DNA from: Amycolatopsis cihanbeyliensis
Lineage (GTDB): Bacteria; Actinomycetota; Actinomycetes; Mycobacteriales; Pseudonocardiaceae
Length of the DNA: 64,000 nucleotides
Assembly: GCF_006715045.1 (NCBI RefSeq)
Contig: NZ_VFML01000001.1
Span: forward strand, 496,001-560,000
Reading direction: 5' to 3'
How positions within the stretch are numbered: the stretch's first letter is position 1; every line of letters begins with the position of its first letter. A model generated the notes under the pieces. It ran no database searches and had not been told where the DNA came from. It was given only the letters and a program-made list of their open reading frames with translations. The translations under genes were made by a program, and so were the position numbers. This document shows, one piece after another, positions 1 through 64,000 of the stretch.

Positions 1-1
1 C

Positions 2-223
2 CCGGAGACGGTCCAGGCGGTGGCCTTCCGGCAGATCGCCCACGCCGTCGAACTGGCCGGGGCACAGCAGTCCGCACCGCCGCCGATCCCCGCCGAGCAC
101 GAGGACGACTTCGTGTTCGAGGACTTCATCGCCTCGGTCTCGCACGCTCGGGACGTCAACGACAACGGCTCCCGCCGCAAGCTCTACGACCTGATGCCGA
201 AACGACCCCGCCCACCGCGCTGA
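2..223 (+). CDS. C-terminal part of an unidentified protein (5' truncated by window edge)
   Basis: An open frame enters from the left edge and stops at 223. A GTG at 20 exists, but the frame is open through base 2, so the true start is probably outside the window. The visible 70-odd residues are acidic in the middle (EHEDDFVFEDFIASV) and basic, proline-rich at the end (LMPKRPRPPR). I recognise no family. It converges on hisG with about 25 bp between stops. Confidence 0.5.
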   Translation, partial: PETVQAVAFRQIAHAVELAGAQQSAPPPIPAEHEDDFVFEDFIASVSHARDVNDNGSRRKLYDLMPKRPRPPR

Positions 224-247
224 CCGGCTGCCCCTGCCGCGCCGCGG

Positions 248-1093
248 TCACAGCCTGCAGGACCGGATATCGGAGGCCAGCACCGCCTTCGCGCCGAGTT
301 CGGCCAGCTCGTCCATGATCTGGTTGGCCTTCTTCCTCGAGACCATGGCACGGACGGCCACCCAGTCCGCATCGGCCAGCGGGGCGACCGTGGGCGACTC
401 CAGGCCCGGGGTGACCGCGATGGCCTTGTCCAGCAGTTCGCGGGGGCAGTCGTAATCCAGCATCAGGTACTGCTGCGCGAACACCACACCCTGCAGCCGC
501 GCGGTCAGCTGGGCCTTCGGTTTGGTCTGCTCGCCGTCGGTCTGCCGGATCAACACCGCCTCGGACACGCAGATCGGGTCCCCGAAGGCCACCAGATCAT
601 GCTGGCGCAACGTGCGGCCCGAGCCGACGACATCCGCGATCGCGTCCGCCACGCCGAGCTGCACGGAGATCTCCACGGCCCCGTCCAGGCGGATCACCTC
701 GGCCTCCACCCCGCGCCGGGCCAGGTCGTCACGCACCAGCCGAGGGTAGGAGGTGGCCAGCCGCTTGCCTGCCAGAGCGGAAATCGTCCAGTCCCGGCCG
801 ACGGGTGCCGCGTAGCGGAACGTGGAGCCGCCGAACCCGAGTTCCAGCAACTCGGTCACCGGCGCACCGGAGTCCAGCGCGAGATCCCGGCCGGTGATGC
901 CGAGATCGAGCTCACCGGAACCCACATACAGCGGGATGTCCTTGGGGCGCAGGAAGAAGAACTCGACCTCGTGCACGGTGTCGAGCACCGTGAGGTCGCG
1001 CTGCTCATGCCGCTGCCGGTAACCGGCCTCGGCCAGCATCGCCGAGGCGGCCCCGGCGAGCGCCCCCTTGTTCGGTACCGCGACACGCAGCAT
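248..1093 (-). CDS. hisG: ATP phosphoribosyltransferase, long form
   Basis: Catalyses the first step of histidine biosynthesis, joining ATP and PRPP to give phosphoribosyl-ATP in the cytoplasm. The 281-residue length is that of the long, allosterically regulated HisG, with catalytic lobes followed by a C-terminal ACT-like domain. Visible signatures are [13 protein letters not shown] (residues 58-70) and the PRPP-binding loop around residues 150-163 ([14 protein letters not shown]). It lies 8 bp downstream of hisE on the same strand, the usual actinobacterial hisE-hisG pair, so the two are probably cotranscribed. The family is normally feedback-inhibited by histidine through the C-terminal domain; that is family knowledge. 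Start is ATG at 1093. Confidence 0.97.
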
Positions 1094-1101
1094 TTCCTAC
1101 C

Positions 1102-1365
1102 TCACAGGTAACGGTAGACGTCCTCGGCCGAGATGCCGCGGCCGAGCATGAGCACCTGCACTCGATACAGCAGCTGGGACATCTCCTCCGCCAGCCGTTC
1201 GTCGGACTCGTACTCGGCGGCGATCCACACCTCACCCGCCTCCTCGAGCACCTTCTTGCCCTGGGCATGCACGCCCGCGTCCAGCGCCGCGACCGTGCCC
1301 GAGCCCTCCGGGCGGCTCCTGGCGCGCTCGGCAAGCTCCGCGTACAGCTCGTCGAAGGTTTTCAC
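1102..1365 (-). CDS. hisE: Phosphoribosyl-ATP pyrophosphatase
   Basis: Hydrolyses phosphoribosyl-ATP to phosphoribosyl-AMP, the second step of histidine biosynthesis. The 87-residue product is the size of stand-alone HisE and has the MazG-like acidic helix pair ([14 protein letters not shown] and EEMSQLLYR) that binds metal. I chose GTG at 1365 because the family starts with a short lead into KTFDELY; an upstream in-frame ATG at 1383 would add six residues. It directly precedes hisG. The divergent carotenoid oxygenase promoter starts about 80 bp upstream. Confidence 0.93.
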
Positions 1366-1446
1366 GAGCGCTGATCCTTTCATCTGTCCCGGTCAGCCCG
1401 CCGACTGGCCCAGGACGCTAAGCCGCCGGTCACGTCCGGTACACCC

Positions 1447-1475
1447 TTGACAGCCATCCATAACACTGTTACTAA
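1447..1475 (+). promoter_or_regulatory. Promoter of the carotenoid oxygenase gene
   Basis: A perfect TTGACA at 1447-1452 is followed after 17 bp by TACTAA (1470-1475). This is near-consensus for a housekeeping promoter, unusual for this GC-rich genome. The -10 overlaps the palindrome at 1461-1491. Confidence 0.65.
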
Positions 1476-1491
1476 TGACGTAACGGTGTTA
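1461..1491. promoter_or_regulatory. Palindromic operator over the carotenoid oxygenase promoter
   Basis: TAACACTGTTAC (1461-1472) and GTAACGGTGTTA (1480-1491) are inverted repeats with one mismatch and a 7-bp spacer. The element covers the -10 and the likely transcription start, so a dimeric repressor bound here would block transcription. No regulator gene is adjacent; the class of protein is unknown, with TetR-like a guess. Confidence 0.6.
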
Positions 1492-1521
1492 TTATTGCTC
1501 TTCTCGCCCCGGAGGCCGCCG

Positions 1522-2949
1522 ATGACCACCAGCACGCAGTCCACGTTCACCACCGGCCTGCGCACCCTCGACCGGGAACGGGTGGTGGACGCGCTGCCCG
1601 TGTCCGGAGAGCTGCCGCACTGGCTGAACGGCTCCCTCATCCGCAACGGCCCCGCCGCCTTCGACTGGCGCGACGGCTCGTTCCGGCACTGGTTCGACGG
1701 TCAGGCCATGCTGCACCGGTTCGAACTCGACAACGGCCGGGTCGGCTACCGCAACCGGTACGTGGACACCCCGAGCAGCAGGTCGGTCCGGTCGGACGGT
1801 CGGATCGCCTACAGCGAGTTCGCCACCGACCCGTGCCAGTCGTTGTTCAGCCGCTTCTTCACGCAGTTCCGCCGGGTCGCCGTGCCGAACCCGAACGTCA
1901 ACGTGCAGCTCGGCGGCGAGCACGCCGTGGCCCTCACCGAGCTGCCGCTTCCCGTCGAGTTCGACCCGGAGACCCTGGAAACCCTGCGCGTATCCGGCTA
2001 CCAGGACTCGCTGCGCGGCAACGTGACCACGGCACACCCGCATGCCGACCCCACCACCGGGGACCTGGTCAACTACCTGCTGCGGTTCGGCCGGACCAGC
2101 GCGTACCAGGTGTACCGGCAGGCGGGCGGCAACCGCCGCGAGCTGATCGGCACGGTACCCACGGACAGGCCGGGCTACCTGCACAGTTTCGCCGTCACCG
2201 AGCACCACGTGGTGCTGATGATCTTCCCGCTGGTGGTCAACCCGCTGTCCTTCCTGCTGCGCAACCAGCCGTTCATCGCCAACTACCGGTGGCGTCCGGA
2301 GCTGGGCACCCGGATCGTCGTGCTCGACTCGCGCACCGGCGCGATCCGCACCGACACCAGCACCGAGCCGCTGTTCTCGTTCCACCACATCAACGCCTTC
2401 GAGGAAGGTGACACGGTCGTCCTCGACCTCAGCCAGTACCACGACGCCACGATCGTGGACGCGCTGTACCTGGACCGCCTGCGCGCGGGCGAGGGCATCC
2501 CGCCGGCCCGGCCCGTGCGGCACCGGGTCGAACTCGACTCGGGTCGGGTGCGGTCCACCAGGCTGTCCGAGGAACCGCTCGAGCTGCCCACCATCGACTA
2601 CCGGCGGCGCAACGGCCGCCCCTACCGCTACACCTACGGCGTCGGTGCCGACCGTGGTGCGGCCGAGCTCGCCGACTTCTTCAACCAGCTGGTCAAGCTC
2701 GACACGCGCACCGGTCGCACGATCGTGTGGCGCGAGCCGGGCACCTACCCCGGGGAGCCGGTGTTCGTGCCGGCGCCGAACGCGACCGAGGAGGACGAGG
2801 GCGTGGCGCTGTCGGTGGTACTCGACCCGGCCGCGGACCGGTCGTTGTTGGTGGTACTGGACGCTCGCTCGTTCGGCGAACTGGCCAGGGCCGAGGTTCC
2901 GCACCCGATTCCGTTCGGCTTCCACGGCCAGTTCACCCGCGCCAGGTGA
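1522..2949 (+). CDS. Carotenoid oxygenase (RPE65/CCO family)
   Basis: A 475-residue non-haem iron dioxygenase of the family that cleaves carotenoids, apocarotenoids or stilbene-type double bonds. The four iron-ligand histidines fit the family pattern: H172 (in AHPH), H221 (GYLHSF), H288 (FHHINAFE) and H468 (GFHGQF). The segment around residues 240-256 is hydrophobic (PLSFLLRNQPFIANY), as in the membrane-dipping patch of these enzymes. I chose ATG 1522 because a GGAGG lies just upstream and the family consensus begins soon after. The frame is open to 1447, but that segment carries the promoter. No carotenoid synthesis genes are in the window, so the substrate is unknown. Confidence 0.92.
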   Translation: MTTSTQSTFTTGLRTLDRERVVDALPVSGELPHWLNGSLIRNGPAAFDWRDGSFRHWFDGQAMLHRFELDNGRVGYRNRYVDTPSSRSVRSDGRIAYSEFATDPCQSLFSRFFTQFRRVAVPNPNVNVQLGGEHAVALTELPLPVEFDPETLETLRVSGYQDSLRGNVTTAHPHADPTTGDLVNYLLRFGRTSAYQVYRQAGGNRRELIGTVPTDRPGYLHSFAVTEHHVVLMIFPLVVNPLSFLLRNQPFIANYRWRPELGTRIVVLDSRTGAIRTDTSTEPLFSFHHINAFEEGDTVVLDLSQYHDATIVDALYLDRLRAGEGIPPARPVRHRVELDSGRVRSTRLSEEPLELPTIDYRRRNGRPYRYTYGVGADRGAAELADFFNQLVKLDTRTGRTIVWREPGTYPGEPVFVPAPNATEEDEGVALSVVLDPAADRSLLVVLDARSFGELARAEVPHPIPFGFHGQFTRAR

Positions 2950-3000
2950 ACTGGACCACTTCCGGCCCGAGCAGTTGACCTACCGTTCCCGGTGCACTTG

Positions 3001-3038
3001 ACTTCTTTTCCGAACCGCACACCGGAACGGAAAGAAGT
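3001..3038 (+). promoter_or_regulatory. Stem-loop covering the ribosome binding site of the methyltransferase gene
   Basis: ACTTCTTTTCCG (3001-3012) pairs with CGGAAAGAAGT (3028-3038) apart from one bulged base. The right arm contains the only purine-rich Shine-Dalgarno candidate before ATG 3042, so the fold would hide it. Confidence 0.45.
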
Positions 3039-3041
3039 GGT

Positions 3042-3848
3042 ATGCACAGCGACCAGTTGCCAACCGGAAACGACGGCGTGGCCTCGTCCCGCCGACGCGA
3101 ACTGGAGATCGAGCTACCCCGGCGGTCCGAGCACATCGACCAGGACGCCGAGTACTGCTCGGTTTTCCTGGACGGGAACTGGCGCAAGATCCGCTTTCAC
3201 GACTACGCGGAGATCTACCGCATTCCGGGACTCTACGAGCAGTTGTTCCACGATATTCTGGACTGCCGATCCCCCGATGTCGTCGGCAAGCTGTTGAAGG
3301 AGGAACTGCAACGGCAGAACGTGGACGCGGCCTCGTTGCGCGTGCTCGACCTCGGTGCGGGCAACGGCCTGGTCGGGGAACAGCTACGCAACATCGGCGC
3401 CGGTCACCTGGTCGGCGTGGACATCATTCCCGAGGCGGCCGAGGCCGCGCGGCGCGACCGTCCGCGGGTGTATGACGCCTACCACATCGCCGATGTGGTG
3501 ACCCCGCCTGCGGAGGTGGACGGCGCGCTGCGCTCGGCCGAGCTCAACACCCTGTGCTGCGTCGCCGCGCTCGGTTACGCCGACATCCCTCCCGCCGCTT
3601 TCCGCGCCGCCTTCAACCGGATCAGCGAGGGCGGCTGGATCGCGTTCACCATCAAGGACCGGTTCCTCTCGGCGGAGGACACCTCGGGGTTCGCCCGCCT
3701 GGTCCGGGCCTGCGAGGAGCACGGCCTGCTGCAGCCGAGGTCCACCGAACGCTACCGGCACCGGGTCGACGTGCGCGGCGAGCCGCTGCACTACGTGGCG
3801 ATCGTGGGCACCAAGCACGCCGACATCCCGGTCGATCTCCTGCCCTGA
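3042..3848 (+). CDS. Class I SAM-dependent methyltransferase
   Basis: A 268-residue soluble protein with a Rossmann-type SAM-binding core. Motif I is VLDLGAGNGLVGEQL at residues 101-115, the acidic end of strand 2 is in HLVGVDII, and a post-II motif lies in the ELNTLCCVAALGY segment. The N-terminal 90 residues are probably a substrate lid. This kind of enzyme is often labelled generic methyltransferase-domain protein; the sequence does not reveal the substrate. Start ATG 3042 is preceded by AAAGAAG inside a stem-loop. The gene runs with the carotenoid oxygenase (93 bp gap), which allows but does not prove a shared role. It converges on the HAD gene with 8 bp between stops. Confidence 0.88.
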   Translation: MHSDQLPTGNDGVASSRRRELEIELPRRSEHIDQDAEYCSVFLDGNWRKIRFHDYAEIYRIPGLYEQLFHDILDCRSPDVVGKLLKEELQRQNVDAASLRVLDLGAGNGLVGEQLRNIGAGHLVGVDIIPEAAEAARRDRPRVYDAYHIADVVTPPAEVDGALRSAELNTLCCVAALGYADIPPAAFRAAFNRISEGGWIAFTIKDRFLSAEDTSGFARLVRACEEHGLLQPRSTERYRHRVDVRGEPLHYVAIVGTKHADIPVDLLP

Positions 3849-3856
3849 CGGCCGGC

Positions 3857-4558
3857 TCAGCCCGCCTCGGGCAGGCAAGCGGCCAACGTGCCGACGTCCA
3901 CACCCACCAGCGAGCCGCGAAAGACCCGCCGCTCACCGGGCTCCACCGCCACGTCGTTCGGCACCACCAGCACGGCGCACCCCGCGGCCACCGCCGACTC
4001 CGCGCCGGGTGGCGAGTCCTCGACGGCGACGCAGCGGGTCGGGTCCACGCCGAGCCGCCGCGCGGCGAGCAGGTAGGGCGCCGGGTGCGGCTTGTTCTGC
4101 CCGCCCACCTCGTCACCGCAGACGGTGGTGTCGAAGAACTCTCGCCCGATCGTGTTCAACGCGAGCTCGGTCAGTGCCCGCTCGGTGGAGGTGACCAGCG
4201 CGGCCGGGATCCCCGCCGCGCGCATGGCGACCAGCGCGTCCCGGGCACCGGGACGCCACGGCAGCTCGTCGGCGAACAGGGTGGCCGTGCGTCGCCGGAT
4301 CCCCTCCCCCAGCTCGGCGATCGCGCTCGGGGTGCGCTCCCGCCCCGCCAGCTCGAGGAGATACCGCGCGGTACTGTCCATGTTGGACCCGACGAGGCTC
4401 GCTCGCTGCTCGTCGGTGAGGGTGCCGCCGAGCCGCTCGACGGTCTCGTACAGCGCCACGTCCCACAGCTTCTCCGAATCCACCAGCGTGCCGTCCATGT
4501 CCCACAGCACGGCGGCCGGCACGGTGGCTTCGCCGTCCACAGCGGACGGTTCGGTCAC
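3857..4558 (-). CDS. HAD-superfamily hydrolase, beta-phosphoglucomutase-like
   Basis: A 233-residue HAD phosphatase. Motif I is LWDMDGTLVDSE (nucleophile D20, acid/base D22), motif II is in ALVTSTE, the motif III lysine is in QNKPHPAPY and motif IV is VEDSPPGAES. The helical cap follows motif I, which is subclass IA as in beta-phosphoglucomutase and phosphatase GS1-like proteins. Typical substrates are small sugar or nucleotide phosphates; none can be assigned here. It is transcribed alone, back to back with the PAC2 gene across a 180-bp gap. Confidence 0.9.
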   Translation of the reverse strand: MTEPSAVDGEATVPAAVLWDMDGTLVDSEKLWDVALYETVERLGGTLTDEQRASLVGSNMDSTARYLLELAGRERTPSAIAELGEGIRRRTATLFADELPWRPGARDALVAMRAAGIPAALVTSTERALTELALNTIGREFFDTTVCGDEVGGQNKPHPAPYLLAARRLGVDPTRCVAVEDSPPGAESAVAAGCAVLVVPNDVAVEPGERRVFRGSLVGVDVGTLAACLPEAG

Positions 4559-4610
4559 GATTGCTCTCCCAAGGTCGTCGGTTCAGGCCGCGCATGGCCG
4601 CATACTGAGC

Positions 4611-4637
4611 GTGTCCGGCCCCCGCCGGCCCGGACAC
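4611..4637. other. Short inverted repeat between the HAD and PAC2 genes
   Basis: GTGTCCGG (4611-4618) and CCGGACAC (4630-4637) form a perfect 8-bp inverted repeat in the divergent intergenic region. No nearby stop needs a terminator, so an operator is possible; nothing more can be said. Confidence 0.3.
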
Positions 4638-4692
4638 GCCCCGGGTGAGCAGGGCCGCGAGCAGCGGGTAGGGGGCAGTCCGGCACGCCTAC

Positions 4693-4734
4693 CAGCCTAC
4701 GGGTCTCCGGCGGGTTCGCCGGGGTCGTAGGCTG
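4693..4734 (+). promoter_or_regulatory. Nested palindrome and probable leaderless promoter of the PAC2 gene
   Basis: CAGCCTAC (4693-4700) pairs with GTAGGCTG (4727-4734), and inside it CCGGCG (4707-4712) pairs with CGCCGG (4717-4722). The right arm contains TAGGCT (4728-4733), which lies six bases before the GTG start. That is the TANNNT spacing of actinobacterial leaderless genes, and no Shine-Dalgarno is present. Confidence 0.4.
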
Positions 4735-4739
4735 ACGTT

Positions 4740-5663
4740 GTGAGCAAGTCCCCCGACGAATCAGCAGACGACCAAGCCCAGGACACCGCCGGGCGGCCGG
4801 CGCGAGCAGCAGGCCCCGCCGGGTCCCAACCCGTCATGGTGGTGGCCTTCGAGGGGTGGAACGACGCGGGCGACGCCGCCAGCACGGCTCTCGAGCATCT
4901 CCAGCTCAACTGGGACGCCGATCCGCTGGCCGAGCTCGATCCCGACGAGTACTACGACTTCCAGGTGAGCAGGCCCACCGTCCGCATGGTGGACGGGGTC
5001 ACCCGCCGGGTGGAGTGGCCGACCACCCGGCTCGCCGTATGCCGGCCGGAGGGCGTCGACCGGGACATCGTGCTCGTGCAGGGCCCCGAGCCGAACATGC
5101 GCTGGCGCGCCTTCTGCGCCGAGCTGGTCGAGCACATCGAGCGGCTCCAGGTGTCCACCGTCGTCACCCTCGGCGCCTTGCTGGCCGACACGGCGCACAC
5201 CCGTCCGGTGCCGGTGACCGGGACGGCCTACGACGCCGAAGCGGCGAACCGCTTCGGCCTGGAACGTAACCGCTACCAGGGACCCACCGGGATCGTCGGT
5301 GTGCTGCAGGACATCTGCGTGAACGCCGGGATCCCGGCCGTCTCGGTGTGGGCGGCCGTCCCGCACTACGTCTCGCACCCGCCCTCCCCGAAGGCCACCC
5401 TCGCCCTGCTGCACAAGCTGGAGGACGTGCTCGACGTGGAGATCCCGCTCGGCGCGCTGCCCGAACAGGCCGAGGAGTGGCAGCGGACGGTCAGCGAGAT
5501 GGCCGAGGAGGACGAGGAGATCAGCGAGTACGTGCGTACCCTCGAGGAACGCGGGGACGCGGCGATCACCCTCGACGAGACCAGCGGCGACAAGATCGCC
5601 GCCGAGTTCGAGCGCTACCTGCGGCGACGTAGGCCGGACGGGCCGGGACCGACCGGCCGCTGA
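4740..5663 (+). CDS. PAC2 family protein
   Basis: A 307-residue actinobacterial PAC2-domain protein, related to proteasome assembly chaperone 2. The domain begins around residue 37 (VVAFEGWNDAGDAAST) and carries the family's central block (TVVTLGALLADTAHTRPVPVTGTAYD) and PTGIVGVLQD. The C-terminal 70 residues are acidic and likely helical (MAEEDEEISEYVRTLEER). Many actinobacterial genomes keep a PAC2 gene near the his or cobalamin region; its bacterial function is not established. GTG 4740 is the likely start, apparently on a leaderless transcript. Confidence 0.88.
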   Translation: MSKSPDESADDQAQDTAGRPARAAGPAGSQPVMVVAFEGWNDAGDAASTALEHLQLNWDADPLAELDPDEYYDFQVSRPTVRMVDGVTRRVEWPTTRLAVCRPEGVDRDIVLVQGPEPNMRWRAFCAELVEHIERLQVSTVVTLGALLADTAHTRPVPVTGTAYDAEAANRFGLERNRYQGPTGIVGVLQDICVNAGIPAVSVWAAVPHYVSHPPSPKATLALLHKLEDVLDVEIPLGALPEQAEEWQRTVSEMAEEDEEISEYVRTLEERGDAAITLDETSGDKIAAEFERYLRRRRPDGPGPTGR

Positions 5664-5734
5664 ACGCCGGCGGCGGCTCGGGCGAGACGCGCGCGCCGCG
5701 TCGCGGACGCCCACCCGTTGCGGTGCGCCCGGGG

Positions 5735-6568
5735 CTACAGGAGCCGGCGTAACGGGACCGCGCCGCGGGTGCGTCGACGCCACTCCCGGGGGTAACCGAG
5801 GGAGACCTCCTCGAACCGCACCCCGTCCTGATGGGTGGTGCGCGGAATGTGCAGGTGGCCGTAGACGGCGATCTCGGCACGGTAACGCAGGTGCCAGTCG
5901 GCGGTCTCCTCGGTGCCACACCACATGGCGAACTCGGGCCAGTACAGCGGCGCCGTCGGGTGCCGGTGCAGCGGCCAGTGCGACACCAGGATCGTGCGGT
6001 GATCGGCGGGGACCGCGGAGAGGCGCTCGCCGCTGATCTTCAGCCTGCGCGCGCACCATTCCGACCGGCTGGGATAGGGATCGGGGTGCAGGAAGAACTC
6101 GTCGGTGCAGACCACACCGGCGTCCTTCGCCTGCTCCAGCGCCTCGGCCACGGGCAGGCCCTCGGCCTGGGGCGTGCGCCAGGTGTAGTCGTAGAGCAGG
6201 AACAGCGGGGCGATGGTCAGCGGGTGCCCGGCGTGCTCCCATACCGCGTACTCGTCCTCCGGGGTGAGCACGTCAACGGTGCGGCAGCGGCGCACGATCT
6301 CCTCGTACCTGGCCTGCCCCCGCGCCTGCACCGGGTCGTCCTTCGTCGTCCACAGCTCGTGGTTGCCGGGAACCCAGACGACCTTCGCGAACCGCTCGCG
6401 CAGCATCGCGAGCGTGTCGATGATCGCGGGCACCCGTTCCGCGACGTCACCGGCGACGATCAGCCAGTCCTCGGGTGTCTCCGGTCGGATCGTGTCGACG
6501 ACGGGCGCGTTCCCATCGTGGGTGACGTGCAGGTCACTGGTGGCGAACAGGTGTGGCACGCCGACCAC
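5735..6568 (-). CDS. Calcineurin-like metallophosphoesterase
   Basis: A 277-residue dinuclear metal phosphoesterase. The metal-ligand motifs appear in order: DLHVTH (D-x-H), VAGDVAERV (GD), VPGNHELW (GNHE), SHWPLHRH and YGHLH near residues 240-250. The family includes cyclic-nucleotide and other phosphodiesterases; the substrate is not visible. The start is GTG 6568 (or GTG 6559), which overlaps the end of the upstream MFS gene by 35 (or 26) bp. That implies cotranscription and probable translational coupling with the ArsR-MFS pair. Confidence 0.88.
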   Translation of the reverse strand: MVGVPHLFATSDLHVTHDGNAPVVDTIRPETPEDWLIVAGDVAERVPAIIDTLAMLRERFAKVVWVPGNHELWTTKDDPVQARGQARYEEIVRRCRTVDVLTPEDEYAVWEHAGHPLTIAPLFLLYDYTWRTPQAEGLPVAEALEQAKDAGVVCTDEFFLHPDPYPSRSEWCARRLKISGERLSAVPADHRTILVSHWPLHRHPTAPLYWPEFAMWCGTEETADWHLRYRAEIAVYGHLHIPRTTHQDGVRFEEVSLGYPREWRRRTRGAVPLRRLL

Positions 6569-7799
6569 CGTAGCTGCCGTCCCGCCGATCTCGCCCCCCG
6601 TTTCGCCACACCACTAACCACAGCACCAGTAGGCCGGCCACGATCTGCAGACAAGCCTGCACGTCAAGCAACCCGGTGAGCGGCAACCGACCAGCGAGGG
6701 CACCGGCCGCCCACATGCCCACCGCGGTGCACCCGGCCATCCCGGCGAACGCCGCACTCAGTACCCGGCCGGTCAGCGTGGACGGCACGGCGGTCTGCAC
6801 CACCGCCAGCAGCCCGGAAGTGGCAGCCACGGCGGGCGCACCGGCGACCGCGAACAGCCCCAAGTACAGCCCGAAGGCCGTGGTGAGCGCCGGGCCGTTC
6901 CAGATCAGCAGGGACATCAGCCCCAGTGCCAGTGTCGCCCAGCCGAGCAGGGCCGCAGGGGCCACCCTGCGAACCAGGGTGGCGACCGCGATGCCGGCGA
7001 CCAGGCCGCCCACGGCCTGCACACCGCGCAGCACACCGACCTCCGCCGGTCCCCCACTGAGCGAGTGAAGCACGAACAGGACGAACAACACCAGGAACAT
7101 CCCCTGCGCCAGCGACATCAGCGCCAGCGCCACGCCGGTAAGCCGCAGCACTCGCGCACGCCGGATCATGCCGACCCCGGCCAGCCAATCCCGCAGCATC
7201 GACCGGCGTCCGGACGGCTCGGGCCGGGCGGTCCCGGCAGTGAACCGGGGAATGAGCAATAGCCCGGCGACCAGCAACGCGGCGAGGTAGCCGCCAACCA
7301 GCCAGCCCATGCCGCCGAACCCGAGCAACAGCCCGCCGCCGGACGCGCCCGCCAACCGGGCCACACTCCCGTTGAACCCCATCAGCCCGTTGGCCGCGGT
7401 GACCAGCCGGGCATCCACCAGTTCCGGAATCAGCGCGCCGCGCACCGGCTCGAACGCGGCGGCCAACCCGGCCTGCGCGGCCATGACCAGGTACACCACC
7501 GTGAGGTCGGCACCGCCGACGGCAAGCGGGACCGCGGCCAGCCCCTGGCCTGCGCAGACCACGCGGAGCAGCACCTGCCGGTCCCAGCGGTCGGCCAGCA
7601 CTCCCGCCAGTGGGCTCAGCACGACCGCGGGCAGCAGTCCCAGCACCATGATGGCAGCCGTAGAGGTCGCCGATCCGGTCAGCTGGTACGCCAGAACCGG
7701 CAAGGCGGCCTGCAGCATCCACTCCGCCAGCTCCGAGCACAACGACGCCAGCCACAGCCGGGCGAACCCGGGCTCGCGCAGTACCTCGGGGCCCCTCAC
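6534..7799 (-). CDS. MFS transporter (drug-efflux-like)
   Basis: A 421-residue protein with about 12 hydrophobic segments and an MFS signature after helix 2 (LSPLAGVLADRWDRQVLL, roughly residues 52-69). The GFNGSVARLAGASGGGLLLGFGG segment is typical of MFS efflux proteins of the enterobactin-exporter / macrolide-efflux type. GTG 7799 overlaps the stop of the ArsR gene (GTGA), so the two form one coupled operon, and the 3' end overlaps the phosphoesterase start. Regulation by the upstream ArsR is likely. The substrate is unknown. Confidence 0.9.
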   Translation of the reverse strand: MRGPEVLREPGFARLWLASLCSELAEWMLQAALPVLAYQLTGSATSTAAIMVLGLLPAVVLSPLAGVLADRWDRQVLLRVVCAGQGLAAVPLAVGGADLTVVYLVMAAQAGLAAAFEPVRGALIPELVDARLVTAANGLMGFNGSVARLAGASGGGLLLGFGGMGWLVGGYLAALLVAGLLLIPRFTAGTARPEPSGRRSMLRDWLAGVGMIRRARVLRLTGVALALMSLAQGMFLVLFVLFVLHSLSGGPAEVGVLRGVQAVGGLVAGIAVATLVRRVAPAALLGWATLALGLMSLLIWNGPALTTAFGLYLGLFAVAGAPAVAATSGLLAVVQTAVPSTLTGRVLSAAFAGMAGCTAVGMWAAGALAGRLPLTGLLDVQACLQIVAGLLVLWLVVWRNGGRDRRDGSYGGRRATPVRHQ

Positions 7800-8383
7800 G
7801 AGCTCGGTCTCCCGTCCGCCTCGATCCGCGGAAAGGCGCGCAGACCCGCGTGCACCGGCCGCGCGTCGGCGGGGGCGTCGGTGCGGATGGTGCTGACATA
7901 GGGACGGATCAGCGCGTCCACCGCCGCCACCAGCGCGTCGAGCTCGGCCGGGGTGACGCGCAGCGTGTAGGTGTTGAACGCGCTGGCACGCTGCCACTCC
8001 GGGTCGAGTTCCCGCGCGGTGTCCAGGAACCGCGTGGTCAGCTCCTGTTCCTCCCTCGCCGCCGTACTCGCAACGGCGAGCTGGGCGACCCGCACCGCCG
8101 GATCGTCGTCGAAGGCTCCGATGTCCAGCCCGACCTGGCCTACCCGCCACGGCCGCTGCCTGCCGTCGGCCCCCTCGGAAGGCTCCACCAGGCCGTACTG
8201 CGCCAGCTGTCGCAGATGCCAGCTGCAGTTGGACGCGGTCGAGTCGACGGCCCGGGCACACTCGCTCGCCGTGCGCGGCCCCACCGCGCTCAGGTAGCTG
8301 AGCAGCGAGGCACGCAGCGGATGCGCCAGCGCCCGCATCAGCTCCGCGTCCCTGGTTCGCCGGCGCGGTGGCAGGTTGGTCAT
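7796..8383 (-). CDS. ArsR-type winged-helix transcriptional regulator
   Basis: A 195-residue protein with an ArsR/HTH_20-type winged helix at residues 12-80 (LAHPLRASLLSYLSAVGPRTASECA, then SNCSWHLRQLAQYGLVEPSE). A C-terminal half of about 110 residues is probably an effector or dimerisation domain. There is no cysteine cluster of the metal-sensing ArsR type, so a small organic ligand is more likely. It is the first gene of an operon with the MFS pump. A 32-bp nested palindrome just upstream is the obvious autoregulatory operator. Confidence 0.88.
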   Translation of the reverse strand: MTNLPPRRRTRDAELMRALAHPLRASLLSYLSAVGPRTASECARAVDSTASNCSWHLRQLAQYGLVEPSEGADGRQRPWRVGQVGLDIGAFDDDPAVRVAQLAVASTAAREEQELTTRFLDTARELDPEWQRASAFNTYTLRVTPAELDALVAAVDALIRPYVSTIRTDAPADARPVHAGLRAFPRIEADGRPSS

Positions 8384-8398
8384 GTCAGCCCCCCATAC

Positions 8399-8430
8399 CT
8401 GAAAGAGTTATTTCGAAATATATCTTTCAG
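8399..8430. promoter_or_regulatory. Nested palindromic operator of the ArsR-MFS operon
   Basis: CTGAAAGA (8399-8406) and TCTTTCAG (8423-8430) form a perfect outer inverted repeat around a perfect inner palindrome, TATTTCGAAATA (8409-8420). The A/T-rich element stands out from its surroundings. On the minus strand a TTGACG (8445-8450) lies upstream, which places the palindrome in the core promoter of the ArsR gene. Confidence 0.65.
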
Positions 8431-8462
8431 AGTATGGCCGCTCACGTCAAGAGCAAAACCGG

Positions 8463-8516
8463 TTGACCAACCCGGCTGCTGTCGCGTTAATGTCAGCTTC
8501 ATCATGAAGAGCTGAC
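8463..8516 (+). promoter_or_regulatory. Promoter, palindrome and three-codon leader upstream of the ABC-F gene
   Basis: TTGACC (8463-8468) and GTTAAT (8486-8491) with 17-bp spacing form a plausible promoter. It runs into an inverted repeat: GTCAGCTTCAT (8492-8502) against ATGAAGAGCTGAC (8504-8516), with two unpaired bases. The right arm contains the tiny ORF ATG AAG AGC TGA (8504-8515). ABC-F resistance genes are often controlled by short leader ORFs, but this element could equally be a DNA operator. Confidence 0.4.
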
Positions 8517-8588
8517 ACCGCGTCCGCCCCGTGTCCGAGGCCATCGCCCGGCGGGGATCCGTGCTGGCACCGGGACCGGTGATGCCTC

Positions 8589-10226
8589 ATGTCTTCTTCC
8601 GCCTTTCTGCGCGCCGACGATCTCGCCTTCGCCTATCGCGACCGGGTGGTGTTCGACGGCCTTTCGCTCGTCGCGGGCGCCGGCACCCGGCTGGGCCTGG
8701 TCGGCGAGAACGGCACGGGGAAGTCCACCCTGCTGCGGTTGCTCGCCGGGCTGGAATGCCCGCAGGCCGGGCAGGTACGGCGCGGCACCGACCTCGGGTT
8801 CCTGAACCAGGAGCTGCCGTTCCCTTTCACGGCGAGGGTCGCCGACGTGCTGGAAGACGCGCTCGCCGAGATCAGGGGCGCGGCGCGACGGCTCGACCGG
8901 CTCACCGAGCGGCTCGCCGACCGTCCGGAGGACGCCCGCGCGCTCGAGGAGTACGGCCAGGCGCTGGAGTGGGCACAGGCACACGACCTGTGGGACGCCG
9001 ACCGGCGGGCCAAGCTGGTGCGCATCGGGCTCGGGCTCGGCGACATCGACACCGGACGCACGCTGGACACGCTCTCCGGTGGCCAGCGGTCCCGGCTCGG
9101 CCTCGCCGCGCTGCTGATCCGGCAGCCGGAGACCTTGCTGCTGGACGAGCCGACCAACCACCTGGACGACGAGGCGGCCGAGTTCCTCGAGCGGCATCTC
9201 GCGGCGTTACCGGGCACCGTCGTGCTCGCCTCGCACGACCGGGTGTTCCTGGACGCCGTCTGCACCGACCTCCTCGACCTCGACCCCGCGCTCGGCGGGC
9301 CGACCCGGTACGGCGGCGGCTACTCCGACTACCTGGCGTACAAGCGCGCCGAGCGGGCCCGCTGGGCGCAGCGCTTCACCGAGGAGCAGGCGGAGCTGCG
9401 AGAGCTGCGGCACGCGGTCGCGGTCACCGCGCGGGACATCAACCACAACCGCGGGCCACGGGACAACGCGAAGATGGCCTACGACTTCAAGACCGGGCGG
9501 GTGCAACGGCAGATCTCCCGCCGGGTGCGCAACGCCCGGCAACGGCTGGCCGAGCTGGAGCGCGACCAGGTCCGCAAGCCGCCCGCCCCGTTGCGGTTCG
9601 CGGGCACGCTCACCGCGCGGCCACGGGCGGAAGGTCCCGCGCTGTCCCTGCGGGAGGTGCACGTGCCCGGGCGAATCCACATCGGACGGTTGGACATCGG
9701 CTCCTCGACCCGGTTGCTGGTGACCGGAGGCAACGGCGCGGGCAAGTCCAGCCTGCTGGCCGTGCTGGCCGGCAGGCTGGAACCCGCCGCGGGGACCGTG
9801 CACCGGCGCCCCGGCTCCCGGGTCGGGCTGCTCGAGCAGGACGTAGTGTTCGCCGATCCCGCCCGCACCCCGCGACAGATCGTCGCGGCGGCCGGGGCCG
9901 GCGTCCTGGCCGACCTCGGCCTGCTCGCGCCGCGGGACCTCGACCGGCCGGTGGGTGTGCTGTCCACCGGGCAGCGCCGCAGGCTCGGCCTCGCGCTGCT
10001 GATCGCCGACCCGCCCCAGGTACTGCTGCTGGACGAGCCGACCAACCACATCTCACTCGGTCTGGCCGAGGAGCTCACCGCGGCACTGGACACCGCCCCC
10101 GGCGCCGTGGTGATCGCCTCGCACGACCGCTGGCTGCGGCGCGGCTGGTCCGGTGCGCACCTCGCCCTCGCGGAGGGCGAGGTCGCCGGTCAGCGGCCGC
10201 CGAACACCACGTCCGAGCAGGTGTAG
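8589..10226 (+). CDS. ABC-F ATP-binding protein (antibiotic-resistance type)
   Basis: A 545-residue protein with two ABC ATPase domains and no membrane segments. Domain 1 has GENGTGKST, LSGGQRSR and LLLDEPTNHLD. A basic linker near residues 270-330 (RDINHNRGPRDNAKMAYDFKTGR, RRVRNARQRL) follows. Domain 2 has GGNGAGKSS, the altered signature LSTGQRRR and LLLDEPTNHIS, where the usual final Asp is Ser. ABC-F proteins act on the ribosome; this layout resembles the TlrC/OleB/VarM/LmrC group that protects against macrolides, lincosamides or streptogramins. Drug specificity is not readable. The 3' end overlaps the convergent LPMO gene by 37 bp. Confidence 0.9.
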   Translation: MSSSAFLRADDLAFAYRDRVVFDGLSLVAGAGTRLGLVGENGTGKSTLLRLLAGLECPQAGQVRRGTDLGFLNQELPFPFTARVADVLEDALAEIRGAARRLDRLTERLADRPEDARALEEYGQALEWAQAHDLWDADRRAKLVRIGLGLGDIDTGRTLDTLSGGQRSRLGLAALLIRQPETLLLDEPTNHLDDEAAEFLERHLAALPGTVVLASHDRVFLDAVCTDLLDLDPALGGPTRYGGGYSDYLAYKRAERARWAQRFTEEQAELRELRHAVAVTARDINHNRGPRDNAKMAYDFKTGRVQRQISRRVRNARQRLAELERDQVRKPPAPLRFAGTLTARPRAEGPALSLREVHVPGRIHIGRLDIGSSTRLLVTGGNGAGKSSLLAVLAGRLEPAAGTVHRRPGSRVGLLEQDVVFADPARTPRQIVAAAGAGVLADLGLLAPRDLDRPVGVLSTGQRRRLGLALLIADPPQVLLLDEPTNHISLGLAEELTAALDTAPGAVVIASHDRWLRRGWSGAHLALAEGEVAGQRPPNTTSEQV

Positions 10227-10843
10227 AAGGCCTCGCCGCTGTCCGGAAGCACCCGCTGCCAGATGGAGTAGATCAGATGCCGCCCGGTCTTGCCCTCGGG
10301 CAGCGTCGCCCGGATCTGGTACGAGCGGTTCACCAGCGGCGGGTTGTCCACCCGGTGGAACAGCTCCAGGTCGGACCACCGCAACGGCCGGGTCGGGTCG
10401 TAGCCGTCGCGGGTGACGTAGAGCTCGAAGTACCCGCGGTGCGGCACGGCGGCCAGGTACTGGAAGGTGTACTCACCGCCGGTCGGCATCGGGGTGGCCT
10501 CCCAGTCGGCCCTCGGCAGGTCGAGGCCGCGGTACTTCGAGCGCCCCGCGCTGCACAACTGGCCGTCCGGGATGATCTCCCGGTGCCGACCGTTGGCGTT
10601 GGGCTGGTTCACCTCGTTCCAGTCGTAGAACACCCACGACCCGCTCGCGGCCACGGCCGCTTTGCAGGCCGCGGAGTCCGGGGACTCCGGGCCCTCCAGG
10701 TAGCAGTTGTAGACCCGGCTGACCGGGTCACCCATCGAGCCGTGCGCGCCCGCGACGCCCGCGGTGAGCAAGGACGATCCCAGCACGAGCGCGCCGGTGA
10801 ACGCGGTCAGCAGGGTCAGGCTTCGAGTCTTACGCCTTCGCAT
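10190..10843 (-). CDS. Secreted AA10 lytic polysaccharide monooxygenase (chitin-binding type)
   Basis: A 217-residue protein with a signal peptide (basic MRRRKTRS, hydrophobic core, cleavage after AGVAGA) that exposes an N-terminal histidine in HGSMGDPVSRVYNC. This is the copper histidine-brace start of AA10 enzymes. The second brace histidine is probably in AAVPHRGYFELY, and the C-terminal block YSIWQRVLPDSGEAFYTCSD is typical. It oxidatively cleaves chitin or cellulose outside the cell; small single-domain members are often chitin-active. I chose ATG 10843 because AAGCGGAGG precedes it and the signal peptide then starts correctly. A DasR/chi-type box lies 46-62 bp upstream. Confidence 0.92.
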   Translation of the reverse strand: MRRRKTRSLTLLTAFTGALVLGSSLLTAGVAGAHGSMGDPVSRVYNCYLEGPESPDSAACKAAVAASGSWVFYDWNEVNQPNANGRHREIIPDGQLCSAGRSKYRGLDLPRADWEATPMPTGGEYTFQYLAAVPHRGYFELYVTRDGYDPTRPLRWSDLELFHRVDNPPLVNRSYQIRATLPEGKTGRHLIYSIWQRVLPDSGEAFYTCSDVVFGGR

Positions 10844-10888
10844 GGACAGACCTCCGCTTGGCAGGGAAAGCGATCCCACCAGCGTGAC

Positions 10889-10904
10889 TGGTCCAGTCCA
10901 TTAC
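10889..10904. promoter_or_regulatory. DasR / chitinase-type operator upstream of the LPMO gene
   Basis: On the plus strand ACTGGTCCAGTCCATT starts at 10887-10888. Counted by eye it matches the Streptomyces DasR element ACTGGTCTAGACCAGT at 13 of 16 positions. Its core TGGTCCAGTCCA differs from the 12-bp chitinase repeat TGGTCCAGACCT at two positions. Both reference motifs are from memory. The same bases hold a perfect 13-bp palindrome, GACTGGTCCAGTC. Confidence 0.45.
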
Positions 10905-10963
10905 GCCCAGCGCCGAAGGCAGGGTGTGCGATGACGATGGCCGATAGCCCGCGATTATCGGCC

Positions 10964-12202
10964 CTACAGCCGGATCCCGAGCAACGCGTCCACCGCGTCC
11001 CGCATCAGCGTGGGCGCCCCCTCGTCGGTACCGCCGTGGCGCACCGCGTCCTCGACCCAGGCATCGACCGCGGCCAGCGCCTTCGGGGTGTCCAGGTCGT
11101 CGGCGAGATGGTCGCGGAGCCTGTCGACCGTGGCGTCGGCGGCCGGCCCCGCGGGCAGCGCCACCGCCTCGCGCCAGCGCGCGAGCCGCACCTGTGCCTG
11201 CCCCAGCAGGTCCTCGGTCCAGGACCGGTCGGCGCGGTAGTGCCCGGCCAGCAGCCCCAGCCGGACCGCGGCGGACTCCGCCCCGTCGGCCCGCAGCCGG
11301 GACACGAACACCAGGTTGCCCTTGGACTTCGACATCTTCGCACCGTCCAGGCCGATCATCCCGGCGTGCACGTAGTGCCGGGCGAACGGGTGCTGCTCAC
11401 ACAGCGCCTCGGCGTGCGCCGCGCTGAACTCGTGGTGCGGGAAAGCCAGGTCCGACCCGCCGCCCTGCACGTCGAACCCCATGCCGAGGCGGTTCACCGC
11501 GATCGCGCTGCACTCGATGTGCCAGCCGGGCCTGCCCGGGCCGAGCTCGGAGTCCCACTGCGGCTCCCCCGGCCGCGCGGCACGCCACAGCAACGCGTCC
11601 ATCGGGTCCCGCTTGCCCGGCCGGTCCGGGTCACCGCCGCGTTCCGCGAACAGGGTCGCCATGGTCGCGGCGTCGTAGTTGGACTCGTAGCCGAAGTTCG
11701 GGGTGGCGGTGCGGTCGAAGTAGATGTCCGGGAACTCCGGGTCGTCCGCGCGGTAGGCGGCCCCGTTGGCGAGCAACTTCCCGATCACCTCGACGGTCTC
11801 CGGCATGCACTCCACCGCGCCCACGAACTCCCGCGGCGGCAGCACCCGCAGCGCCTCCATGTCCTCCCGGAACAGCGCGGTCTCCCGCATGCCGAGTACC
11901 ACCCAGTCGTCCTGGTCCCGCTCGGCGCGCTCGAGCAACGGGTCGTCGATGTCGGTGACGTTCTGGACGTAGTGCACCTCGTGCCCCGCGTCCAACCACA
12001 GCCGATGCACCAGGTCGAACGCGAGGTAGGTGGCGGCGTGCCCGAGATGGGTGGCGTCGTAGGGGGTGATCCCGCAGACGTACATTTTGGCCACCCGGCC
12101 CGGGGCCGTCGGTCGCAGCTGTCCACTCGAGGTGTCGTGCAGCCGCAGTGGACGAGGCGTCCCCGGCACGCGGGGCAGGGCAACCGATGACCAAGTTTGC
12201 AT
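10964..12202 (-). CDS. mshC: Cysteine:GlcN-inositol ligase of mycothiol biosynthesis
   Basis: Joins L-cysteine to 1D-myo-inosityl glucosaminide using ATP, the penultimate step of mycothiol synthesis. The 412-residue length and the cysteinyl-tRNA synthetase-like fold fit MshC. It has an HIGH-type THLGHAATY motif, a zinc-site cysteine in [22 protein letters not shown], and a KMSKSKGN loop. MshC differs from CysS by its shorter C-terminus, as here. ATG 12202 gives the family start MQTWSS; TAGTGT seven bases upstream suggests a leaderless transcript. Mycothiol is the main low-molecular-weight thiol of actinobacteria, which supports the host assignment. Confidence 0.95.
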
Positions 12203-12262
12203 ACCACCCACACTAAGTGCATTCCCCGCCCCGGCGCCCACCCGGTGGGACCGCCCCCCGAT

Positions 12263-12307
12263 GAGTGACCTCGTTCCGCGCGAAGGACGCGAGGAACGAG
12301 GTCACTC
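12263..12307. repeat. Perfect 15-bp intergenic hairpin, candidate dispersed repeat or terminator
   Basis: GAGTGACCTCGTTCC (12263-12277) and GGAACGAGGTCACTC (12293-12307) are perfect inverted repeats with a 15-base loop. The hairpin sits nine bases downstream of the MerR stop and upstream of mshC, so it could terminate MerR transcription. There is no T-run. Confidence 0.6.
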
Positions 12308-12315
12308 GTGGCGGA

Positions 12316-13083
12316 TCAGGTGTGCCGGGCGGCGTTGGCCTCGGCGGCGTCGCGAATGAACTCACCCACGCCGGGGCGCTGGTCCGGTTCGCGTACGAGG
12401 AAGCCGAGCTGCGCCGGCTCGGTGACATACAACTCGGTGATGTGCCGGTGCAACTCGTACCCACACTCTCCCATGAACTCGCCCAGCATCCGGCGATGCT
12501 CCTCGGCGAGGTCCATGGCGGCCACGCCGTCCGCGGCCGCGCCGGAGTCGAGCAAGCCGAGCAGCGTGGCCACCCACGCCCGCCGCGTGTCCTCAGCCTG
12601 CCGCCACTCCCGCTCGCCGAAGTCGGCGGTCCGCTCGCGGGCGGTCTGCCACTCCTTGGTGTGCCCCCACCGGCGCCCGGCCTCCTCGGCGTAGCCGGGC
12701 GGTTCGGCGTGGCCGAAGATCTCGAACTTCTCCTCCGGGGTCAACGCGTTGCCCATTTCCTTGGCCTCCAGTACCTGTTCGACGGAGGCGACCATGCGCC
12801 GCAGGTGCTCGATTCGCTCCAGCAGCAGGTCTCGCTGCCGGCGCAGGTGCCCGACCGCATCGTGGTCCGGGTCGTCGATCACAGCGGCGATCGCCTCCAG
12901 GGAGAACCCGAGCTCGCGGTACAGCAGGATGCGCTGCAGCCGGTCCAGGTCCCCGTCGCCGTACCGCCGATACCCCGCGTTGCTGCGGCTGCTCGGCGAG
13001 AGCAGCCCGATCTCGTCGTAGTGGTGCAGCGTGCGCACGGTGACTCCGGCGAGCTCGGCGACCGCGCCGACCGGGTAGCTCAC
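12316..13083 (-). CDS. MerR-family regulator with TipAS-type drug-binding domain
   Basis: A 255-residue protein. The MerR winged helix is at residues 1-70 (VGAVAELAGVTVRTLHHYDEIGLLSPS), then the dimerisation helix, and from about residue 115 a TipAS-like globin-fold domain (MGNALTPEEKFEIFGHAEPPGYAEEAG). TipAL-type proteins activate transcription when they bind thiopeptides or other drugs. Here no target gene lies immediately downstream, so it may regulate itself or distant genes. A MerR-type promoter with an inverted repeat lies upstream, overlapping the end of the TetR gene. Confidence 0.9.
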   Translation of the reverse strand: MSYPVGAVAELAGVTVRTLHHYDEIGLLSPSSRSNAGYRRYGDGDLDRLQRILLYRELGFSLEAIAAVIDDPDHDAVGHLRRQRDLLLERIEHLRRMVASVEQVLEAKEMGNALTPEEKFEIFGHAEPPGYAEEAGRRWGHTKEWQTARERTADFGEREWRQAEDTRRAWVATLLGLLDSGAAADGVAAMDLAEEHRRMLGEFMGECGYELHRHITELYVTEPAQLGFLVREPDQRPGVGEFIRDAAEANAARHT

Positions 13084-13142
13084 GGTTCTCCCCTCCTTCG
13101 GCGCCGCCGTCTCCGCGGCGCCCGTGCCGGTTCAGACTGCGG

Positions 13143-13164
13143 CCTCCCGCTACGTGAGGGTCAA
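13143..13164 (-). promoter_or_regulatory. MerR-type promoter/operator upstream of the TipA-like gene
   Basis: Read on the minus strand, TTGACC (13159-13164) is followed by CCTCACG and CGGGAGG (13143-13159), an inverted repeat with one mismatch. That is the usual place for a MerR operator inside a long spacer. The -10 is weak. The -35 overlaps the stop codon of the TetR gene. Confidence 0.35.
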
Positions 13165-13763
13165 CTCCCGGCCGGCTCCGTCCCGGTGAACGACGTGGAC
13201 CAGAGGAACCGCAACCCCTCATCCAGGTCGGAGCCGCTGGGTGAGGCGGCCGGGTCGAGCAACCACTGGACCGACAGACCGTCACAGACCGCGATCACCA
13301 GGCTGGCGATCGTCACGCATCGGCTGTCCGCGGGCCGGACACCCTCGCCGATCGACTCGGCCACCAGCTCGGCCACCCGCGCCCGCAGCCGCCGGTACTG
13401 GTCGGCGAACTGCGCCCGCAACGACGGCGTGCGCTCGGCCTGCGCCAGCGCTTCGACATAGGACAGCAGCAGTGCCCGCCTGCTGGACAGGTTCTCCAGC
13501 ATCACCGTCCAGGTGAGCAGTCCGCGCTCGGCAGGCGAGGCATGCGGGTCGGCCATGGCCACCCGTGCCAACTGCTCGGTCCACTCCTCGAGAACCTCGC
13601 CGATCGCCTCGTTCAGCAGGCCCGCCTTCGACCCGAAGTGGTACCCGATCGAACGCAGGTTGGTCCCGGAGGCCGCCACCAGATCGCGGGCCGTGATATG
13701 CGCGTACCCCTTGTCCTCCAGTAGCCGGCGTGCCGCCGCGAGCAGGTCTTGCCGATGGCCCAC
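13161..13763 (-). CDS. TetR-family regulator divergent from the P450 gene
   Basis: A 200-residue TetR protein with an N-terminal HTH (RRLLEDKGYAHITARDLVAASGTNLRSIGYHFGSKAGLL, residues 12-51). The C-terminal all-helical ligand domain has a TetR_C-type WTVMLENLSSRRALLLSYVEAL block. It is divergent from the cytochrome P450 with 107 bp between starts. An inverted repeat there overlaps the P450 promoter, so it is the likely local repressor. GTG 13763 is the start used here. Confidence 0.9.
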   Translation of the reverse strand: MGHRQDLLAAARRLLEDKGYAHITARDLVAASGTNLRSIGYHFGSKAGLLNEAIGEVLEEWTEQLARVAMADPHASPAERGLLTWTVMLENLSSRRALLLSYVEALAQAERTPSLRAQFADQYRRLRARVAELVAESIGEGVRPADSRCVTIASLVIAVCDGLSVQWLLDPAASPSGSDLDEGLRFLWSTSFTGTEPAGS

Positions 13764-13796
13764 CGAGCCAGGATAGACCTCCGGCCGCGGTGACGC

Positions 13797-13840
13797 TTGA
13801 CACCACAGGTATACGCCCGTAGAAATTTATACGGACGTAT
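13797..13840 (+). promoter_or_regulatory. P450 promoter with TetR-type operator
   Basis: TTGACA (13797-13802) and TAGAAA (13820-13825) are spaced 17 bp. ATACGCCCGTA (13811-13821) and TACGGACGTAT (13830-13840) form an inverted repeat with one mismatch and an 8-bp A/T-rich spacer that includes the -10. Occupancy would block the P450 promoter and perhaps the divergent TetR promoter. Confidence 0.6.
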
Positions 13841-13870
13841 TAGTCGGCTTCCCTTCGAGGAGCAAGCCAG

Positions 13871-15196
13871 ATGACCACCGGTACCGCGACGCCCACCGCC
13901 CCGCGCCTCCCGCCGGGGCCGCGCCTCCCGATGACCGTCCAGACCGCGCTGTTCGGCATGTTCCGGCACCGCTGGCTGCCCAGGCTGCGTCGCCGGTACG
14001 GCGAGGTGTTCCGGATGCACGTCTACCCGGAACGACACGTGGCCCTACTGTCCAATGTGGAAGACATTCGTACGGTGTTCGCCGGGTCGAACACCGTCTT
14101 CCACGCCGGCGAGGGCAATATGGTGCTCGGCCCGCTGATGGGCGAGCACTCCGTACTACTCACCGACGAGGGCGCGCACCTGCGCGCCCGCAAGTTGCTG
14201 ATGCCCGCCTTCCACGGGGCCGCCCTGCGCGGCTACCGCGACCTGGTCGGCGAGCTCGCCGAGGCGGAGGTACGGCAGTGGCCCGCGGGCGGGCCACTGC
14301 CGACACACGACAGGATGCGAGCGCTCACCCTCGAGGTGATCCTGCGGGTGGTCTTCGGCGTGGGCACCGGCCCCCGCCTCGACGAGCTGCGCACCCGGTT
14401 GGGCAGGCTGGTCGAGGTCGGACCACTCGACATGATCGGCTGGTTCAACCCTGGCTTGCGCCGGATCGGCCCGTGGCGCCGGTTCGCCCAGAACCAGCGG
14501 CGGGTCGACGAGCTGCTCTACACCGAGATCACCGAGCGCAGGCAGGCCGCCGACCTGGAGTCCCGCGCGGACGTGCTGTCCCGGCTGCTCGCCGCGCAGG
14601 CGGGCGGCGAGCGGCTGTCCGACACCGAGCTGCGCGACCAGTTGATCACTTTGCTGCTCGCCGGGCACGAGACCACCGCCACCGCCTTGGCCTGGGCGTT
14701 TCACGAGCTGGCCCGCGACCCCGCACGGCAGGCGAAGGCCGCCGAGGCCGCCGCCGACCCCGGCACGGAAGGAGACCGGTACCTCGAGGCGGTGACCAAG
14801 GAGTCCATGCGCCTGCGCCCGGTGCTCACCGAGGTCGCCCGCAAACTCACCGAGGACGTGCACGTCGGCGGCTACCGGATCCCGGCCGGGTACACCGTGC
14901 TGCCGTCGATCGCGCTCGTGCACGCCGACCCGCACCGGCACCGGGAACCTCACCGGTTCCGGCCGGAGCGCTTCCTCGAGGACGGTCCGTCACCGGGCGG
15001 CTGGCTACCGTTCGGCGGTGGCGTACGGCGCTGCCTCGGCGCGGGCTTCGCGCTGATGGAAGCCACGGTCGTGCTCCGCGCGGTGCTCAGCCACTACCGG
15101 CTCGCGGCCGACCGGGAGCGCCCGGAACGCCCCAAGGCGCGGCACATCACCCTGGTGCCGAACCGCGGCGCGCGGGTGCTCGTCACCTCACGTTGA
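13871..15196 (+). CDS. Cytochrome P450
   Basis: A 441-residue soluble P450. It has the I-helix oxygen-activation motif AGHETTATALAW, the K-helix ESMRLRP and the haem-binding loop FGGGVRRCLGAGFA with Cys388 as the iron ligand. A proline-rich start (PPGPRLP) resembles family members related to mycobacterial CYP135/138 and CYP110-type enzymes; that assignment is by feel. No ferredoxin or reductase is adjacent, so redox partners must come from elsewhere. GAGGAG precedes ATG 13871. The neighbouring TetR and the promoter operator suggest induction by substrate. Confidence 0.93.
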   Translation: MTTGTATPTAPRLPPGPRLPMTVQTALFGMFRHRWLPRLRRRYGEVFRMHVYPERHVALLSNVEDIRTVFAGSNTVFHAGEGNMVLGPLMGEHSVLLTDEGAHLRARKLLMPAFHGAALRGYRDLVGELAEAEVRQWPAGGPLPTHDRMRALTLEVILRVVFGVGTGPRLDELRTRLGRLVEVGPLDMIGWFNPGLRRIGPWRRFAQNQRRVDELLYTEITERRQAADLESRADVLSRLLAAQAGGERLSDTELRDQLITLLLAGHETTATALAWAFHELARDPARQAKAAEAAADPGTEGDRYLEAVTKESMRLRPVLTEVARKLTEDVHVGGYRIPAGYTVLPSIALVHADPHRHREPHRFRPERFLEDGPSPGGWLPFGGGVRRCLGAGFALMEATVVLRAVLSHYRLAADRERPERPKARHITLVPNRGARVLVTSR

Positions 15197-15212
15197 CCGT
15201 CAGTAGCCATTC

Positions 15213-15230
15213 GTAATGTAATAGTAATGT
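15213..15230. promoter_or_regulatory. Direct repeat in the protease promoter region
   Basis: GTAATGT occurs at 15213-15219 and again at 15224-15230, eleven bases (one helical turn) apart, in an A/T-rich patch upstream of the S8 protease gene. TTGACC lies at 15193-15198. This is the arrangement of sites for an activator that binds one face of DNA. Confidence 0.35.
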
Positions 15231-15307
15231 GATCTAGGTTACAGCTCGGCGATTCGGGGCGATGCTGGAGGTGGTACTCCGATCCCCGAACCGAAGTAGG
15301 TGGCCCG

Positions 15308-16507
15308 ATGACCGAGGCGGCTGGCGGCACGACGAACGGCCGGTATCTGGTTCTGCTGGAGGATCACTCCGGTGACGCGGGTATACGCACCATGGCCGAT
15401 GTGGCCGGGCTCCGGCCGGCCAACACGGCCGACCTGGCGGGGACCACCCTGTCCGACCTGACCGCCGAGGTGGACGGCGTGCTGCTGTACGACCTCGGCG
15501 TCGTCCTGATCACCGCGGCGCCCGACCAGGTGGAGGCGCTGGACCGGGCGACAAGGGAACGCGGGCCGATCGCACGGGTGGAGCCGGAGCGGACGGTGCA
15601 CGCGATCTCCCCTGCCGCGCCCGCCGCCGAGCAGGCAGGCATGGACGAGAGCACCCTGACCTGGGGCCTCCAGGCGGTCGGGGTGACGGAGAGTGACGCC
15701 ACCGGAGCCGGGATCCGGGTCGCGGTACTGGACACCGGCTTCGATGTCGACCATCCCGACTTCGCCAGACGTACCGTGGTGACCAGGTCGTTCATCCCGG
15801 GCGAGGACATCGCGGACGGGCACGGGCACGGCACGCACTGCATCGGCACCGCCTGCGGTCCGCGCGAACCCGCGGAAGGCCCTGGCTACGGCATCGCCCA
15901 CGAGTCCGAGATCTACGCGGGGAAGGTACTCAGCAACGCCGGCTCCGGCACCGACGGCGGCATCCTGGCCGGGATCTCCTGGGCGATCGCCCACGGTTGC
16001 ACGGTGGTGTCCATGTCGCTCGGGGCGCCGACCCGTCCTGGCGACCCGCACTCCCCGATCTTCGAGCGCGCGGCGCGGCGCGCCCTGCAACGCGGAACGC
16101 TCATCGTGGCCGCCGCGGGCAACGACAGCAGGCGAGCGCAGGACCACATCGCTCCGGTCGGGCATCCGGCGAACTGCCCGTCCGTCCTGGCGGTCGGCGC
16201 GGTGGACGCACGCGACGGGATCGCGGACTTCTCCTGCGGCACGGTCGATCTGGCGGGCGCGGTCGACCTGATCGGCCCCGGGGTCGATGTGTACTCGAGT
16301 TGGCCCATGCCGGACCGGCAGCACACGATCAGTGGCACCAGCATGGCGACCCCACACGTCTCCGGGGTGGCCGCCCTGATCGCACAGCGGTACGGCGGGG
16401 GCGGGCTGGAGCTGTGGGCCCGGCTGAGCCAGACCGCACACCGTTCCGCCTTGCCTTCCACCGACGTCGGTGCTGGACTCGTGCGTGCCCCCGGCGCAGA
16501 GGGGTAG
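15308..16507 (+). CDS. S8 (subtilisin-like) serine protease without signal peptide
   Basis: A 399-residue subtilase. Catalytic Asp is in VAVLDTGFDVDHPDF (about residue 141), His in GHGHGTHCIGTACG (about 178) and Ser in SGTSMATPHVSGVAALIA (about 345). The oxyanion Asn is in AAAGNDSRR. The first 110 residues (RYLVLLEDHSG through RVEPERTVHAIS) look like an I9-type propeptide. I see no signal peptide or membrane anchor, so it is either cytoplasmic or exported by another route. It is followed after 19 bp by a small I9-like protein. Start ATG 15308; GGTGG-type ribosome site is weak. Confidence 0.9.
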   Translation: MTEAAGGTTNGRYLVLLEDHSGDAGIRTMADVAGLRPANTADLAGTTLSDLTAEVDGVLLYDLGVVLITAAPDQVEALDRATRERGPIARVEPERTVHAISPAAPAAEQAGMDESTLTWGLQAVGVTESDATGAGIRVAVLDTGFDVDHPDFARRTVVTRSFIPGEDIADGHGHGTHCIGTACGPREPAEGPGYGIAHESEIYAGKVLSNAGSGTDGGILAGISWAIAHGCTVVSMSLGAPTRPGDPHSPIFERAARRALQRGTLIVAAAGNDSRRAQDHIAPVGHPANCPSVLAVGAVDARDGIADFSCGTVDLAGAVDLIGPGVDVYSSWPMPDRQHTISGTSMATPHVSGVAALIAQRYGGGGLELWARLSQTAHRSALPSTDVGAGLVRAPGAEG

Positions 16508-16526
16508 CACCGCATGGGAGGCGAAG

Positions 16527-16775
16527 GTGGAGCCGGAACACGAGGTGATCGTGTCGGTCACCGAGGAGGGCATGGCCCGCCTCGACCGGGTGGTGGCGGA
16601 CCTGCGTGCGGCGGGGCTGGTCGTGCGTGAGGTGCTGGGGCCCCTCGGCATGGTGACCGGCTCGGTCCGGGCCGGGACCGCGGCGACGTTACCGGACGTG
16701 CCCGGCGTGCTGGACGTCGAGTACGCCCGGTCCTACCAGCTCCCGCCGGAGAACGGGCCGCGCGAGCGCAGGTAG
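16527..16775 (+). CDS. Small I9/propeptide-like protein paired with the S8 protease
   Basis: An 82-residue protein with alternating beta-alpha pattern: EHEVIVSVTEEG, a helix MARLDRVVADLRAAGL, VVREVLGPLGMVTGSV, then DVPGVLDVEYARSYQLP. This matches the ferredoxin-like fold of subtilase propeptides (inhibitor I9), where the conserved VPGVxxVE element contacts the protease. I chose GTG 16527 for its GGGAGG Shine-Dalgarno. Its position directly behind the protease suggests an intramolecular-chaperone or inhibitor role in trans. The 3' end overlaps the convergent VWA gene by 43 bp. Confidence 0.7.
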   Translation: MEPEHEVIVSVTEEGMARLDRVVADLRAAGLVVREVLGPLGMVTGSVRAGTAATLPDVPGVLDVEYARSYQLPPENGPRERR

Positions 16776-18697
16776 TCACCGACCACCGCGGCTCCGAGGC
16801 CGTCCAGGTCCGGCGCCACCACCCTGCCGCCGGCGCGGCGGGCCAGCAGGTCGACGAACTCGGTCAGCCGCGGGTCGTCGCCGAGCCGGAACACGGTCAT
16901 CGCGGCGCCGAGCTTTCCCAAACGGTCCACTTCGGACAAAGTCGTGAACAGGGTGCGCGGCGTCGGCGGGTAGTCGAACACCGCGGTACCGTCGGGTTCC
17001 AGATGCGCGGTGGGCTCTCCGTCGGTGACCAGCAGCACGACCGGCTGGGCGTCCGGATGCCTGCGCAGGTGCCGCCCCGCCAGCAACAGTGCGTGCTGCG
17101 CGTTCGTGCCCTGCTCCCACGTGCCCTCCATGCCGACCAGCTCGGCCAACTCCACCGTCGCCGCGTACCTGCCGAAGGTGATCAGCTGCAGCGCGTCGTC
17201 GCGGAACCGGGTGGCGATGAGCTGTTGCAGGGCCAGCGCGGTCCGCTTCATCGGCAGCCACCTGCCCTCCTGCACCATGGACCACGAGGTGTCCACGCAC
17301 AGCGCGACCGCGGCGCGGGCCCGATGTTCGGTCTCGGCCACCTCCACGTCCGCGACATCCAGCCGCACCGCTGCGCCCGAACCGCCGGAAGCCGTGCGCA
17401 GCACCGCGTTGCGCACGGTGCGCGGAACGTCCCAGGGCTGGGTGTCTCCGAACCGCCAGGGCCTGCTGGACCCGCTGGGCTCGCCTGCCGCGCCCGCCGA
17501 GGCGGTGTCCCGATCCCCGGTGCGCCCGCGCAGGGACCGGATCACGTCCTTCAGCGCGGTTTCCGCCAGCCGGCGCAGCGCCTTGGGGGACAGCCGCAGC
17601 GAGCCGTCCGGTGTCCGCTCGAACATGCCCTGCGCGCGCAGCTCCCGTTCCAGCTGGGCGAGCCGTTCGGCGTCCACACCGGACTCCTCGCCGAGCTGCC
17701 TGCGCAACGCCTCGGTGTCGATGTCCTCCAGCCTGGCACCCGGGTAGGACTGGGAAAGCTGCTCGGCGAGCGCGTCCAGTTCGGCGAGGTCGACCATGGC
17801 CCGCGCGCCCTCGCCGAGACCGAGCGGGTCGTCCCCGCGGAACCGGGCCGCCGAGGCCCAGTCCTCGCCAGGGCGCAGCCCGCGCAACTGTTCGTCCAAC
17901 CTGGACAGTTGCTCCGCCAACCGGGGGTCGCCGAAGGCCTGCTGGGACAGCTCGGCCAGCTCCGCGCGTTGCTCGGGAGTCATCGAGTTCAGCATCCGCT
18001 GCGCCGCGGCCGCGCGGGCCGCGAGCGCGTCGATCAGCTCGTCCACAGTCCGCGGGTTCTCCGGGAAGAAATCGCCGTGCCGTCGCATGAACTCGGCGAA
18101 GCGTTCCTCGATATCGGCGAATCCCCGCGCGTGCGCGGAGAGCAGGGCGTTCAGGTCGGCCAGCATCCGGTCGACCCGCTCGACATCCTGCCCGGTGGTC
18201 TCGGCCAGCGCGTTCTTCATGCCCTCGAACCGGGAGTCCAGCAGTTCCCTGCCGAGCATCTGCCGGATACGCCGGTAGGCCTCCGCCGCCTCCGGCGAGG
18301 TCCACTCGTAGTCGTCGAGCTCGGCCACCGCCGCGGCGGTTCCGGTGGGCAGCAGGTCCAGCCGCGCCTCGCGGAACCGGGCGTCCTCGCCGGGATCGCC
18401 TGCCAGCGCCGCGCGCTCGTCCCGCACCGCCTCGTCCAGCAGGCGCCGCACCTCCAGCAGGGTGCCGTCCAGCCGGTGCCTGCGCTGGATCTCCGCCCGG
18501 CGCTGCCACAGCCGCCGGGTCAGCTCGTCCAGGCCCGGGGTGTTCGCGGTGCCCCTGCGTAGCAGTTCCTCCAGCGCGGAGCGTGGCGAGGCTCCCGCCA
18601 TCACCTCCTGGCCTACCTCATCCAGCGCGTCCCGCAGGTCGGCGGGCGGCGCCAGCGGGTCCGGCCCCTCGTGCCACGGCCCGTAGGAGTAGCTCAT
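16733..18697 (-). CDS. VWA-domain protein of a chelatase-like AAA+/VWA pair
   Basis: A 654-residue cytoplasmic protein. The long N-terminal half is acidic and helical (residues 1-420, many Glu/Leu/Arg heptad-like stretches). From about residue 445 there is a von Willebrand A domain with the MIDAS motif DTSWSMVQEG and the later TNAQHALLLAG and VTDGEPTAH. Such proteins work with the upstream AAA+ ATPase like BchD/BchI or RavA/ViaA; M. tuberculosis Rv0959/Rv0958 is, as I recall, the same pairing. The target metal or protein is unknown. ATG 18697 overlaps the stop of the last mini-ORF of the repeat tract. Confidence 0.88.
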   Translation of the reverse strand: MSYSYGPWHEGPDPLAPPADLRDALDEVGQEVMAGASPRSALEELLRRGTANTPGLDELTRRLWQRRAEIQRRHRLDGTLLEVRRLLDEAVRDERAALAGDPGEDARFREARLDLLPTGTAAAVAELDDYEWTSPEAAEAYRRIRQMLGRELLDSRFEGMKNALAETTGQDVERVDRMLADLNALLSAHARGFADIEERFAEFMRRHGDFFPENPRTVDELIDALAARAAAAQRMLNSMTPEQRAELAELSQQAFGDPRLAEQLSRLDEQLRGLRPGEDWASAARFRGDDPLGLGEGARAMVDLAELDALAEQLSQSYPGARLEDIDTEALRRQLGEESGVDAERLAQLERELRAQGMFERTPDGSLRLSPKALRRLAETALKDVIRSLRGRTGDRDTASAGAAGEPSGSSRPWRFGDTQPWDVPRTVRNAVLRTASGGSGAAVRLDVADVEVAETEHRARAAVALCVDTSWSMVQEGRWLPMKRTALALQQLIATRFRDDALQLITFGRYAATVELAELVGMEGTWEQGTNAQHALLLAGRHLRRHPDAQPVVLLVTDGEPTAHLEPDGTAVFDYPPTPRTLFTTLSEVDRLGKLGAAMTVFRLGDDPRLTEFVDLLARRAGGRVVAPDLDGLGAAVVGDYLRSRGPFSGGSW

Positions 18698-19017
18698 GGC
18701 TCGACTCCTCCCCGCCGCGCTCCTCGGCCCGCGGGCCGGACCTGCGATGCTCGCGGGTCGTCGCCTTCGCCGCTCATGGCTCGACTCCTCGCCGCTGCGC
18801 TCCTCGGCCCGCGGGCCGGACCTGCGATGCTCGCGGGTCGTCGCCTTCGCCGCTCATGGCTCGACTCCTCGCCGCTGCGCTCCTCGGCCCGCGGGCCGGA
18901 CCTGCGATGCTCGCGGGTCGTCGCCTTCGCCGCTCATGGCTCGACTCCTCGCCGCTGCGCTCCTCGGCCCGCGGGCCGGACCTGCGATGCTCGCGGGTCG
19001 TCGTCTTCGCGGCTCAT
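18694..19017 (-). CDS. Chain of four 27-codon mini-ORFs linked by ATGA overlaps
   Basis: Because the unit is 80 bp, an ATG in each repeat opens a 27-codon frame whose TGA overlaps the next unit's ATG. The frames are 18934-19017, 18854-18937, 18774-18857 and 18694-18777. The peptides are near-identical, start MS(R/G)E(D/G)DDPRASQV and end in a basic tail with VEP. The first ATG overlaps the AAA+ stop and the last TGA overlaps the VWA start. Each could act as a relay in translational coupling; whether the peptides accumulate is unknown. Confidence 0.4.
18698..19017. repeat. Four exact-length 80-bp tandem repeats between AAA+ and VWA genes
   Basis: Units run 18698-18777, 18778-18857, 18858-18937 and 18938-19017. 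The two central units are identical; the end units differ at a few bases. On the minus strand each unit begins with ATGAGC and ends with GAGGAGTCGAGCC, so every unit supplies a Shine-Dalgarno at the right distance from the next ATG. Each also contains the perfect palindrome GGCCCGCGGGCC. The tract replaces what would otherwise be a direct ATGA overlap between the two genes. Confidence 0.95.
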
Positions 19018-20432
19018 GGTCCGTACACCGTGGTGTCGTCGTCGGCGTCCTTGGCCAGCCTGCGGGCGAGGTAGAGCGACTCCAGCGCCAGCTCCACGGC
19101 GGCGGCGAGCCGGCCGGCCGGCTCGTCCGAGCCGACGCCCGCCCGCTGGGCCACCTCGTGCAGCACCGGCAGTTCGGGCAACGCCGCCAGCACCTCCTTG
19201 CCGGGCACCCGGTCCCCGGTGGCGACCAGGTGGCCATCGGCGACGGCATGACTGAGCGGCTCGAGGTCCAACCCGGCGAAGCGCTCCCGCGCGGTCTCCG
19301 CCACCGCCCTGCGCAGCAGGTGCACCAGGTGCTCGGTCTCCCGGCCCTCCTCCCCTGGCTCGAACTCGAGCTTGCCGCGCAGCACCACCGGAACGGCGTC
19401 CAGGTCGACCGGCCGGGCCACCGCAGGCTCCTCCCCGGTCAGCGCGGAGCGACGCAGGGCGGCGGCCGCGACGGTCTCGGCGGCGGCCACCGCGAACCGG
19501 GCCGACACGCCCGAGCGCTGGTCGATCACGTTCGATCCGCGCAGGTTGCGCACGAACCGGGCCAGCACCTCCAGCAACGGGTCGCCGACCTCGGCGACCA
19601 GCTCGGCCTCCTGCCGGACCACACCGACCTCGGCGGCGACGTCCAGCGGGTAGTGCGTGCGGATCTCCGCGCCGAACCGGTCCTTGAGCGGGGTGATGAT
19701 CCGCCCGCGGTTGGTGTAGTCCTCGGGGTTGGCGGTGGCGACCAGCACCACGTCCAGTGGCAGCCGCAAGGTGTAGCCGCGGACCTGGATGTCGCGCTCC
19801 TCCATCACGTTCAGCAACGCGACCTGGATACGCTCGGCGAGGTCGGGCAGCTCGTTGATCGCCACGACTCCCCGATGAGCCCTCGGCACGAGTCCGAAGT
19901 GGATCGTCTCGGGGTCACCCAGGCTGCGCCCCTCCGCCACCTTCACCGGGTCGACGTCACCGATCAGGTCGCCGACCGAGGTGTCCGGGGTGGCCAGCTT
20001 CTCGGTGTAGCGCGCGCTCCGGTGCAGCCAGCTCACCGGCAGCTCATCCCCGAGTTCGGCGACCCTGCGCAGGGAAGCGGGCGTGATCGGGCGCAGCGGG
20101 TGCTCGGCGAGCTCGGAGCCCTCGATCACCGGCGTCCACTCGTCCAGCAGCCCGGCAAGGGTACGCAGCAGGCGGGTCTTGCCCTGCCCACGCTCGCCCA
20201 GCAGTACCACGTCGTGCGCGGCGAGCAGTGCCCGCTCGAACTGCGGCAGCACCGTGCCGGAGAACCCGAGGATGCCTGGCCACGGATCGCGGCCGGCGCG
20301 CAGCGCGCTCAGCAGGTTGTCGTGGATCTCGGTCTTGACACCGCGCGGCAGGTAGCCCTCGGCGCGCAGTTGTCCCGCCGTGCGGGGCAGATGTGCGGGT
20401 GCGGGGACGTTCACCCCGCCGACGCTACTCAT
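19014..20432 (-). CDS. AAA+ ATPase, magnesium-chelatase-like
   Basis: A 472-residue AAA+ protein. Walker A is GERGQGKTRLL (around residue 85), Walker B is GVVAINELPDL, and sensor 1 is in VVLVATANPEDYTNRGRIITPLKDRFGAEI, as in ChlI/BchI and MoxR relatives. It has an unusually Glu-rich C-terminal helical region. I chose ATG 20432 (MSSVGGVNVPAP); the frame extends further but without family resemblance. It should form a hexamer that works with the VWA protein encoded downstream. The two genes are separated by the 80-bp repeat tract. It is divergent from the gene at 20499. Confidence 0.9.
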   Translation of the reverse strand: MSSVGGVNVPAPAHLPRTAGQLRAEGYLPRGVKTEIHDNLLSALRAGRDPWPGILGFSGTVLPQFERALLAAHDVVLLGERGQGKTRLLRTLAGLLDEWTPVIEGSELAEHPLRPITPASLRRVAELGDELPVSWLHRSARYTEKLATPDTSVGDLIGDVDPVKVAEGRSLGDPETIHFGLVPRAHRGVVAINELPDLAERIQVALLNVMEERDIQVRGYTLRLPLDVVLVATANPEDYTNRGRIITPLKDRFGAEIRTHYPLDVAAEVGVVRQEAELVAEVGDPLLEVLARFVRNLRGSNVIDQRSGVSARFAVAAAETVAAAALRRSALTGEEPAVARPVDLDAVPVVLRGKLEFEPGEEGRETEHLVHLLRRAVAETARERFAGLDLEPLSHAVADGHLVATGDRVPGKEVLAALPELPVLHEVAQRAGVGSDEPAGRLAAAVELALESLYLARRLAKDADDDTTVYGP

Positions 20433-20498
20433 CGCGGCCGCGCGCGTCGACGTGGAGCTGCTCCAGAGGCGAGTGCGTCCCGGGTGGGAGAACCCGTA

Positions 20499-21308
20499 GT
20501 GTGGGTCGCTGTGTGCTGTCCCAGTGCGACTCTCGCGGTGTGGTGCGCGGCATGGCTGCACGGCGCCGCGGCATCCGACAACGCTCTCGACGCGCTCCAC
20601 GCGTGGGGCGAGGCGCATGAGGTCGTCGCGGCCGATCCCGACACCGCCGAGGCGTTCGGCATCCCGCTGACCGGCTCCGTACCGGCGCCGCCCGCCGCGC
20701 TGCTCACCGCGCTGCGCAAGCGGAACGCTCAGGACGCGCGACTCGTCCTCCCGGTCCCCGGCGACGTGCGCGGCCTCGGTGGTGGCGGCCCGCTGGCCGA
20801 GGCCGCCCTGCGCGCCGGCGAGGTCACCACCTTCCCCGGCATCGGCTATGGCGTGGTGCCCCAACCGATCGCCGAGGGACTGATGCGGTGGATCGTGTAC
20901 CCGCTGGCCTCGCCGGTGCCTGCCGAGTCCGTCAGCCTTGGCGAGGCCGAGAACGCGCTCACCGACGCCGTCCGGACCAGCGCGGGAGCCCTGCAGGAGA
21001 TGGAGGTGGCCAGGGAACGGCCGGGCGTACGGGACGAGCTGTCCGCGCGCCTGCGGTCCGCGCCCCGACCGGACTGGCCGCGCGGGACCCCGGGCCGGGC
21101 ACTACGGGTGCTGCAACGCGCCGACGAGGTGGGCGCGATTCTCGCGCTGGCCCTGGCCGACGAGCCCGGCGGCGCCTTCTCCGCCTCCGCGGCGGGCCGG
21201 CGCGCCGAGGCCCTGCGCCCACTGTCCGACGCCGTCCGCACCGCCCGCGTCGCCGCCGTCTCCGAGGCCGTTCGGGTACTGACCGACTACGCGGACCGCC
21301 ACCCGTAG
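20499..21308 (+). CDS. Conserved-type actinobacterial protein of unknown function
   Basis: A 269-residue soluble protein, rich in Ala and Arg, with no motif I can name. It starts WVAVCCPSATLAVWCAAWLHG, followed by DALDALHAWGEAHEV, LVLPVPGDVRGL and a helical C-terminal region (LRPLSDAVRTARVAAVSEAVRVL). Start is GTG 20499 with GGGAG upstream. GTG 20511 is an alternative, since TAGTGT at 20497-20502 could drive a leaderless transcript from it. It is divergent from the AAA+ gene with 66 bp between starts, so it may share a regulator with that operon. Confidence 0.7.
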   Translation: MWVAVCCPSATLAVWCAAWLHGAAASDNALDALHAWGEAHEVVAADPDTAEAFGIPLTGSVPAPPAALLTALRKRNAQDARLVLPVPGDVRGLGGGGPLAEAALRAGEVTTFPGIGYGVVPQPIAEGLMRWIVYPLASPVPAESVSLGEAENALTDAVRTSAGALQEMEVARERPGVRDELSARLRSAPRPDWPRGTPGRALRVLQRADEVGAILALALADEPGGAFSASAAGRRAEALRPLSDAVRTARVAAVSEAVRVLTDYADRHP

Positions 21309-21317
21309 CAGCACCGG

Positions 21318-21353
21318 CGTCGCCGAAAGCGGCGACGTATAGGTCGTTATACG
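21318..21353. terminator. Bidirectional terminator between convergent genes
   Basis: CGTCGCCG (21318-21325) and CGGCGACG (21330-21337) form an 8-bp stem with an AAAG loop. It is followed at once by CGTATA/TATACG (21336-21341 and 21348-21353). It lies between the stops of the 20499 gene and ferrochelatase. Confidence 0.6.
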
Positions 21354-21354
21354 G

Positions 21355-22395
21355 TCAGCCGGGGCGCTGGGCGGGCTCGCAGCAACGGGGCGCGCAGGGC
21401 GCGCCGTTGGTGGTGCAGCCGGCGGCCGGGAACCCGGAGAGCTTGCGCACCGGCGCGTCCGTCAGGTGTTCCCGGACCAGCTCGACCACCAGGTCGGCGA
21501 ACCGCCGGTCGGAGTTCGGTGTGGCCGCGCGGGCGAAGCCCATGCCGAGCTCGGCCGCCCGCTCGGCGGCCTCGTTGTCCAGGTCCCAGATCACCTCGAG
21601 GTGATCGGACACGAAACCCACCGGGCACACCACCACCGAACCGACGCCCTCGGCGTGCAGCGCGTCGATATGGTCCACGATGTCCGGCTCCAGCCACGGC
21701 ACCCGCGGCGGGCCGGACCGGGACTGCCAGACGACGTCGTGACGCTCCAGCCCGACCTCGGCGGCGACCAGCCGCGCGGCCTCGGCGACCTGCCGCGAGT
21801 AACGCCGCCCGCCCTCCTCGGGCGGCCCCGCCGCCCGGTCCGCGCTCTCCGGCACGGAATGCGCCACGAACACCGTGCGGGCCCCACCGGGCCGGCCGAG
21901 CTCGGTATGCGCCGCCCGCACCGCGTCGGCGAAGGAGCCGAGGAACAGCGGATGGTCGAAGAACTGCCGCAGCTTGGTCAGCCGCGGCGCGTCCGCACCC
22001 ACCGCGGCCCGTGCCCGCGCGATGTCCTCGTCGTACTGCCGGCACGCCGAGTACCCACCGTAGGCGCTGGTCGGGAAGACCAGCGCGGAGCGCACCCCGT
22101 CGGCGGTCATCCGCGCCAGGGTGTCCTCCACCATCGGATGCCAGTTCCGGTTGCCGAAGTACACCGGCAGATCGAGCCCCTGCGCGGCGAGCTCCTTCTC
22201 CACCGCACCGATCGCGTCCCGGTTCAGCCGGTTGATCGGCGAGACACCACCGAAGTGGTGGTAGTGCTCGGCGACCTCGGCGAGCCGCTCCGGCGGCACT
22301 CCCCTGCCCCTGGTCACGTTCTCCAGGAAGGGCAGCACATCGTCCGGGCCCTCCGGACCACCGAAGGACAGCCAGAGTAATGCCTGATAGCCCAT
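21355..22395 (-). CDS. hemH: Ferrochelatase, actinobacterial [2Fe-2S] type
   Basis: Inserts ferrous iron into coproporphyrin III (or protoporphyrin) to make haem. The 346-residue protein starts like mycobacterial HemZ/CpfC ([29 protein letters not shown]). It has [12 protein letters not shown], the catalytic-site histidine in [10 protein letters not shown] and a glutamate in [10 protein letters not shown]. Four C-terminal cysteines near 327, 334, 338 and 339 ([13 protein letters not shown]) plus an internal one in YSACRQY match the iron-sulphur ligands of the actinobacterial enzyme. Start ATG 22395 follows family length; GTG 22404 and ATG 22413 are possible. In mycobacteria it directly follows fabG1-inhA; here 1.6 kb of other genes intervene. 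Confidence 0.95.
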
Positions 22396-22455
22396 GTCAC
22401 CCACGGCGACCATCTTCCGCCATGACCGGGCCCGCGCCGATCCGGGGCACTTTTT

Positions 22456-22484
22456 GTATCGGACGATCCAATACGTGCTACGGT
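22456..22484 (+). promoter_or_regulatory. TetR operator and leaderless-type -10 for the gene at 22492
   Basis: GTATCGGA and TCCAATAC (22456-22474, 3-bp spacer) form an inverted repeat with one mismatch. TACGGT at 22479-22484 lies seven bases before ATG 22492 with no Shine-Dalgarno, the TANNNT pattern of leaderless genes. The palindrome would cover the -35 side. Confidence 0.5.
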
Positions 22485-22491
22485 CGCCGGT

Positions 22492-23067
22492 ATGGCACGT
22501 CCACGCGAGTTCGACGAGCAGCACGCCGTCGAGCGAGCCATGCACGCGTTCTGGGAAACCGGATACGAAGGCACCTCGACCGAGCAACTGTGCGCGGCCA
22601 CCGGGCTCGGCCGCAGCAGCATCTACAACACCTTCACCAGCAAGCACGCCCTGTTCCGCCGCTCGCTGCGGCACTACTCGCAGACGGCGCACCAGCGCCA
22701 GCTGGAGCTGATCGAGGGAGCGGGGCCGCTGCGGTCCAAGGTGCGGGCGCTGCTGAGCCGGTTGATCGAGGAGGAGCTGGAGCACGGCAGGCGGGGCTGC
22801 CTCGCGGTGAACACGGTGGTCGAGCTCGGCGGCAGGGACGCCGAGATCAGCACCGACCTGCGTCGCGATTTCGACCAGCTGATCGATGCCTGGCGGGCCG
22901 CGATCGAGCGGGCGCAGCGCGAGGGTGAGCTCGGCCGGGACGCCGACCCACTCGCACTGGCCCAGTTCGTCCACTCCACGGTCGGCGGGCTGCGGCTGAT
23001 GGCCCGCAGCGGAGCCGACCGGGCCGCGCTGGAGAACGTGCTGGAGGTCGCCCTCACCGCCCTCTGA
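22492..23067 (+). CDS. TetR-family regulator
   Basis: A 191-residue TetR protein with HTH at residues 14-50 ([35 protein letters not shown]). The C-terminal domain has the [14 protein letters not shown] block typical of the TetR_C_16-like/AcrR group that governs MFS genes. It is the first gene of a short plus-strand set with a decayed MFS transporter and an NTF2-like protein, all lying between ferrochelatase and inhA. It is probably autoregulated through the palindrome at 22456. Confidence 0.9.
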
Positions 23068-23149
23068 CCCGCCCGGCCACCAGGCCGGTCCATTACGGGC
23101 GCATCCTGCCCAGGTTTTGCACCGATCGTTACATAACGGAGGAGTACTC

Positions 23150-23556
23150 GTGCCACTCGCCGTCCACGTGCTGGGGTTAGGCATCTTCGGGCTCGGCGCG
23201 CTGCTGGGTATCACCCTCGGCGGCCGGGTCGCGGACGACCACCCGCTGCGCACCCTGCTCGGCTTCGCCGGGTTCGTCACCAACCCGGCGCTGAACACCC
23301 GAGGGTTCTCCCTCGCCGAGGGCGCGCCCACGCTGGCCGGGCCACCAACGTCTCGGCCCTCAACCTCGGCATCGTCACCGCCCCCTGGCTGGGCGGCCTC
23401 GCCGTCGACGCCGGCCTGGGCTACCTCAGCGTCACCTGGGTGAGCATCGCGCTCGGCGCGGTCGCACTGGCCGGCATCGGCCTGGCCACCGCATGGCATC
23501 GCCGCGGCGCACCCCTGCCGCCGGCGCCGGTCACCGAACCGGTTCCGAGCGGCTGA
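23150..23556 (+). pseudogene. Decayed MFS drug transporter with both ends preserved
   Basis: A strong GGAGGAG and GTG 23150 open with the expected N-terminus of Cmx/AraJ-like MFS proteins ([13 protein letters not shown]). The frame then jumps within a few codons to a mid-protein segment ([15 protein letters not shown]). It jumps again to the region before TM10 ([26 protein letters not shown]), and a frameshift near 23337-23343 leads into the normal C-terminus in another frame ([28 protein letters not shown], stop 23554-23556). About 270 of roughly 400 residues are lost. It cannot make a working transporter. Confidence 0.8.
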
Positions 23557-23576
23557 AACCGAACAGGAAGGGAACC

Positions 23577-23990
23577 ATGTCCGACAGCACCCACACCGCG
23601 CGGACCCGAGCGCTGGTCGCCGAGTTCTTCCGGGAGATGGCGACCACCGGCGGTGATCCGGCGGCATACTTCGCCGGCACCGTGCACTGGGACATCCCCG
23701 GCGCCACCGGGATCGTGCCGTGGATCGGGCCGCGTACCGGCAAGGCACAGGTAGCCGAGTTCTTCGCCCGGTTCGGGGACTACCTCGAGCGCGACCGCTT
23801 CGAGGTACGGCGGATCATCGCCGACGGGCCGCACGCCGTGGTCATCGGCGAGCTGCGCAGCCGGGTACGGGCGACGGGGCGGATCATCGAGTCCCCGTTC
23901 GCCGTCGACATCACCGTGCAAGACGGGCTGATCACCCGGTACGTGATGTTCGAGGACAGCTGGCGGGTGGCCGAGGCCACCCGCCCGTAA
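23577..23990 (+). CDS. NTF2-like (SnoaL/ketosteroid-isomerase fold) protein
   Basis: A 137-residue cone-fold protein: N-terminal helices ([23 protein letters not shown]), [27 protein letters not shown], then the curved sheet ([42 protein letters not shown]). Members include isomerases, dehydratases and small-molecule binders; the active residues are not diagnostic here. AGGAAGGGA precedes ATG 23577. It lies 20 bp behind the MFS pseudogene, so it was probably the last gene of a TetR-controlled operon. It converges on inhA with 3 bp between stops. Confidence 0.85.
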
Positions 23991-23993
23991 CGG

Positions 23994-24761
23994 TCACATG
24001 CCGACGGCGTGCACGCCACCATCGACGAACACCATCGACCCGGTGGTGGCGGGCAGCCAGTCGGACAGCAGGGCACACACCGACTTGGCCACCGGGGTGG
24101 AGTCCGAGGTGTCCCATCCCAGCGGCGCCACCTCACCCCAGCTCTCCTCCAGCTGCTCGAACCCGGGGATGGACTTGGCGGCCATGGTCTTCACCGGTCC
24201 GGCGGACACCAGGTTCACCCGGATCCCCCGATCCCCCAGGTCCCGCGCGAGGTACCGGTTGACCGACTCCAGCGCGGCCTTGGACACGCCCATCCAGTTG
24301 TAGGCCGGCCAGGCGACCCTGGCGTCGAAGTCCAGCCCGACGATCGAGGCACCGCGCCCCAGCAGCGGCAGCACCGCCGTGGTCAGCGCCTTGAAGGAGT
24401 ACGCCGAGACCTGGACCGCGTCGCTCACGTCCTCCCACGGCGCGTCCAGGAACGGCGCGCCGAGGCAGGACTGCGGCGCGAACGCGATCGCGTGCAGCAC
24501 CCCGTCCAGGCCGTCCACGTGCTCGCGCACCCGGTCGGCGAGAGTGTCCAGGTGCTCCTGGTTCTGCACGTCCAGCTCCACCACCGGCGCGGGTCGCGGC
24601 AACCGCCTGGCGATGCGCTCCACCAGCGACATCCGGCCGAAGCCGGTGAGCACCACCGTCGCGCCCTGCTCCTGCGCGACCTTGGCGGCGTTGAACGCCA
24701 TCGACGTCTCCGTGATCACACCCGTGATCAGCAGCTTCTTACCTTCGAGCAGACCGGACAC
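23994..24761 (-). CDS. inhA: NADH-dependent enoyl-ACP reductase, InhA type
   Basis: Reduces trans-2-enoyl-ACP in type II fatty acid elongation. The 255-residue protein has the FabI nucleotide site (LLITGVITETSMAFNAAKVAQ) and the Tyr-x6-Lys pair as Y154 and K161 (YNWMGVSKAALE). It is InhA-like rather than E. coli-like in length and the SAGPVKTMAAKSIPGF loop. The position equivalent to M. tuberculosis Ser94 is Ala91 (HAIAFAP). GTG 24761 is preceded by GGAGGACAG. It follows fabG after 73 bp, the mabA-inhA order of mycolata; in the TB operon ferrochelatase comes next. Confidence 0.95.
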   Translation of the reverse strand: MSGLLEGKKLLITGVITETSMAFNAAKVAQEQGATVVLTGFGRMSLVERIARRLPRPAPVVELDVQNQEHLDTLADRVREHVDGLDGVLHAIAFAPQSCLGAPFLDAPWEDVSDAVQVSAYSFKALTTAVLPLLGRGASIVGLDFDARVAWPAYNWMGVSKAALESVNRYLARDLGDRGIRVNLVSAGPVKTMAAKSIPGFEQLEESWGEVAPLGWDTSDSTPVAKSVCALLSDWLPATTGSMVFVDGGVHAVGM

Positions 24762-24808
24762 CTGTCCTCCAGTTCGAGAAGTTCGCGAAGTGATGTGGTC
24801 GGGGCCCT

Positions 24809-25557
<749 letters not shown>

Positions 25558-25639
25558 TCAGCACTGCGGACGCGCTGAGGTTATCTGCTCCGCTCGGGGC
25601 GACTCGCCGCGGGCCACGCGGGTGATCTACGGTCGCCGA

Positions 25640-25669
25640 GTGACCAGCGAGATGAGCGGCCAGGGGTGA
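25640..25669 (+). CDS. Nine-codon leaderless upstream ORF before trmL
   Basis: TACGGT (25628-25633) lies six bases before GTG 25640, which opens a nine-codon frame (VTSEMSGQG) ending in TGA seven bases before the trmL GTG. The spacing is that of a leaderless gene. It could set the translation of trmL, or simply be a non-functional relic of a leaderless start. Confidence 0.3.
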   Translation: MTSEMSGQG

Positions 25670-25676
25670 ACGGCCG

Positions 25677-26153
25677 GTGTTCCGCATCGTCTTCTTCCAG
25701 CCGGAGATCCCGCCGAACACCGGCAACGCCATCCGGCTGGCCGCCAACACCGGCTGCGAGTTGCACCTCGTCCGGCCGCTCGGGTTCTCCCTCGCGACCA
25801 GCCACCTGCGCCGAGCCGGACTGGACTACCACGACCTCGCGAAGGTCCGGGTGCACGCGGACCTGGCGGCGGCATGGGAGGCGCTGCTGCCCGCCAACGT
25901 GTACGCGTTCACCACCGGGGCCACCCTGCGCCACACCGAGGTGTCCTACGCACCGGGCGACGTGCTGCTGTTCGGTCCGGAATCGGTGGGGCTGCCGAGG
26001 GAGGTGCAGTACGCCGCCGAGGTGACCGACCGGCTCTCCCTGCCGATGCTGCCCACCTCCCGCTCGCTCAACCTGGCGAACTCCACCGCCATCGCGGTGT
26101 ACGAGGCCTGGCGCCAGCACGACTTCCCCGGTGAGGTCCGAAGCTCCCCCTGA
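25677..26153 (+). CDS. trmL: tRNA (cytidine(34)-2'-O)-methyltransferase, SPOUT family
   Basis: Methylates the 2'-OH of the wobble base in tRNA-Leu isoacceptors, using SAM. The 158-residue protein has the three knotted SPOUT motifs: PPNTGNAIRLAANTG, LFGPESVGLP and the C-terminal LPTSRSLNLANSTAIAVYEAWRQ. Length and motif order match TrmL/YibK. Start GTG 25677 has a weak AGGGGTG ribosome site. Its stop is directly adjacent to the convergent VWA gene stop, with no gap. Confidence 0.93.
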   Translation: MFRIVFFQPEIPPNTGNAIRLAANTGCELHLVRPLGFSLATSHLRRAGLDYHDLAKVRVHADLAAAWEALLPANVYAFTTGATLRHTEVSYAPGDVLLFGPESVGLPREVQYAAEVTDRLSLPMLPTSRSLNLANSTAIAVYEAWRQHDFPGEVRSSP

Positions 26154-27137
26154 TCAGGGCAGCCGCTGGCCGATGAACAGGGAACTGCCGGCCGCACCGA
26201 TCAGCACGATCGTGCCCAGCACCACCCACGGTCTGCTGGCGTCGGCCTCCTTGATCTCGTAGCCGATCTGCTCACCGAGGCTGGCGTACACCTGTTTCAG
26301 TTCGGCGGCCGTGGCGGCCTTGTAGAAGTCCCCGCCGGAGAGCCGGGCGATCTCCCGCATGGAGGAGTCGTCGACCGGGACCGGTTGCGGGTCGCCCTCG
26401 ATGGTCACCATGCCGTGCGAGGTACCGAACGAGATCGTGGAGACCGGCACATCCGCCTGTTTCGCCCGCTGCGCGGCGGTGTACGCACCGCGCGGGTCGT
26501 ACGGGTCGTCGGTGGGCACGGTCTGCTTGCCGTCGGTCATCAGCACGATCCGCGCCGGCGGTGGTCCCTGTGCCCCACCGACCACCGCGGAGAACCCCTC
26601 GATGGACTGCAGGGCCGCGAAGATTCCCTCACCGGTCGCGGTGGACTGCGCCAGCTTCAGATTGTCGATGGACTTGCGCACGCCGGCCCGCTCGGTCGTG
26701 GGTGCCACCAGCACGGTGGCCGTGCCGGCGAAGGAGATCAGGCCGAGGTTGACCCCCGGGGTGAGCCCCTCGGCGAAGGTCTTGGCCGCGTCCTGCGCCG
26801 CGTCCAGCCTGGTCGGCTGGACATCGGTGGCCTCCATGGACAGCGAAACGTCGATCACCAGCATCACCGTGGCGCGGTTGCGCGGCACCTTCTGCTCCGC
26901 GGTCGGGCCGGCGAGCGCGAAGGTGAGCAGGATCAGCGACACGATCAGCAAGGCTGCGGGCACATGCCTGCTCCAACCCTGGCTGCGCGGCGCGACCCGC
27001 TCCAACAGCTCGAGATTGGTGAACCGCATCGTGCGCTTGCGGCGGGCCCGCTGCGCGAGCACGTAGCCCACCACCACGGCCGCCACGAGCAGCAGGAGCA
27101 GGAACCACCACGGGGTACTGAAACCGGTCAAGCTCAC
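26154..27137 (-). CDS. Membrane-anchored VWA-domain protein (MoxR-operon type)
   Basis: A 327-residue BatA-like protein. Two N-terminal transmembrane helices (residues 10-27 and about 60-80) flank a short basic segment. The VWA domain has the MIDAS DVSLSMEATD at about residue 95 and TDGKQTVPTDD. A last helix lies near the C-terminus (VVLGTIVLIGAAGSSLFIG). It corresponds to Rv1481 in the M. tuberculosis moxR1 block, as I recall. GTG 27137 overlaps the stop of the 47-codon mini-ORF. It should work with the MoxR ATPase and DUF58 protein encoded upstream, in cell envelope maintenance by inference. Confidence 0.9.
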   Translation of the reverse strand: MSLTGFSTPWWFLLLLLVAAVVVGYVLAQRARRKRTMRFTNLELLERVAPRSQGWSRHVPAALLIVSLILLTFALAGPTAEQKVPRNRATVMLVIDVSLSMEATDVQPTRLDAAQDAAKTFAEGLTPGVNLGLISFAGTATVLVAPTTERAGVRKSIDNLKLAQSTATGEGIFAALQSIEGFSAVVGGAQGPPPARIVLMTDGKQTVPTDDPYDPRGAYTAAQRAKQADVPVSTISFGTSHGMVTIEGDPQPVPVDDSSMREIARLSGGDFYKAATAAELKQVYASLGEQIGYEIKEADASRPWVVLGTIVLIGAAGSSLFIGQRLP

Positions 27138-27277
27138 GACTGCTCCTTCACGGCCACGTGCGCGCTGTGGTCACCGTGACTGCCGCGACCCGGCACCGGG
27201 CGACTCACGACTGCTCCTCCGCGGCCCCGCGCGCTGTGGTCACCGTGACTACCCCGGCTCGCCACCGGGCAACTCAC
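27134..27277 (-). CDS. 47-codon mini-cistron made of two tandem copies, between DUF58 and VWA genes
   Basis: GTG 27277 overlaps the DUF58 stop (GTGA), and its TGA overlaps the VWA GTG start. The peptide is two copies of a 23-24 residue unit; each copy contains RGSHGDHSA and a PV near its start. In DNA the units are 69 and 71 bp (27209-27277 and 27138-27208). Each ends with a Shine-Dalgarno and GTGAG (GGAGCAGTCGTGAG). It reproduces the logic of the 80-bp repeats at 18.7 kb: duplication of an intercistronic junction with its ribosome site. Confidence 0.5.
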   Translation of the reverse strand: MSCPVASRGSHGDHSARGRGGAVVSRPVPGRGSHGDHSAHVAVKEQS

Positions 27278-28224
27278 GACGTCCCCCCGGACCAACCACG
27301 CTTGCGGGCCACGACGAACCGGACGGTGTCGGCGATCCAGTCGGAGTCGGTGCGCAGCACCAGATGCCCCGCACCCGCCTGGCGCAGCGCGCCGGCGACC
27401 TGCCGCCGGTGGGCGTGCGCGGCGGCCGCGAACTCCTTGCGCAGCAACGCCGAGGCATGGACCTCGCGCTGCCGGCCGGTCTCCGGGTCGGCCAGCACCA
27501 CGGTGCCGACCTCGGGGAGGTCGATGTCCCGCGGGTCCAGCACCTCGATGCACACCAGATCGTGCCGCGCCGACAACGCGCGCAGCGGCCGCTGCCACTC
27601 CAGGCCGCCGAGGAAGTCGGAGATCACCACCGCCAGGCCCCGGCGTCGCGGCGGTCGCCGCAGTTGCTCGATCGCGGCCGCGAGATCACCGCGGTCACCC
27701 TCGCCGGCCCGTGGCATCTCGGCCACCCTGCGGACCAGGCTTCTGGCATGCGCGAGGCCGCCGCGGGCGGGAAACCGACGGGTCTCGCCGCCGGTGGAGA
27801 CGAGTGCGCCGAGCCGGTTCCCGCCACCCCCGGTCAGGTAGGCGATCGCCGCGATGGCGCAGACCACGAGGTCACGCTTCTCGCACATGGCCGTGCCGAA
27901 GTCCAGGCTGGCGGAGAGGTCGGCGACCACCCAGGTCTCCAGTTCCCGGTCGGCCACCGTCTCCCTGATGTGCGGGACCGTGGTGCGCGCGGTGACCGTC
28001 CAATCCATCCTGCGCACGTCGTCCCCCGGCTGGTACGGCCGTGCCTCCCCCGGCTCCGAGCCCGGTCCCGGCACCAGCCCGAGGTGGTTACCCTGCAGCA
28101 GCCCGTCCAGCCTGCGGCGCACCTCCAGCTCCAGGGTGCGCAGCCCCGCCTCGAGCCGCTCGCCGCGCAGCACCGGTGGCGCCCAGTCCGGCCGGCTGTC
28201 CGTCGTCCGCTTGCTGGCACTCAT
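27274..28224 (-). CDS. DUF58 domain protein of the MoxR operon
   Basis: A 316-residue soluble protein with the DUF58 signature near residues 58-80 (GEARPYQPGDDVRRMDWTVTARTTVPHIRE) and a VWA-like fold after it (WVVADLSASLDFGTAMCEKRDLVV, AVVISDFLGGLEW). DUF58 proteins are partners of MoxR ATPases and VWA proteins. It starts 9 bp after the MoxR stop and ends inside the start of the mini-cistron. It corresponds to Rv1480 in M. tuberculosis order, from memory. No membrane segment is seen, unlike some longer homologues. Confidence 0.9.
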   Translation of the reverse strand: MSASKRTTDSRPDWAPPVLRGERLEAGLRTLELEVRRRLDGLLQGNHLGLVPGPGSEPGEARPYQPGDDVRRMDWTVTARTTVPHIRETVADRELETWVVADLSASLDFGTAMCEKRDLVVCAIAAIAYLTGGGGNRLGALVSTGGETRRFPARGGLAHARSLVRRVAEMPRAGEGDRGDLAAAIEQLRRPPRRRGLAVVISDFLGGLEWQRPLRALSARHDLVCIEVLDPRDIDLPEVGTVVLADPETGRQREVHASALLRKEFAAAAHAHRRQVAGALRQAGAGHLVLRTDSDWIADTVRFVVARKRGWSGGTS

Positions 28225-28233
28225 CGAAGGCCG

Positions 28234-29328
<1,095 letters not shown>

Positions 29329-29456
29329 GGTGCCTCCTACTTGATGATCACGTCTGCCGTGCGACCGTACTCGGTCAGCCGGGCACGGTCGTGCACAACC
29401 CACGCCGCGTACAGCCAATCGAATGCCCAGTGTGACGGCTGTGAAAGTGCCGGTGC

Positions 29457-30038
29457 TCAGTGCCCCCGCGCCGCGCGGCGGGCGCGGTCGAGATCGGCGG
29501 GGGTGTCCACATCGCCACTCTCCCCCGGCTCGGCCCCGACCTCGACGAGGGACAGCCCGCCCAGGGTGCGCCGGAGCGAGGCGCCGATCGGGTCGGCAGG
29601 CAACGCCGCGCGGAGTGACTCCGTCCGCCAGGCGCCGATCAGCCACTGCCGGTGCCCGCCCCCGTCGAGGAGCACGGCCCCGTCCGCACCACCGGCACTC
29701 GCCAACGCGCCACGCAACTTGTCCACAGTGGACACCGAGACCCCGGTGAGGTCGGCGGCCAGTGCCACGACCACTTCCACCGCGGGCAGCGCCGCCAGTC
29801 CCGCGGCGAGCGCGGCGACCGGGCCGGAGCCGGCGGGCCGCTCGCGAACCCGGGTCAGCGCGGGAAGCTCGGGCAGGCCGGTGCGTTCCGGTCCCACCAC
29901 CACGACGGCACGGGCCCCCGCCAGCGCACCCAGCGCCTTGGCCAGCAGGGTCGTGCCGCCGACCGGAAGCATGGGTTTGTCCACGCCGGACAGCCGGCGG
30001 GCGTCGCCGCCGGCGAGCACGATGCCGGCGAAGGCCAC
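29457..30038 (-). CDS. mobA: Molybdenum cofactor guanylyltransferase-like protein
   Basis: A 193-residue nucleotidyltransferase: LAGGDARRLSGVDKPMLPVGG (GTP-binding LAGG-x-R-x-x-G-x-DK), the acidic metal site in VVVALAADLTGVS and QWLIGAWRTESL. This fits MobA, which adds GMP to molybdopterin. It is short and the usual D in the second motif is within AADLTG. It lies 5 bp behind the RipA-like gene and 128 bp ahead of moxR. It interrupts an otherwise conserved envelope block, and no other molybdenum gene is in the window. It could act on another nucleotide. Confidence 0.82.
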   Translation of the reverse strand: MAFAGIVLAGGDARRLSGVDKPMLPVGGTTLLAKALGALAGARAVVVVGPERTGLPELPALTRVRERPAGSGPVAALAAGLAALPAVEVVVALAADLTGVSVSTVDKLRGALASAGGADGAVLLDGGGHRQWLIGAWRTESLRAALPADPIGASLRRTLGGLSLVEVGAEPGESGDVDTPADLDRARRAARGH

Positions 30039-30043
30039 GGCGG

Positions 30044-31390
30044 CTAACCGATCAGTCGGGTGGCATAGGGCATGATCCCACCGTAGCGGACCGGCGAGAT
30101 CTTCACCCGCGACCCGGAGTGCGGCGCTTCGATCATCTGCCCGTTGCCGAGGTAGAGCGCGACGTGGTGGATCCGGCCGCGACCCCAGAACAGCATGTCG
30201 CCCCTGCGCATCTGGGACAGCGGCACCTTGCGCCCCGAGTGGTACTGGTAACCGCTGTAGTGCGGGAGCCCTTTCACCCCGGCGAAGGCGTAGATCATCA
30301 GGCCGGAACAGTCGAAGCCGATCTTCATGTAGTCACCGTGCCGGTCGGCCACGCCACCGTCCCGGATACCCCTGGTCGGTCCGCTGGCGTTGCCGCCGCC
30401 CCAGGCGTAGACCACGCCGAGCTGGGACATCGCGCGGGCGACCACGGATTCCACGCTCGCGCCCGCCGGCGCCGAGGGTCGTTGCGCGGGAGCCCTGCTG
30501 CCCCCCGAGGAGGGCGAGGAGGAGGACATCGCGGCCTGCCGGGCGCGCTCGGCCTCCTCGGCCCGCTTCTGCCGCAGCCACTGGTCGTAGCGCTGCCGCT
30601 GGCCCTCCAACCCCTCGACGTTGGCCTGCGCGGCGTACAACCGCTGCTCGACCTGGCTCTTCTCGGCCTCCAGCCTGCCGGCCTTCGCGGCCTGGCTCTG
30701 CCGCGCCTGGACCGCGGCCTGCCGGGCCGCCTCCGCCGCGGCCCGCGCCCGCTCGGCTTCGGCCTCCTTCTGCCGGGCCACCTCGAGCGCCTTGCGCGCG
30801 GCCGCGTCCTTGTTGGCCTGCTCGGTGCGCGCCCGGCGCATGCGTTCGAGTGCGTCCAGGTTGCTGCCGCTCACCGCGTCCAGCAGTTGTGCCCTGGCCA
30901 GCAGGTCCCGCGGGCTCTCCGAGCCGAGGTAGGCCGAGACCGAGCCGATCACGCTGCCCTGCTGGTAGCTGCCGGCCACGAAGCGGTCCAGCTGGGTGCG
31001 GATCTTCTCCACGGTGGCCGCGGCGGAGTCCGAGGCGGCGCGCGCGGCGCGGGCGTTCCGCTCGGCGGTGTCGGCCGCGTCCTCCGCGTTCTGGAGGTCG
31101 ACCAGCGCCTTGTTGGCCTCCTCCATCTTGATCTCGACCTCGGCCCGCAGTTCGTCCAGCCTGCTCTCGGCCTGGGCCAGGTCGTTGGTCAGCTCGCCGA
31201 CCTTGGCGGCCTTGGACCGGGCGGCCTGGCGGCCCGCCTTCAGTTCGGAATCGCTCGGGTTCGGGGGTGGTGGCGGCACGGCCGCCGCGGTGCCGCCACC
31301 GAGCAGGGCGACCAGCACCAGCACGATGGTCACGCCCGGCCCGCGCAGCCGCCCCGCGGCTCGGCTTGGCGCACGACGCCCGTCCGGCAC
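30044..31390 (-). CDS. Secreted NlpC/P60 peptidoglycan hydrolase, RipA-like
   Basis: A 448-residue D,L-endopeptidase. The signal peptide or anchor has a hydrophobic core TIVLVLVALLGGG, followed by a proline run. A long coiled coil follows (residues 50-260, Glu/Arg/Ala-rich heptads), then a linker (SSSSPSSGGSRAPAQRPSAP) and a C-terminal NlpC/P60 domain. Catalytic Cys is in KIGFDCSGLMIYAF and His in GRIHHVALYLG. This is the RipA architecture, cleaving peptide stems at the septum, with the coiled coil keeping it inactive. GTG 31390 sits eight bases after GGAGG; GTG 31399 is too close. It heads the MoxR operon. Confidence 0.93.
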   Translation of the reverse strand: MPDGRRAPSRAAGRLRGPGVTIVLVLVALLGGGTAAAVPPPPPNPSDSELKAGRQAARSKAAKVGELTNDLAQAESRLDELRAEVEIKMEEANKALVDLQNAEDAADTAERNARAARAASDSAAATVEKIRTQLDRFVAGSYQQGSVIGSVSAYLGSESPRDLLARAQLLDAVSGSNLDALERMRRARTEQANKDAAARKALEVARQKEAEAERARAAAEAARQAAVQARQSQAAKAGRLEAEKSQVEQRLYAAQANVEGLEGQRQRYDQWLRQKRAEEAERARQAAMSSSSPSSGGSRAPAQRPSAPAGASVESVVARAMSQLGVVYAWGGGNASGPTRGIRDGGVADRHGDYMKIGFDCSGLMIYAFAGVKGLPHYSGYQYHSGRKVPLSQMRRGDMLFWGRGRIHHVALYLGNGQMIEAPHSGSRVKISPVRYGGIMPYATRLIG

Positions 31391-31609
31391 GGCCTCCACC
31401 TCCTACAACCTTCCTGACCTGCGGTTTAGAAGATCCTCGGCAGACTGTCTCACTAACACCACTTATTTACCAGTCGTCACACTCGACACTTGCTCACCAC
31501 CCACCACATTTCCCCGTTCCGGGGGACCCTTGGCATGGTGAGCCGCGTCGGACCGGGTGCCCGCCCGCGCCTCGCCGGGGACGCCGCGAGTGATCGAGGA
31601 GCATCAGCC

Positions 31610-32143
31610 ATGCGCACACCACCACGCCCGACCCGTGCGTACCTGCCTGCCGCCTGCGCGGCGGCGGGCATGGTGTGCGTCGTGGTGGGCAGCTTCCTGC
31701 CCTGGTTCGGCTCGGGCAGTGTGAGCCGCAACAGCTATCAGGCCGCCGCGCTGGTCGCCGGGCTCGACCTTGTCGACAACGCGCTCGTGGAGATCGCGCT
31801 ACGCTCCTGGGTCGCGGTACCAGTGCTGTGCGCCGGGTGCGTCGCGCTGTACGCGCTCGGACTGTTCCGGACGGCGGCGAGCTGCACGGTTGTCCTGGGC
31901 ACGGTCGTGGGAACCATCGGCATGGTCTGCGCCGTCCAAGGCGGCGAAGGGGGCTCGGCGGCCGGGGGCGTCGCCATTCTCATCGCGGGCCCCGGCACCA
32001 GCGCCGCCGGGGCCGCGGCCGCCGTGCTCGGTGCGCTCGGCGTGCTCGGCACGCTGTGCCGCGCCACGCACGTGCACCGGCGCCAGCTGCGTGAACAGGG
32101 CAAACAGCACAGTACGACCGGAAGAACAGGTGTCCAACCGTGA
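31610..32143 (+). CDS. Small four-helix membrane protein, unknown function
   Basis: A 177-residue protein with four predicted membrane helices: LPAACAAAGMVCVVVGSFLPW, WVAVPVLCAGCVALYALGLF, ASCTVVLGTVVGTIGMVCAV, and one near residues 125-155 (GVAILIAGPGTSAAGAAAA). Its tail is basic and faces inside. GAGGAG precedes ATG 31610. The stop overlaps the next start (GTGA), so it is translated together with the Pro/Gln-rich protein. It lies head to head with the RipA-like gene, about 220 bp apart. I recognise no family. Confidence 0.75.
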   Translation: MRTPPRPTRAYLPAACAAAGMVCVVVGSFLPWFGSGSVSRNSYQAAALVAGLDLVDNALVEIALRSWVAVPVLCAGCVALYALGLFRTAASCTVVLGTVVGTIGMVCAVQGGEGGSAAGGVAILIAGPGTSAAGAAAAVLGALGVLGTLCRATHVHRRQLREQGKQHSTTGRTGVQP

Positions 32144-33603
32144 CGAATCCAGGCCAGGGCGGCCAGTGGCCGCACCAGGGGCATCCCGGCGCGCCCGGGA
32201 TGCCACCGGGCCAGCCCCAGTACGGGACGCCGCCGCAGGGCTACCCGCAGCAGGGTGGTCAACCGGGTTACCCGCCGCAGGGGTACCCGCAGGGCCACCA
32301 GCAGCCGTACTACCAGCGGCACTACACCCACCCGCAACAGCTCCAGTACCAGCAGCAGCCGCCCCCGCGGAAGAACCGGCGAGGCCTGGTCATCGGCCTG
32401 GTCGCCGCGCTGGTGGTCGCACTGGGCGGCGGCGCCACCTGGTTCGCGCTCTCCCAGAGCGAGTCCGTGGCCTCCGGCGCGGCCACCCCCACCGAGGCGG
32501 CGCGGAACCTGGCCGGATCGCTGGGTAACGGCGACCTGGTCGGCCTGCTCGGCAGCCTGGCGCCCGCCGAGGCCGCGCTGTTCACCGACCCGGTCAAGGA
32601 CGCCACGGGCGAGCTCAAGCGGTTGGGAGCGGTCAAGCCCGACGCCGACCCGGAGGCGCTCAGCGGCATGCGGCTGCGGGCCGAGAACCTGGCCTTCGAC
32701 GAGGCCGGGGAGGAACGGGTCAACGACCACGTCGCGATCACCAAGCTCACCGGCGGGACGCTGACCGTCACCGCGAACCTGCGGGACATCCCGCTGGCCG
32801 AGGACTTCATGGATGCCGTCCTCAGCGCCTCCGAGCGCGGGGAGCTGGACCAGGGGCCGCAGACGCGGACCATCGACATCGCGGAGGTGGTCCGGCAGCA
32901 GGGTGAGCCGGTGCGGATCGCCACCGTGCACGTGGACGGCGAGTGGTACCCCAGCCTGCTGTACACCATCGCCGACTACGCGCTGCTCACCGAGCGCCAG
33001 GCCTGGCCGCAACAGCCCGTCCCCGCGGTCGGCGCCGGCTCGCCGGGCGAGGCCGTCCGGCAGCTCGTGCAGGCCGCGGTGGACGGGGACGTCCGCCGGG
33101 TGATCGAGCTGCTTCCGCCGGACGAGATGGCCGTGCTGCACGACGTCGGTCCCGTCCTGTTGAACGCGATCGGCGCGGACGCCGGGCCCACCGGGGTCAC
33201 GGTGAGCCGCCTGGAGACCGAGACCAGCGAGCTCAACGGGGGAACCAGGGCGACGGTGACCGCGCTGGAACTGACCAATGAGCGAAAGCGCAGCACGTTC
33301 TCGCTGGTCAAGGACGGGAACTGCTACCGGCTGAGCATCGACGGTGAGTCGGATCGGCTCTGCGCCGACCAGCTCGCGTCGATGCTGGAACGCCGCTCGG
33401 ACGCCAGCCTGCCGCGGGCGGCACAGCAGGCGGTGCGCAACATCGGCATGGGCGTGTTCGAGCAGGGCATCGGCGTGGTGACCACCGAGGTGGACGGCAA
33501 GCACTACGTCAGCCCGCTGCGCACGGTCAACGAGCTGGGGATGACCGTGCTGCGCAGCCTGCGGCCGGAGGACGTCCAGGGACTGCTCCGCCTGGCCGAG
33601 TGA
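32140..33603 (+). CDS. Membrane-anchored protein with Pro/Gln/Gly/Tyr-rich N-terminus
   Basis: A 487-residue protein. Residues 1-75 are low-complexity with PQQGGQPGYPPQGYPQGH-type repeats and lie in the cytoplasm. A single helix spans about 80-100 (RGLVIGLVAALVVALGGGATWF). The rest is extracellular and contains two related halves, residues 115-285 and 300-485, each opening with an EA-R-LV/NLAGSLGNGD-like helix (AARNLAGSLGNGDLVGLLGSL; GEAVRQLVQAAVDGDVRRVIELL). It resembles the NTF2-like repeats found in flotillin-type envelope proteins. Function unknown. GTG 32140 is coupled to the upstream gene; a strong terminator follows. Confidence 0.78.
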   Translation: MTNPGQGGQWPHQGHPGAPGMPPGQPQYGTPPQGYPQQGGQPGYPPQGYPQGHQQPYYQRHYTHPQQLQYQQQPPPRKNRRGLVIGLVAALVVALGGGATWFALSQSESVASGAATPTEAARNLAGSLGNGDLVGLLGSLAPAEAALFTDPVKDATGELKRLGAVKPDADPEALSGMRLRAENLAFDEAGEERVNDHVAITKLTGGTLTVTANLRDIPLAEDFMDAVLSASERGELDQGPQTRTIDIAEVVRQQGEPVRIATVHVDGEWYPSLLYTIADYALLTERQAWPQQPVPAVGAGSPGEAVRQLVQAAVDGDVRRVIELLPPDEMAVLHDVGPVLLNAIGADAGPTGVTVSRLETETSELNGGTRATVTALELTNERKRSTFSLVKDGNCYRLSIDGESDRLCADQLASMLERRSDASLPRAAQQAVRNIGMGVFEQGIGVVTTEVDGKHYVSPLRTVNELGMTVLRSLRPEDVQGLLRLAE

Positions 33604-33624
33604 CCCCGAGCGCCGGACGACACC

Positions 33625-33663
33625 GGACGGGCCCGGTACCACATCGTGGTGCCGGGCCCGTCC
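33625..33663 (+). terminator. Strong stem-loop terminator
   Basis: GGACGGGCCCGGTACCAC (33625-33642) pairs with GTGGTGCCGGGCCCGTCC (33646-33663), an 18-bp stem with one G-U pair and a 3-base loop, 21 bp after the stop at 33603. There is no T-run, as usual in high-GC actinobacteria. Confidence 0.8.
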
Positions 33664-33675
33664 GCGTGGGCCCCC

Positions 33676-33704
33676 TTGAAGTAAAAAAAGGACACGCGTA
33701 CTGT
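33676..33704 (+). promoter_or_regulatory. Aconitase promoter
   Basis: TTGAAG (33676-33681) and TACTGT (33699-33704) at 17-bp spacing, with an A-tract between them. It would give a 5' leader of about 155 bases before the acn start. The -10 lies inside the AcnR-type operator. Confidence 0.55.
33688..33703. promoter_or_regulatory. AcnR-type operator at the acn promoter
   Basis: AAGGACACGCGTACTG matches the Corynebacterium AcnR consensus CAGNACnnncGTACTG (recalled) at every defined position except the first. It covers the spacer and -10. A second match stands before the TetR gene at 49526, which resembles AcnR. Confidence 0.6.
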
Positions 33705-33708
33705 TTGA

Positions 33709-36693
<2,985 letters not shown>

Positions 36694-36698
36694 CCGCC

Positions 36699-36749
36699 GC
36701 GGGAGTGCCCCGGTCCCCATCCCGCTCTCGGGGACCGGGGCACTCCCGC
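36699..36749 (+). terminator. 20-bp perfect stem terminator after acn
   Basis: GCGGGAGTGCCCCGGTCCCC (36699-36718) and its exact complement (36730-36749) with an 11-base loop. It begins six bases after the acn stop and just before the convergent monooxygenase stop at 36769, so it may act in both directions. Confidence 0.85.
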
Positions 36750-36768
36750 CGGTGCGGCCGCCACCGGA

Positions 36769-38028
36769 TCAGGTCGGCCCCGGCCGATGGTCCGGCTGCG
36801 GTCGTGACATCGGGGCGAGTTCCGGCAGTGTCAGTGCCGAGTGGGCCGATCGTGTCGTCGTGGGGGGCATGGCGACGAGGTCGCGTAGCTTGGTGTTGCG
36901 TTGCTCCAGGGCGCGCGCCGTGGTGGGGAAGAGTGCGGCCTCGCCGTTGTCGACCAGCGCCTGGTTCATGGCCACGAACTCCCGGGTCTTGCGTTCGTAG
37001 GCGGCGAAGGCCCCGGTGTGGTCCCGGTTCGTGGCCAGGGCGTCGGCGAGCATGTACGCGCCGACGAGCGCGAGGCTGGTGCCCTGCCCGGTGAGGAACG
37101 AGGGTGCGTACGCGGCGTCGCCGACGAGCGCGACCCGGCCGCTCGACCAGCTGGGCATGCGGATCTGGCCGGCCGTGTCGTAGAACAGGTCGTCGGCCTC
37201 GCGCATGGCGTTGACGATGCCAGGGACCTCCCAGCCGGCGTCGGCGAAGATCGTGGCGACCAGATCTCGCTGTGCGTCAGGGTTCCGGAGAGCGTCGAAC
37301 GGCGGTTCTGGTTGGTGAAAGTTCAGAAAGGCGTGCAGGTCGTCGTCCTCCCCTCCGGTGGCGTAGAGGGCCGCGGCCTTGCCCGGGGTGTTCCACATCA
37401 CGAGCTCGCGGGAGAGCCGGAAGGTGTTGGGCATGGTGAACACGGCGAAGCGGTAGCCGAGGTAGCGGTGGAACTGCTCTTCGGGGCCGAAGAGGATCTC
37501 CCTGGTGCGAGAGTGCATACCGTCCGCGCCGACCACCAGGTCGAACGTACGCCGGTTGCCGCTGCGGAAGGCGACGTCGACCCCGCGCTCGGACTGGTCG
37601 AGGGTGTCGATGGAGTCGTCGAACAGGAACTCCACGTCGTCGCGGACCGTCGTGTAGAGGGCCGCCGTCAGATCCCCGCGACCCACTTCAAGATCCTGTC
37701 CCTCGATGCTCCCGGCCACGGCGCGGGGGTGGATCGAGGCCACCTCGCCGCCATCGGCGTCGAGGAAGGTGAACCGCCGTGAGTCGATGTGCGCATGCCG
37801 CAGTCGGGGCAGTATCCCCATCCGCCGGACCACTTCTATCGCGGTCCCGCGCACGTCGATCGGGTAACCACCGCCGCGCGGCGCACCTGCTTTCTCCACC
37901 ACCGTGACCGCGAATCCGTACCGGTGCAGCCAGTACGCCAGCGCGGGTCCGGCGATGCTGGCCCCGGAGATCAGGATCGTGCGTTTCGACACAGCACTCA
38001 CGTCCATCGACGGACCGGTGGTTGTCAT
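36769..38028 (-). CDS. FAD-dependent monooxygenase, PHBH/TetX-like
   Basis: A 419-residue class A flavoprotein monooxygenase. The FAD Rossmann motif is ILISGASIAGPALAYWLHRYGF (residues 17-38), the DG motif is VVGADGMHSRTRE, and GDAAYAPSFLTGQGTSLAL is the second FAD site. These resemble TetX and rifampicin/aromatic hydroxylases rather than ubiquinone enzymes. ATG 38028 overlaps the stop of the MFS pump (ATGA), so the two are coupled. With the divergent TetR gene this is a typical detoxification or resistance set: pump plus drug-modifying hydroxylase. The drug is unknown. Confidence 0.9.
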   Translation of the reverse strand: MTTTGPSMDVSAVSKRTILISGASIAGPALAYWLHRYGFAVTVVEKAGAPRGGGYPIDVRGTAIEVVRRMGILPRLRHAHIDSRRFTFLDADGGEVASIHPRAVAGSIEGQDLEVGRGDLTAALYTTVRDDVEFLFDDSIDTLDQSERGVDVAFRSGNRRTFDLVVGADGMHSRTREILFGPEEQFHRYLGYRFAVFTMPNTFRLSRELVMWNTPGKAAALYATGGEDDDLHAFLNFHQPEPPFDALRNPDAQRDLVATIFADAGWEVPGIVNAMREADDLFYDTAGQIRMPSWSSGRVALVGDAAYAPSFLTGQGTSLALVGAYMLADALATNRDHTGAFAAYERKTREFVAMNQALVDNGEAALFPTTARALEQRNTKLRDLVAMPPTTTRSAHSALTLPELAPMSRPQPDHRPGPT

Positions 38029-39419
38029 GCCTGGGTTCCCTTCTTCATGACGCGAACAACGAGCAGCGACAGTGCGGCGACGACACCGGCGATGGCGAAA
38101 CCGGTGACGAAGACCGATTCGGTCGGTCGGCCGGACACCGGGTCCGTCCCCGCGGCGAGGATCGCCCCGGCGCACTGGGCGCCCAGGGCGACGCCGACCA
38201 CGCGAGTCACCACGAGCAGGCTGGTGGCGATGCCGGTGTCCTTGGAGTCGACGGCGGTGGCGGTGCTGGCAAGCAGCGCCGTGGTGCAGATGCCGGCGAC
38301 AAACGCGGTCAGCACCTTCGCGACGACGAGCTGCCAGACCGCGTCGTGCAGCGACGCCAGGCCGATCAGGGTGGCGGCCGCGACGACGGCACCCACGATG
38401 ACCACGGCACGCGGACCGAAACGCCGCGCCGCGATCCCGCCGACGGTTCCACTCACCACCCCGGCGATGGTCCCGGGCAGCAGGAACAGCCCGATGTCGG
38501 TCGTGCTGGCGCCGAAGCCGTACCCCTCGGCCGACACCGCGAGCAGCTGTGGGAGGAGAAAGAGCACCATCCCGGAGCTGGCCGTCAGGAGAACGGTGAG
38601 CACGCACGAGCTCCACATGGCCGGTGCCGCCAGCATGCGCAGATCGACCATGGGCGAAGCCGCCCTGCGCTCGACGGCGACCCATCCGGTCGCGAGGGCG
38701 GCCACGGCCAGTGCGATGGCACCGATCGCGAGTGGCGGCAGGTCGACGCTGGTCACCGTCCTGATCCCGAGCATGAGCGCGAGCAACGTGCAGCTCAGGA
38801 GAATCACGCCAGCCCAGTCGATCCTGGCGTCCGACTGGATCGGCGGGTCATGCGGCATCAACCGGGACACGAGCGCCGTTGTCGCGATGATCGCGATCGT
38901 CGGTAGCGCGAACATCCAATGCCGGGACAGTCCTTCCGCCACGGGCCCGGCGATCAGCGTTCCGACCAGGGCGCCGCCCGTGAACAATCCGCTGACGACC
39001 CCGACGGCCACCTGCGTCTGTCCTGGCGGGAGGTGTCTGCGCACCAGGATGAAGGACAGGGGCAGCGCACCCACCATCGCGCCCTGAAGTACCTGACCGA
39101 GCAACAGCACCGGCAGGTTCGGCGCCAGGCTGGAGAGCAGGCCACCGGCCGAGACCGCTGTCATCAGCACGACCAGGACTCGCCTTCCGCCGTAGCGGTC
39201 GCCGAGTTTGCCCGCGATGGGTGCGACGACCGCACCGGTGATGAGCAAGGTGATGGTGATCAACGCGCCTTCGGCAGGACCGATCCCCAGCTCCCGTTGC
39301 AGCAGCGGGAGCGAAGGCTCCACCACTGACTGCAGGGTGCCGAGGGCGAGTGCCAGGAAGCCAAGGGCACCGACCGCCTGCCTCCCGATGCGGACCGGGG
39401 AAACAAGAGTTTCGGACAT
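38025..39419 (-). CDS. MFS efflux transporter (DHA2-like, EmrB/QacA)
   Basis: A 464-residue transporter with about 13-14 hydrophobic helices. It has the DHA2-type QRELGIGPAEGALITITLLITGAVVAPIAGKLGDRYGGRRVLV region (helices 2-3, motif A), and in the second half PGTIAGVVSGTVGGIAARRFGPRAVV. ATG 39419 follows AAGGACG; an upstream ATG would add five residues. It heads a two-gene operon with the flavin monooxygenase and is divergent from its likely TetR repressor. Confidence 0.92.
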   Translation of the reverse strand: MSETLVSPVRIGRQAVGALGFLALALGTLQSVVEPSLPLLQRELGIGPAEGALITITLLITGAVVAPIAGKLGDRYGGRRVLVVLMTAVSAGGLLSSLAPNLPVLLLGQVLQGAMVGALPLSFILVRRHLPPGQTQVAVGVVSGLFTGGALVGTLIAGPVAEGLSRHWMFALPTIAIIATTALVSRLMPHDPPIQSDARIDWAGVILLSCTLLALMLGIRTVTSVDLPPLAIGAIALAVAALATGWVAVERRAASPMVDLRMLAAPAMWSSCVLTVLLTASSGMVLFLLPQLLAVSAEGYGFGASTTDIGLFLLPGTIAGVVSGTVGGIAARRFGPRAVVIVGAVVAAATLIGLASLHDAVWQLVVAKVLTAFVAGICTTALLASTATAVDSKDTGIATSLLVVTRVVGVALGAQCAGAILAAGTDPVSGRPTESVFVTGFAIAGVVAALSLLVVRVMKKGTQA

Positions 39420-39563
39420 AGACGTCCTTTTCATCGTTGGTCGCGAGCAGAGCGTGGACCTTGCCCGAGGGTGCGCCGCGCGCTCGTGGCGCGACGTCAG
39501 GGTTCGGCCGCCGGCCGCGCGCCGCCAGGGGTGATCATCTGACCGCTCGCGTCGGCACCAGAC

Positions 39564-39586
39564 CTACACTACACGGTGCAGTGTAG
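39564..39586. promoter_or_regulatory. TetR operator between the MFS and TetR genes
   Basis: CTACACT (39564-39570) and AGTGTAG (39580-39586) are perfect arms. The centre is also largely palindromic (CAC-G-GTG). The 23-bp site lies just upstream of TACGAT (39594-39599), a leaderless-type -10 six bases before ATG 39606. Confidence 0.65.
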
Positions 39587-39605
39587 ATGCTGCTACGATC
39601 TGCCG

Positions 39606-40238
39606 ATGCCGACCGCAAAGACGCTGCGTGCAGGGTCCGCACAGAAGCGGGCCGCCATCCTCTCGGCGGCCCGGGAGTTGTTCCTGACCGACGGTTTCGA
39701 CCGGTCGAGCGTCGACGCGGTCGCCGCCCGCGCCGGGGTGTCCAAGCGGACGGTCTACGACTACTTCGGCGACAAGCGGACCCTGTTGCAGGCAGTCTTC
39801 GACGCCGTGGGCCAGTCCTTGCTCACCACGATCCGGCGCACCCTCGACGACACGCTCAACGGCGTCACCGACGCGGCCGAACTGGAGCCCGCGCTGGTCA
39901 CGTTCTCGATGCGGATCGCGACCGACATGCTCGACTCGGCGGAGTACGCCACGCTGCAACGGCTGGTCCGGACCGGATCCGGTCACCTGCCGCACCCGGA
40001 CGAGCACGCACTGACCAACGCACCCGAGGAGGCCATCGGTGAACGCTTCGTCGCCCTCGCCGGTGCCGGGCTGCTCGACGTCCCCGACGCGCGGCTCGCC
40101 GCCGACCACTTCATCGCACTGACCTTCGGGGTCACCATCAGCAGGCTCGGTTCCGCGAACGCCGCCGAGGACACCCGCGTCCGGCCACTCATCGTCGAGG
40201 GAGTGCGGGCGTTTCTCCGGGCATACCGGACCGGATGA
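39606..40238 (+). CDS. TetR-family repressor of the MFS-monooxygenase operon
   Basis: A 210-residue TetR protein with HTH at residues 16-60 (AILSAARELFLTDGFDRSSVDAVAARAGVSKRTVYDYFGDKRTLL). The C-terminal domain is of the TetR_C_7/AefR-like kind (FSMRIATDMLDSAEYATLQRLV). ATG 39606 is chosen over an upstream frame extension because a TANNNT element sits six bases before it. The divergent arrangement with the MFS-FMO pair and the shared palindrome make it the likely local repressor. Confidence 0.9.
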   Translation: MPTAKTLRAGSAQKRAAILSAARELFLTDGFDRSSVDAVAARAGVSKRTVYDYFGDKRTLLQAVFDAVGQSLLTTIRRTLDDTLNGVTDAAELEPALVTFSMRIATDMLDSAEYATLQRLVRTGSGHLPHPDEHALTNAPEEAIGERFVALAGAGLLDVPDARLAADHFIALTFGVTISRLGSANAAEDTRVRPLIVEGVRAFLRAYRTG

Positions 40239-40304
40239 TGCCGGCGGCGGGCCCGGCCGAGCCGTTACCGGCGTTGCCAGCGGACGGTGCGCTGGGCACC
40301 ACGC

Positions 40305-41933
40305 CTAGCCGAAGGGGTGGGTGTCCGGCTCGTAGACCTGGCCGGGTGCGGGCACCTTCAGGTCGATCAGGTACTCGGCGGTGGCGGTGTCCAGCCTGGC
40401 CGAGTTGCCGAGGATGCAGTGCCCGAAAGCGTCCACCGACAGCAGGCGGGCGAACCCGAGTTGGTCGGCCATCCGCTCGGCGAACGCGTACTGGGTCGCC
40501 GGGTCGTAGTAGTTGCCGATCACCAGCACGGGATGCTCGGTGGAGCGGTTCCACGGGCCGCGGTAGGCGTCCGGCTCCCGCACCGGCCACGTCGCGCAGC
40601 CCGCCGCGTCGGAGAACGCCTGGATCCGGCCGAAGGTCGGCATCTCACGCTCCCACTCACCGGCCATCGCGGGAACCTCCTGCTGGGCGTGCTGGAATCG
40701 CTTGTCCGAGCAGTTCACGCCGAGGTAGGCGTCCTGTGAGGTGTAGGGGCTGTCCGGGCGCACGTCGAACCGGCTGTCCTCGGCCGGGTCGAGCAGGGTG
40801 GACAGGTCGTCCCGTGCCGGTGCCTGCTCCTCCGGCTCGGTGGCCTGCGGCGGGTGCAGCACCTCGTACAGCTGCTGCAGATCCTGTGCCAGGCCGGGGA
40901 AAGCCTGCGGCGCGTACAGTGCCCCCGCCACGCCACCGGTGAACGCGTTGATGTCCACCGTGTCCCCGTCCGGCAACTCGATCGGCTCCCGGCGCAGCCG
41001 CTCGCGTAGCTCGTCGAACTTCTTCCTCGGCCTGCCCTCGCTGAACGCGCACCGCTCACGCACCTGCCCGCACTCGGTGAGGAAGGCATCCAGCGCGACC
41101 TCGAAACCCTTCGCCCGTTCCCGCTCGTACCGGGCGCTGTCGCCGGTGCGTAGCGCGGGGTCGACGTTACCGTCCAGCACCATCGCCCGCGCCTTGCCCG
41201 GGAACATGTTCGCGTAGGTGGCCCCGATCAGGGTTCCGTAGGAGAAACCGACGTAGTTGAGCCGCTCGTCGCCCACCGCGGCGCGCAGCAGATCCAGATC
41301 GCGTGCTACGTCCTTTGTAGACAGATGGTTCAGCAACGCGCCGGTGTTCGCCGCGCAGAACTCACCGTATTCCTGGTAGGCCCGCAGTACGTCGGATATC
41401 CGCTGCCGTTCCAGCGGGACCGGAACCTGCTCGCCGAGAACCTCGTAGGCGTCCTCCTCGGTGGTGAAGCACCGCACCGAGGAACTCTTACCCACCCCAC
41501 GCGGGTCGAAGCCGATGAGGTCGAATCGCTCCAGCACCGGCGGTTCGAACAGCTGGTCCGCCAGCACCGGCAGGGTCCGGCCACTGCCACCGGGACCGCC
41601 GGGGTTGAGGAACAGGGAACCGATCCTGGCGTCCGGATTTCCCGCCGCCCGCCGCATCAGCGCGAGGTCCACGGTGCCGGCCGCGGCGTTGTCGTGGTCC
41701 AGCGGTACCCGGTAGGTCGCGCAACTGAACTGGTCCCGTTGCTCCTCCGGCACCGTCTCCAACGCCGGTTCGGCGCACTCTCCCCACTGGACCTGTGGCA
41801 CGCCGGCCGCCGGTTCACCGGGTGCGGAGCCCTCCCCGGTCGCGGCCGCCGGGCTCGCGGTGAGCGCGACCGCCACCGCGAGTGTCCCGGCCACCAGGCC
41901 CCCGCGCGCCCGAGCTCGCCTCGTCGTCAACAC
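40305..41933 (-). CDS. Secreted alpha/beta-hydrolase peptidase (TAP/SlpD type)
   Basis: A 542-residue exported hydrolase. An N-terminal signal peptide (TTRRARARGG then LVAGTLAVAVALTASPAAA) is followed by the hydrolase core. The oxyanion loop is FLNPGGPGGSGR, the nucleophile elbow is VGFSYGTLIG, and the C-terminal TAP-like domain ends with the catalytic His in DAFGHCILG. Streptomyces tripeptidyl aminopeptidases and mycobacterial Rv2223c/2224c-type proteases share this build. GTG 41933 follows GGGAGGGG; the frame continues upstream without support. It is transcribed alone. About 240 bp upstream hold no gene; a perfect TTGTGCACAA at 42060-42069 is the only feature I see. Confidence 0.92.
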   Translation of the reverse strand: MLTTRRARARGGLVAGTLAVAVALTASPAAATGEGSAPGEPAAGVPQVQWGECAEPALETVPEEQRDQFSCATYRVPLDHDNAAAGTVDLALMRRAAGNPDARIGSLFLNPGGPGGSGRTLPVLADQLFEPPVLERFDLIGFDPRGVGKSSSVRCFTTEEDAYEVLGEQVPVPLERQRISDVLRAYQEYGEFCAANTGALLNHLSTKDVARDLDLLRAAVGDERLNYVGFSYGTLIGATYANMFPGKARAMVLDGNVDPALRTGDSARYERERAKGFEVALDAFLTECGQVRERCAFSEGRPRKKFDELRERLRREPIELPDGDTVDINAFTGGVAGALYAPQAFPGLAQDLQQLYEVLHPPQATEPEEQAPARDDLSTLLDPAEDSRFDVRPDSPYTSQDAYLGVNCSDKRFQHAQQEVPAMAGEWEREMPTFGRIQAFSDAAGCATWPVREPDAYRGPWNRSTEHPVLVIGNYYDPATQYAFAERMADQLGFARLLSVDAFGHCILGNSARLDTATAEYLIDLKVPAPGQVYEPDTHPFG

Positions 41934-42171
41934 CCGTTCCCCTCCCACAATCGTGCGACACCGTTCTTCGACCGATCCGTTCAGGGGTAAGAATCGCACA
42001 ACAGGGAGATCGAACACATTAACCGAAAGGATGGTTCAGGCCTATTGACACCCCGAGGGTTGTGCACAATCCAGGCGATGGGGCCGCCCGGAGCCTGCGG
42101 AGGGCGGCTCGTGAGGCCTGGATACGAGGTGAGGAGCGGACGGAAGCCGCACCTCCGGCTGTGCACGACCC

Positions 42172-42660
42172 TCATTGCGGAAGGCAGCCGCCTGGCACGG
42201 TCAGTACGAATATCGGCAGCCGCCGTTCCGCCGCCTTCCTTTCCATCTCGTAACCGGGCCAGAATTCCTGCAACTCCGCCCACAGCCGATTGTATTCGGC
42301 GCCGTCCACCTCCCGGGCACGAGCGGGCAGCACCCGCCGTCCCCGCCGCACCGTCGCGGCCGGCCGCGCCCGCAGGTTGTGTGTCCACGCGGGATCGTGC
42401 CGGCGTCCCCAGTTGGAACCGATCAGCACCAGCTCCTCGCCGCGCGGCAGGCAGAGCAGGTTCGCCGTCCTCGCCAGCCCGCTCCGCCTGCCGGTGGTGG
42501 TCAGCCGGACCGAGGGCAGCCCGGCCAGCGCCACCAGGCCGAACCGGCCGCCGGACAGGGTGTGCAGCCGGTGGTCCAGCCGGACGATCAGGTCCGCGTG
42601 CCGCATCAGCCACGGCCGGGTGCCCAGCGTTCTGGCCACTGTGGTGAGTGGGTTCCTCAC
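42172..42660 (-). CDS. Deazaflavin (F420)-dependent nitroreductase-like protein at the end of the egt operon
   Basis: A 162-residue protein of the DDN/FDOR split-barrel family: LVALAGLPSVRLTTTGRRSGLARTANLLCL, then LVLIGSNWGRRHDPAWTHNLRARP, the region that binds F420 or a related cofactor. GTG 42660 overlaps the egtD stop (GTGA), so it is translated with the ergothioneine genes. In mycobacteria egtE, a PLP-dependent C-S lyase, occupies this place. This protein cannot be EgtE. It may use ergothioneine or act on oxidised products, or simply share the promoter. Confidence 0.85.
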   Translation of the reverse strand: MRNPLTTVARTLGTRPWLMRHADLIVRLDHRLHTLSGGRFGLVALAGLPSVRLTTTGRRSGLARTANLLCLPRGEELVLIGSNWGRRHDPAWTHNLRARPAATVRRGRRVLPARAREVDGAEYNRLWAELQEFWPGYEMERKAAERRLPIFVLTVPGGCLPQ

Positions 42661-43625
42661 GTCGCGCGGGCGAGCGAGACGCCGAACCGGCCGCCGGTGT
42701 CGGTCCACCACCGCTCGACGGCGAAACCCGCCTCGGCCAGCTCGCCCGCCACCCCCTCCCGGCGGAACTTCGCCGAGATCTCGGTACGCATTTCCTCCCC
42801 CTCGGCGAACCGCACCTCGAGGTCGGCGCCGGGAATGTGGACCAGCATGTCGGTGGTGGCGCGCAGCCGCATCTCGATCCATTCCCGCTCGCCGTCCCAG
42901 CGGGCCACATGCCGGAACCGGTCAGGGTCGAAGTCCGCGCCGAGCCGCTCGTTGATCACGCGCAACACGTTCCGGTTGAACTCCGCGGTGACCCCTGCCG
43001 CGTCGTCGTAGGCCCGTACCAGGGTATCGGGATCCTTCACCAGATCGGTGCCGAGCAGCAGCCACTCCCCCTCGGCGAGCACGTCCCGCACCGATCGGAG
43101 GAACTTCGCCCGCTCCGCGGGCACGAAGTTGCCGATGGTGCCGCCGAGGAAGACGACCAGCCGGGGCGGCTGCCCCGGCAGCAGGCCCAGATGCTGGGTG
43201 AAGTCGCCGACCACGCCCCGTACGGCGAGGCCAGGGTAGTCCTCGGTGATCGCGGCCGCGGCCTCGGCCAGCGCGGACTCCGACACGTCCATCGGGACGA
43301 AGGTCTCCAGCGTGCCGTGCCCCGTCAGCGCGTCCAGCAGCGGCCTGGTCTTCTCACTCGACCCGGACCCGAGTTCCACCAGCGCCCTGGCTCCGGTGGT
43401 GCTCGCGATCCACCCGGCCGCCCGGCCGAGGATCTCCCGTTCGGCCCTGGTCGGGTAGTACTCCGGCAGGTCGGTGATCCGGTCGAAGAGCTCGCTGCCG
43501 CGCGCGTCGTAGAACCACTTCGAGGGCAGCCACTTGGCCGGTGCGGTGAGCCCTTCCCGGACATCGGTGCGCAGCGCGCCGGTGTCCTCGACCCGGTGGT
43601 GGACCTCGAGATCCACGTCCTTCAT
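42657..43625 (-). CDS. egtD: L-histidine N-alpha-trimethyltransferase
   Basis: Uses three SAM to make hercynine from histidine, the first committed step of ergothioneine synthesis. The 322-residue protein has the SAM-binding ELGSGSSEKTRPLLDAL and the DUF2260-type N-terminal WFYDARGSELFDRITDLPEYYPTRAE. It also has TIGNFVPAERAKFL and the substrate region DMLVHIPGADLEVRFAEGEEMRTEIS. The ATG overlaps the egtC stop (ATGA). Tight coupling with egtA, egtB and egtC makes the assignment secure. Confidence 0.96.
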   Translation of the reverse strand: MKDVDLEVHHRVEDTGALRTDVREGLTAPAKWLPSKWFYDARGSELFDRITDLPEYYPTRAEREILGRAAGWIASTTGARALVELGSGSSEKTRPLLDALTGHGTLETFVPMDVSESALAEAAAAITEDYPGLAVRGVVGDFTQHLGLLPGQPPRLVVFLGGTIGNFVPAERAKFLRSVRDVLAEGEWLLLGTDLVKDPDTLVRAYDDAAGVTAEFNRNVLRVINERLGADFDPDRFRHVARWDGEREWIEMRLRATTDMLVHIPGADLEVRFAEGEEMRTEISAKFRREGVAGELAEAGFAVERWWTDTGGRFGVSLARAT

Positions 43626-44383
43626 GACAGGTCACTCCGATCTGTGCTGATGGGGTGAAACTCCACGGAACCGGCCCTGGCCAGCACCGCGTGGCCGTCC
43701 GGAACGGGGATCCAGCCCGGCTCGGGGTCACAGGGTTCGGAGGCGAGCACGGTCGCCTCCGGCGTGCTCCGTACCGACAGCGCGTGTGTCCAGGCCGTCG
43801 CCACCGCCACCCGGCCGTCGGTGAGCAGCAGGTTCAGCCGGGATCCCGGCGCCGCCCGCTCCACCTCCCGCACCACGTCGGTGACCGCGGTCAGCGGGTC
43901 GCCGCCGGCCGCCAGCCGCTGCCGCACCAGCGCCCACAGCGACGCCGAGTCGGTGGGTGCCGGCAACCGCAACAACTCGGTGACCGGGAGCTTCTCGGCG
44001 AGCCCGGCGACCGAGTCGGGCCAGCCACGCACCACGCCGTTGTGGCTGAACAACCAGCGCTCCCGCGCGAACGGGGCGCAGGCGGCCTCGGTCACCGGCA
44101 TCCCGGGCGTTCCGGACCGCACCGCCGCGAGGAAGGCGGTCGTGCGCACCGAGCCCGCGATCGGCCGCAGCCCCCCGTCGGTCCACAGTGGACCGGGGCG
44201 ACGGTAGCGCACGGGCTCACCGGAGCCCGGGTACCAGCCGAGGCCGAAACCGTCCGCGTTCACCGTGCCGCCCGCCCGCATGTCGGCCGGCGCGTAGGAC
44301 TGCCGCAGCAGCGAGTGCGGCGCGTCGAACACCAGCTCCGTGGGCGCGCAGGGCGGACCGAGGTAGGCGAGATGGCGGCACAC
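43622..44383 (-). CDS. egtC: Gamma-glutamyl-hercynylcysteine S-oxide hydrolase
   Basis: A class II glutamine-amidotransferase fold protein that removes the gamma-glutamyl group in ergothioneine synthesis. The N-terminal nucleophile is Cys2 in MCRHLAYLG after Met removal; further motifs are ADGFGLGWY and LFSHNGVVRGW. The 253-residue length is normal. GTG 44383 shares one base with the egtB stop, and its own stop overlaps the egtD start. Confidence 0.95.
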   Translation of the reverse strand: MCRHLAYLGPPCAPTELVFDAPHSLLRQSYAPADMRAGGTVNADGFGLGWYPGSGEPVRYRRPGPLWTDGGLRPIAGSVRTTAFLAAVRSGTPGMPVTEAACAPFARERWLFSHNGVVRGWPDSVAGLAEKLPVTELLRLPAPTDSASLWALVRQRLAAGGDPLTAVTDVVREVERAAPGSRLNLLLTDGRVAVATAWTHALSVRSTPEATVLASEPCDPEPGWIPVPDGHAVLARAGSVEFHPISTDRSDLS

Positions 44384-45720
44384 TAGATGCTCCTCGCGCA
44401 CCGGAAACCGGCGAAGATCTGCCTGCGGATCGGGTAGTCCCAGTTCCGGAAGGTGCCCCGTACGGCCGCGATGTCGGTACCGAACGAACCGCCGCGCAGC
44501 ACCTTGTGATCCGGCCCGAAGAACACCTCCGAGTACTCCCGGTACGGGAACGCGGTGAAGCCGGGGTATCCGCGGAAGTCCGATCCGGTCCATTCCCAGA
44601 CGTCGCCGATGAGCTGGTGTACCCCGAGCGCCGAGGCGCCGTCCGGATAGGCGCCCACAGGCGCGGGCCGCAGGTGCCGCTGCCCGAGATTCGCCTGGTC
44701 GGCCCGCGGTTCCTCGTCACCCCACGGGAAACGGCGCGAGCGCCCGCTCACCGGGTCGAACCGCGCGGCCTTCTCCCACTCCGGCTCGGTCGGCAGCCGC
44801 TTGCCGGCCCAGCTCGCGTAGGCCTGCGCCTCGTGGAAGGAGACGTGCACCACCGGTTCCTCCGGTGGCACCGGTTCGTCCACGCCGAACCGCCTGCGCC
44901 ACCACCGTTCCCCCTCGCGGCGCCAGAACCGTGGCGCCACGATCTCGTGCGCGCGCACGTACTCCCAGCCCGCCGCGCTCCACCACCGGCTCTGGGCGTA
45001 GCCACCGGACTCGACGAACTCGAGATAGTCGCCGCAGGTGACCGGCAGGGTGTCGATGGCGAAGGCATCCACGTGCACCTCGTGCGCCGGGCGCTCGTTG
45101 TCCAGCGCCCAGGGTTCGACCGAGGTACCCATCAGGAAGGTGCCCGCGGGAACCCGCACCTCCGCAGGCAGTGGCCCCGCGCGCCGCGGTGGGGTCGGCC
45201 CCGCGCGCAGCACCGGCTCACCCCTGCGCAGTTGGTGCGTGGCCAGCATGGTCTCGTCGTGCTGCTGCTCGTGCTGGGTGATCATGCCGAACGCGAAGGC
45301 GGTCTCGGTGAGCCTGCTCCCGGTCAGCCGCGCGGTGCCCAGCACGTCGAAGGCCTTGTCCCGCACCTCGCCGACATAGGCACGCGCCTCGGCCGGCCCC
45401 AGCAGCGGCAACGTGGGCCGGTCGGCCCTGGGATGCTGGAAGGCGTCGTAGAGGTCGTCGATGTCCGGGCGCAGCGGCTCCCTGCCACCCACGTCCCGGA
45501 CCAGCCAGATCTCCTCCTGGCTGCCGATATGCGCGAGGTCCCACACCAGCGGGGACATCAGCCTCGAGTGCTGGCGCACCAGATCCTCGTCGTCCACGGC
45601 GTCGGTGAGCGTCCTGCTGCGCTCCCTCGCCCTGGTCAGTGCCCGCGCGGTGTGCTCACGCAGCCGCTCGGCGCCGAGTTGGTGCAGGGGGTTCGGCGAT
45701 TCGGTATGCCGGACGGACAT
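44383..45720 (-). CDS. egtB: Hercynine oxygenase
   Basis: A non-haem iron sulfoxide synthase that joins hercynine and gamma-glutamylcysteine with O2. In the 445-residue protein, a DinB-like N-terminal domain supplies the iron histidines (WDLAHIG near residue 60 and HEQQHDET near 150-157). The C-terminal FGE-sulfatase domain (VPAGTFLMGTS, LPTEPEWEKAARF, GDVWEWTGSDF, LRGGSF) forms the rest of the active site. ATG 45720 follows AAGGAG, 4 bp after the egtA stop. It is the central enzyme of the operon. Confidence 0.96.
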   Translation of the reverse strand: MSVRHTESPNPLHQLGAERLREHTARALTRARERSRTLTDAVDDEDLVRQHSRLMSPLVWDLAHIGSQEEIWLVRDVGGREPLRPDIDDLYDAFQHPRADRPTLPLLGPAEARAYVGEVRDKAFDVLGTARLTGSRLTETAFAFGMITQHEQQHDETMLATHQLRRGEPVLRAGPTPPRRAGPLPAEVRVPAGTFLMGTSVEPWALDNERPAHEVHVDAFAIDTLPVTCGDYLEFVESGGYAQSRWWSAAGWEYVRAHEIVAPRFWRREGERWWRRRFGVDEPVPPEEPVVHVSFHEAQAYASWAGKRLPTEPEWEKAARFDPVSGRSRRFPWGDEEPRADQANLGQRHLRPAPVGAYPDGASALGVHQLIGDVWEWTGSDFRGYPGFTAFPYREYSEVFFGPDHKVLRGGSFGTDIAAVRGTFRNWDYPIRRQIFAGFRCARSI

Positions 45721-45724
45721 CGGG

Positions 45725-47002
45725 TCACTCCTTCCCCGCGTGCCGCAGACGCAGCCGCACGCTGTCGGTGATCTCGGCGAGGGTGGCTTCGGGCAGTCCG
45801 GTGCGCGCGAGTTCGGCGCAGCCGAGCTCCACGACCTGGCCGGCCGCCGCGGCGATCTCCGGCACGGCGAGGCCGTACCTGGCCGCCTGCTCCCACCGGT
45901 CGGCCACCGGCGCACACACCGTCAGCGCGCGATGCGCCGTTGCGGGTCGATCCAGCAGCGCGACCAGTAGCGCCACCGGATCCAGCCAGCGGTCCGGTGG
46001 CTGCGCGTCGAGATAGCGGGCCTCCACGTAGCCACGCGGGCGGACCGGGGTGAACATCGTGGTCAGGTGGTAGTCCAGGTCGGCCGTGGTCGGTGGGTCC
46101 AGCACGCCCGCGGCGCCGCGTCCGGCGACCCAGTCGGCGAAGGTCAGGCCCGCCGGGGCGTCCCACGGCCCTTCCGGGCGGCGCAGCACCATCAGCGGGG
46201 TGTCCATCATCCGGCGCGCCCAGTCCCGCGCCGGATCGGGTGAGGCGATGGCGGGCCGGGTGCGAGCCCGCTCGGTGCCCATCACGGCCAGCCAGCGCGC
46301 CGAGGCGTGCCCGGTGTCGGCCCCGGCGTGCCTGCGGGAGTTGGCGAACAGCGCCAGCAGCACGGGGCCCAGCGCGTGCGCCGCGGCCCAGCGTTGCGCG
46401 ATGTGTTCCCGCTCCCCCGCGTCCAGGCAGATCTGCAGGCCCGCCGTGCTGCACATCATGGTGATACCGCCGGTCCCCATCGGCGCGAACCGGCGTTCCA
46501 TCGCGGCGTACCGCTCGGTGGTGAGCACCCTGGACGGCCCACGATGCGGATCGATCCCGTGCTCGCCGAGGCGTAGCCCGGCGCGGGTGAGCAGATCGGT
46601 GAGATGGCGCAGATCGGCGGAGACCGCCGCGGACAGCTCGGTGAGCGATCGCCGCGGGGGCGCGGAGATCTCCACCTGGGCGCCGGGTTCGAGGGTGAGG
46701 GGTGACCCGCCCGGCAACGGTTGCGCCGGACTGTCCGGGCTCAGTGTGCGGGGGGCGTGCGGGCCGAGTGCCTCGGCGAGATGAGTGGGATCGAGCGGAC
46801 GGCTGGGCTCGTCGATGTGGTGCACGGTGTACTCGAGTTCGACGCCGATCAGCCGCGGGGGCCCGTGTTTGAAACACACCGAGGCGACATAGGCCTCGCC
46901 TTCCGCGCGATCGGAGACCACCCGCGCGGAGGTCTGCTCCGCCGCCGCGTCGCGCTGGGATGTTCGGTTGATGTGCGGGAAGTGATCGTGAACAGCCGTC
47001 AT
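45725..47002 (-). CDS. egtA: Glutamate-cysteine ligase of the ergothioneine operon
   Basis: Makes gamma-glutamylcysteine, the thiol donor for EgtB. A 425-residue GCS2-type ligase with GVELEYTVH (metal/ATP site), EPGAQVEISAPP, CSTAGLQICLDAG and ARYLDAQPPDRW. It is the first gene of egtABCD plus the FDOR gene, all closely spaced on the minus strand. I use ATG 47002 (MTAVHDHF); ATG 47032 would add ten residues. The 114 bp between it and the LysR stop hold the promoter, but no strong motif is visible. Confidence 0.94.
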   Translation of the reverse strand: MTAVHDHFPHINRTSQRDAAAEQTSARVVSDRAEGEAYVASVCFKHGPPRLIGVELEYTVHHIDEPSRPLDPTHLAEALGPHAPRTLSPDSPAQPLPGGSPLTLEPGAQVEISAPPRRSLTELSAAVSADLRHLTDLLTRAGLRLGEHGIDPHRGPSRVLTTERYAAMERRFAPMGTGGITMMCSTAGLQICLDAGEREHIAQRWAAAHALGPVLLALFANSRRHAGADTGHASARWLAVMGTERARTRPAIASPDPARDWARRMMDTPLMVLRRPEGPWDAPAGLTFADWVAGRGAAGVLDPPTTADLDYHLTTMFTPVRPRGYVEARYLDAQPPDRWLDPVALLVALLDRPATAHRALTVCAPVADRWEQAARYGLAVPEIAAAAGQVVELGCAELARTGLPEATLAEITDSVRLRLRHAGKE

Positions 47003-47116
47003 GACATCCGCCTGCCGTCCAGTCCGGTCCATCGGAACACTCGCTCGCCGACGTTACACGGGGGGTACGACAGGACGCAGGTTTCGCGAGCCCGCACGGG
47101 TCGGAGCAGTGCGGGG

Positions 47117-48040
47117 TCACGGCAGTGGTGAGCGCACGCCGAGGCCGAGCTCGGCCGCGGCCGTGCGTACCGCGTCGATGACGAACTGCAGCGAGGGCCT
47201 GCGGGAGGCCGTGGTGCGGTAGGCGATGGACACCGTGCGCATCACCGGGCTGGTCAGCGCCACCACGTCCACCCCGGGAGGGCGCAGGGTCAGGCCCAGG
47301 TCGGAGACCAGCGTGATGCCAAGCCCTGCCCCGACCATGGCCATCGCGGTGGCCTGCTCACCGACCTCGTGGTTGATCTTCGGCTCGAACCCGCTGCGCT
47401 GGCAGGCGATCAGCACCGCCCGACCGAAATGGCTCCTCGGCCCGGCGAGGATCCACGGGTGCTCGGCCAGCTCCAGCAGGGAGACCGAGCCGGCCGGGAT
47501 CGCACCGGTCGGCACGGCGGCGTGCAGCCGCTCCACCGCGATCACCGCCCGCTCCAGGCCCGGCTCCCAGGGCATCGGCATGTCCGAGTAGTCGATCACG
47601 AAGGAGAAGTCCAGCGCGCCGTCCCGGACCGCACCCGCGGTGTCCTCCGGGGCCAGTTCCCTGGTGCGCACCTCGATCCCGGGATGGTCGGCCGCCAGGG
47701 TGGTGAGCGCGGTGGGCAGCAGGCCGGAGGCAACCGAGGCCCACACGCCCGCGGTGAGCCGCACCGAGGCGGTGTCCTGTGCCTCCTCCAGTGCCAGCGT
47801 GGCCCGCTCCACCGAGCCGAGGATGTCCTCGGCGTGCTCGGTCAGCAGCATCCCCAGTTCGGTCAGCTGCACCCGGCGGCCGAGCCGCTCGAAGAGCTTG
47901 GCGCCGACATCCCGCTCCAGCTGCGCGAGTTGTTGGGACACGGCCGATGCGGTGTAGTGCAACGCCGCCGCGGCCGCGGTGACGGTGCCCCTCCGGTGCA
48001 GCTCGCGGAGCATCCGCAAGCGGTGCAACGAAAGCTCCAT
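47117..48040 (-). CDS. LysR-family regulator divergent from glutamate dehydrogenase
   Basis: A 307-residue LysR protein: winged HTH at residues 4-62 (HRLRMLRELHRRGTVTAAAAALHYTASAVSQQLAQLERDVG) and a two-lobe effector domain (VRLTAGVWASVASGLLPTALTTLAADHPGIEVR). ATG 48040 gives the canonical MELSLHRLRML start. It is divergent from a Glu/Leu/Phe/Val dehydrogenase, 237 bp apart, and probably controls it in response to an amino acid or keto acid. That role is inferred from position. Confidence 0.93.
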   Translation of the reverse strand: MELSLHRLRMLRELHRRGTVTAAAAALHYTASAVSQQLAQLERDVGAKLFERLGRRVQLTELGMLLTEHAEDILGSVERATLALEEAQDTASVRLTAGVWASVASGLLPTALTTLAADHPGIEVRTRELAPEDTAGAVRDGALDFSFVIDYSDMPMPWEPGLERAVIAVERLHAAVPTGAIPAGSVSLLELAEHPWILAGPRSHFGRAVLIACQRSGFEPKINHEVGEQATAMAMVGAGLGITLVSDLGLTLRPPGVDVVALTSPVMRTVSIAYRTTASRRPSLQFVIDAVRTAAAELGLGVRSPLP

Positions 48041-48277
48041 GCAGGAAGCGTAAAGGCAAACGTGCATGATCCTTAACTGGACGCGCGGCCGTGGCTACCG
48101 CACTGTGGTGGTACCGGCCCGCCACGGGCAGCCACCAGCGGACACCGCAGCTCACCAGCGTCGACAACGCCGAACGCAACCGCTTTCGGTGAGTTGTCGT
48201 GTGCCCGCGGTCGCGAACCGACCAGGCCGGCAGGCTGAACGCCCGCAATCGACACGAATGGCTTGGAGGTGGGTTGA

Positions 48278-49468
48278 GTGAACACCGAGAAGACCGAACC
48301 CCTGCTCAGGTTGACCTGGACCGACCCGGTGACCGGTACCCGTGGTTACCTCGTCGTGCACACACTCGTCTCCGGGCTGGCCACCGGCGGCACCCGGATG
48401 CGGCCGGGCTGCACCCTGTCCGAGGTGGAGGACCTCGCCCGCGGCATGGCGGCCAAAACGGCCGCGTTCAACCTTCCGGTCGGCGGCGCCAAGGGCGGCA
48501 TCGACTTCGACCCCAAGGACCCGCGCGCGGTGGGCGTGCTGGAACGCTTCTGCGCGGCCATGCGCCCGTGGCTGGACGACCACTGGGTGACCGCCGAGGA
48601 CCTCGGCGTGCCACAGCACCTGATCGACGAGGTGTTCGCCAGGCTGGGGCTGCAGCAGTCCTACCACGCGGCGATCAGCCGTTCGAGCGCTCCGGAGCGG
48701 ACCCTGCGCCGGGTGCAGGCCGGACTCAACGCCCCGGTGCCCGGTGGGCTGCTGCTGGGCGACGTGGTCGGCGGCTACGGCGTGGCGCAGGCCTGCCTCG
48801 GCGCCGCGGGCACCTGGGGCTGGGAGACCGCGGCCACCACCGTCGCCGTGCAGGGCATCGGCACGATGGGCGGCGGCGCGGCCTGGTACCTGCACGAGGC
48901 CGGGATGCGGGTGGTCGCCGTCGCGGACGCGGCGGGCACCCTGTACCACCCGGACGGGCTGGACATCCCCGCACTGCTGGAACTGCGGGACGCCTTCGGC
49001 GAGATCGACCGGGAGCGCGTGCCGGCCGAGGTGCGGCGCCTGCCCCGCAACGCCGTGCTCGGTATCGAGGCCGACATCCTCGTTCCGGCGGCGGTGTCCT
49101 ACGCGATCACCCCGGACAACACCGTGGACGTCGCGGCGAGGGTGGTGGTCGAGGCCGCCAACTCCGCGACGACGCCGGAGGCCGAGGCCATGCTCGGCGC
49201 GCGCGGCATCCCGGTGATCCCGGACTTCGTGGCCAACGCCGGCGCGGCCGCCTGGGCGTGGTGGCTGCTGCTGGGTGAGGTCGGCGCGAACCCTGCCGAC
49301 TCCTTCCAGCGGCTGCGCTCGGAGATGCAGGCGAAGGTGGCCCTGCTGCTCGGCCAGTGGAACACCGAGGCGACGCCACTGCGGCAGACGGCGTGGGAGC
49401 TGGCCGCGGCCAACCGGGGCCTGTTGCAGGACCGGCCCGTGGACCAGCAGGTCGTCACCATCCCCTGA
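48278..49468 (+). CDS. Glu/Leu/Phe/Val dehydrogenase
   Basis: A 396-residue NAD(P)-dependent amino acid dehydrogenase: GGTRMRPG, the catalytic lysine in VGGAKGGIDFDPKD, AEDLGVPQ, the NAD fold VAVQGIGTMGGGAAWYL and VEAANSATTPEAEAM. The sequence lacks the length of classical glutamate dehydrogenase (about 450), and its CTLSEVEDLARGMAAKTAAFNLPVGG block is closer to leucine/valine dehydrogenases, so substrate is open. GTG 48278 has GGAGG upstream. It is divergent from the LysR gene. Confidence 0.9.
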   Translation: MNTEKTEPLLRLTWTDPVTGTRGYLVVHTLVSGLATGGTRMRPGCTLSEVEDLARGMAAKTAAFNLPVGGAKGGIDFDPKDPRAVGVLERFCAAMRPWLDDHWVTAEDLGVPQHLIDEVFARLGLQQSYHAAISRSSAPERTLRRVQAGLNAPVPGGLLLGDVVGGYGVAQACLGAAGTWGWETAATTVAVQGIGTMGGGAAWYLHEAGMRVVAVADAAGTLYHPDGLDIPALLELRDAFGEIDRERVPAEVRRLPRNAVLGIEADILVPAAVSYAITPDNTVDVAARVVVEAANSATTPEAEAMLGARGIPVIPDFVANAGAAAWAWWLLLGEVGANPADSFQRLRSEMQAKVALLLGQWNTEATPLRQTAWELAAANRGLLQDRPVDQQVVTIP

Positions 49469-49472
49469 ATCA

Positions 49473-49488
49473 CAGTACGTACGTACGG
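49473..49488. promoter_or_regulatory. AcnR-type operator upstream of the AcnR-like TetR gene
   Basis: CAGTACGTACGTACGG matches CAGNACnnncGTACTG (recalled) except at one base near the end. It begins four bases after the dehydrogenase stop and 38 bp before ATG 49526, as expected for autoregulation. Confidence 0.6.
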
Positions 49489-49496
49489 ATTGCACT

Positions 49497-49520
49497 GATC
49501 CTGTCCCAGATGACAGGATC
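49497..49520. promoter_or_regulatory. Perfect 9-bp inverted repeat just before the AcnR-like gene
   Basis: GATCCTGTC (49497-49505) and GACAGGATC (49512-49520) with a 6-base loop end five bases before ATG 49526. In RNA the stem would crowd the GGGGG ribosome site; in DNA it could be a second operator. Confidence 0.55.
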
Positions 49521-49525
49521 GGGGG

Positions 49526-50116
49526 ATGCCACGGGTCAGCCAGGACCATCTTGCCGCACGCCGCCGCCAGATTCTCGACGGGGCGCGGGCCTGTTTCGCG
49601 CGGCACGGCTACGAGGGCGCGACCGTGCGGCGGCTGGAGGAGGCGACCGGGCTCTCCCGTGGCGCGATCTTCCACCACTTCCGGGACAAGGAGTCGTTGT
49701 TCCTCGCGCTCGCCGAGGACGACGCCGCGCGGATGGCCGATGTGGTGGCCGCCCAGGGTCTGGTGCAGGTGATGCGGGACCTGCTGGCCAACGGCAGCGC
49801 GCATCCGGCCGACTGGCTGGGCACCCGGCTCGAGGTCTCCCGGCGGCTGCGCACCGACCCGGAGTTCCGGGCGCGGTGGGCCGAGCGCTCCGAGCGGCTC
49901 ACGGTGGCCACCCGCAACCGGCTCGCCCGCCAGCGGGAGGCCGGCAACCTGCGCGACGACATCGATATCGAGGTGCTCACCGCCTTCCTCGAGCTGGCGC
50001 TGGAAGGCCTGGTCTCGCACGTGGCGATGGGCCTGCCCGCGGACGACCTCGAGCCGGTGCTCGATCTGGTGGAGGAGACCGTGCGCAGGCACCGCGCCAG
50101 GGACGAGCCCCGTTAG
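49526..50116 (+). CDS. acnR: TetR-family regulator resembling AcnR, the aconitase repressor
   Basis: A 196-residue TetR protein whose N-terminal half (residues 12-60: RRRQILDGARACFARHGYEGATVRRLEEATGLSRGAIFHHFRDKESLFLALA) is, from memory, almost the same as AcnR of Corynebacterium. The DWLGTRLEVSRRLRTDPEF segment also fits. AcnR represses acn and binds citrate with magnesium. In related genomes it sits beside acn; here acn is 13 kb away, but both promoters have the same operator type. The stop overlaps the convergent VOC remnant. Confidence 0.85.
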   Translation: MPRVSQDHLAARRRQILDGARACFARHGYEGATVRRLEEATGLSRGAIFHHFRDKESLFLALAEDDAARMADVVAAQGLVQVMRDLLANGSAHPADWLGTRLEVSRRLRTDPEFRARWAERSERLTVATRNRLARQREAGNLRDDIDIEVLTAFLELALEGLVSHVAMGLPADDLEPVLDLVEETVRRHRARDEPR

Positions 50117-50680
50117 CTCATCCCGAGCTGCTCACGCAGCTCGCCGGTCCGGCGCAGCTCGTCCGGGACGCCATCCGGCTCGGTCCCGGCGAGCCCGGCC
50201 AGTAGCTGCCGTGCCAGCTCGTCCTCGCCGAGCCGGACCGCGAGGTCGGCACGCATGACCCGGCCACGGAAACGCAACTCGGCCGGTTCCGGGCCGTCCG
50301 TGGCCGCGCGGTCCAGCACTCGGGTCAGCACCCGCGTCGCGGCGAGCGGATCGTCGTGCGAGTCGGCGAGGATCACGGCGGTCTCCAGCACGTGCGCGAG
50401 GCCGCGCCGCCCACCGGTGGCGAGCCCGTTGGTCAGCTCGCCGATCCGCTGCCCGATCCGGACGTAGTTGCCGCCGGGGTCGATCACGATGAACTGGCGC
50501 ACGCCCGAGCGCAGGTCCTTCACCGGATTGATCCGCGGGATGCCGCGGGCGGGCACCTTGCCGACGTGGCGCGGAGCCCCTCGGTGAACGCCTGGTAGAG
50601 CGCGTCCACCTCGTCCGTGGAGACGTAACAGGTGCTGTGGTTGGCCGCCGGATCGACAGCCTTGAGCACGAAGGTGCGGG
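50113..50680 (-). pseudogene. Truncated, frameshifted VOC (glyoxalase/bleomycin-resistance) gene
   Basis: Homology begins abruptly near 50680 with mid-domain sequence (AVDPAANHSTCYVSTDEVDALYQAFTEG). A one-base loss near 50563-50564 breaks the frame between GLRAT and GKVPARGIPRI. The rest (GVRQFIVIDPGGNYVRIGQ, then a helical tail HVLETAVILADSHDDPLAAT) reads normally to the stop at 50113. The first half of the domain is missing and its place is taken by the divergent gene at 50709. One metal/antibiotic-binding half is gone, so it is not functional. Confidence 0.8.
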
Positions 50681-50708
50681 TGGGCCGGGACCGTGATGCA
50701 GTGGAGGA

Positions 50709-51275
50709 ATGGAGCTTCTCGACGCACACGGCGAGGCGATGCGCGGGTTCGACCGGGTGGTGCACCGGATCGGGCCCGGCCAGTGGCACGAGCCGACGCC
50801 CTGCACCGAGTGGGACGTGCGGGACCTGCTCACCCACCTGGTGAGCGAGCAACTGTGGACGCCACACCTGCTCGCCGGCGCGACCCTGGCGGAGATCGGT
50901 GACCGGTTCGAAGGCGACGTGCTCGGCGCCGCCCCGATCGACGCGTGGGAACGTGCCTCGGCCGCGGCACGGGAGGCGTGGACCGCGCCCGGGGCGCTGG
51001 ACCGCACGGTGCATGTCTCCGGCGGCGAGGCCGAGGCGACCCGGTACGGCTGGGAGATGACGGTCGACCTCGCGGTACACGGCTGGGACCTGGCCACCGG
51101 GATCGGCGTGCCGCACCCGATCGGCGAGCCGCTGGCCACCACCCTCCTGGAACGGTTCCGGCCATGGGTGGACGAGTGGCAGGGGCTCGGCATCTTCGCG
51201 CCGCCCGTCCCGGTGTCCCCGGACGCCGACGCGGCGACCGAACTCGTCGCGCTGCTCGGCCGCGACCCGCGGTGA
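50709..51275 (+). CDS. TIGR03086-type DinB-fold metal-binding protein
   Basis: A 188-residue four-helix protein of the mycothiol-dependent maleylpyruvate-isomerase N-terminal family: CTEWDVRDLLTHLVSEQLWTPHLL and DLAVHGWDLATGIG provide the metal histidines. Such proteins are thiol-dependent transferases in actinobacteria with mycothiol, which fits the presence of mshC, but the substrate is unknown. ATG 50709 follows GGAGG closely. Its 5' end abuts the truncated VOC gene. Confidence 0.85.
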   Translation: MELLDAHGEAMRGFDRVVHRIGPGQWHEPTPCTEWDVRDLLTHLVSEQLWTPHLLAGATLAEIGDRFEGDVLGAAPIDAWERASAAAREAWTAPGALDRTVHVSGGEAEATRYGWEMTVDLAVHGWDLATGIGVPHPIGEPLATTLLERFRPWVDEWQGLGIFAPPVPVSPDADAATELVALLGRDPR

Positions 51276-51385
51276 TTCAGGGGTGTACGGGGCGACCCGA
51301 CCCGTACCGCACACGGTCGGCGGTTGCATTCGCTAAACTAGGGGAATCGCTATAGCCGGATCTTTCTCGAGGAGTGGCACCTTCC

Positions 51386-51478
51386 GTGCGCGACGCGCCG
51401 TCACCTGGTGACAGTACTTGGCCGGGTGACCTGCCCGGCTCTCCCGTTGCCCCCGCCGACGCCGGCGGTGTCCGCTGA
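51386..51478 (+). CDS. 30-codon ORF overlapping the start of the CNNM gene
   Basis: GTG 51386 with GAGGAG 12 bases upstream opens a 30-codon frame. It is rich in Pro, Gly and Asp (PSPGDSTWPGDLPGSP) and ends in TGA that overlaps the CNNM ATG (TGATG). The downstream gene has no Shine-Dalgarno of its own, so it may depend on translation of this leader. Codon third positions are less GC-biased than in neighbours, so it may be a leader rather than a protein gene. Confidence 0.45.
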   Translation: MRDAPSPGDSTWPGDLPGSPVAPADAGGVR

Positions 51479-52788
51479 TGGACATCGTGCTCGCCGTCGC
51501 CGGCGTTCTGTTCGTCCTCCTGCTCACCGTCGGCACCGGCCTCGCGGTCGCGGCCGAGTTCTCGCTCACCGCGCTCGAGCGCAGCACGGTGGAGACCGAC
51601 GTCCGACAGGTCGGTGACCGCCGGTCCAAGGCCGTGCTCAAGGCGCACCGCACGCTGTCCTTCCAGCTCTCCGGTGCGCAGGTCGCGATCACCCTGACCA
51701 CGTTGGTCACCGGGTACGTGGCCGAACCGATGATCGGCGAGCTCATCCGGCCCGCGCTGGACGGGCTCGGCCTTCCGGCGGGCATGACCCGCGGTGTGTC
51801 CCTTGTGCTCGCCCTGTTCCTGGCCACCTCGCTGTCCATGGTGGTCGGCGAGATGATGCCGAAGAACCTGGCGATCGCCCGGCCGCTGCAGACGGCCCGC
51901 GCCGTGGCCGGTTACCACTCCCGGTTCTCCGCGCTGTTCGGCTGGTTGATCAACCTGATGAACAACAGCGCGAACTGGGTGGTGCGCAAGCTGGGCATCC
52001 AGCCGCAGGAGGAGCTGCGTTCGGCCCGCTCCCCGCAGGAGCTCGGCTCGATCGTGCGCAGCAGCGCGGAGAGCGGCACGCTGGACACCTCCACCGCGGA
52101 GTTGCTCGGCCGCTCACTGCGCTTCGGTGAGCGCACGGCCGAGGAGCTGATGACGCCGCGGGTCCAGGTGGAGTCGCTCACCGTGGACGACACCATCAAC
52201 GACCTGGTGGAGCTGTCCCGGCGCACCGGATTCTCCCGGTTCCCCGTCTACGCCGAGGACCTGGACGACGTGCAGGGCGCCGTGCACATCAAGCAGGCGT
52301 TCACCGTGCCGCGCGCGGAACGGGACACCGTGCCGATCGGTTCGGTGATGCGGCCGCTGCCGACCGTCCCGGAGTCACTGCCCGGCGACTCGCTGCTGGA
52401 CCGGCTGCGCGACTCGCGGTTCCAGCTGGCGCTGGTGGTCGACGAGTACGGCGGCACCGCGGGAATGGTCACCCTCGAGGACGTGGTCGAGGAGATCATC
52501 GGCGACGTGCGCGACGAGCACGACGCGCTGGAGGCCCCCACCTCGCGGCGCCTCGGGACGGACAGCTGGATGGTCTCCGGGCAACTACGTGCGGACGAGG
52601 TGTTCGACATCTCCGGCTTCCGGATGCCCGAGGGGGACTACGAGACGGTGGCCGGGCTCCTGCTCGAGAGGTTGGGCCGCATCCCCGAGGCCGGGGACCA
52701 GCTGGAGGTGGACGGCTGGCGGTTCACCGTCACCCGGATGGACCGGCACCGCATCGCCGAGCTGCGGCTGGACGAGGTGGCCCGTTGA
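51478..52788 (+). CDS. CNNM/CorC-type membrane protein with CBS and CorC_HlyC domains
   Basis: A 436-residue hemolysin-C-like protein. The DUF21/CNNM transmembrane domain covers residues 1-195 (start MDIVLAVAGVLFVLLLTVGTGLAVAAEFSL; GEMMPKNLAIARP). A tandem CBS domain follows at 215-345 (MTPRVQVESL, LVVDEYGGTAGMVTLEDVVEEIIGDV), then a CorC_HlyC C-terminal domain at 355-430. The family is linked to magnesium and cobalt efflux or transport control. It is followed by a paralogue with overlapping start. Confidence 0.93.
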   Translation: MDIVLAVAGVLFVLLLTVGTGLAVAAEFSLTALERSTVETDVRQVGDRRSKAVLKAHRTLSFQLSGAQVAITLTTLVTGYVAEPMIGELIRPALDGLGLPAGMTRGVSLVLALFLATSLSMVVGEMMPKNLAIARPLQTARAVAGYHSRFSALFGWLINLMNNSANWVVRKLGIQPQEELRSARSPQELGSIVRSSAESGTLDTSTAELLGRSLRFGERTAEELMTPRVQVESLTVDDTINDLVELSRRTGFSRFPVYAEDLDDVQGAVHIKQAFTVPRAERDTVPIGSVMRPLPTVPESLPGDSLLDRLRDSRFQLALVVDEYGGTAGMVTLEDVVEEIIGDVRDEHDALEAPTSRRLGTDSWMVSGQLRADEVFDISGFRMPEGDYETVAGLLLERLGRIPEAGDQLEVDGWRFTVTRMDRHRIAELRLDEVAR

Positions 52789-53840
52789 ACGACTGGCTCG
52801 CCATCGCGATGATCGCCGTACTACTGCTCGCCAACGCCTTCTTCGTCGGCGCGGAGTTCTCCCTCATCTCCTCCCGGCGGGACCGGCTGGAAGCCCTGCT
52901 CGAGCAGGGCAAGACGCGGGCCCGGATCGTGATCAACGCGAGCAGGAACGTCTCCCTGATGCTGGCCGGCGCCCAGCTGGGCATCACGATCTGCTCCCTG
53001 CTGCTGTTGCAGGTCGGCGAGCCCGCGGTGGCGCACCAGCTGGAGGCGGCGTTCACCGCCGTGGGACTGCCGCTGCCGGGGTACGTGCTGCACCCGATCG
53101 CCTTCGCCTTCGCGCTGACCGTGATGACCCTGCTGCACGTGCTGATCGGCGAGATGGTGCCGAAGAACCTCGCCATCGCCGAGCCGGAGCGGCTCGCGCT
53201 GTGGCTGGTGCCTGCGCACGTCGCCTGGGTGAAGCTGGCCAACCCGTTCATCTGGCTGCTGAACTTCGTCGCCAACCTGCTGTTGCGGGTGGTCAAGGTG
53301 CAACCGAAGGACGAACTCGAGACCGCCTACACCTCCGCCGAACTGGCCGACCTGCTCCGGGAGTCGCGCCGGGAGGGGCTGCTGGACCAGTCCGAACACC
53401 GCAGGTTGAGCCAGACCCTTTCCTCGGTGCAGAAGACCGTGGCCGACATCCTGGTCCCGGTCGACGAGCTCAAGACCCTGCCGAGCAGGCCGACGGTGGG
53501 TGACGTGGAGCGCGCGGTGTCCTCCACCGGCTTCTCCCGCTTCCCGGTGCGCACCGAAGCGGGAGAGCTGACCGGGTACGTACACGTGAAGGACGTGCTG
53601 GACCAGGCAGGCGACCACCCGGGGACCGTCGTGCCCGCGGCCAAGACCCGGCGGCTCACCGAGCTGCCCGCACACCTGCGGCTGGACGAGGCACTGTCCG
53701 CGATGCGTGCCGACGGCAGCCACCTCGCCCGTGCGGTGGACACCGACGGCAGGGCGATCGGCGCCGTCGCGCTGGAGGACCTGGTCGAGGAGTACGTGGG
53801 CACCGTACGGGACGGCACGCACGTCACGGGGGCGCCATGA
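52785..53840 (+). CDS. Second CNNM-type membrane protein, without CorC_HlyC domain
   Basis: A 351-residue paralogue of the preceding gene. The DUF21 domain is at residues 1-190 (FVGAEFSLISSRRDRLEALLEQGKTRA, GEMVPKNLAIAEPERLAL) and the CBS pair at 215-345 (DILVPVDELKTLPS, VALEDLVEEYVGTV). The protein ends there, about 85 residues short of the first copy. TTG 52785 overlaps the previous stop (TTGA), the unusual start being set by the coupling. Pairs of CNNM proteins in one operon are common in actinobacteria and may form heterodimers. Confidence 0.9.
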   Translation: MNDWLAIAMIAVLLLANAFFVGAEFSLISSRRDRLEALLEQGKTRARIVINASRNVSLMLAGAQLGITICSLLLLQVGEPAVAHQLEAAFTAVGLPLPGYVLHPIAFAFALTVMTLLHVLIGEMVPKNLAIAEPERLALWLVPAHVAWVKLANPFIWLLNFVANLLLRVVKVQPKDELETAYTSAELADLLRESRREGLLDQSEHRRLSQTLSSVQKTVADILVPVDELKTLPSRPTVGDVERAVSSTGFSRFPVRTEAGELTGYVHVKDVLDQAGDHPGTVVPAAKTRRLTELPAHLRLDEALSAMRADGSHLARAVDTDGRAIGAVALEDLVEEYVGTVRDGTHVTGAP

Positions 53841-54754
53841 GTTCGGCGACCGTGCCGGCCACCGTGCTCGAGCAAGCCGAGTGGCAGGCGCGGGAGCGGG
53901 CACATCGCGACCGGATGCGCCGCTGGACCGTCCCGCACCAGCGGCGCCGGGCCGGTGGCATCAAGCACCCGGTGCTGGACTTCCTGTTCACCTACTACTC
54001 GCACCGGCCGAGCCACCTGGAACGCTGGCAGCCCGGTCCGGGAGTGCTGCTCACCGGCCCGGACGCCCGGCGGTTCCTGGACCGGCCCGGTTACCGGGAA
54101 GTGTCCGGCGGGGTCGCGCTGGACCGCTCGGCGCTCACCGAGCGCACGGCGAGCACCGCCCGGTTCGTCTGTTCCCTGCTGGAGGCCACCGCCGCCCGCG
54201 CCCCGCGGCTCAGCTGCTTCGGGCTACACGAGTGGGCGATGGTGTACCGCCAGCCGGCCGATCAGGTCCGTCACGCCCAGTTACCCCTTCGACTCGGATC
54301 GGCTGGTACCGACGAGGTGGTGGAGTCACTGGACATCCGCTGCGGGCACTACGACGCGTTCCGCTTCTTCAGCACGCCCGCACGGCCGCGCAACGCGCTG
54401 CAACCGACCAGGGCGACTCAGATCGACCTGGAACAACCCGGTTGCCTGCACGCCAACATGGACCTCTTCAAATGGGCATACAAGCTGGGCCCTTTCGTCC
54501 CGGCCGAACTGCTCGGCGACTGTTTCGAACTCGCGGCGGAGATCCGGATCCTGGACATGCGGGCCAGCCCGTACGACCTTTCCGACCTCGGATATGAGGC
54601 GGTGCGCATCGAGACCGCGGAAGGCAGGGCCGAATACGCCAGGGCACAGGCCGAGTTCGCCCGGCAAGTCACTCCCCTGCGCGAACGGCTGATCGCACAC
54701 TGCCACGAATTGCTGGTGGGGAATAAACACGATCACAAAAGTGATGGCGACTGA
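53837..54754 (+). CDS. Conserved actinobacterial protein of unknown function
   Basis: A 305-residue soluble protein with no standard motif. It has KHPVLDFLFTYYSHRPSHLERWQPG near the start, DIRCGHYDAFRFFSTPARPRNALQPTRATQ in the middle, and QPGCLHANMDLFKWAYKLGPF later. Histidines and aspartates in these blocks could bind metal. Database entries of this type are often called 3-methyladenine DNA glycosylase, a name I would not rely on. ATG 53837 overlaps the CNNM stop (ATGA), so it belongs to the same operon. It ends 138 bp before the next gene. Confidence 0.8.
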   Translation: MSSATVPATVLEQAEWQARERAHRDRMRRWTVPHQRRRAGGIKHPVLDFLFTYYSHRPSHLERWQPGPGVLLTGPDARRFLDRPGYREVSGGVALDRSALTERTASTARFVCSLLEATAARAPRLSCFGLHEWAMVYRQPADQVRHAQLPLRLGSAGTDEVVESLDIRCGHYDAFRFFSTPARPRNALQPTRATQIDLEQPGCLHANMDLFKWAYKLGPFVPAELLGDCFELAAEIRILDMRASPYDLSDLGYEAVRIETAEGRAEYARAQAEFARQVTPLRERLIAHCHELLVGNKHDHKSDGD

Positions 54755-54891
54755 TTGCCTACCGATCGCGGCCGATTGCCTACGCGGTATCGCTAGATTT
54801 TCTCCGCAACCTTAACCTGTTAGAGTGACGACGTTTTTGGCTTTGTACACGGAGTGCGGCCAACTCGGGGAAGCAGGCGCGAGAGGGAACG

Positions 54892-55548
54892 ATGGGGAGA
54901 CACAGCAGGGTGGAGCACCCGCGGCGTCTCGACGAGCGTACGACCACGGGCAGTCACCGCGCGGTCGGCAGGAAGGCTCGGCGGCGGGTCGCCCCCTGGC
55001 CGATCGCCTGCGTGGCACTGGTCGCCTTGCTCGTGCTCGGCTGGATGGGCTGGAACTGGGCCGACGGCCTGCTCAACAGCAGGGCACAGGCGCAGGGCTC
55101 GGGCTGCGCGGAGGGCGAGGCCACCGTGAACGTGGTGGTGACCCCGACCGCGCACCAGCCGGTGCGGACCGGGGCGGCGCGCTGGAACGAGGCCGACACC
55201 GTGGTGCGGGCGCACTGCGTGCACGTCGTCGTCCGGGCCGAGTCCTCGGAACGGGTGCTGGACGCGCTGGCCGGGCGGTCCGACCTCGCCGCCATCGGGG
55301 GCCAGCCCGCGGCCTGGATCCCGGAGTCCTCCTGGTGGGTGACCGAGCTGACCACCAGCAAGCCGGAACTGATCGCCGCCGCACCGGAGTCCATCGCGCA
55401 CGCGCGGTCGGCCGACTACCCGTTCCTCGGGCTGTCCGGGGAGAACGTGGACACGGTGCAGAAGCACGCGGCCCAGTCGTTCCGGGCCTTCCTGCTCGAA
55501 CCCGCCCAGCAGGCCGCGTTCGAGCAGGTCGGGCTCACCGCCAACTGA
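54892..55548 (+). CDS. Short membrane-anchored, substrate-binding-like protein
   Basis: A 218-residue protein with a basic cytoplasmic start (residues 1-38), one helix (WPIACVALVALLVLGWMGWNW) and an extracellular part. The parts GEATVNVVVTPTAHQPV, LAAIGGQPAAWIPESSWWVTELT and the end AFLLEPAQQAAFEQVGLTAN resemble the two ends of long substrate-binding/VWA surface proteins of actinobacteria. The central part of the binding domain and the VWA domain appear to be missing. It could be a shortened but intact gene or a remnant; the frame is clean. Confidence 0.65.
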   Translation: MGRHSRVEHPRRLDERTTTGSHRAVGRKARRRVAPWPIACVALVALLVLGWMGWNWADGLLNSRAQAQGSGCAEGEATVNVVVTPTAHQPVRTGAARWNEADTVVRAHCVHVVVRAESSERVLDALAGRSDLAAIGGQPAAWIPESSWWVTELTTSKPELIAAAPESIAHARSADYPFLGLSGENVDTVQKHAAQSFRAFLLEPAQQAAFEQVGLTAN

Positions 55549-55956
55549 GCAGCCGGGACGAAGCCGCAACTCAGACGCCCTTCAGCGCGGCCAGCCGTCA
55601 GCAGCTCGGCGCCGGGGCGGCCAGCTGCCCGTCGACGGTTTCGGCGACGTGGTCCATACCGTGGTCCAGCGGGCTCGTGGGTTCCGGTGACGGTGGTGCG
55701 GCCATCGCCACCGCACACGCCCGCGGGCTCGTCCACCGTCCCTGACCGACGCCCGCGACGGGCGCGACCGCCGAGCCCGACCGGGTCACGCTCCACCCCG
55801 GAAAATCGCATGAGATCGACGCGACGATGCGGAACACTCGGCCCGACCGATGAGTTCTGTCAGGTGTGCCGGTCTGTACCGGTGTCCCCACCCAGGTTCG
55901 TCCCGGCAGCCCCTGGCTGCGCGATGCCTGTGCCGGAAACCCAGCGAGGTGCTGCC
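55549..55956. other. 408-bp intergenic region, no gene supported
   Basis: The frame of the downstream MFS gene is open from 55687, but the translated segment is low-complexity Pro/Arg-rich and unlike the family, so I do not call it coding. No clear promoter, palindrome or terminator is visible. Confidence 0.5.
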
Positions 55957-57387
55957 ATGCCGAGTGCTGTCCAAGAACGACCCGCCGCGCAGGCGGGCCG
56001 CACACCGGTCGTGGTGCGGCTGCTTGTGCTGGCCACCTTCGTGGTGATCCTCAACGAGACGCTCATGCTCAACGCCATTCCGCGGTTGATGGACTCGTTG
56101 CACGTCACCGAGCAGGCCGCGCAGTGGGTGTCCACCGCGTTCATGCTCACCATGGCCGCCGTGATCCCGGTCACCGGCTGGTTCCTGCAGCGAGTCACCA
56201 TCCGCCAGGCCTACGCGATCGCGATGGGCGTGTTCCTCGTGGGCACCGCCCTGTCCGCCGTCGCGCCCTCCTTCGCCGTGCTGCTGCTGGGCCGGATCGT
56301 GCAGGCCTCGGGCACGGCCGTGATGATGCCCCTGCTGATGACCACGTTGATGACCGTGGTACCCGAACAGGACCGGGGCCGGGTGATGGGCAACGTCACC
56401 CTGGCGATCTCGGTGGCACCCGCGCTCGGCCCGGCCGTGTCCGGGCTGATCCTGCAGGTCGGCTCCTGGCGGCTGCTGTTCGTCGCCGTCTTGCCGATCG
56501 CGGCCCTGGTCACCCTCTTCGGGCTGCGCAAGCTGCACAACATCAGCGAGCCGCAGGTGAGCTCCATCGACTGGCTCAGCGTGGCCCTGGCGGCGCTCGG
56601 CTTCGGCGGCCTGGTGTACGGCCTGAGCCTCTTCGGCGAAGGCGAGGCCATCGGACCGGGCCTCGGCATCGTCGCCGCCGGGATCGCGGCGATCACGGCT
56701 TTCGTGCTCCGTCAGCTCAAGCTGCAACGCACCGGTGTGCCGCTGCTGGACCTGCGAGCCCTCGCACACCGCACCTACGGGCTGTCCCTGGTCCTCATGT
56801 CCATCGGGTTCCTCGCGATGCTCGGGTCGATGATCCTGCTGCCGCTGTACCTGCAGAACCTGCGCGGGCTCAGCCCGCTGCGGACCGGCCTGCTGCTCAT
56901 GCCGGGCGGCCTGGCCATGGGCCTGCTGGGACCGACCGTCGGAAAGGTGTTCGACCGGTTCGGCAGCCGGCCGCTGGTACTACCCGGCTCGATCGGCATG
57001 GTGCTCGCACTCGGCGGGCTCACCCAGGTCTCGGCAACGATGCCGTACTGGCAGGTGCTGGGGCTGCACGCGCTGCTGATGGTGGGCCTGGCGGCGACGT
57101 TCACCCCCGTCTTCACCCTCGGCATGGGCGCGCTTCCCCCGCACCTGTACTCGCACGGCAGCTCGATGCTCGGGACCTTGCAGCAGGTCTCCGCGGCCTT
57201 CGGGACCGCACTGGTGGTGACCGTGATGTCCGCGCGCGCGGGCGACCTGGCCGCCGACGGCGTCGCCGCCGAACCCGCACAGCTCAGCGGGATGACGCTG
57301 GCTTTCGGCACCGTGGCCGCCCTCGCACTGGTGACGGTCGTCGTCGCGGCGATACTGCCGCGCCGGGTCCCGTCCGCCGAAGCCTGA
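55957..57387 (+). CDS. MFS drug transporter, DHA2 (EmrB/LfrA-like)
   Basis: A 476-residue 14-helix transporter. Helix 1 has VVILNETLMLNAIPRLM (motif D1-like), motif A is in GWFLQRVTIRQAYAIAM, and GRIVQASGTAVMMPLLMTTL is motif C-like. TTLMTVVPEQDRGRVMG and the loops between helices are typical of LfrA/EmrB pumps for quaternary amines and similar drugs. ATG 55957 has GAGG upstream and gives the expected short N-terminus. It is transcribed alone and followed by a terminator-like hairpin. Confidence 0.9.
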   Translation: MPSAVQERPAAQAGRTPVVVRLLVLATFVVILNETLMLNAIPRLMDSLHVTEQAAQWVSTAFMLTMAAVIPVTGWFLQRVTIRQAYAIAMGVFLVGTALSAVAPSFAVLLLGRIVQASGTAVMMPLLMTTLMTVVPEQDRGRVMGNVTLAISVAPALGPAVSGLILQVGSWRLLFVAVLPIAALVTLFGLRKLHNISEPQVSSIDWLSVALAALGFGGLVYGLSLFGEGEAIGPGLGIVAAGIAAITAFVLRQLKLQRTGVPLLDLRALAHRTYGLSLVLMSIGFLAMLGSMILLPLYLQNLRGLSPLRTGLLLMPGGLAMGLLGPTVGKVFDRFGSRPLVLPGSIGMVLALGGLTQVSATMPYWQVLGLHALLMVGLAATFTPVFTLGMGALPPHLYSHGSSMLGTLQQVSAAFGTALVVTVMSARAGDLAADGVAAEPAQLSGMTLAFGTVAALALVTVVVAAILPRRVPSAEA

Positions 57388-57403
57388 AGGTCAGGCACGA
57401 CGG

Positions 57404-57449
57404 GCGCCGGACCGGGGCGTGTCGCGACCGTGGATCCCCGGACCGGCGC
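57404..57449 (+). terminator. Hairpin terminator after the DHA2 transporter
   Basis: GCGCCGG-A-CCGGGG (57404-57417) pairs with CCCCGG-A-CCGGCGC (57436-57449) with one A-A mismatch and an 18-base loop, 17 bp after the stop. It also faces the convergent MerR gene. Confidence 0.5.
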
Positions 57450-57497
57450 TCCCTCGCGCCGTCGAGCAGGGACAGCGACTCCCGAGCTCGCCGCCCG

Positions 57498-57893
57498 CTA
57501 CGGCGCGACCGTGCTGGTCGTGGTCCCCGACGAGTGGCTGTGATCCGCCTCGCTGCGGTGGTCGGCGGCGGTGATGAGCTGGTCGAGTCGGCGGAGGGTG
57601 TGGGTCATCTCCTCCACCCTGGTCGCGAGGCGGTCACGTTCGGCGCTGAGCATACGGCGCTGTGCGGCGGAGGTGCGGCCGTTGTTCACGCAGGGCAGCA
57701 GTGCCGCAATGGCACGGCTGCCGAGGCCGGCCGCGTAGAACTGCTGGAACAGGCGTACCAGCTCGACGGTGTCCGCGGTGTAGCGGCGCTGTCCCGACGG
57801 CGTGCGCTCCGGGCTGAGCAGGCCTTGTTCCTCGTAGTAGCGCAACGCGCGCACGGTCACCCCGGCCCGCCGGGCGAGCTCGCCGATCTTCAT
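57498..57893 (-). CDS. MerR-family regulator divergent from SDR gene
   Basis: A 131-residue MerR protein: HTH at residues 1-40 (MKIGELARRAGVTVRALRYYEEQGLLSPERTPSGQRRY) and a coiled-coil dimerisation helix, with a Ser/Thr/His-rich tail. No effector domain is present and no metal-binding cysteine cluster of MerR itself (one Cys in LLPCVNNG). ATG 57893 follows GGGAAGGGAG. It is divergent from an SDR whose promoter has a long spacer and central palindrome, the typical target of MerR activators. Confidence 0.9.
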   Translation of the reverse strand: MKIGELARRAGVTVRALRYYEEQGLLSPERTPSGQRRYTADTVELVRLFQQFYAAGLGSRAIAALLPCVNNGRTSAAQRRMLSAERDRLATRVEEMTHTLRRLDQLITAADHRSEADHSHSSGTTTSTVAP

Positions 57894-57918
57894 CGCCGGA
57901 TGTCTCCCTTCCCCGCAC

Positions 57919-57950
57919 TTGACTCTCACGTCGGCGTGAGGTTCTAGCGT
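57919..57950 (+). promoter_or_regulatory. MerR-type leaderless promoter of the SDR gene
   Basis: TTGACT (57919-57924), a 20-bp spacer that begins with the perfect palindrome CTCACG-TCGG-CGTGAG (57925-57940), and TAGCGT (57945-57950). The start codon is at 57958, seven bases later, so the mRNA is probably leaderless. MerR proteins activate promoters of this spacing by twisting the DNA. Confidence 0.6.
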
Positions 57951-57957
57951 AGCGAGC

Positions 57958-58683
57958 GTGGACATTCGAAACGAGATTGCGCTGGTCACAGGCGCGAACC
58001 GGGGTATAGGACACAGCGTCGTCACCGAGTTGCGGCGCAGGGGCGTCACCAAGGTCTATGCGGCCGCTCGCCGACCGGAGACCGTCCCCGAGGCTCCCGG
58101 TGTCGTCCCGCTGATGCTGGACGTCACCGATGACGCGTCCGTCAGCCGGGCCGCGGCCACGGCCGGCGACACGACACTGCTCATCAACAACGCCGGCGTG
58201 TCGACCTTCGCCCGGCTCACCGACGGCGCGGAGGAGGACATGCGGCTGGAAATGGAGACCAACTACTTCGGCACCCTGCGCATGGTGCGTGCCTTCGCGC
58301 CGGTCCTGGGCGCCCATGGCGGCGGCGCCGTGCTGAACGTGCTGTCGGTCATGGCGTGGATGGCGTACGAGCACTCCAACAGCTACGGGGCGTCCAAAGC
58401 CGCGGCCTGGGCGCTGACCAACGGCATCCGGTACGAGCTCGCCGGGCAGGGCACCCAGGTCACGGCGCTGGCCATGGCCACCGTCGAGACCGACATGACG
58501 GCCGGCATCGAGGACGAGAAGTCCGACCCGGGTGTGATCGCCCGGGCGGCGCTGGACGGCCTCGAGGCCGGTTCCCTCGAAGTACTGGCCGACGGGCGGA
58601 CGGCCCAGTGGAAGTCCCGGCTCGGCGACGACCCGGCCCTGCTGTATCCGCAACTGCGCGCGCACGACACCGTCAGGCCGTAA
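57958..58683 (+). CDS. Short-chain dehydrogenase/reductase
   Basis: A 241-residue classical SDR: TGANRGIGHSVV cofactor loop, D in LMLDVTDD, NNAG in LLINNAGVSTF, Ser in LNVLSVMAWM and YGASK. It is of the clan that reduces simple ketones or aldehydes; specificity is not readable. GTG 57958 is the likely leaderless start. The divergent MerR gene is its probable activator, so it may respond to an electrophile or a drug. Confidence 0.92.
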   Translation: MDIRNEIALVTGANRGIGHSVVTELRRRGVTKVYAAARRPETVPEAPGVVPLMLDVTDDASVSRAAATAGDTTLLINNAGVSTFARLTDGAEEDMRLEMETNYFGTLRMVRAFAPVLGAHGGGAVLNVLSVMAWMAYEHSNSYGASKAAAWALTNGIRYELAGQGTQVTALAMATVETDMTAGIEDEKSDPGVIARAALDGLEAGSLEVLADGRTAQWKSRLGDDPALLYPQLRAHDTVRP

Positions 58684-58694
58684 GCCCGCACCAC

Positions 58695-58731
58695 CCGGGG
58701 CGGATGCCGGCACCCTCGGCCACCGTCCCGG
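58695..58731. terminator. Possible bidirectional terminator
   Basis: CCGGGGCGG (58695-58703) and CCGTCCCGG (58723-58731) pair with one mismatch and a 19-base loop, between the convergent SDR and XRE genes. Confidence 0.3.
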
Positions 58732-58758
58732 GCGCGGCACCCCTCCGCACGTGCCCGG

Positions 58759-59577
58759 TCACCGACCCTGACCGCGCAGCAGGGCCGCGGTCGCGGCGTC
58801 GGCGGGGAAGAAGGACTCGATCGACAGCTCGGCCAGCGTGACGTCCAGCGGGGTGCCGAACGTGGCCACGGTGCTGAAGAAGGCCAGTTCGTCGGTACCG
58901 TGCCGGAACCGGAGCGGGACCAGGATGTCACCGGGACCGGGCACCTCCACCTCGGGCACCGGCTGCGCGCAGGGATAGCCGCGTAACTCCTGGAGCAGGT
59001 CGGCGAGGTACGGGTCCCCGGTGGCCCGCACCTCCCGCCGCAGCCTGCCGAGCAGGTGTGCCCGCCACTCCCCCAGGTTGACCACGTGTGGCGCCATGCC
59101 CGCCGGGTGCAGGGTGAGGCGCAGCACATTGACCGGCGGCGCGGCCAGCTCCGGGGAGATCACGTCCAGGAACAGCGCGACGCTGTCGTTGCCGTCCATC
59201 AGGTTCCACCTGCGGTCGAGCACCACCGCCGGGTACGGCTCGTGGCCGGCGAGCAGCTGTCGTACGGCCCGCCGCACCGCGGCCAGCTCGGGCGCGGCCA
59301 GGTCGCTCTCGGTGTAGACGGGCGCATAGCCCGCGGCCAGCAGGAGCTGGTTGCGCTCCCGGAGCGGGATCTCGAGATACTCCCCCAGCCGCAGCACCAT
59401 CTCCCGGCTCGGCCGCGCCCTCCCGGTCTCGACGAAGCTCAGATGCCTTGTCGAGATCTCCGCGGCGATCGAGAGGTCGAGCTGGCTGATCCGGCGACGA
59501 TCCCGCCATTCACGCACCATCTCGCCAACCCAGCGCCGGGCTTCACCTGCCGCGGGCATGGTCGTCGAAGTCGTCAC
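58759..59577 (-). CDS. XRE-family regulator with MmyB-like ligand domain
   Basis: A 272-residue protein: cro/C1-type HTH at residues 14-72 (VREWRDRRRISQLDLSIAAEISTRHLSFVETGRARPSREMVLRLG). A PAS-like MmyB ligand-binding domain follows (YPAVVLDRRWNLMDGNDSVALFLDVI; NVLRLTLHPAGMAPHVVNLGEWRAHLL). Members of this group often control a divergent SDR or oxidoreductase gene and bind fatty-acid-like ligands. Here the divergent gene is the carboxylic acid reductase. An upstream TTACCTC-C-GAGGTAA palindrome is the likely operator. GTG 59577 is the start used. Confidence 0.92.
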   Translation of the reverse strand: MTTSTTMPAAGEARRWVGEMVREWRDRRRISQLDLSIAAEISTRHLSFVETGRARPSREMVLRLGEYLEIPLRERNQLLLAAGYAPVYTESDLAAPELAAVRRAVRQLLAGHEPYPAVVLDRRWNLMDGNDSVALFLDVISPELAAPPVNVLRLTLHPAGMAPHVVNLGEWRAHLLGRLRREVRATGDPYLADLLQELRGYPCAQPVPEVEVPGPGDILVPLRFRHGTDELAFFSTVATFGTPLDVTLAELSIESFFPADAATAALLRGQGR

Positions 59578-59882
59578 CCGGCCACGTTATGGGGTGGCCG
59601 TCCGCGCCGCCATTACCTCCGAGGTAACCGAACGGCCTGCGCGCCGGACAACGCGCCGCGCGGAAAAGCACGTACTGCCGAGAACCATTTCGTCCCACAC
59701 GTCCGAATAGCGCGACGGCGGGCACGGTTCGTGGTGCCGGAATTCGCGAAACCTGCCGCACACATCACATCGCCACACCTGTGCACAGTGGAGCACCGGG
59801 CATATACTTAGTTAGTGCAAGCATCTATGCGCCTCGATTCGCCTCCTGGCGCACGCATTTGTCGTGATTGAGAGGCTGACCA
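59578..59882. promoter_or_regulatory. Divergent control region between XRE and CAR genes
   Basis: Two features stand out in 305 bp. A perfect palindrome, TTACCTC-C-GAGGTAA (59613-59627), lies 36 bp before the XRE start and is its probable operator. A good -10, TATACT (59803-59808), lies 75 bp before the CAR start; the -35 side is poor, which suggests activation. The rest shows nothing clear. Confidence 0.45.
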
Positions 59883-62800
59883 ATGGCGACCCATTCGTGG
59901 CCCGAAACCGACGGTATCGGGGACTCCGACGCCGAAGAGGAACGCCGCGTCGCCGAGTTGTGCGCGAACGACCCGCAGGTGCGGGACGCCGCCCCGCTCG
60001 AGGCGGTCAGCGCGGTGGTACGGGAGTCCGACCTGCCGCTCGCGCGGATCGTGCAGACGCTCATGGAGCACTACGCGGATCGGCCGGCACTCGGCGAACG
60101 GGCGACCGAACCGGTGACCGACCCGCAAACGGGACGCACCTCACTGCGGCTGCTGCCGAGGTTCGAGACGATCACTTATCGGGAACTGTGGGCCGCGGTC
60201 CGCGCGATCGCGGCGGAATGGCGACACGATCCGCGACATTCGTTGAGCGCGGGCGATGTCGTCTGCGTCCTCGGATTCACCAGTAGCGACTACGCGATGC
60301 TCGACCTGGCCTGTATTCATCTCGGCGCGGTCGCCGTACCACTGCAGTCCAGCGCGCCGGTCTCCCAGTTGACGCCGATCATCGCCGAGACCGAACCACG
60401 TATTCTGGCCGCGAGTGTCGAACACCTGGACACCGCCGTCGAGGTCGCCGTGGCCGGCACCTCGCTGCGGCGCCTGATCGTGTTCGACTACCACCCGGAG
60501 GTCGACGAGCAGCGCGACCGGCTCGCCGCCGCCCGGAGGCGGCTCGCCGAGGCGGGCAGCGCGGTGGTGGTCGACTCGCTGGCCGCGGTGCGCGAGCGTG
60601 GCCACGCCTCCCCGGCCGCGCCGCTGTTCACCCCCACCGCCGATGCGGACCCGCTCGCCCTGCTGATCTACACCTCCGGCAGCACCGGTACCCCCAAGGG
60701 CGCCATGTACCCGCAGCGGCTGGTCCGCACCCTGTGGCGTGGTTTCTGGCCCGGAACGCGCAACCTGCCCACGATCGGCATCAACTACCTGCCGTTGAGC
60801 CACCTCGCCGGCCGCATCTCACTGGTGGGGACCCTGTCCCGAGGGGGAACCGGCTACTTCACGGCCAGGAGTGACCTGTCCACCCTGTTCGAGGACATCG
60901 CGCTCGCCCGCCCCACGGAGTTGACCCTGGTCCCGCGGGTGTGCGACATGCTGTTCCAGCACTACCGCGGTGAACTCGACCGGCGGGCGCCGGAGGCCGC
61001 CGACCAGCAGGCGATCGAGGCCGAGGTGCGGGCGGACCTGCGGGAGAACCTGCTGGGCGGACGCGTCCTGCGAGCCACCTGCGGGAGCGCCCCCCTGTCC
61101 GCGGGCATGACCACGTTCGTCGAGTCCTGCCTCGGCCTGCGGTTGCACGACGGCTACGGGTCCACGGAGGCCGGTGGGGTGCTGCTGGACACGCGGGTAC
61201 AGCGCCCACCGGTGCTCGACTACAAGCTCGTCGACGTTCCCGAGCTCGGCTACTTCCGGACCGACTCGCCGCATCCCCGGGGGGAGCTGCTGGTCAGGAC
61301 CGAGACCATCGTGCCGGGATACTTCCGGCGGCCCGAGGTCACCGCCGAGATGTTCGACGAGGACGGCTACTACCGGACCGGCGACATCATGGCCGAACTC
61401 GGTCCGGACCGGCTGGTCTATGTGGACCGCCGCAAGAACGTGTTGAAGCTCTCCCAGGGCGAGTTCGTGGCTCTCTCGCATCTGGAAGCCGTCTTCGTGA
61501 ACAGCCCGCTGATCCGGCAGATCTTCGTCTACGGCAACAGCGAACGTGCCTACCTGCTCGCGGTGCTCGTGCCCACCCCGGAAGCGATCGCGAGGGCACG
61601 GCAGGAGGCGGACCTCAGGTCGTCGCTCAGCGAGTCGCTGCAGCGGGTCGCGAAGGAGGCCGAGCTGAACTCCTACGAGATCCCGCGCGACTTCCTGATC
61701 GAAACCGAACCGTTCAGCGAGGAGAACGGGCTCCTCTCGGACGCGCGCAAGCTGCTGCGCCCGAGGCTCAGGGAGAAGTACGGGGAACGCCTCGAGCGGC
61801 TGTACGCCGAGCTGGCCGAAGGGCAGGCGGACGAGCTGCGCGAGCTACGGCGGCACGGTCGGCACCGGCCGGTGCTGGAGACCGTCACCCGGGCGGCGCA
61901 GGCCGTGCTGGGCTGCTCGACCACCGAGCTGAGCGCCGAGGCACACTTCACCGAACTGGGCGGCGACTCCCTGTCCGCACTGTCCTTCGCGAACCTGCTC
62001 CGGGAGATCTTCGAGGTCGACATCCCGGTGGGCACCGTGATCAGCCCGGCGAACGACCTGCGCCGGCTGGCCGGTCACATCGAGGCGGCCCGTGGGTCCG
62101 AGTCACGGCGGCCCACCTTCGCGACGGTGCACGGCGCGGAGAGCGTGGAGGTCCAGGCGCGCGACCTGACGCTGGAGAGGTTCGTCGACGACCAGACGCT
62201 CGCCGAGGCCGGCACCCTGCCGCGTGCCGCCGTCACCCCGCGGACCGTCCTGCTGACCGGGGCGAACGGCTATCTCGGGCGCTTCCTGTGCCTGGAATGG
62301 CTGGAGCGGCTGGCGCCGGCCGGTGGGCGGCTGATCTGCCTCGTGCGGGGAAGCGACGCGGCCGCGGCGGAGCAGCGACTCGCGGACGCGTTCGACAGCG
62401 GGGACGCCGAACTGGTTCGGGATTTCCGCGAACTCGCCGCGGGGAGTCTGGAGGTTCTCGCCGGCGATATCGGCGAACCGAATCTCGGTCTGGACGACCA
62501 GACCTGGCGGCGGCTGGCCGGCAGCGTGGACCTGATCGTCCACCCGGCCGCGCTGGTCAATCACGTGCTGCCCTACGAGCAGCTGTTCGGCCCCAACGTC
62601 GTCGGCACGGCCGAGCTCATCCGGATGGCCCTCACCACCCGGATGAAGCCCGTCACCTACCTCTCGACGGTGGGTGTGGCCGCGCAGGCCGGTCCGTCGG
62701 CGCTGCGCGAGGACGCCGACATCCGCACCACCAGCCCCGTGCGCCAGATCGACCAGAGCTACGCGGGCGGCTACGCGACCAGCAAGTGGGCCGGTGAGGT

Positions 62801-63428
62801 CCTGCTACGGGAGGCGCACGAGCGGTTCGGGCTCCCGGTCGCGGTGTTCCGTTCCGACATGATCCTGGCGCACGGCCGGTACACCGGGCAGCTGAACGTG
62901 CCCGACATGTTCACCCGACTGCTGCTCAGTCTCGTGCTCACCGGCATCGCGCCGCGGTCGTTCTACCGGACCGGCGCCGGCGGCGATCCGCCACGGGCGC
63001 ACTACGACGGGCTGCCCGCCGACTTCACCGCCGAGGCGATCGCCACCCTCGGTGGGCGGCTCACCGAGGGGTTCGAGACCTTCAACACGGTCAACCCGCA
63101 TGACGACGGGATCTCCCTCGACGTCGTCGTCGACTGGCTGGGCGCGGCAGGCCGCCCGCTCCAGCGGGTCGACTACCAGGACTGGCTCGCCCGCTTCGAG
63201 ACCGCGCTCCGGGCGCTCCCGGAACGGCAGCGGCAGCACTCCGTGCTTCCCCTGCTGCACGCCTTCCGGGAGCCCGAGGAGCCGGTGCGCGGGTCCGCCA
63301 TCCCGGCCGGGGAGTTCCACGCCGCCGTGCGGGCCGCCAAGATCGGTCCGGACAAGGACATCCCGCACCTGTCCGCGGAGCTCATCGGCAAGTACCTCAC
63401 CGACCTGCGCCAGCTCGGCCTGCTGTGA
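59883..63428 (+). CDS. car: Carboxylic acid reductase (adenylation-carrier-reductase)
   Basis: A 1181-residue enzyme that activates a carboxylic acid with ATP, loads it on a phosphopantetheine arm and reduces it to aldehyde with NADPH. The adenylation domain has [16 protein letters not shown] (about residue 262) and [11 protein letters not shown]. The carrier domain has LGGDSLSAL with the modified Ser near 696. The reductase domain has [13 protein letters not shown] (about 789) and Y964-x3-K968 in YATSKW. Length and order match Nocardia/Mycobacterium CAR. It needs a phosphopantetheinyl transferase, not seen here. GAGAGG precedes ATG 59883. An alcohol dehydrogenase follows on the opposite strand. 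Confidence 0.95.
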
Positions 63429-63463
63429 CGGCCCGTGCCGAACCGGACGCCGAGGCGGGCCGG

Positions 63464-64000
63464 TCAGGCCCCGATGGTCGCGGTGTCGATCACGAACCGG
63501 TAGCGGACGTCGCTGTTCTCCACCCGTTCGTAGGCCGTGTTCACCTGGTCCGCGGAGATGATCTCGATCTCAGCGCCGATCTCGTGCTGGGCGCAGAAGT
63601 CCAGCATCTCCTGCGTCTCGGGGATACCGCCGATCATCGACCCGGCGAGCACCTTGTTCCCACCGAGTAGCGAGAAGGCGTTGTAGGACAGGGCGTTCGC
63701 CGGGGCGCCGACGTTCACCATCGCCCCACCGACCCGCAGCATGCCGAGGTAGGCGTCGATCGGCAGCTCCGCCGACACGGTGTTCAGGATCAGGTCGAAC
63801 CGGTTCCTGAGCTGCTTGAAGGTGCTGGGGTCACCGGTGGCGTAGTAGTCCTTCGCGCCGAGCCGCAGGCCGTCCTCCTGCTTCTTCAAGCTCTGGCTCA
63901 GCACCGTGACCTCCGCGCCCATCGCCGCGGCCAGCTGGACTCCCATGTGCCCAAGCCCACCGAGCCCGACCACGGCGACCTTCCTGCCCGGCCCCGTGCC
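63464..64000 (-). CDS. Zinc-type alcohol dehydrogenase, CAD family (3' part, start beyond window)
   Basis: The 179 visible codons are the C-terminal half of an MDR alcohol dehydrogenase. The NADP-binding fold is [45 protein letters not shown] and the rest are typical of the cinnamyl-alcohol-dehydrogenase/AdhA type that reduces aldehydes. The catalytic zinc ligands lie beyond the right edge. It converges on CAR with 35 bp between stops. It could reduce the aldehyde made by CAR, which is a functional guess. Confidence 0.9.

Follow-up and report, generated by a model that had tools for sequence, protein, structure and literature searches.

The four 80-bp repeats that bridge an AAA+ gene and a VWA gene in the window (the whole stretch of 64,000 nucleotides of Amycolatopsis cihanbeyliensis DNA that was analysed) very probably arose by local head-to-tail amplification of a small mobile repeat that is non-autonomous and transparent to translation. 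The inserted unit itself carries the phase that links the stop codon of the upstream gene to the start codon of the downstream gene. The same unit is scattered through the host genome, nearly always between co-directional genes, of unrelated function, and with its end at a start codon, and is not a relay specific to the AAA+/VWA pair. Everything said here on the translation of the tract is predicted from its sequence.

The tract was detected by TRF as a tandem repeat at 18692~19019, with a period of 80, 4.1 copies, 98% matches and no indels, in which the four units occupy positions 18694~19017 of the minus strand. Both flanking genes, taken from the ORF list, lie on the same strand. The upstream gene (19014~20864) encodes an AAA+ ATPase of the Mg-chelatase/MoxR-like type (Pfam PF01078, PF07728 and PF07726); its start codon is that of the ORF lister, and the true start is probably further downstream. 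The downstream gene (16733~18697) encodes a VWA-domain protein (PF13519) that starts with MSYSYGPWHEGP. Between them run four minus-strand mini-ORFs of 27 residues plus a stop codon, with a start-to-start spacing of exactly 80 bp: unit 1 (18934~19017), which encodes MSREDDDPRASQVRPAGRGAQRRGVEP ahead of its stop, unit 2 (18854~18937), with an ATGA overlap at each end, unit 3 (18774~18857), the same as unit 2, and unit 4 (18694~18777), all of them matched by the model. Units 2 and 3 are identical, and 2 nt distinguish each of the outer units, 1 and 4, from this pair. Five ATGA overlaps of 4 nt lead from the AAA+ gene through the mini-ORFs to the VWA gene; the AAA+ TGA (19016~19014) lies inside the first mini-ORF ATG, and the last mini-ORF TGA lies inside the VWA ATG at 18697. 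By reading, each unit ends on a GAGGAG placed 7 nt ahead of the next ATG. That of unit 4 (18705~18710) is a putative Shine-Dalgarno sequence for the VWA start, those at 18785~18790, 18865~18870 and 18945~18950 precede the other internal ATGs, and the first mini-ORF has no preceding GAGGAG. The first-pass annotation had described the four units between the AAA+ stop and the VWA start, the GAGGAG and ATG in each, the 27-residue frames closed by a TGA within the next ATG and the five stop/start overlaps, and the coordinates agree with it throughout. A 49-nt core pattern, allowing up to 3 mismatches, has four matches in the window, all within the tract, and none in 100 dinucleotide shuffles. Rfam at gathering thresholds gave no match in 18000~21000.

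A DNA search with the unit against the host genome (7.44 Mb in 2 contigs) led to 20 places. A profile built from 31 units found 35 unit matches at 20 loci, with scores of 67 to 82 bits; the next matches, four in number, score 29.6 bits or less, and a second profile recovered the same 35 units. Ten of the 20 loci hold a single unit, and the other ten hold tandem arrays (2 to 4 units), in which the step is 80 bp at five loci, 81 at four and 77 at one. A same-strand ORF of more than 80 codons starts 54~96 nt past the last core at 19 loci (the ORF following the remaining one, L018, has only 75 codons), and an upstream ORF of at least 198 codons ends near the element at 19 loci, that of L015 being a doubtful one of only 76 codons. 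The flanks named by Pfam (20 flank proteins examined) have no common function: they include a histidine kinase and a response regulator at L020, an ABC ATPase and a permease at L004 and L005, two ArsA-type ATPases at L007, and chorismate-binding and AMP-binding enzymes at L013. The identity of units 2 and 3 might suggest that the assembly had collapsed or expanded a tandem repeat, and because of this identity the exact number of units could be wrong; however, units 1 and 4 differ from units 2 and 3 at fixed positions, the genome stands in 2 contigs, and similar arrays recur at ten host loci and in other genomes. An assembly artefact is thus very improbable.

The AAA+/VWA junction was compared in 60 genomes of the genus, from which 30 loci, including that of the host, were fetched and read. 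In the relative G013, whose AAA+ protein is 91% identical, the junction is a bare ATGA that reads GGGCCATGACCTACTCCTACGGG (GGGCC-ATGA-CCTACTCCTACGGG), and the host has that junction plus 320 bp (GGACC-ATGAGC, the units, then ATGAGC-TACTCCTACGGG), with both gene ends intact. The tract is missing at all 29 other genus loci read (G013 and 28 further), 13 of which have, by reading, a direct ATGA or GTGA overlap. The bare overlap in G013 together with the absence of the tract at the 28 further loci identifies the 320 bp as an insertion. Among 80 named loci at the AAA+/VWA junction, the two genes overlap directly in 45, the VWA start lies at most 12 nt from the stop in 17, a gap of less than 70 nt separates them in 14 and a longer gap in 3, and one is unreadable; the sole match at the junction among these named loci is a weak one (26 bits, E 0.012) in Actinophytocola xinjiangensis. 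At a second site, L016, the genome G011 has a clean CGATGAGCGC overlap, and in G013 the overlap is preceded by AGGAGCCGGGAA, which resembles the right end of the element and may be the remainder of one that has largely disappeared. The host and G013 share three occupied sites, with 2 versus 1, 3 plus a remnant versus 1, and 1 versus 1 units, respectively. Copy number thus differs between the two species at two of the three sites, and can drift. That the tract is a contingency locus, as the first-pass annotation had suggested, is hypothetical, the copy numbers compared being those of two species.

These comparisons bear on the role that the first-pass annotation had proposed for the tract, a ratio tuner in which ribosomes would be lost or gained at every relay, so that the ratio of VWA to AAA+ would follow the number of units and change by slippage. 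The tandem, nearly identical units and the species differences of 2 versus 1 and 3 versus 1 at shared sites would suit such a tuner, and PMC2734929 reports that the length of a tandem repeat upstream of fpg1 in M. tuberculosis goes with the mRNA level. However, the unit adjoins unrelated genes at the 19 other loci and stands alone at 10 of the 20, and the relatives that were read keep the AAA+/VWA pair without it. Moreover, every unit has its own strong Shine-Dalgarno sequence, so that ribosome loss need not accumulate over the units. A ratio tuner that arose at AAA+/VWA is therefore unlikely, the tract being one of 20 insertions beside genes of unrelated function; dosage tuning by it is possible but unsupported. 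It is the view beyond the window, with the unit at 19 further host loci and relatives that have no tract at the junction, that changes the reading from a local device to an inserted repeat.

The phase of the insertions was analysed on a set of 161 loci (20 from the host, 7 from G013, 18 from the family and 116 from the order). The order loci comprise 21 of the 30 fetched from the order search with model R2, in addition to 15 and 80 further places; tandem neighbours, contig edges, duplicates of used loci and the tail of the list were left out. Two loci lacked a core (L151 and L286). Among the other 159, the upstream stop and the downstream start both lie on the element strand in 135, and the remaining 24, in which one of the two was not found near the element, were set aside. 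The family sits mostly at junctions where the TGA of the upstream gene overlaps the following start as ATGA or GTGA. The 135 loci were merged into 75 sites where either flank was homologous, the flanks being picked automatically as the longest ORF, which was wrong in at least one case (L018). At the 53 independent single-unit sites that have an overlap on each side, the distance from the left start to the right start is 3n+2 in 42, 3n in 6 and 3n+1 in 5, an excess of 3n+2, the phase in which the upstream stop is relayed to the downstream start, with a binomial p of 9e-12 against one third. The relay-phase lengths are 71, 74, 77, 80, 83, 86 and 89 bp; as they vary in steps of three, it is the phase that is held, not the length. 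Of the 42 relay-phase sites, 41 have a mini-ORF that stays open precisely as far as the right overlap. Five of the six 3n sites read on and are fused in frame to the downstream gene, and two of the five 3n+1 sites (L013 and L172) contain a second, shortened unit and therefore relay in two steps.

When the frame was followed strictly from the upstream stop onward, 60 of the 75 sites connected, of which 49 relay and 11 fuse; some of the 15 unconnected site clusters arise from the script picking a start inside the element. For the host genome, 17 of the 19 two-flanked loci connect. A 1-nt deletion introduced in silico lowers the connected sites from 60 to 10 of 75, and a 1-nt insertion leaves 56 fusions and 3 relays, which indicates that relay is preferred and fusion is tolerated. 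The 81-bp arrays of the host genome have no stop or restart between units and keep the frame throughout, and are explained by the same frame rule. The relay described by the first-pass annotation is thus borne out as a real chain of overlaps whose phase is held in 42 of 53 sites, but is nothing special to AAA+/VWA; it rightly noted that overlaps need not survive a plain duplication, and here the phase travels with the inserted unit.

The reading frame of the core was compared at the 44 sites that have at least one relay-phase single unit, which also served for the tests of openness and of the left and right ends. The DNA core is read in all three frames, at 31, 8 and 5 of the 44 sites, and the resulting peptides are unrelated, which argues that continuous translation is kept and not a peptide. 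The relay frame is open in 43 of 44 sites, compared to a mean of 37.7 (sd 2.1, maximum 42) in 200 shuffles, the remaining frames being open at 32 and 38 of the 44; openness by itself is modestly above what composition gives. That the mini-ORFs encode a duplicated functional small protein, as four nearly identical open frames of 27 residues might suggest, is most improbable: other genera read the core in the other two frames, as unrelated peptides of the RASQ, SIA and EHR types, and the 81-bp arrays of the same genome lack any stop and restart between units. We rejected this reading, which is largely refuted by the frame switch of the core.

Comparison of the bases that follow the TGA at the left and right ends of the 44 sites gave identities of 0.59, 0.59, 0.50 and 0.48 at positions 1 to 4, versus 0.40, 0.45, 0.28 and 0.30 in mismatched left/right pairs, and 0.45 and 0.48 at positions 5 and 6, versus 0.39 and 0.43. 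None of 5000 permutations reached the identity summed over eight positions. From this likeness we infer a decayed duplication of DTGA and a few further bases, a candidate target duplication whose basis is these left/right statistics together with the junction comparisons at two sites. Such a duplication would explain why both flanking genes stay whole. No terminal inverted repeat of at least 12 nt was found in 18400~19300 beyond the palindrome described below and its flank, and no inverted 6-mer is common to both ends of one unit; in addition, no transposase and no movement event was identified. The element also sits at the 3' end of fusA in several families. This end was considered as its single ancestral home and was dropped, as 28 of the 30 fusA 3' ends inspected (fetched from 90 matching genomes) are empty; the other two are L343, which has the element, and L319, with a short stretch that resembles it. 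The fusA end is one more insertion site in some lineages, to judge from these sequences, and the likeness of the left end of the unit to the fusA tail could hypothetically be a sign of origin.

Each unit in the window contains a perfect 14-nt palindrome within the putative hairpin GGTCCG-GCCCG-CGGGCC, located at 18726~18742 in unit 4 and at 18806~18822, 18886~18902 and 18966~18982 in the other units, all on the minus strand. In an alignment of 48 family units (A2, columns 40~45 with 51~56), the six pairs form in 93.1% of cells and both sides have changed in five of the six; the covariation score is 0.287, compared to at most 0.074 when slid, over rows that are not independent, the host and G013 together supplying 27 of the 48 units. 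The folding energy of three window units is no better than that of shuffled sequences. Stems of at least 5 bp occur at 18 of 20 host loci, 6 of 7 loci of G013 and 17 of 17 other family loci, as well as at 6 of 8 fusA sites plus 2 of 2 in the group labelled g53. At the other order loci they occur in 20 of 100, and in none of five dispersed g53 copies; hairpin-less relatives thus exist in g53. In the group labelled f16, two neighbouring G/A oppositions commonly break the stem (GGGAGC-GCCA-GCGACC). The hairpin was accordingly ruled out as an order-wide feature, and was dropped as a mobility signal since the stem is missing from most order loci outside the family of the window. The same counts weigh on the alternative that what is maintained in the unit is a structure of the RNA or DNA, for processing, pausing or recombination, with the coupling as a by-product. 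Covariation and the frequent stems in the host, G013 and the rest of the family favor it, but most of the order either lacks the stem or has it interrupted, and the phase rule still holds there, and the folding energies give this alternative no help; we consider it improbable.

Altogether, we prefer the mobile, translation-transparent repeat and propose the following course of insertion. Inserted at an ATGA or GTGA overlap, the element would copy the overlapping codons and a few bases by the putative short target duplication. The upstream gene would keep its stop codon, the mini-ORF would take over the old start codon, and the element would rebuild the downstream start behind its own Shine-Dalgarno sequence GAGGAG. 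As translation would not be interrupted, an insertion would be nearly harmless and would persist; later slippage or unequal crossing-over would yield tandem arrays such as the four units at AAA+/VWA. There, a ribosome ending the AAA+ gene would restart in the first mini-ORF, which has no GAGGAG ahead of it, and may pass through the four units, and each GAGGAG may also recruit ribosomes directly, in parallel. In G013, no strong Shine-Dalgarno sequence was seen in the 13 nt read ahead of the VWA start. The insertion most likely leaves VWA coupled and gives it a strong Shine-Dalgarno sequence that the empty site lacks. Most likely, the relay also avoids polarity at AAA+/VWA, and a dedicated rheostat need not be assumed. 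For annotation, the mini-ORFs and the 81-bp read-through arrays may yield false small genes and doubtful N-terminal extensions, and the natural reinitiation chains of one to four steps could be used to measure how far ribosomes are handed on.

The family is patchy, being rare in the genus yet spread over the order. Strong matches were found in only two of 60 genus genomes, those of the host and G013, with one weak match in G050. In the family sample, a narrower model matched 23 of 297 genomes, in 12 of 46 genera, a few of the weakest matches looking like coding sequence, and model R2, built from 39 units, matched 97 of 397 genomes and 26 of 85 genera in the order sample at E 0.001 or better. 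In the class-wide sample, 6 of 296 genomes matched, every one in the same order. With 11 to 150 candidates scored per genome in the model searches, copy numbers outside the host are lower bounds. One unit searched against a plasmid collection and a phage collection gave no match. We found no description of the element family in the openly licensed literature; core and peptide strings matched there only an unrelated work on rice, and terms on function had no match in PMC7481465. A wider reading, which we offer tentatively as possible but not probable, is that an ancient mobile family of this one order targets stop/start overlaps and copies the overlap so that its insertions are born in phase, that the mycobacterial repeat MIRU is a hairpin-less offshoot, and that the element at some time acquired its left end from the fusA (EF-G) 3' end. 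If so, it would be a gene-junction parasite with an evolution tied to the ribosome, and the arrays would form natural series of reinitiations, at least four in the longest.

Among known systems, intergenic repeats of the REP/BIME and MITE types are short and dispersed, encode no transposase and, in the case of REPs, are not known to be tied to a reading frame. The window family is likewise short and dispersed, without transposase coding and with a hairpin inside; unlike in a DDE-derived MITE, no terminal inverted repeats were seen in the window tract. Termination-reinitiation at 4-nt stop/start overlaps is described in PMC6728339 from reporters in E. coli and H. volcanii, with an importance of the Shine-Dalgarno sequence that varies (E. 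coli, Haloferax). Those overlaps share with the window tract the 4-nt ATGA and the Shine-Dalgarno sequence ahead of the restart codon; however, they join ordinary genes according to the same paper, whereas in the window an inserted repeat interposes a chain of mini-ORFs.

The closest likeness is to MIRU, the mycobacterial interspersed repetitive units reportedly described by Supply and co-workers in 1997. Both are short dispersed repeats that occur singly or in tandem, oriented with the genes, and both carry a small ORF with ends overlapping the flanking ORFs. According to section 11 of a 2025 review (PMC12548453), MIRU are apparently mobile and insert at start codons, the ORF inside becoming coupled at -4 nt with a likely minimal impact on the genes. 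Section 3.3 of PMC4473831 sets MIRU apart by the absence of dyad symmetry, the overlap with contiguous ORFs and the orientation. In that account MIRU are without dyad symmetry, whereas the window element has a palindrome and a covarying hairpin. The overlap with contiguous ORFs, tested for the window element family, appears as the relay phase at 42 of its 53 independent single-unit sites. Array steps are 77~86 bp in this family, compared to 46~54 bp in the MIRU arrays seen, and stem-less R2-type copies in g53 stand between the two.

With a presumed MIRU core as query, 69 of 148 g53 genomes matched and the reversed control gave none; the loci are arranged alike, GGCGACGA standing on the left side and GAGCGCAGCGATGAGGAG on the right. 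Kinship in sequence is only suggestive: the best score is 23.4 bits (E 0.0028) and otherwise 8 to 18 bits, model R2 gives a MIRU unit the top rank in 16 of the 18 loci, though with scores of only 10 to 23 bits, and the profile score to MIRU was equalled by 3 of 1000 shuffles. Among the g53 genomes with R2 matches that are also in the MIRU sample, which are as few as five, none has the MIRU core. The plain name MIRU was therefore rejected for the element, as the hairpin is present and homology is unproven; in its working the window element resembles MIRU, to which it may be related. MIRU are among the best-typed repeats in microbiology. An order-wide family of like architecture, for which empty sites are at hand and lengths follow a rule of three, offers many natural insertions, in harmless hosts, on which the movement of such repeats and the role of their mini-ORFs can be tested. 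Overall, the element is best read as a translation-transparent mobile repeat of MIRU-like architecture, and not as a device made for AAA+/VWA dosage.

The 3' end of fusA is a site of the element in genomes of the taxon labels f2, f7, f8 and f16, where the stop codon of the gene itself forms the element site at ten loci (L175, L178-L182, L202, L203, L212 and L213). The gene at these loci, which we take to be fusA (EF-G), was identified by eye from its C-terminal sequence. The left end of the unit (GAAGGCGACG...GAGCATCG) is similar to the fusA tail, and a partial second copy of this tail lies downstream of the element at the fusA sites. It is possible that the fusA tail was captured by the element. 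Of the 30 other fusA ends inspected, 28 lack the element.

In the host genome, an array or a single unit enters the downstream gene in frame at loci L003, L009, L010 and L020. As read from the sequence, these four genes may have gained an N-terminal extension of repeat-encoded residues, and gene callers may have chosen the wrong start at these loci.

Different inserts sit exactly at the AAA+/VWA junction of two other species, at 4956-5090 of L071 (Actinophytocola xinjiangensis) and at 5971-6055 of L118 (Kibdelosporangium persicum). The former matches the element model weakly (26 bits, E 0.012) and the latter has no match to it; the AAA+/VWA junction may be a recurrent insertion target. In Amycolatopsis arida, the element is also matched weakly at 3867-3944 of L051 (23.1 bits, E 0.043), close to the AAA+ gene's upstream end; this match terminates in GGAGGAGCACGGCCATGA.

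The window contains two further tandem repeats. One, at 27123-27280, comprises 2.2 copies of a 69-bp unit with 84% matches; searching the window with the element model gave no match to it. The other, at 24803-24844, comprises 3.4 copies of the 12-bp unit GGCCCGTTCAGT and sits where two minus-strand ORFs meet, both of which look like short-chain dehydrogenases by eye.

The f16 elements at L190, L192, L193, L194, L196 and L198 possess a variant stem, GGGAGC-GCCA-GCGACC, in which two adjacent G/A oppositions replace standard pairs; this sequence is identical across several genomes. Within label g53, a core sequence of the mycobacterial interspersed repetitive units (MIRU) was unmatched in G414, G438, G450, G470 and G480, all of which have matches of the R2 type, the element model built from 39 units. 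Across these five genomes only, the R2-type element and the MIRU core are possibly mutually exclusive in g53.
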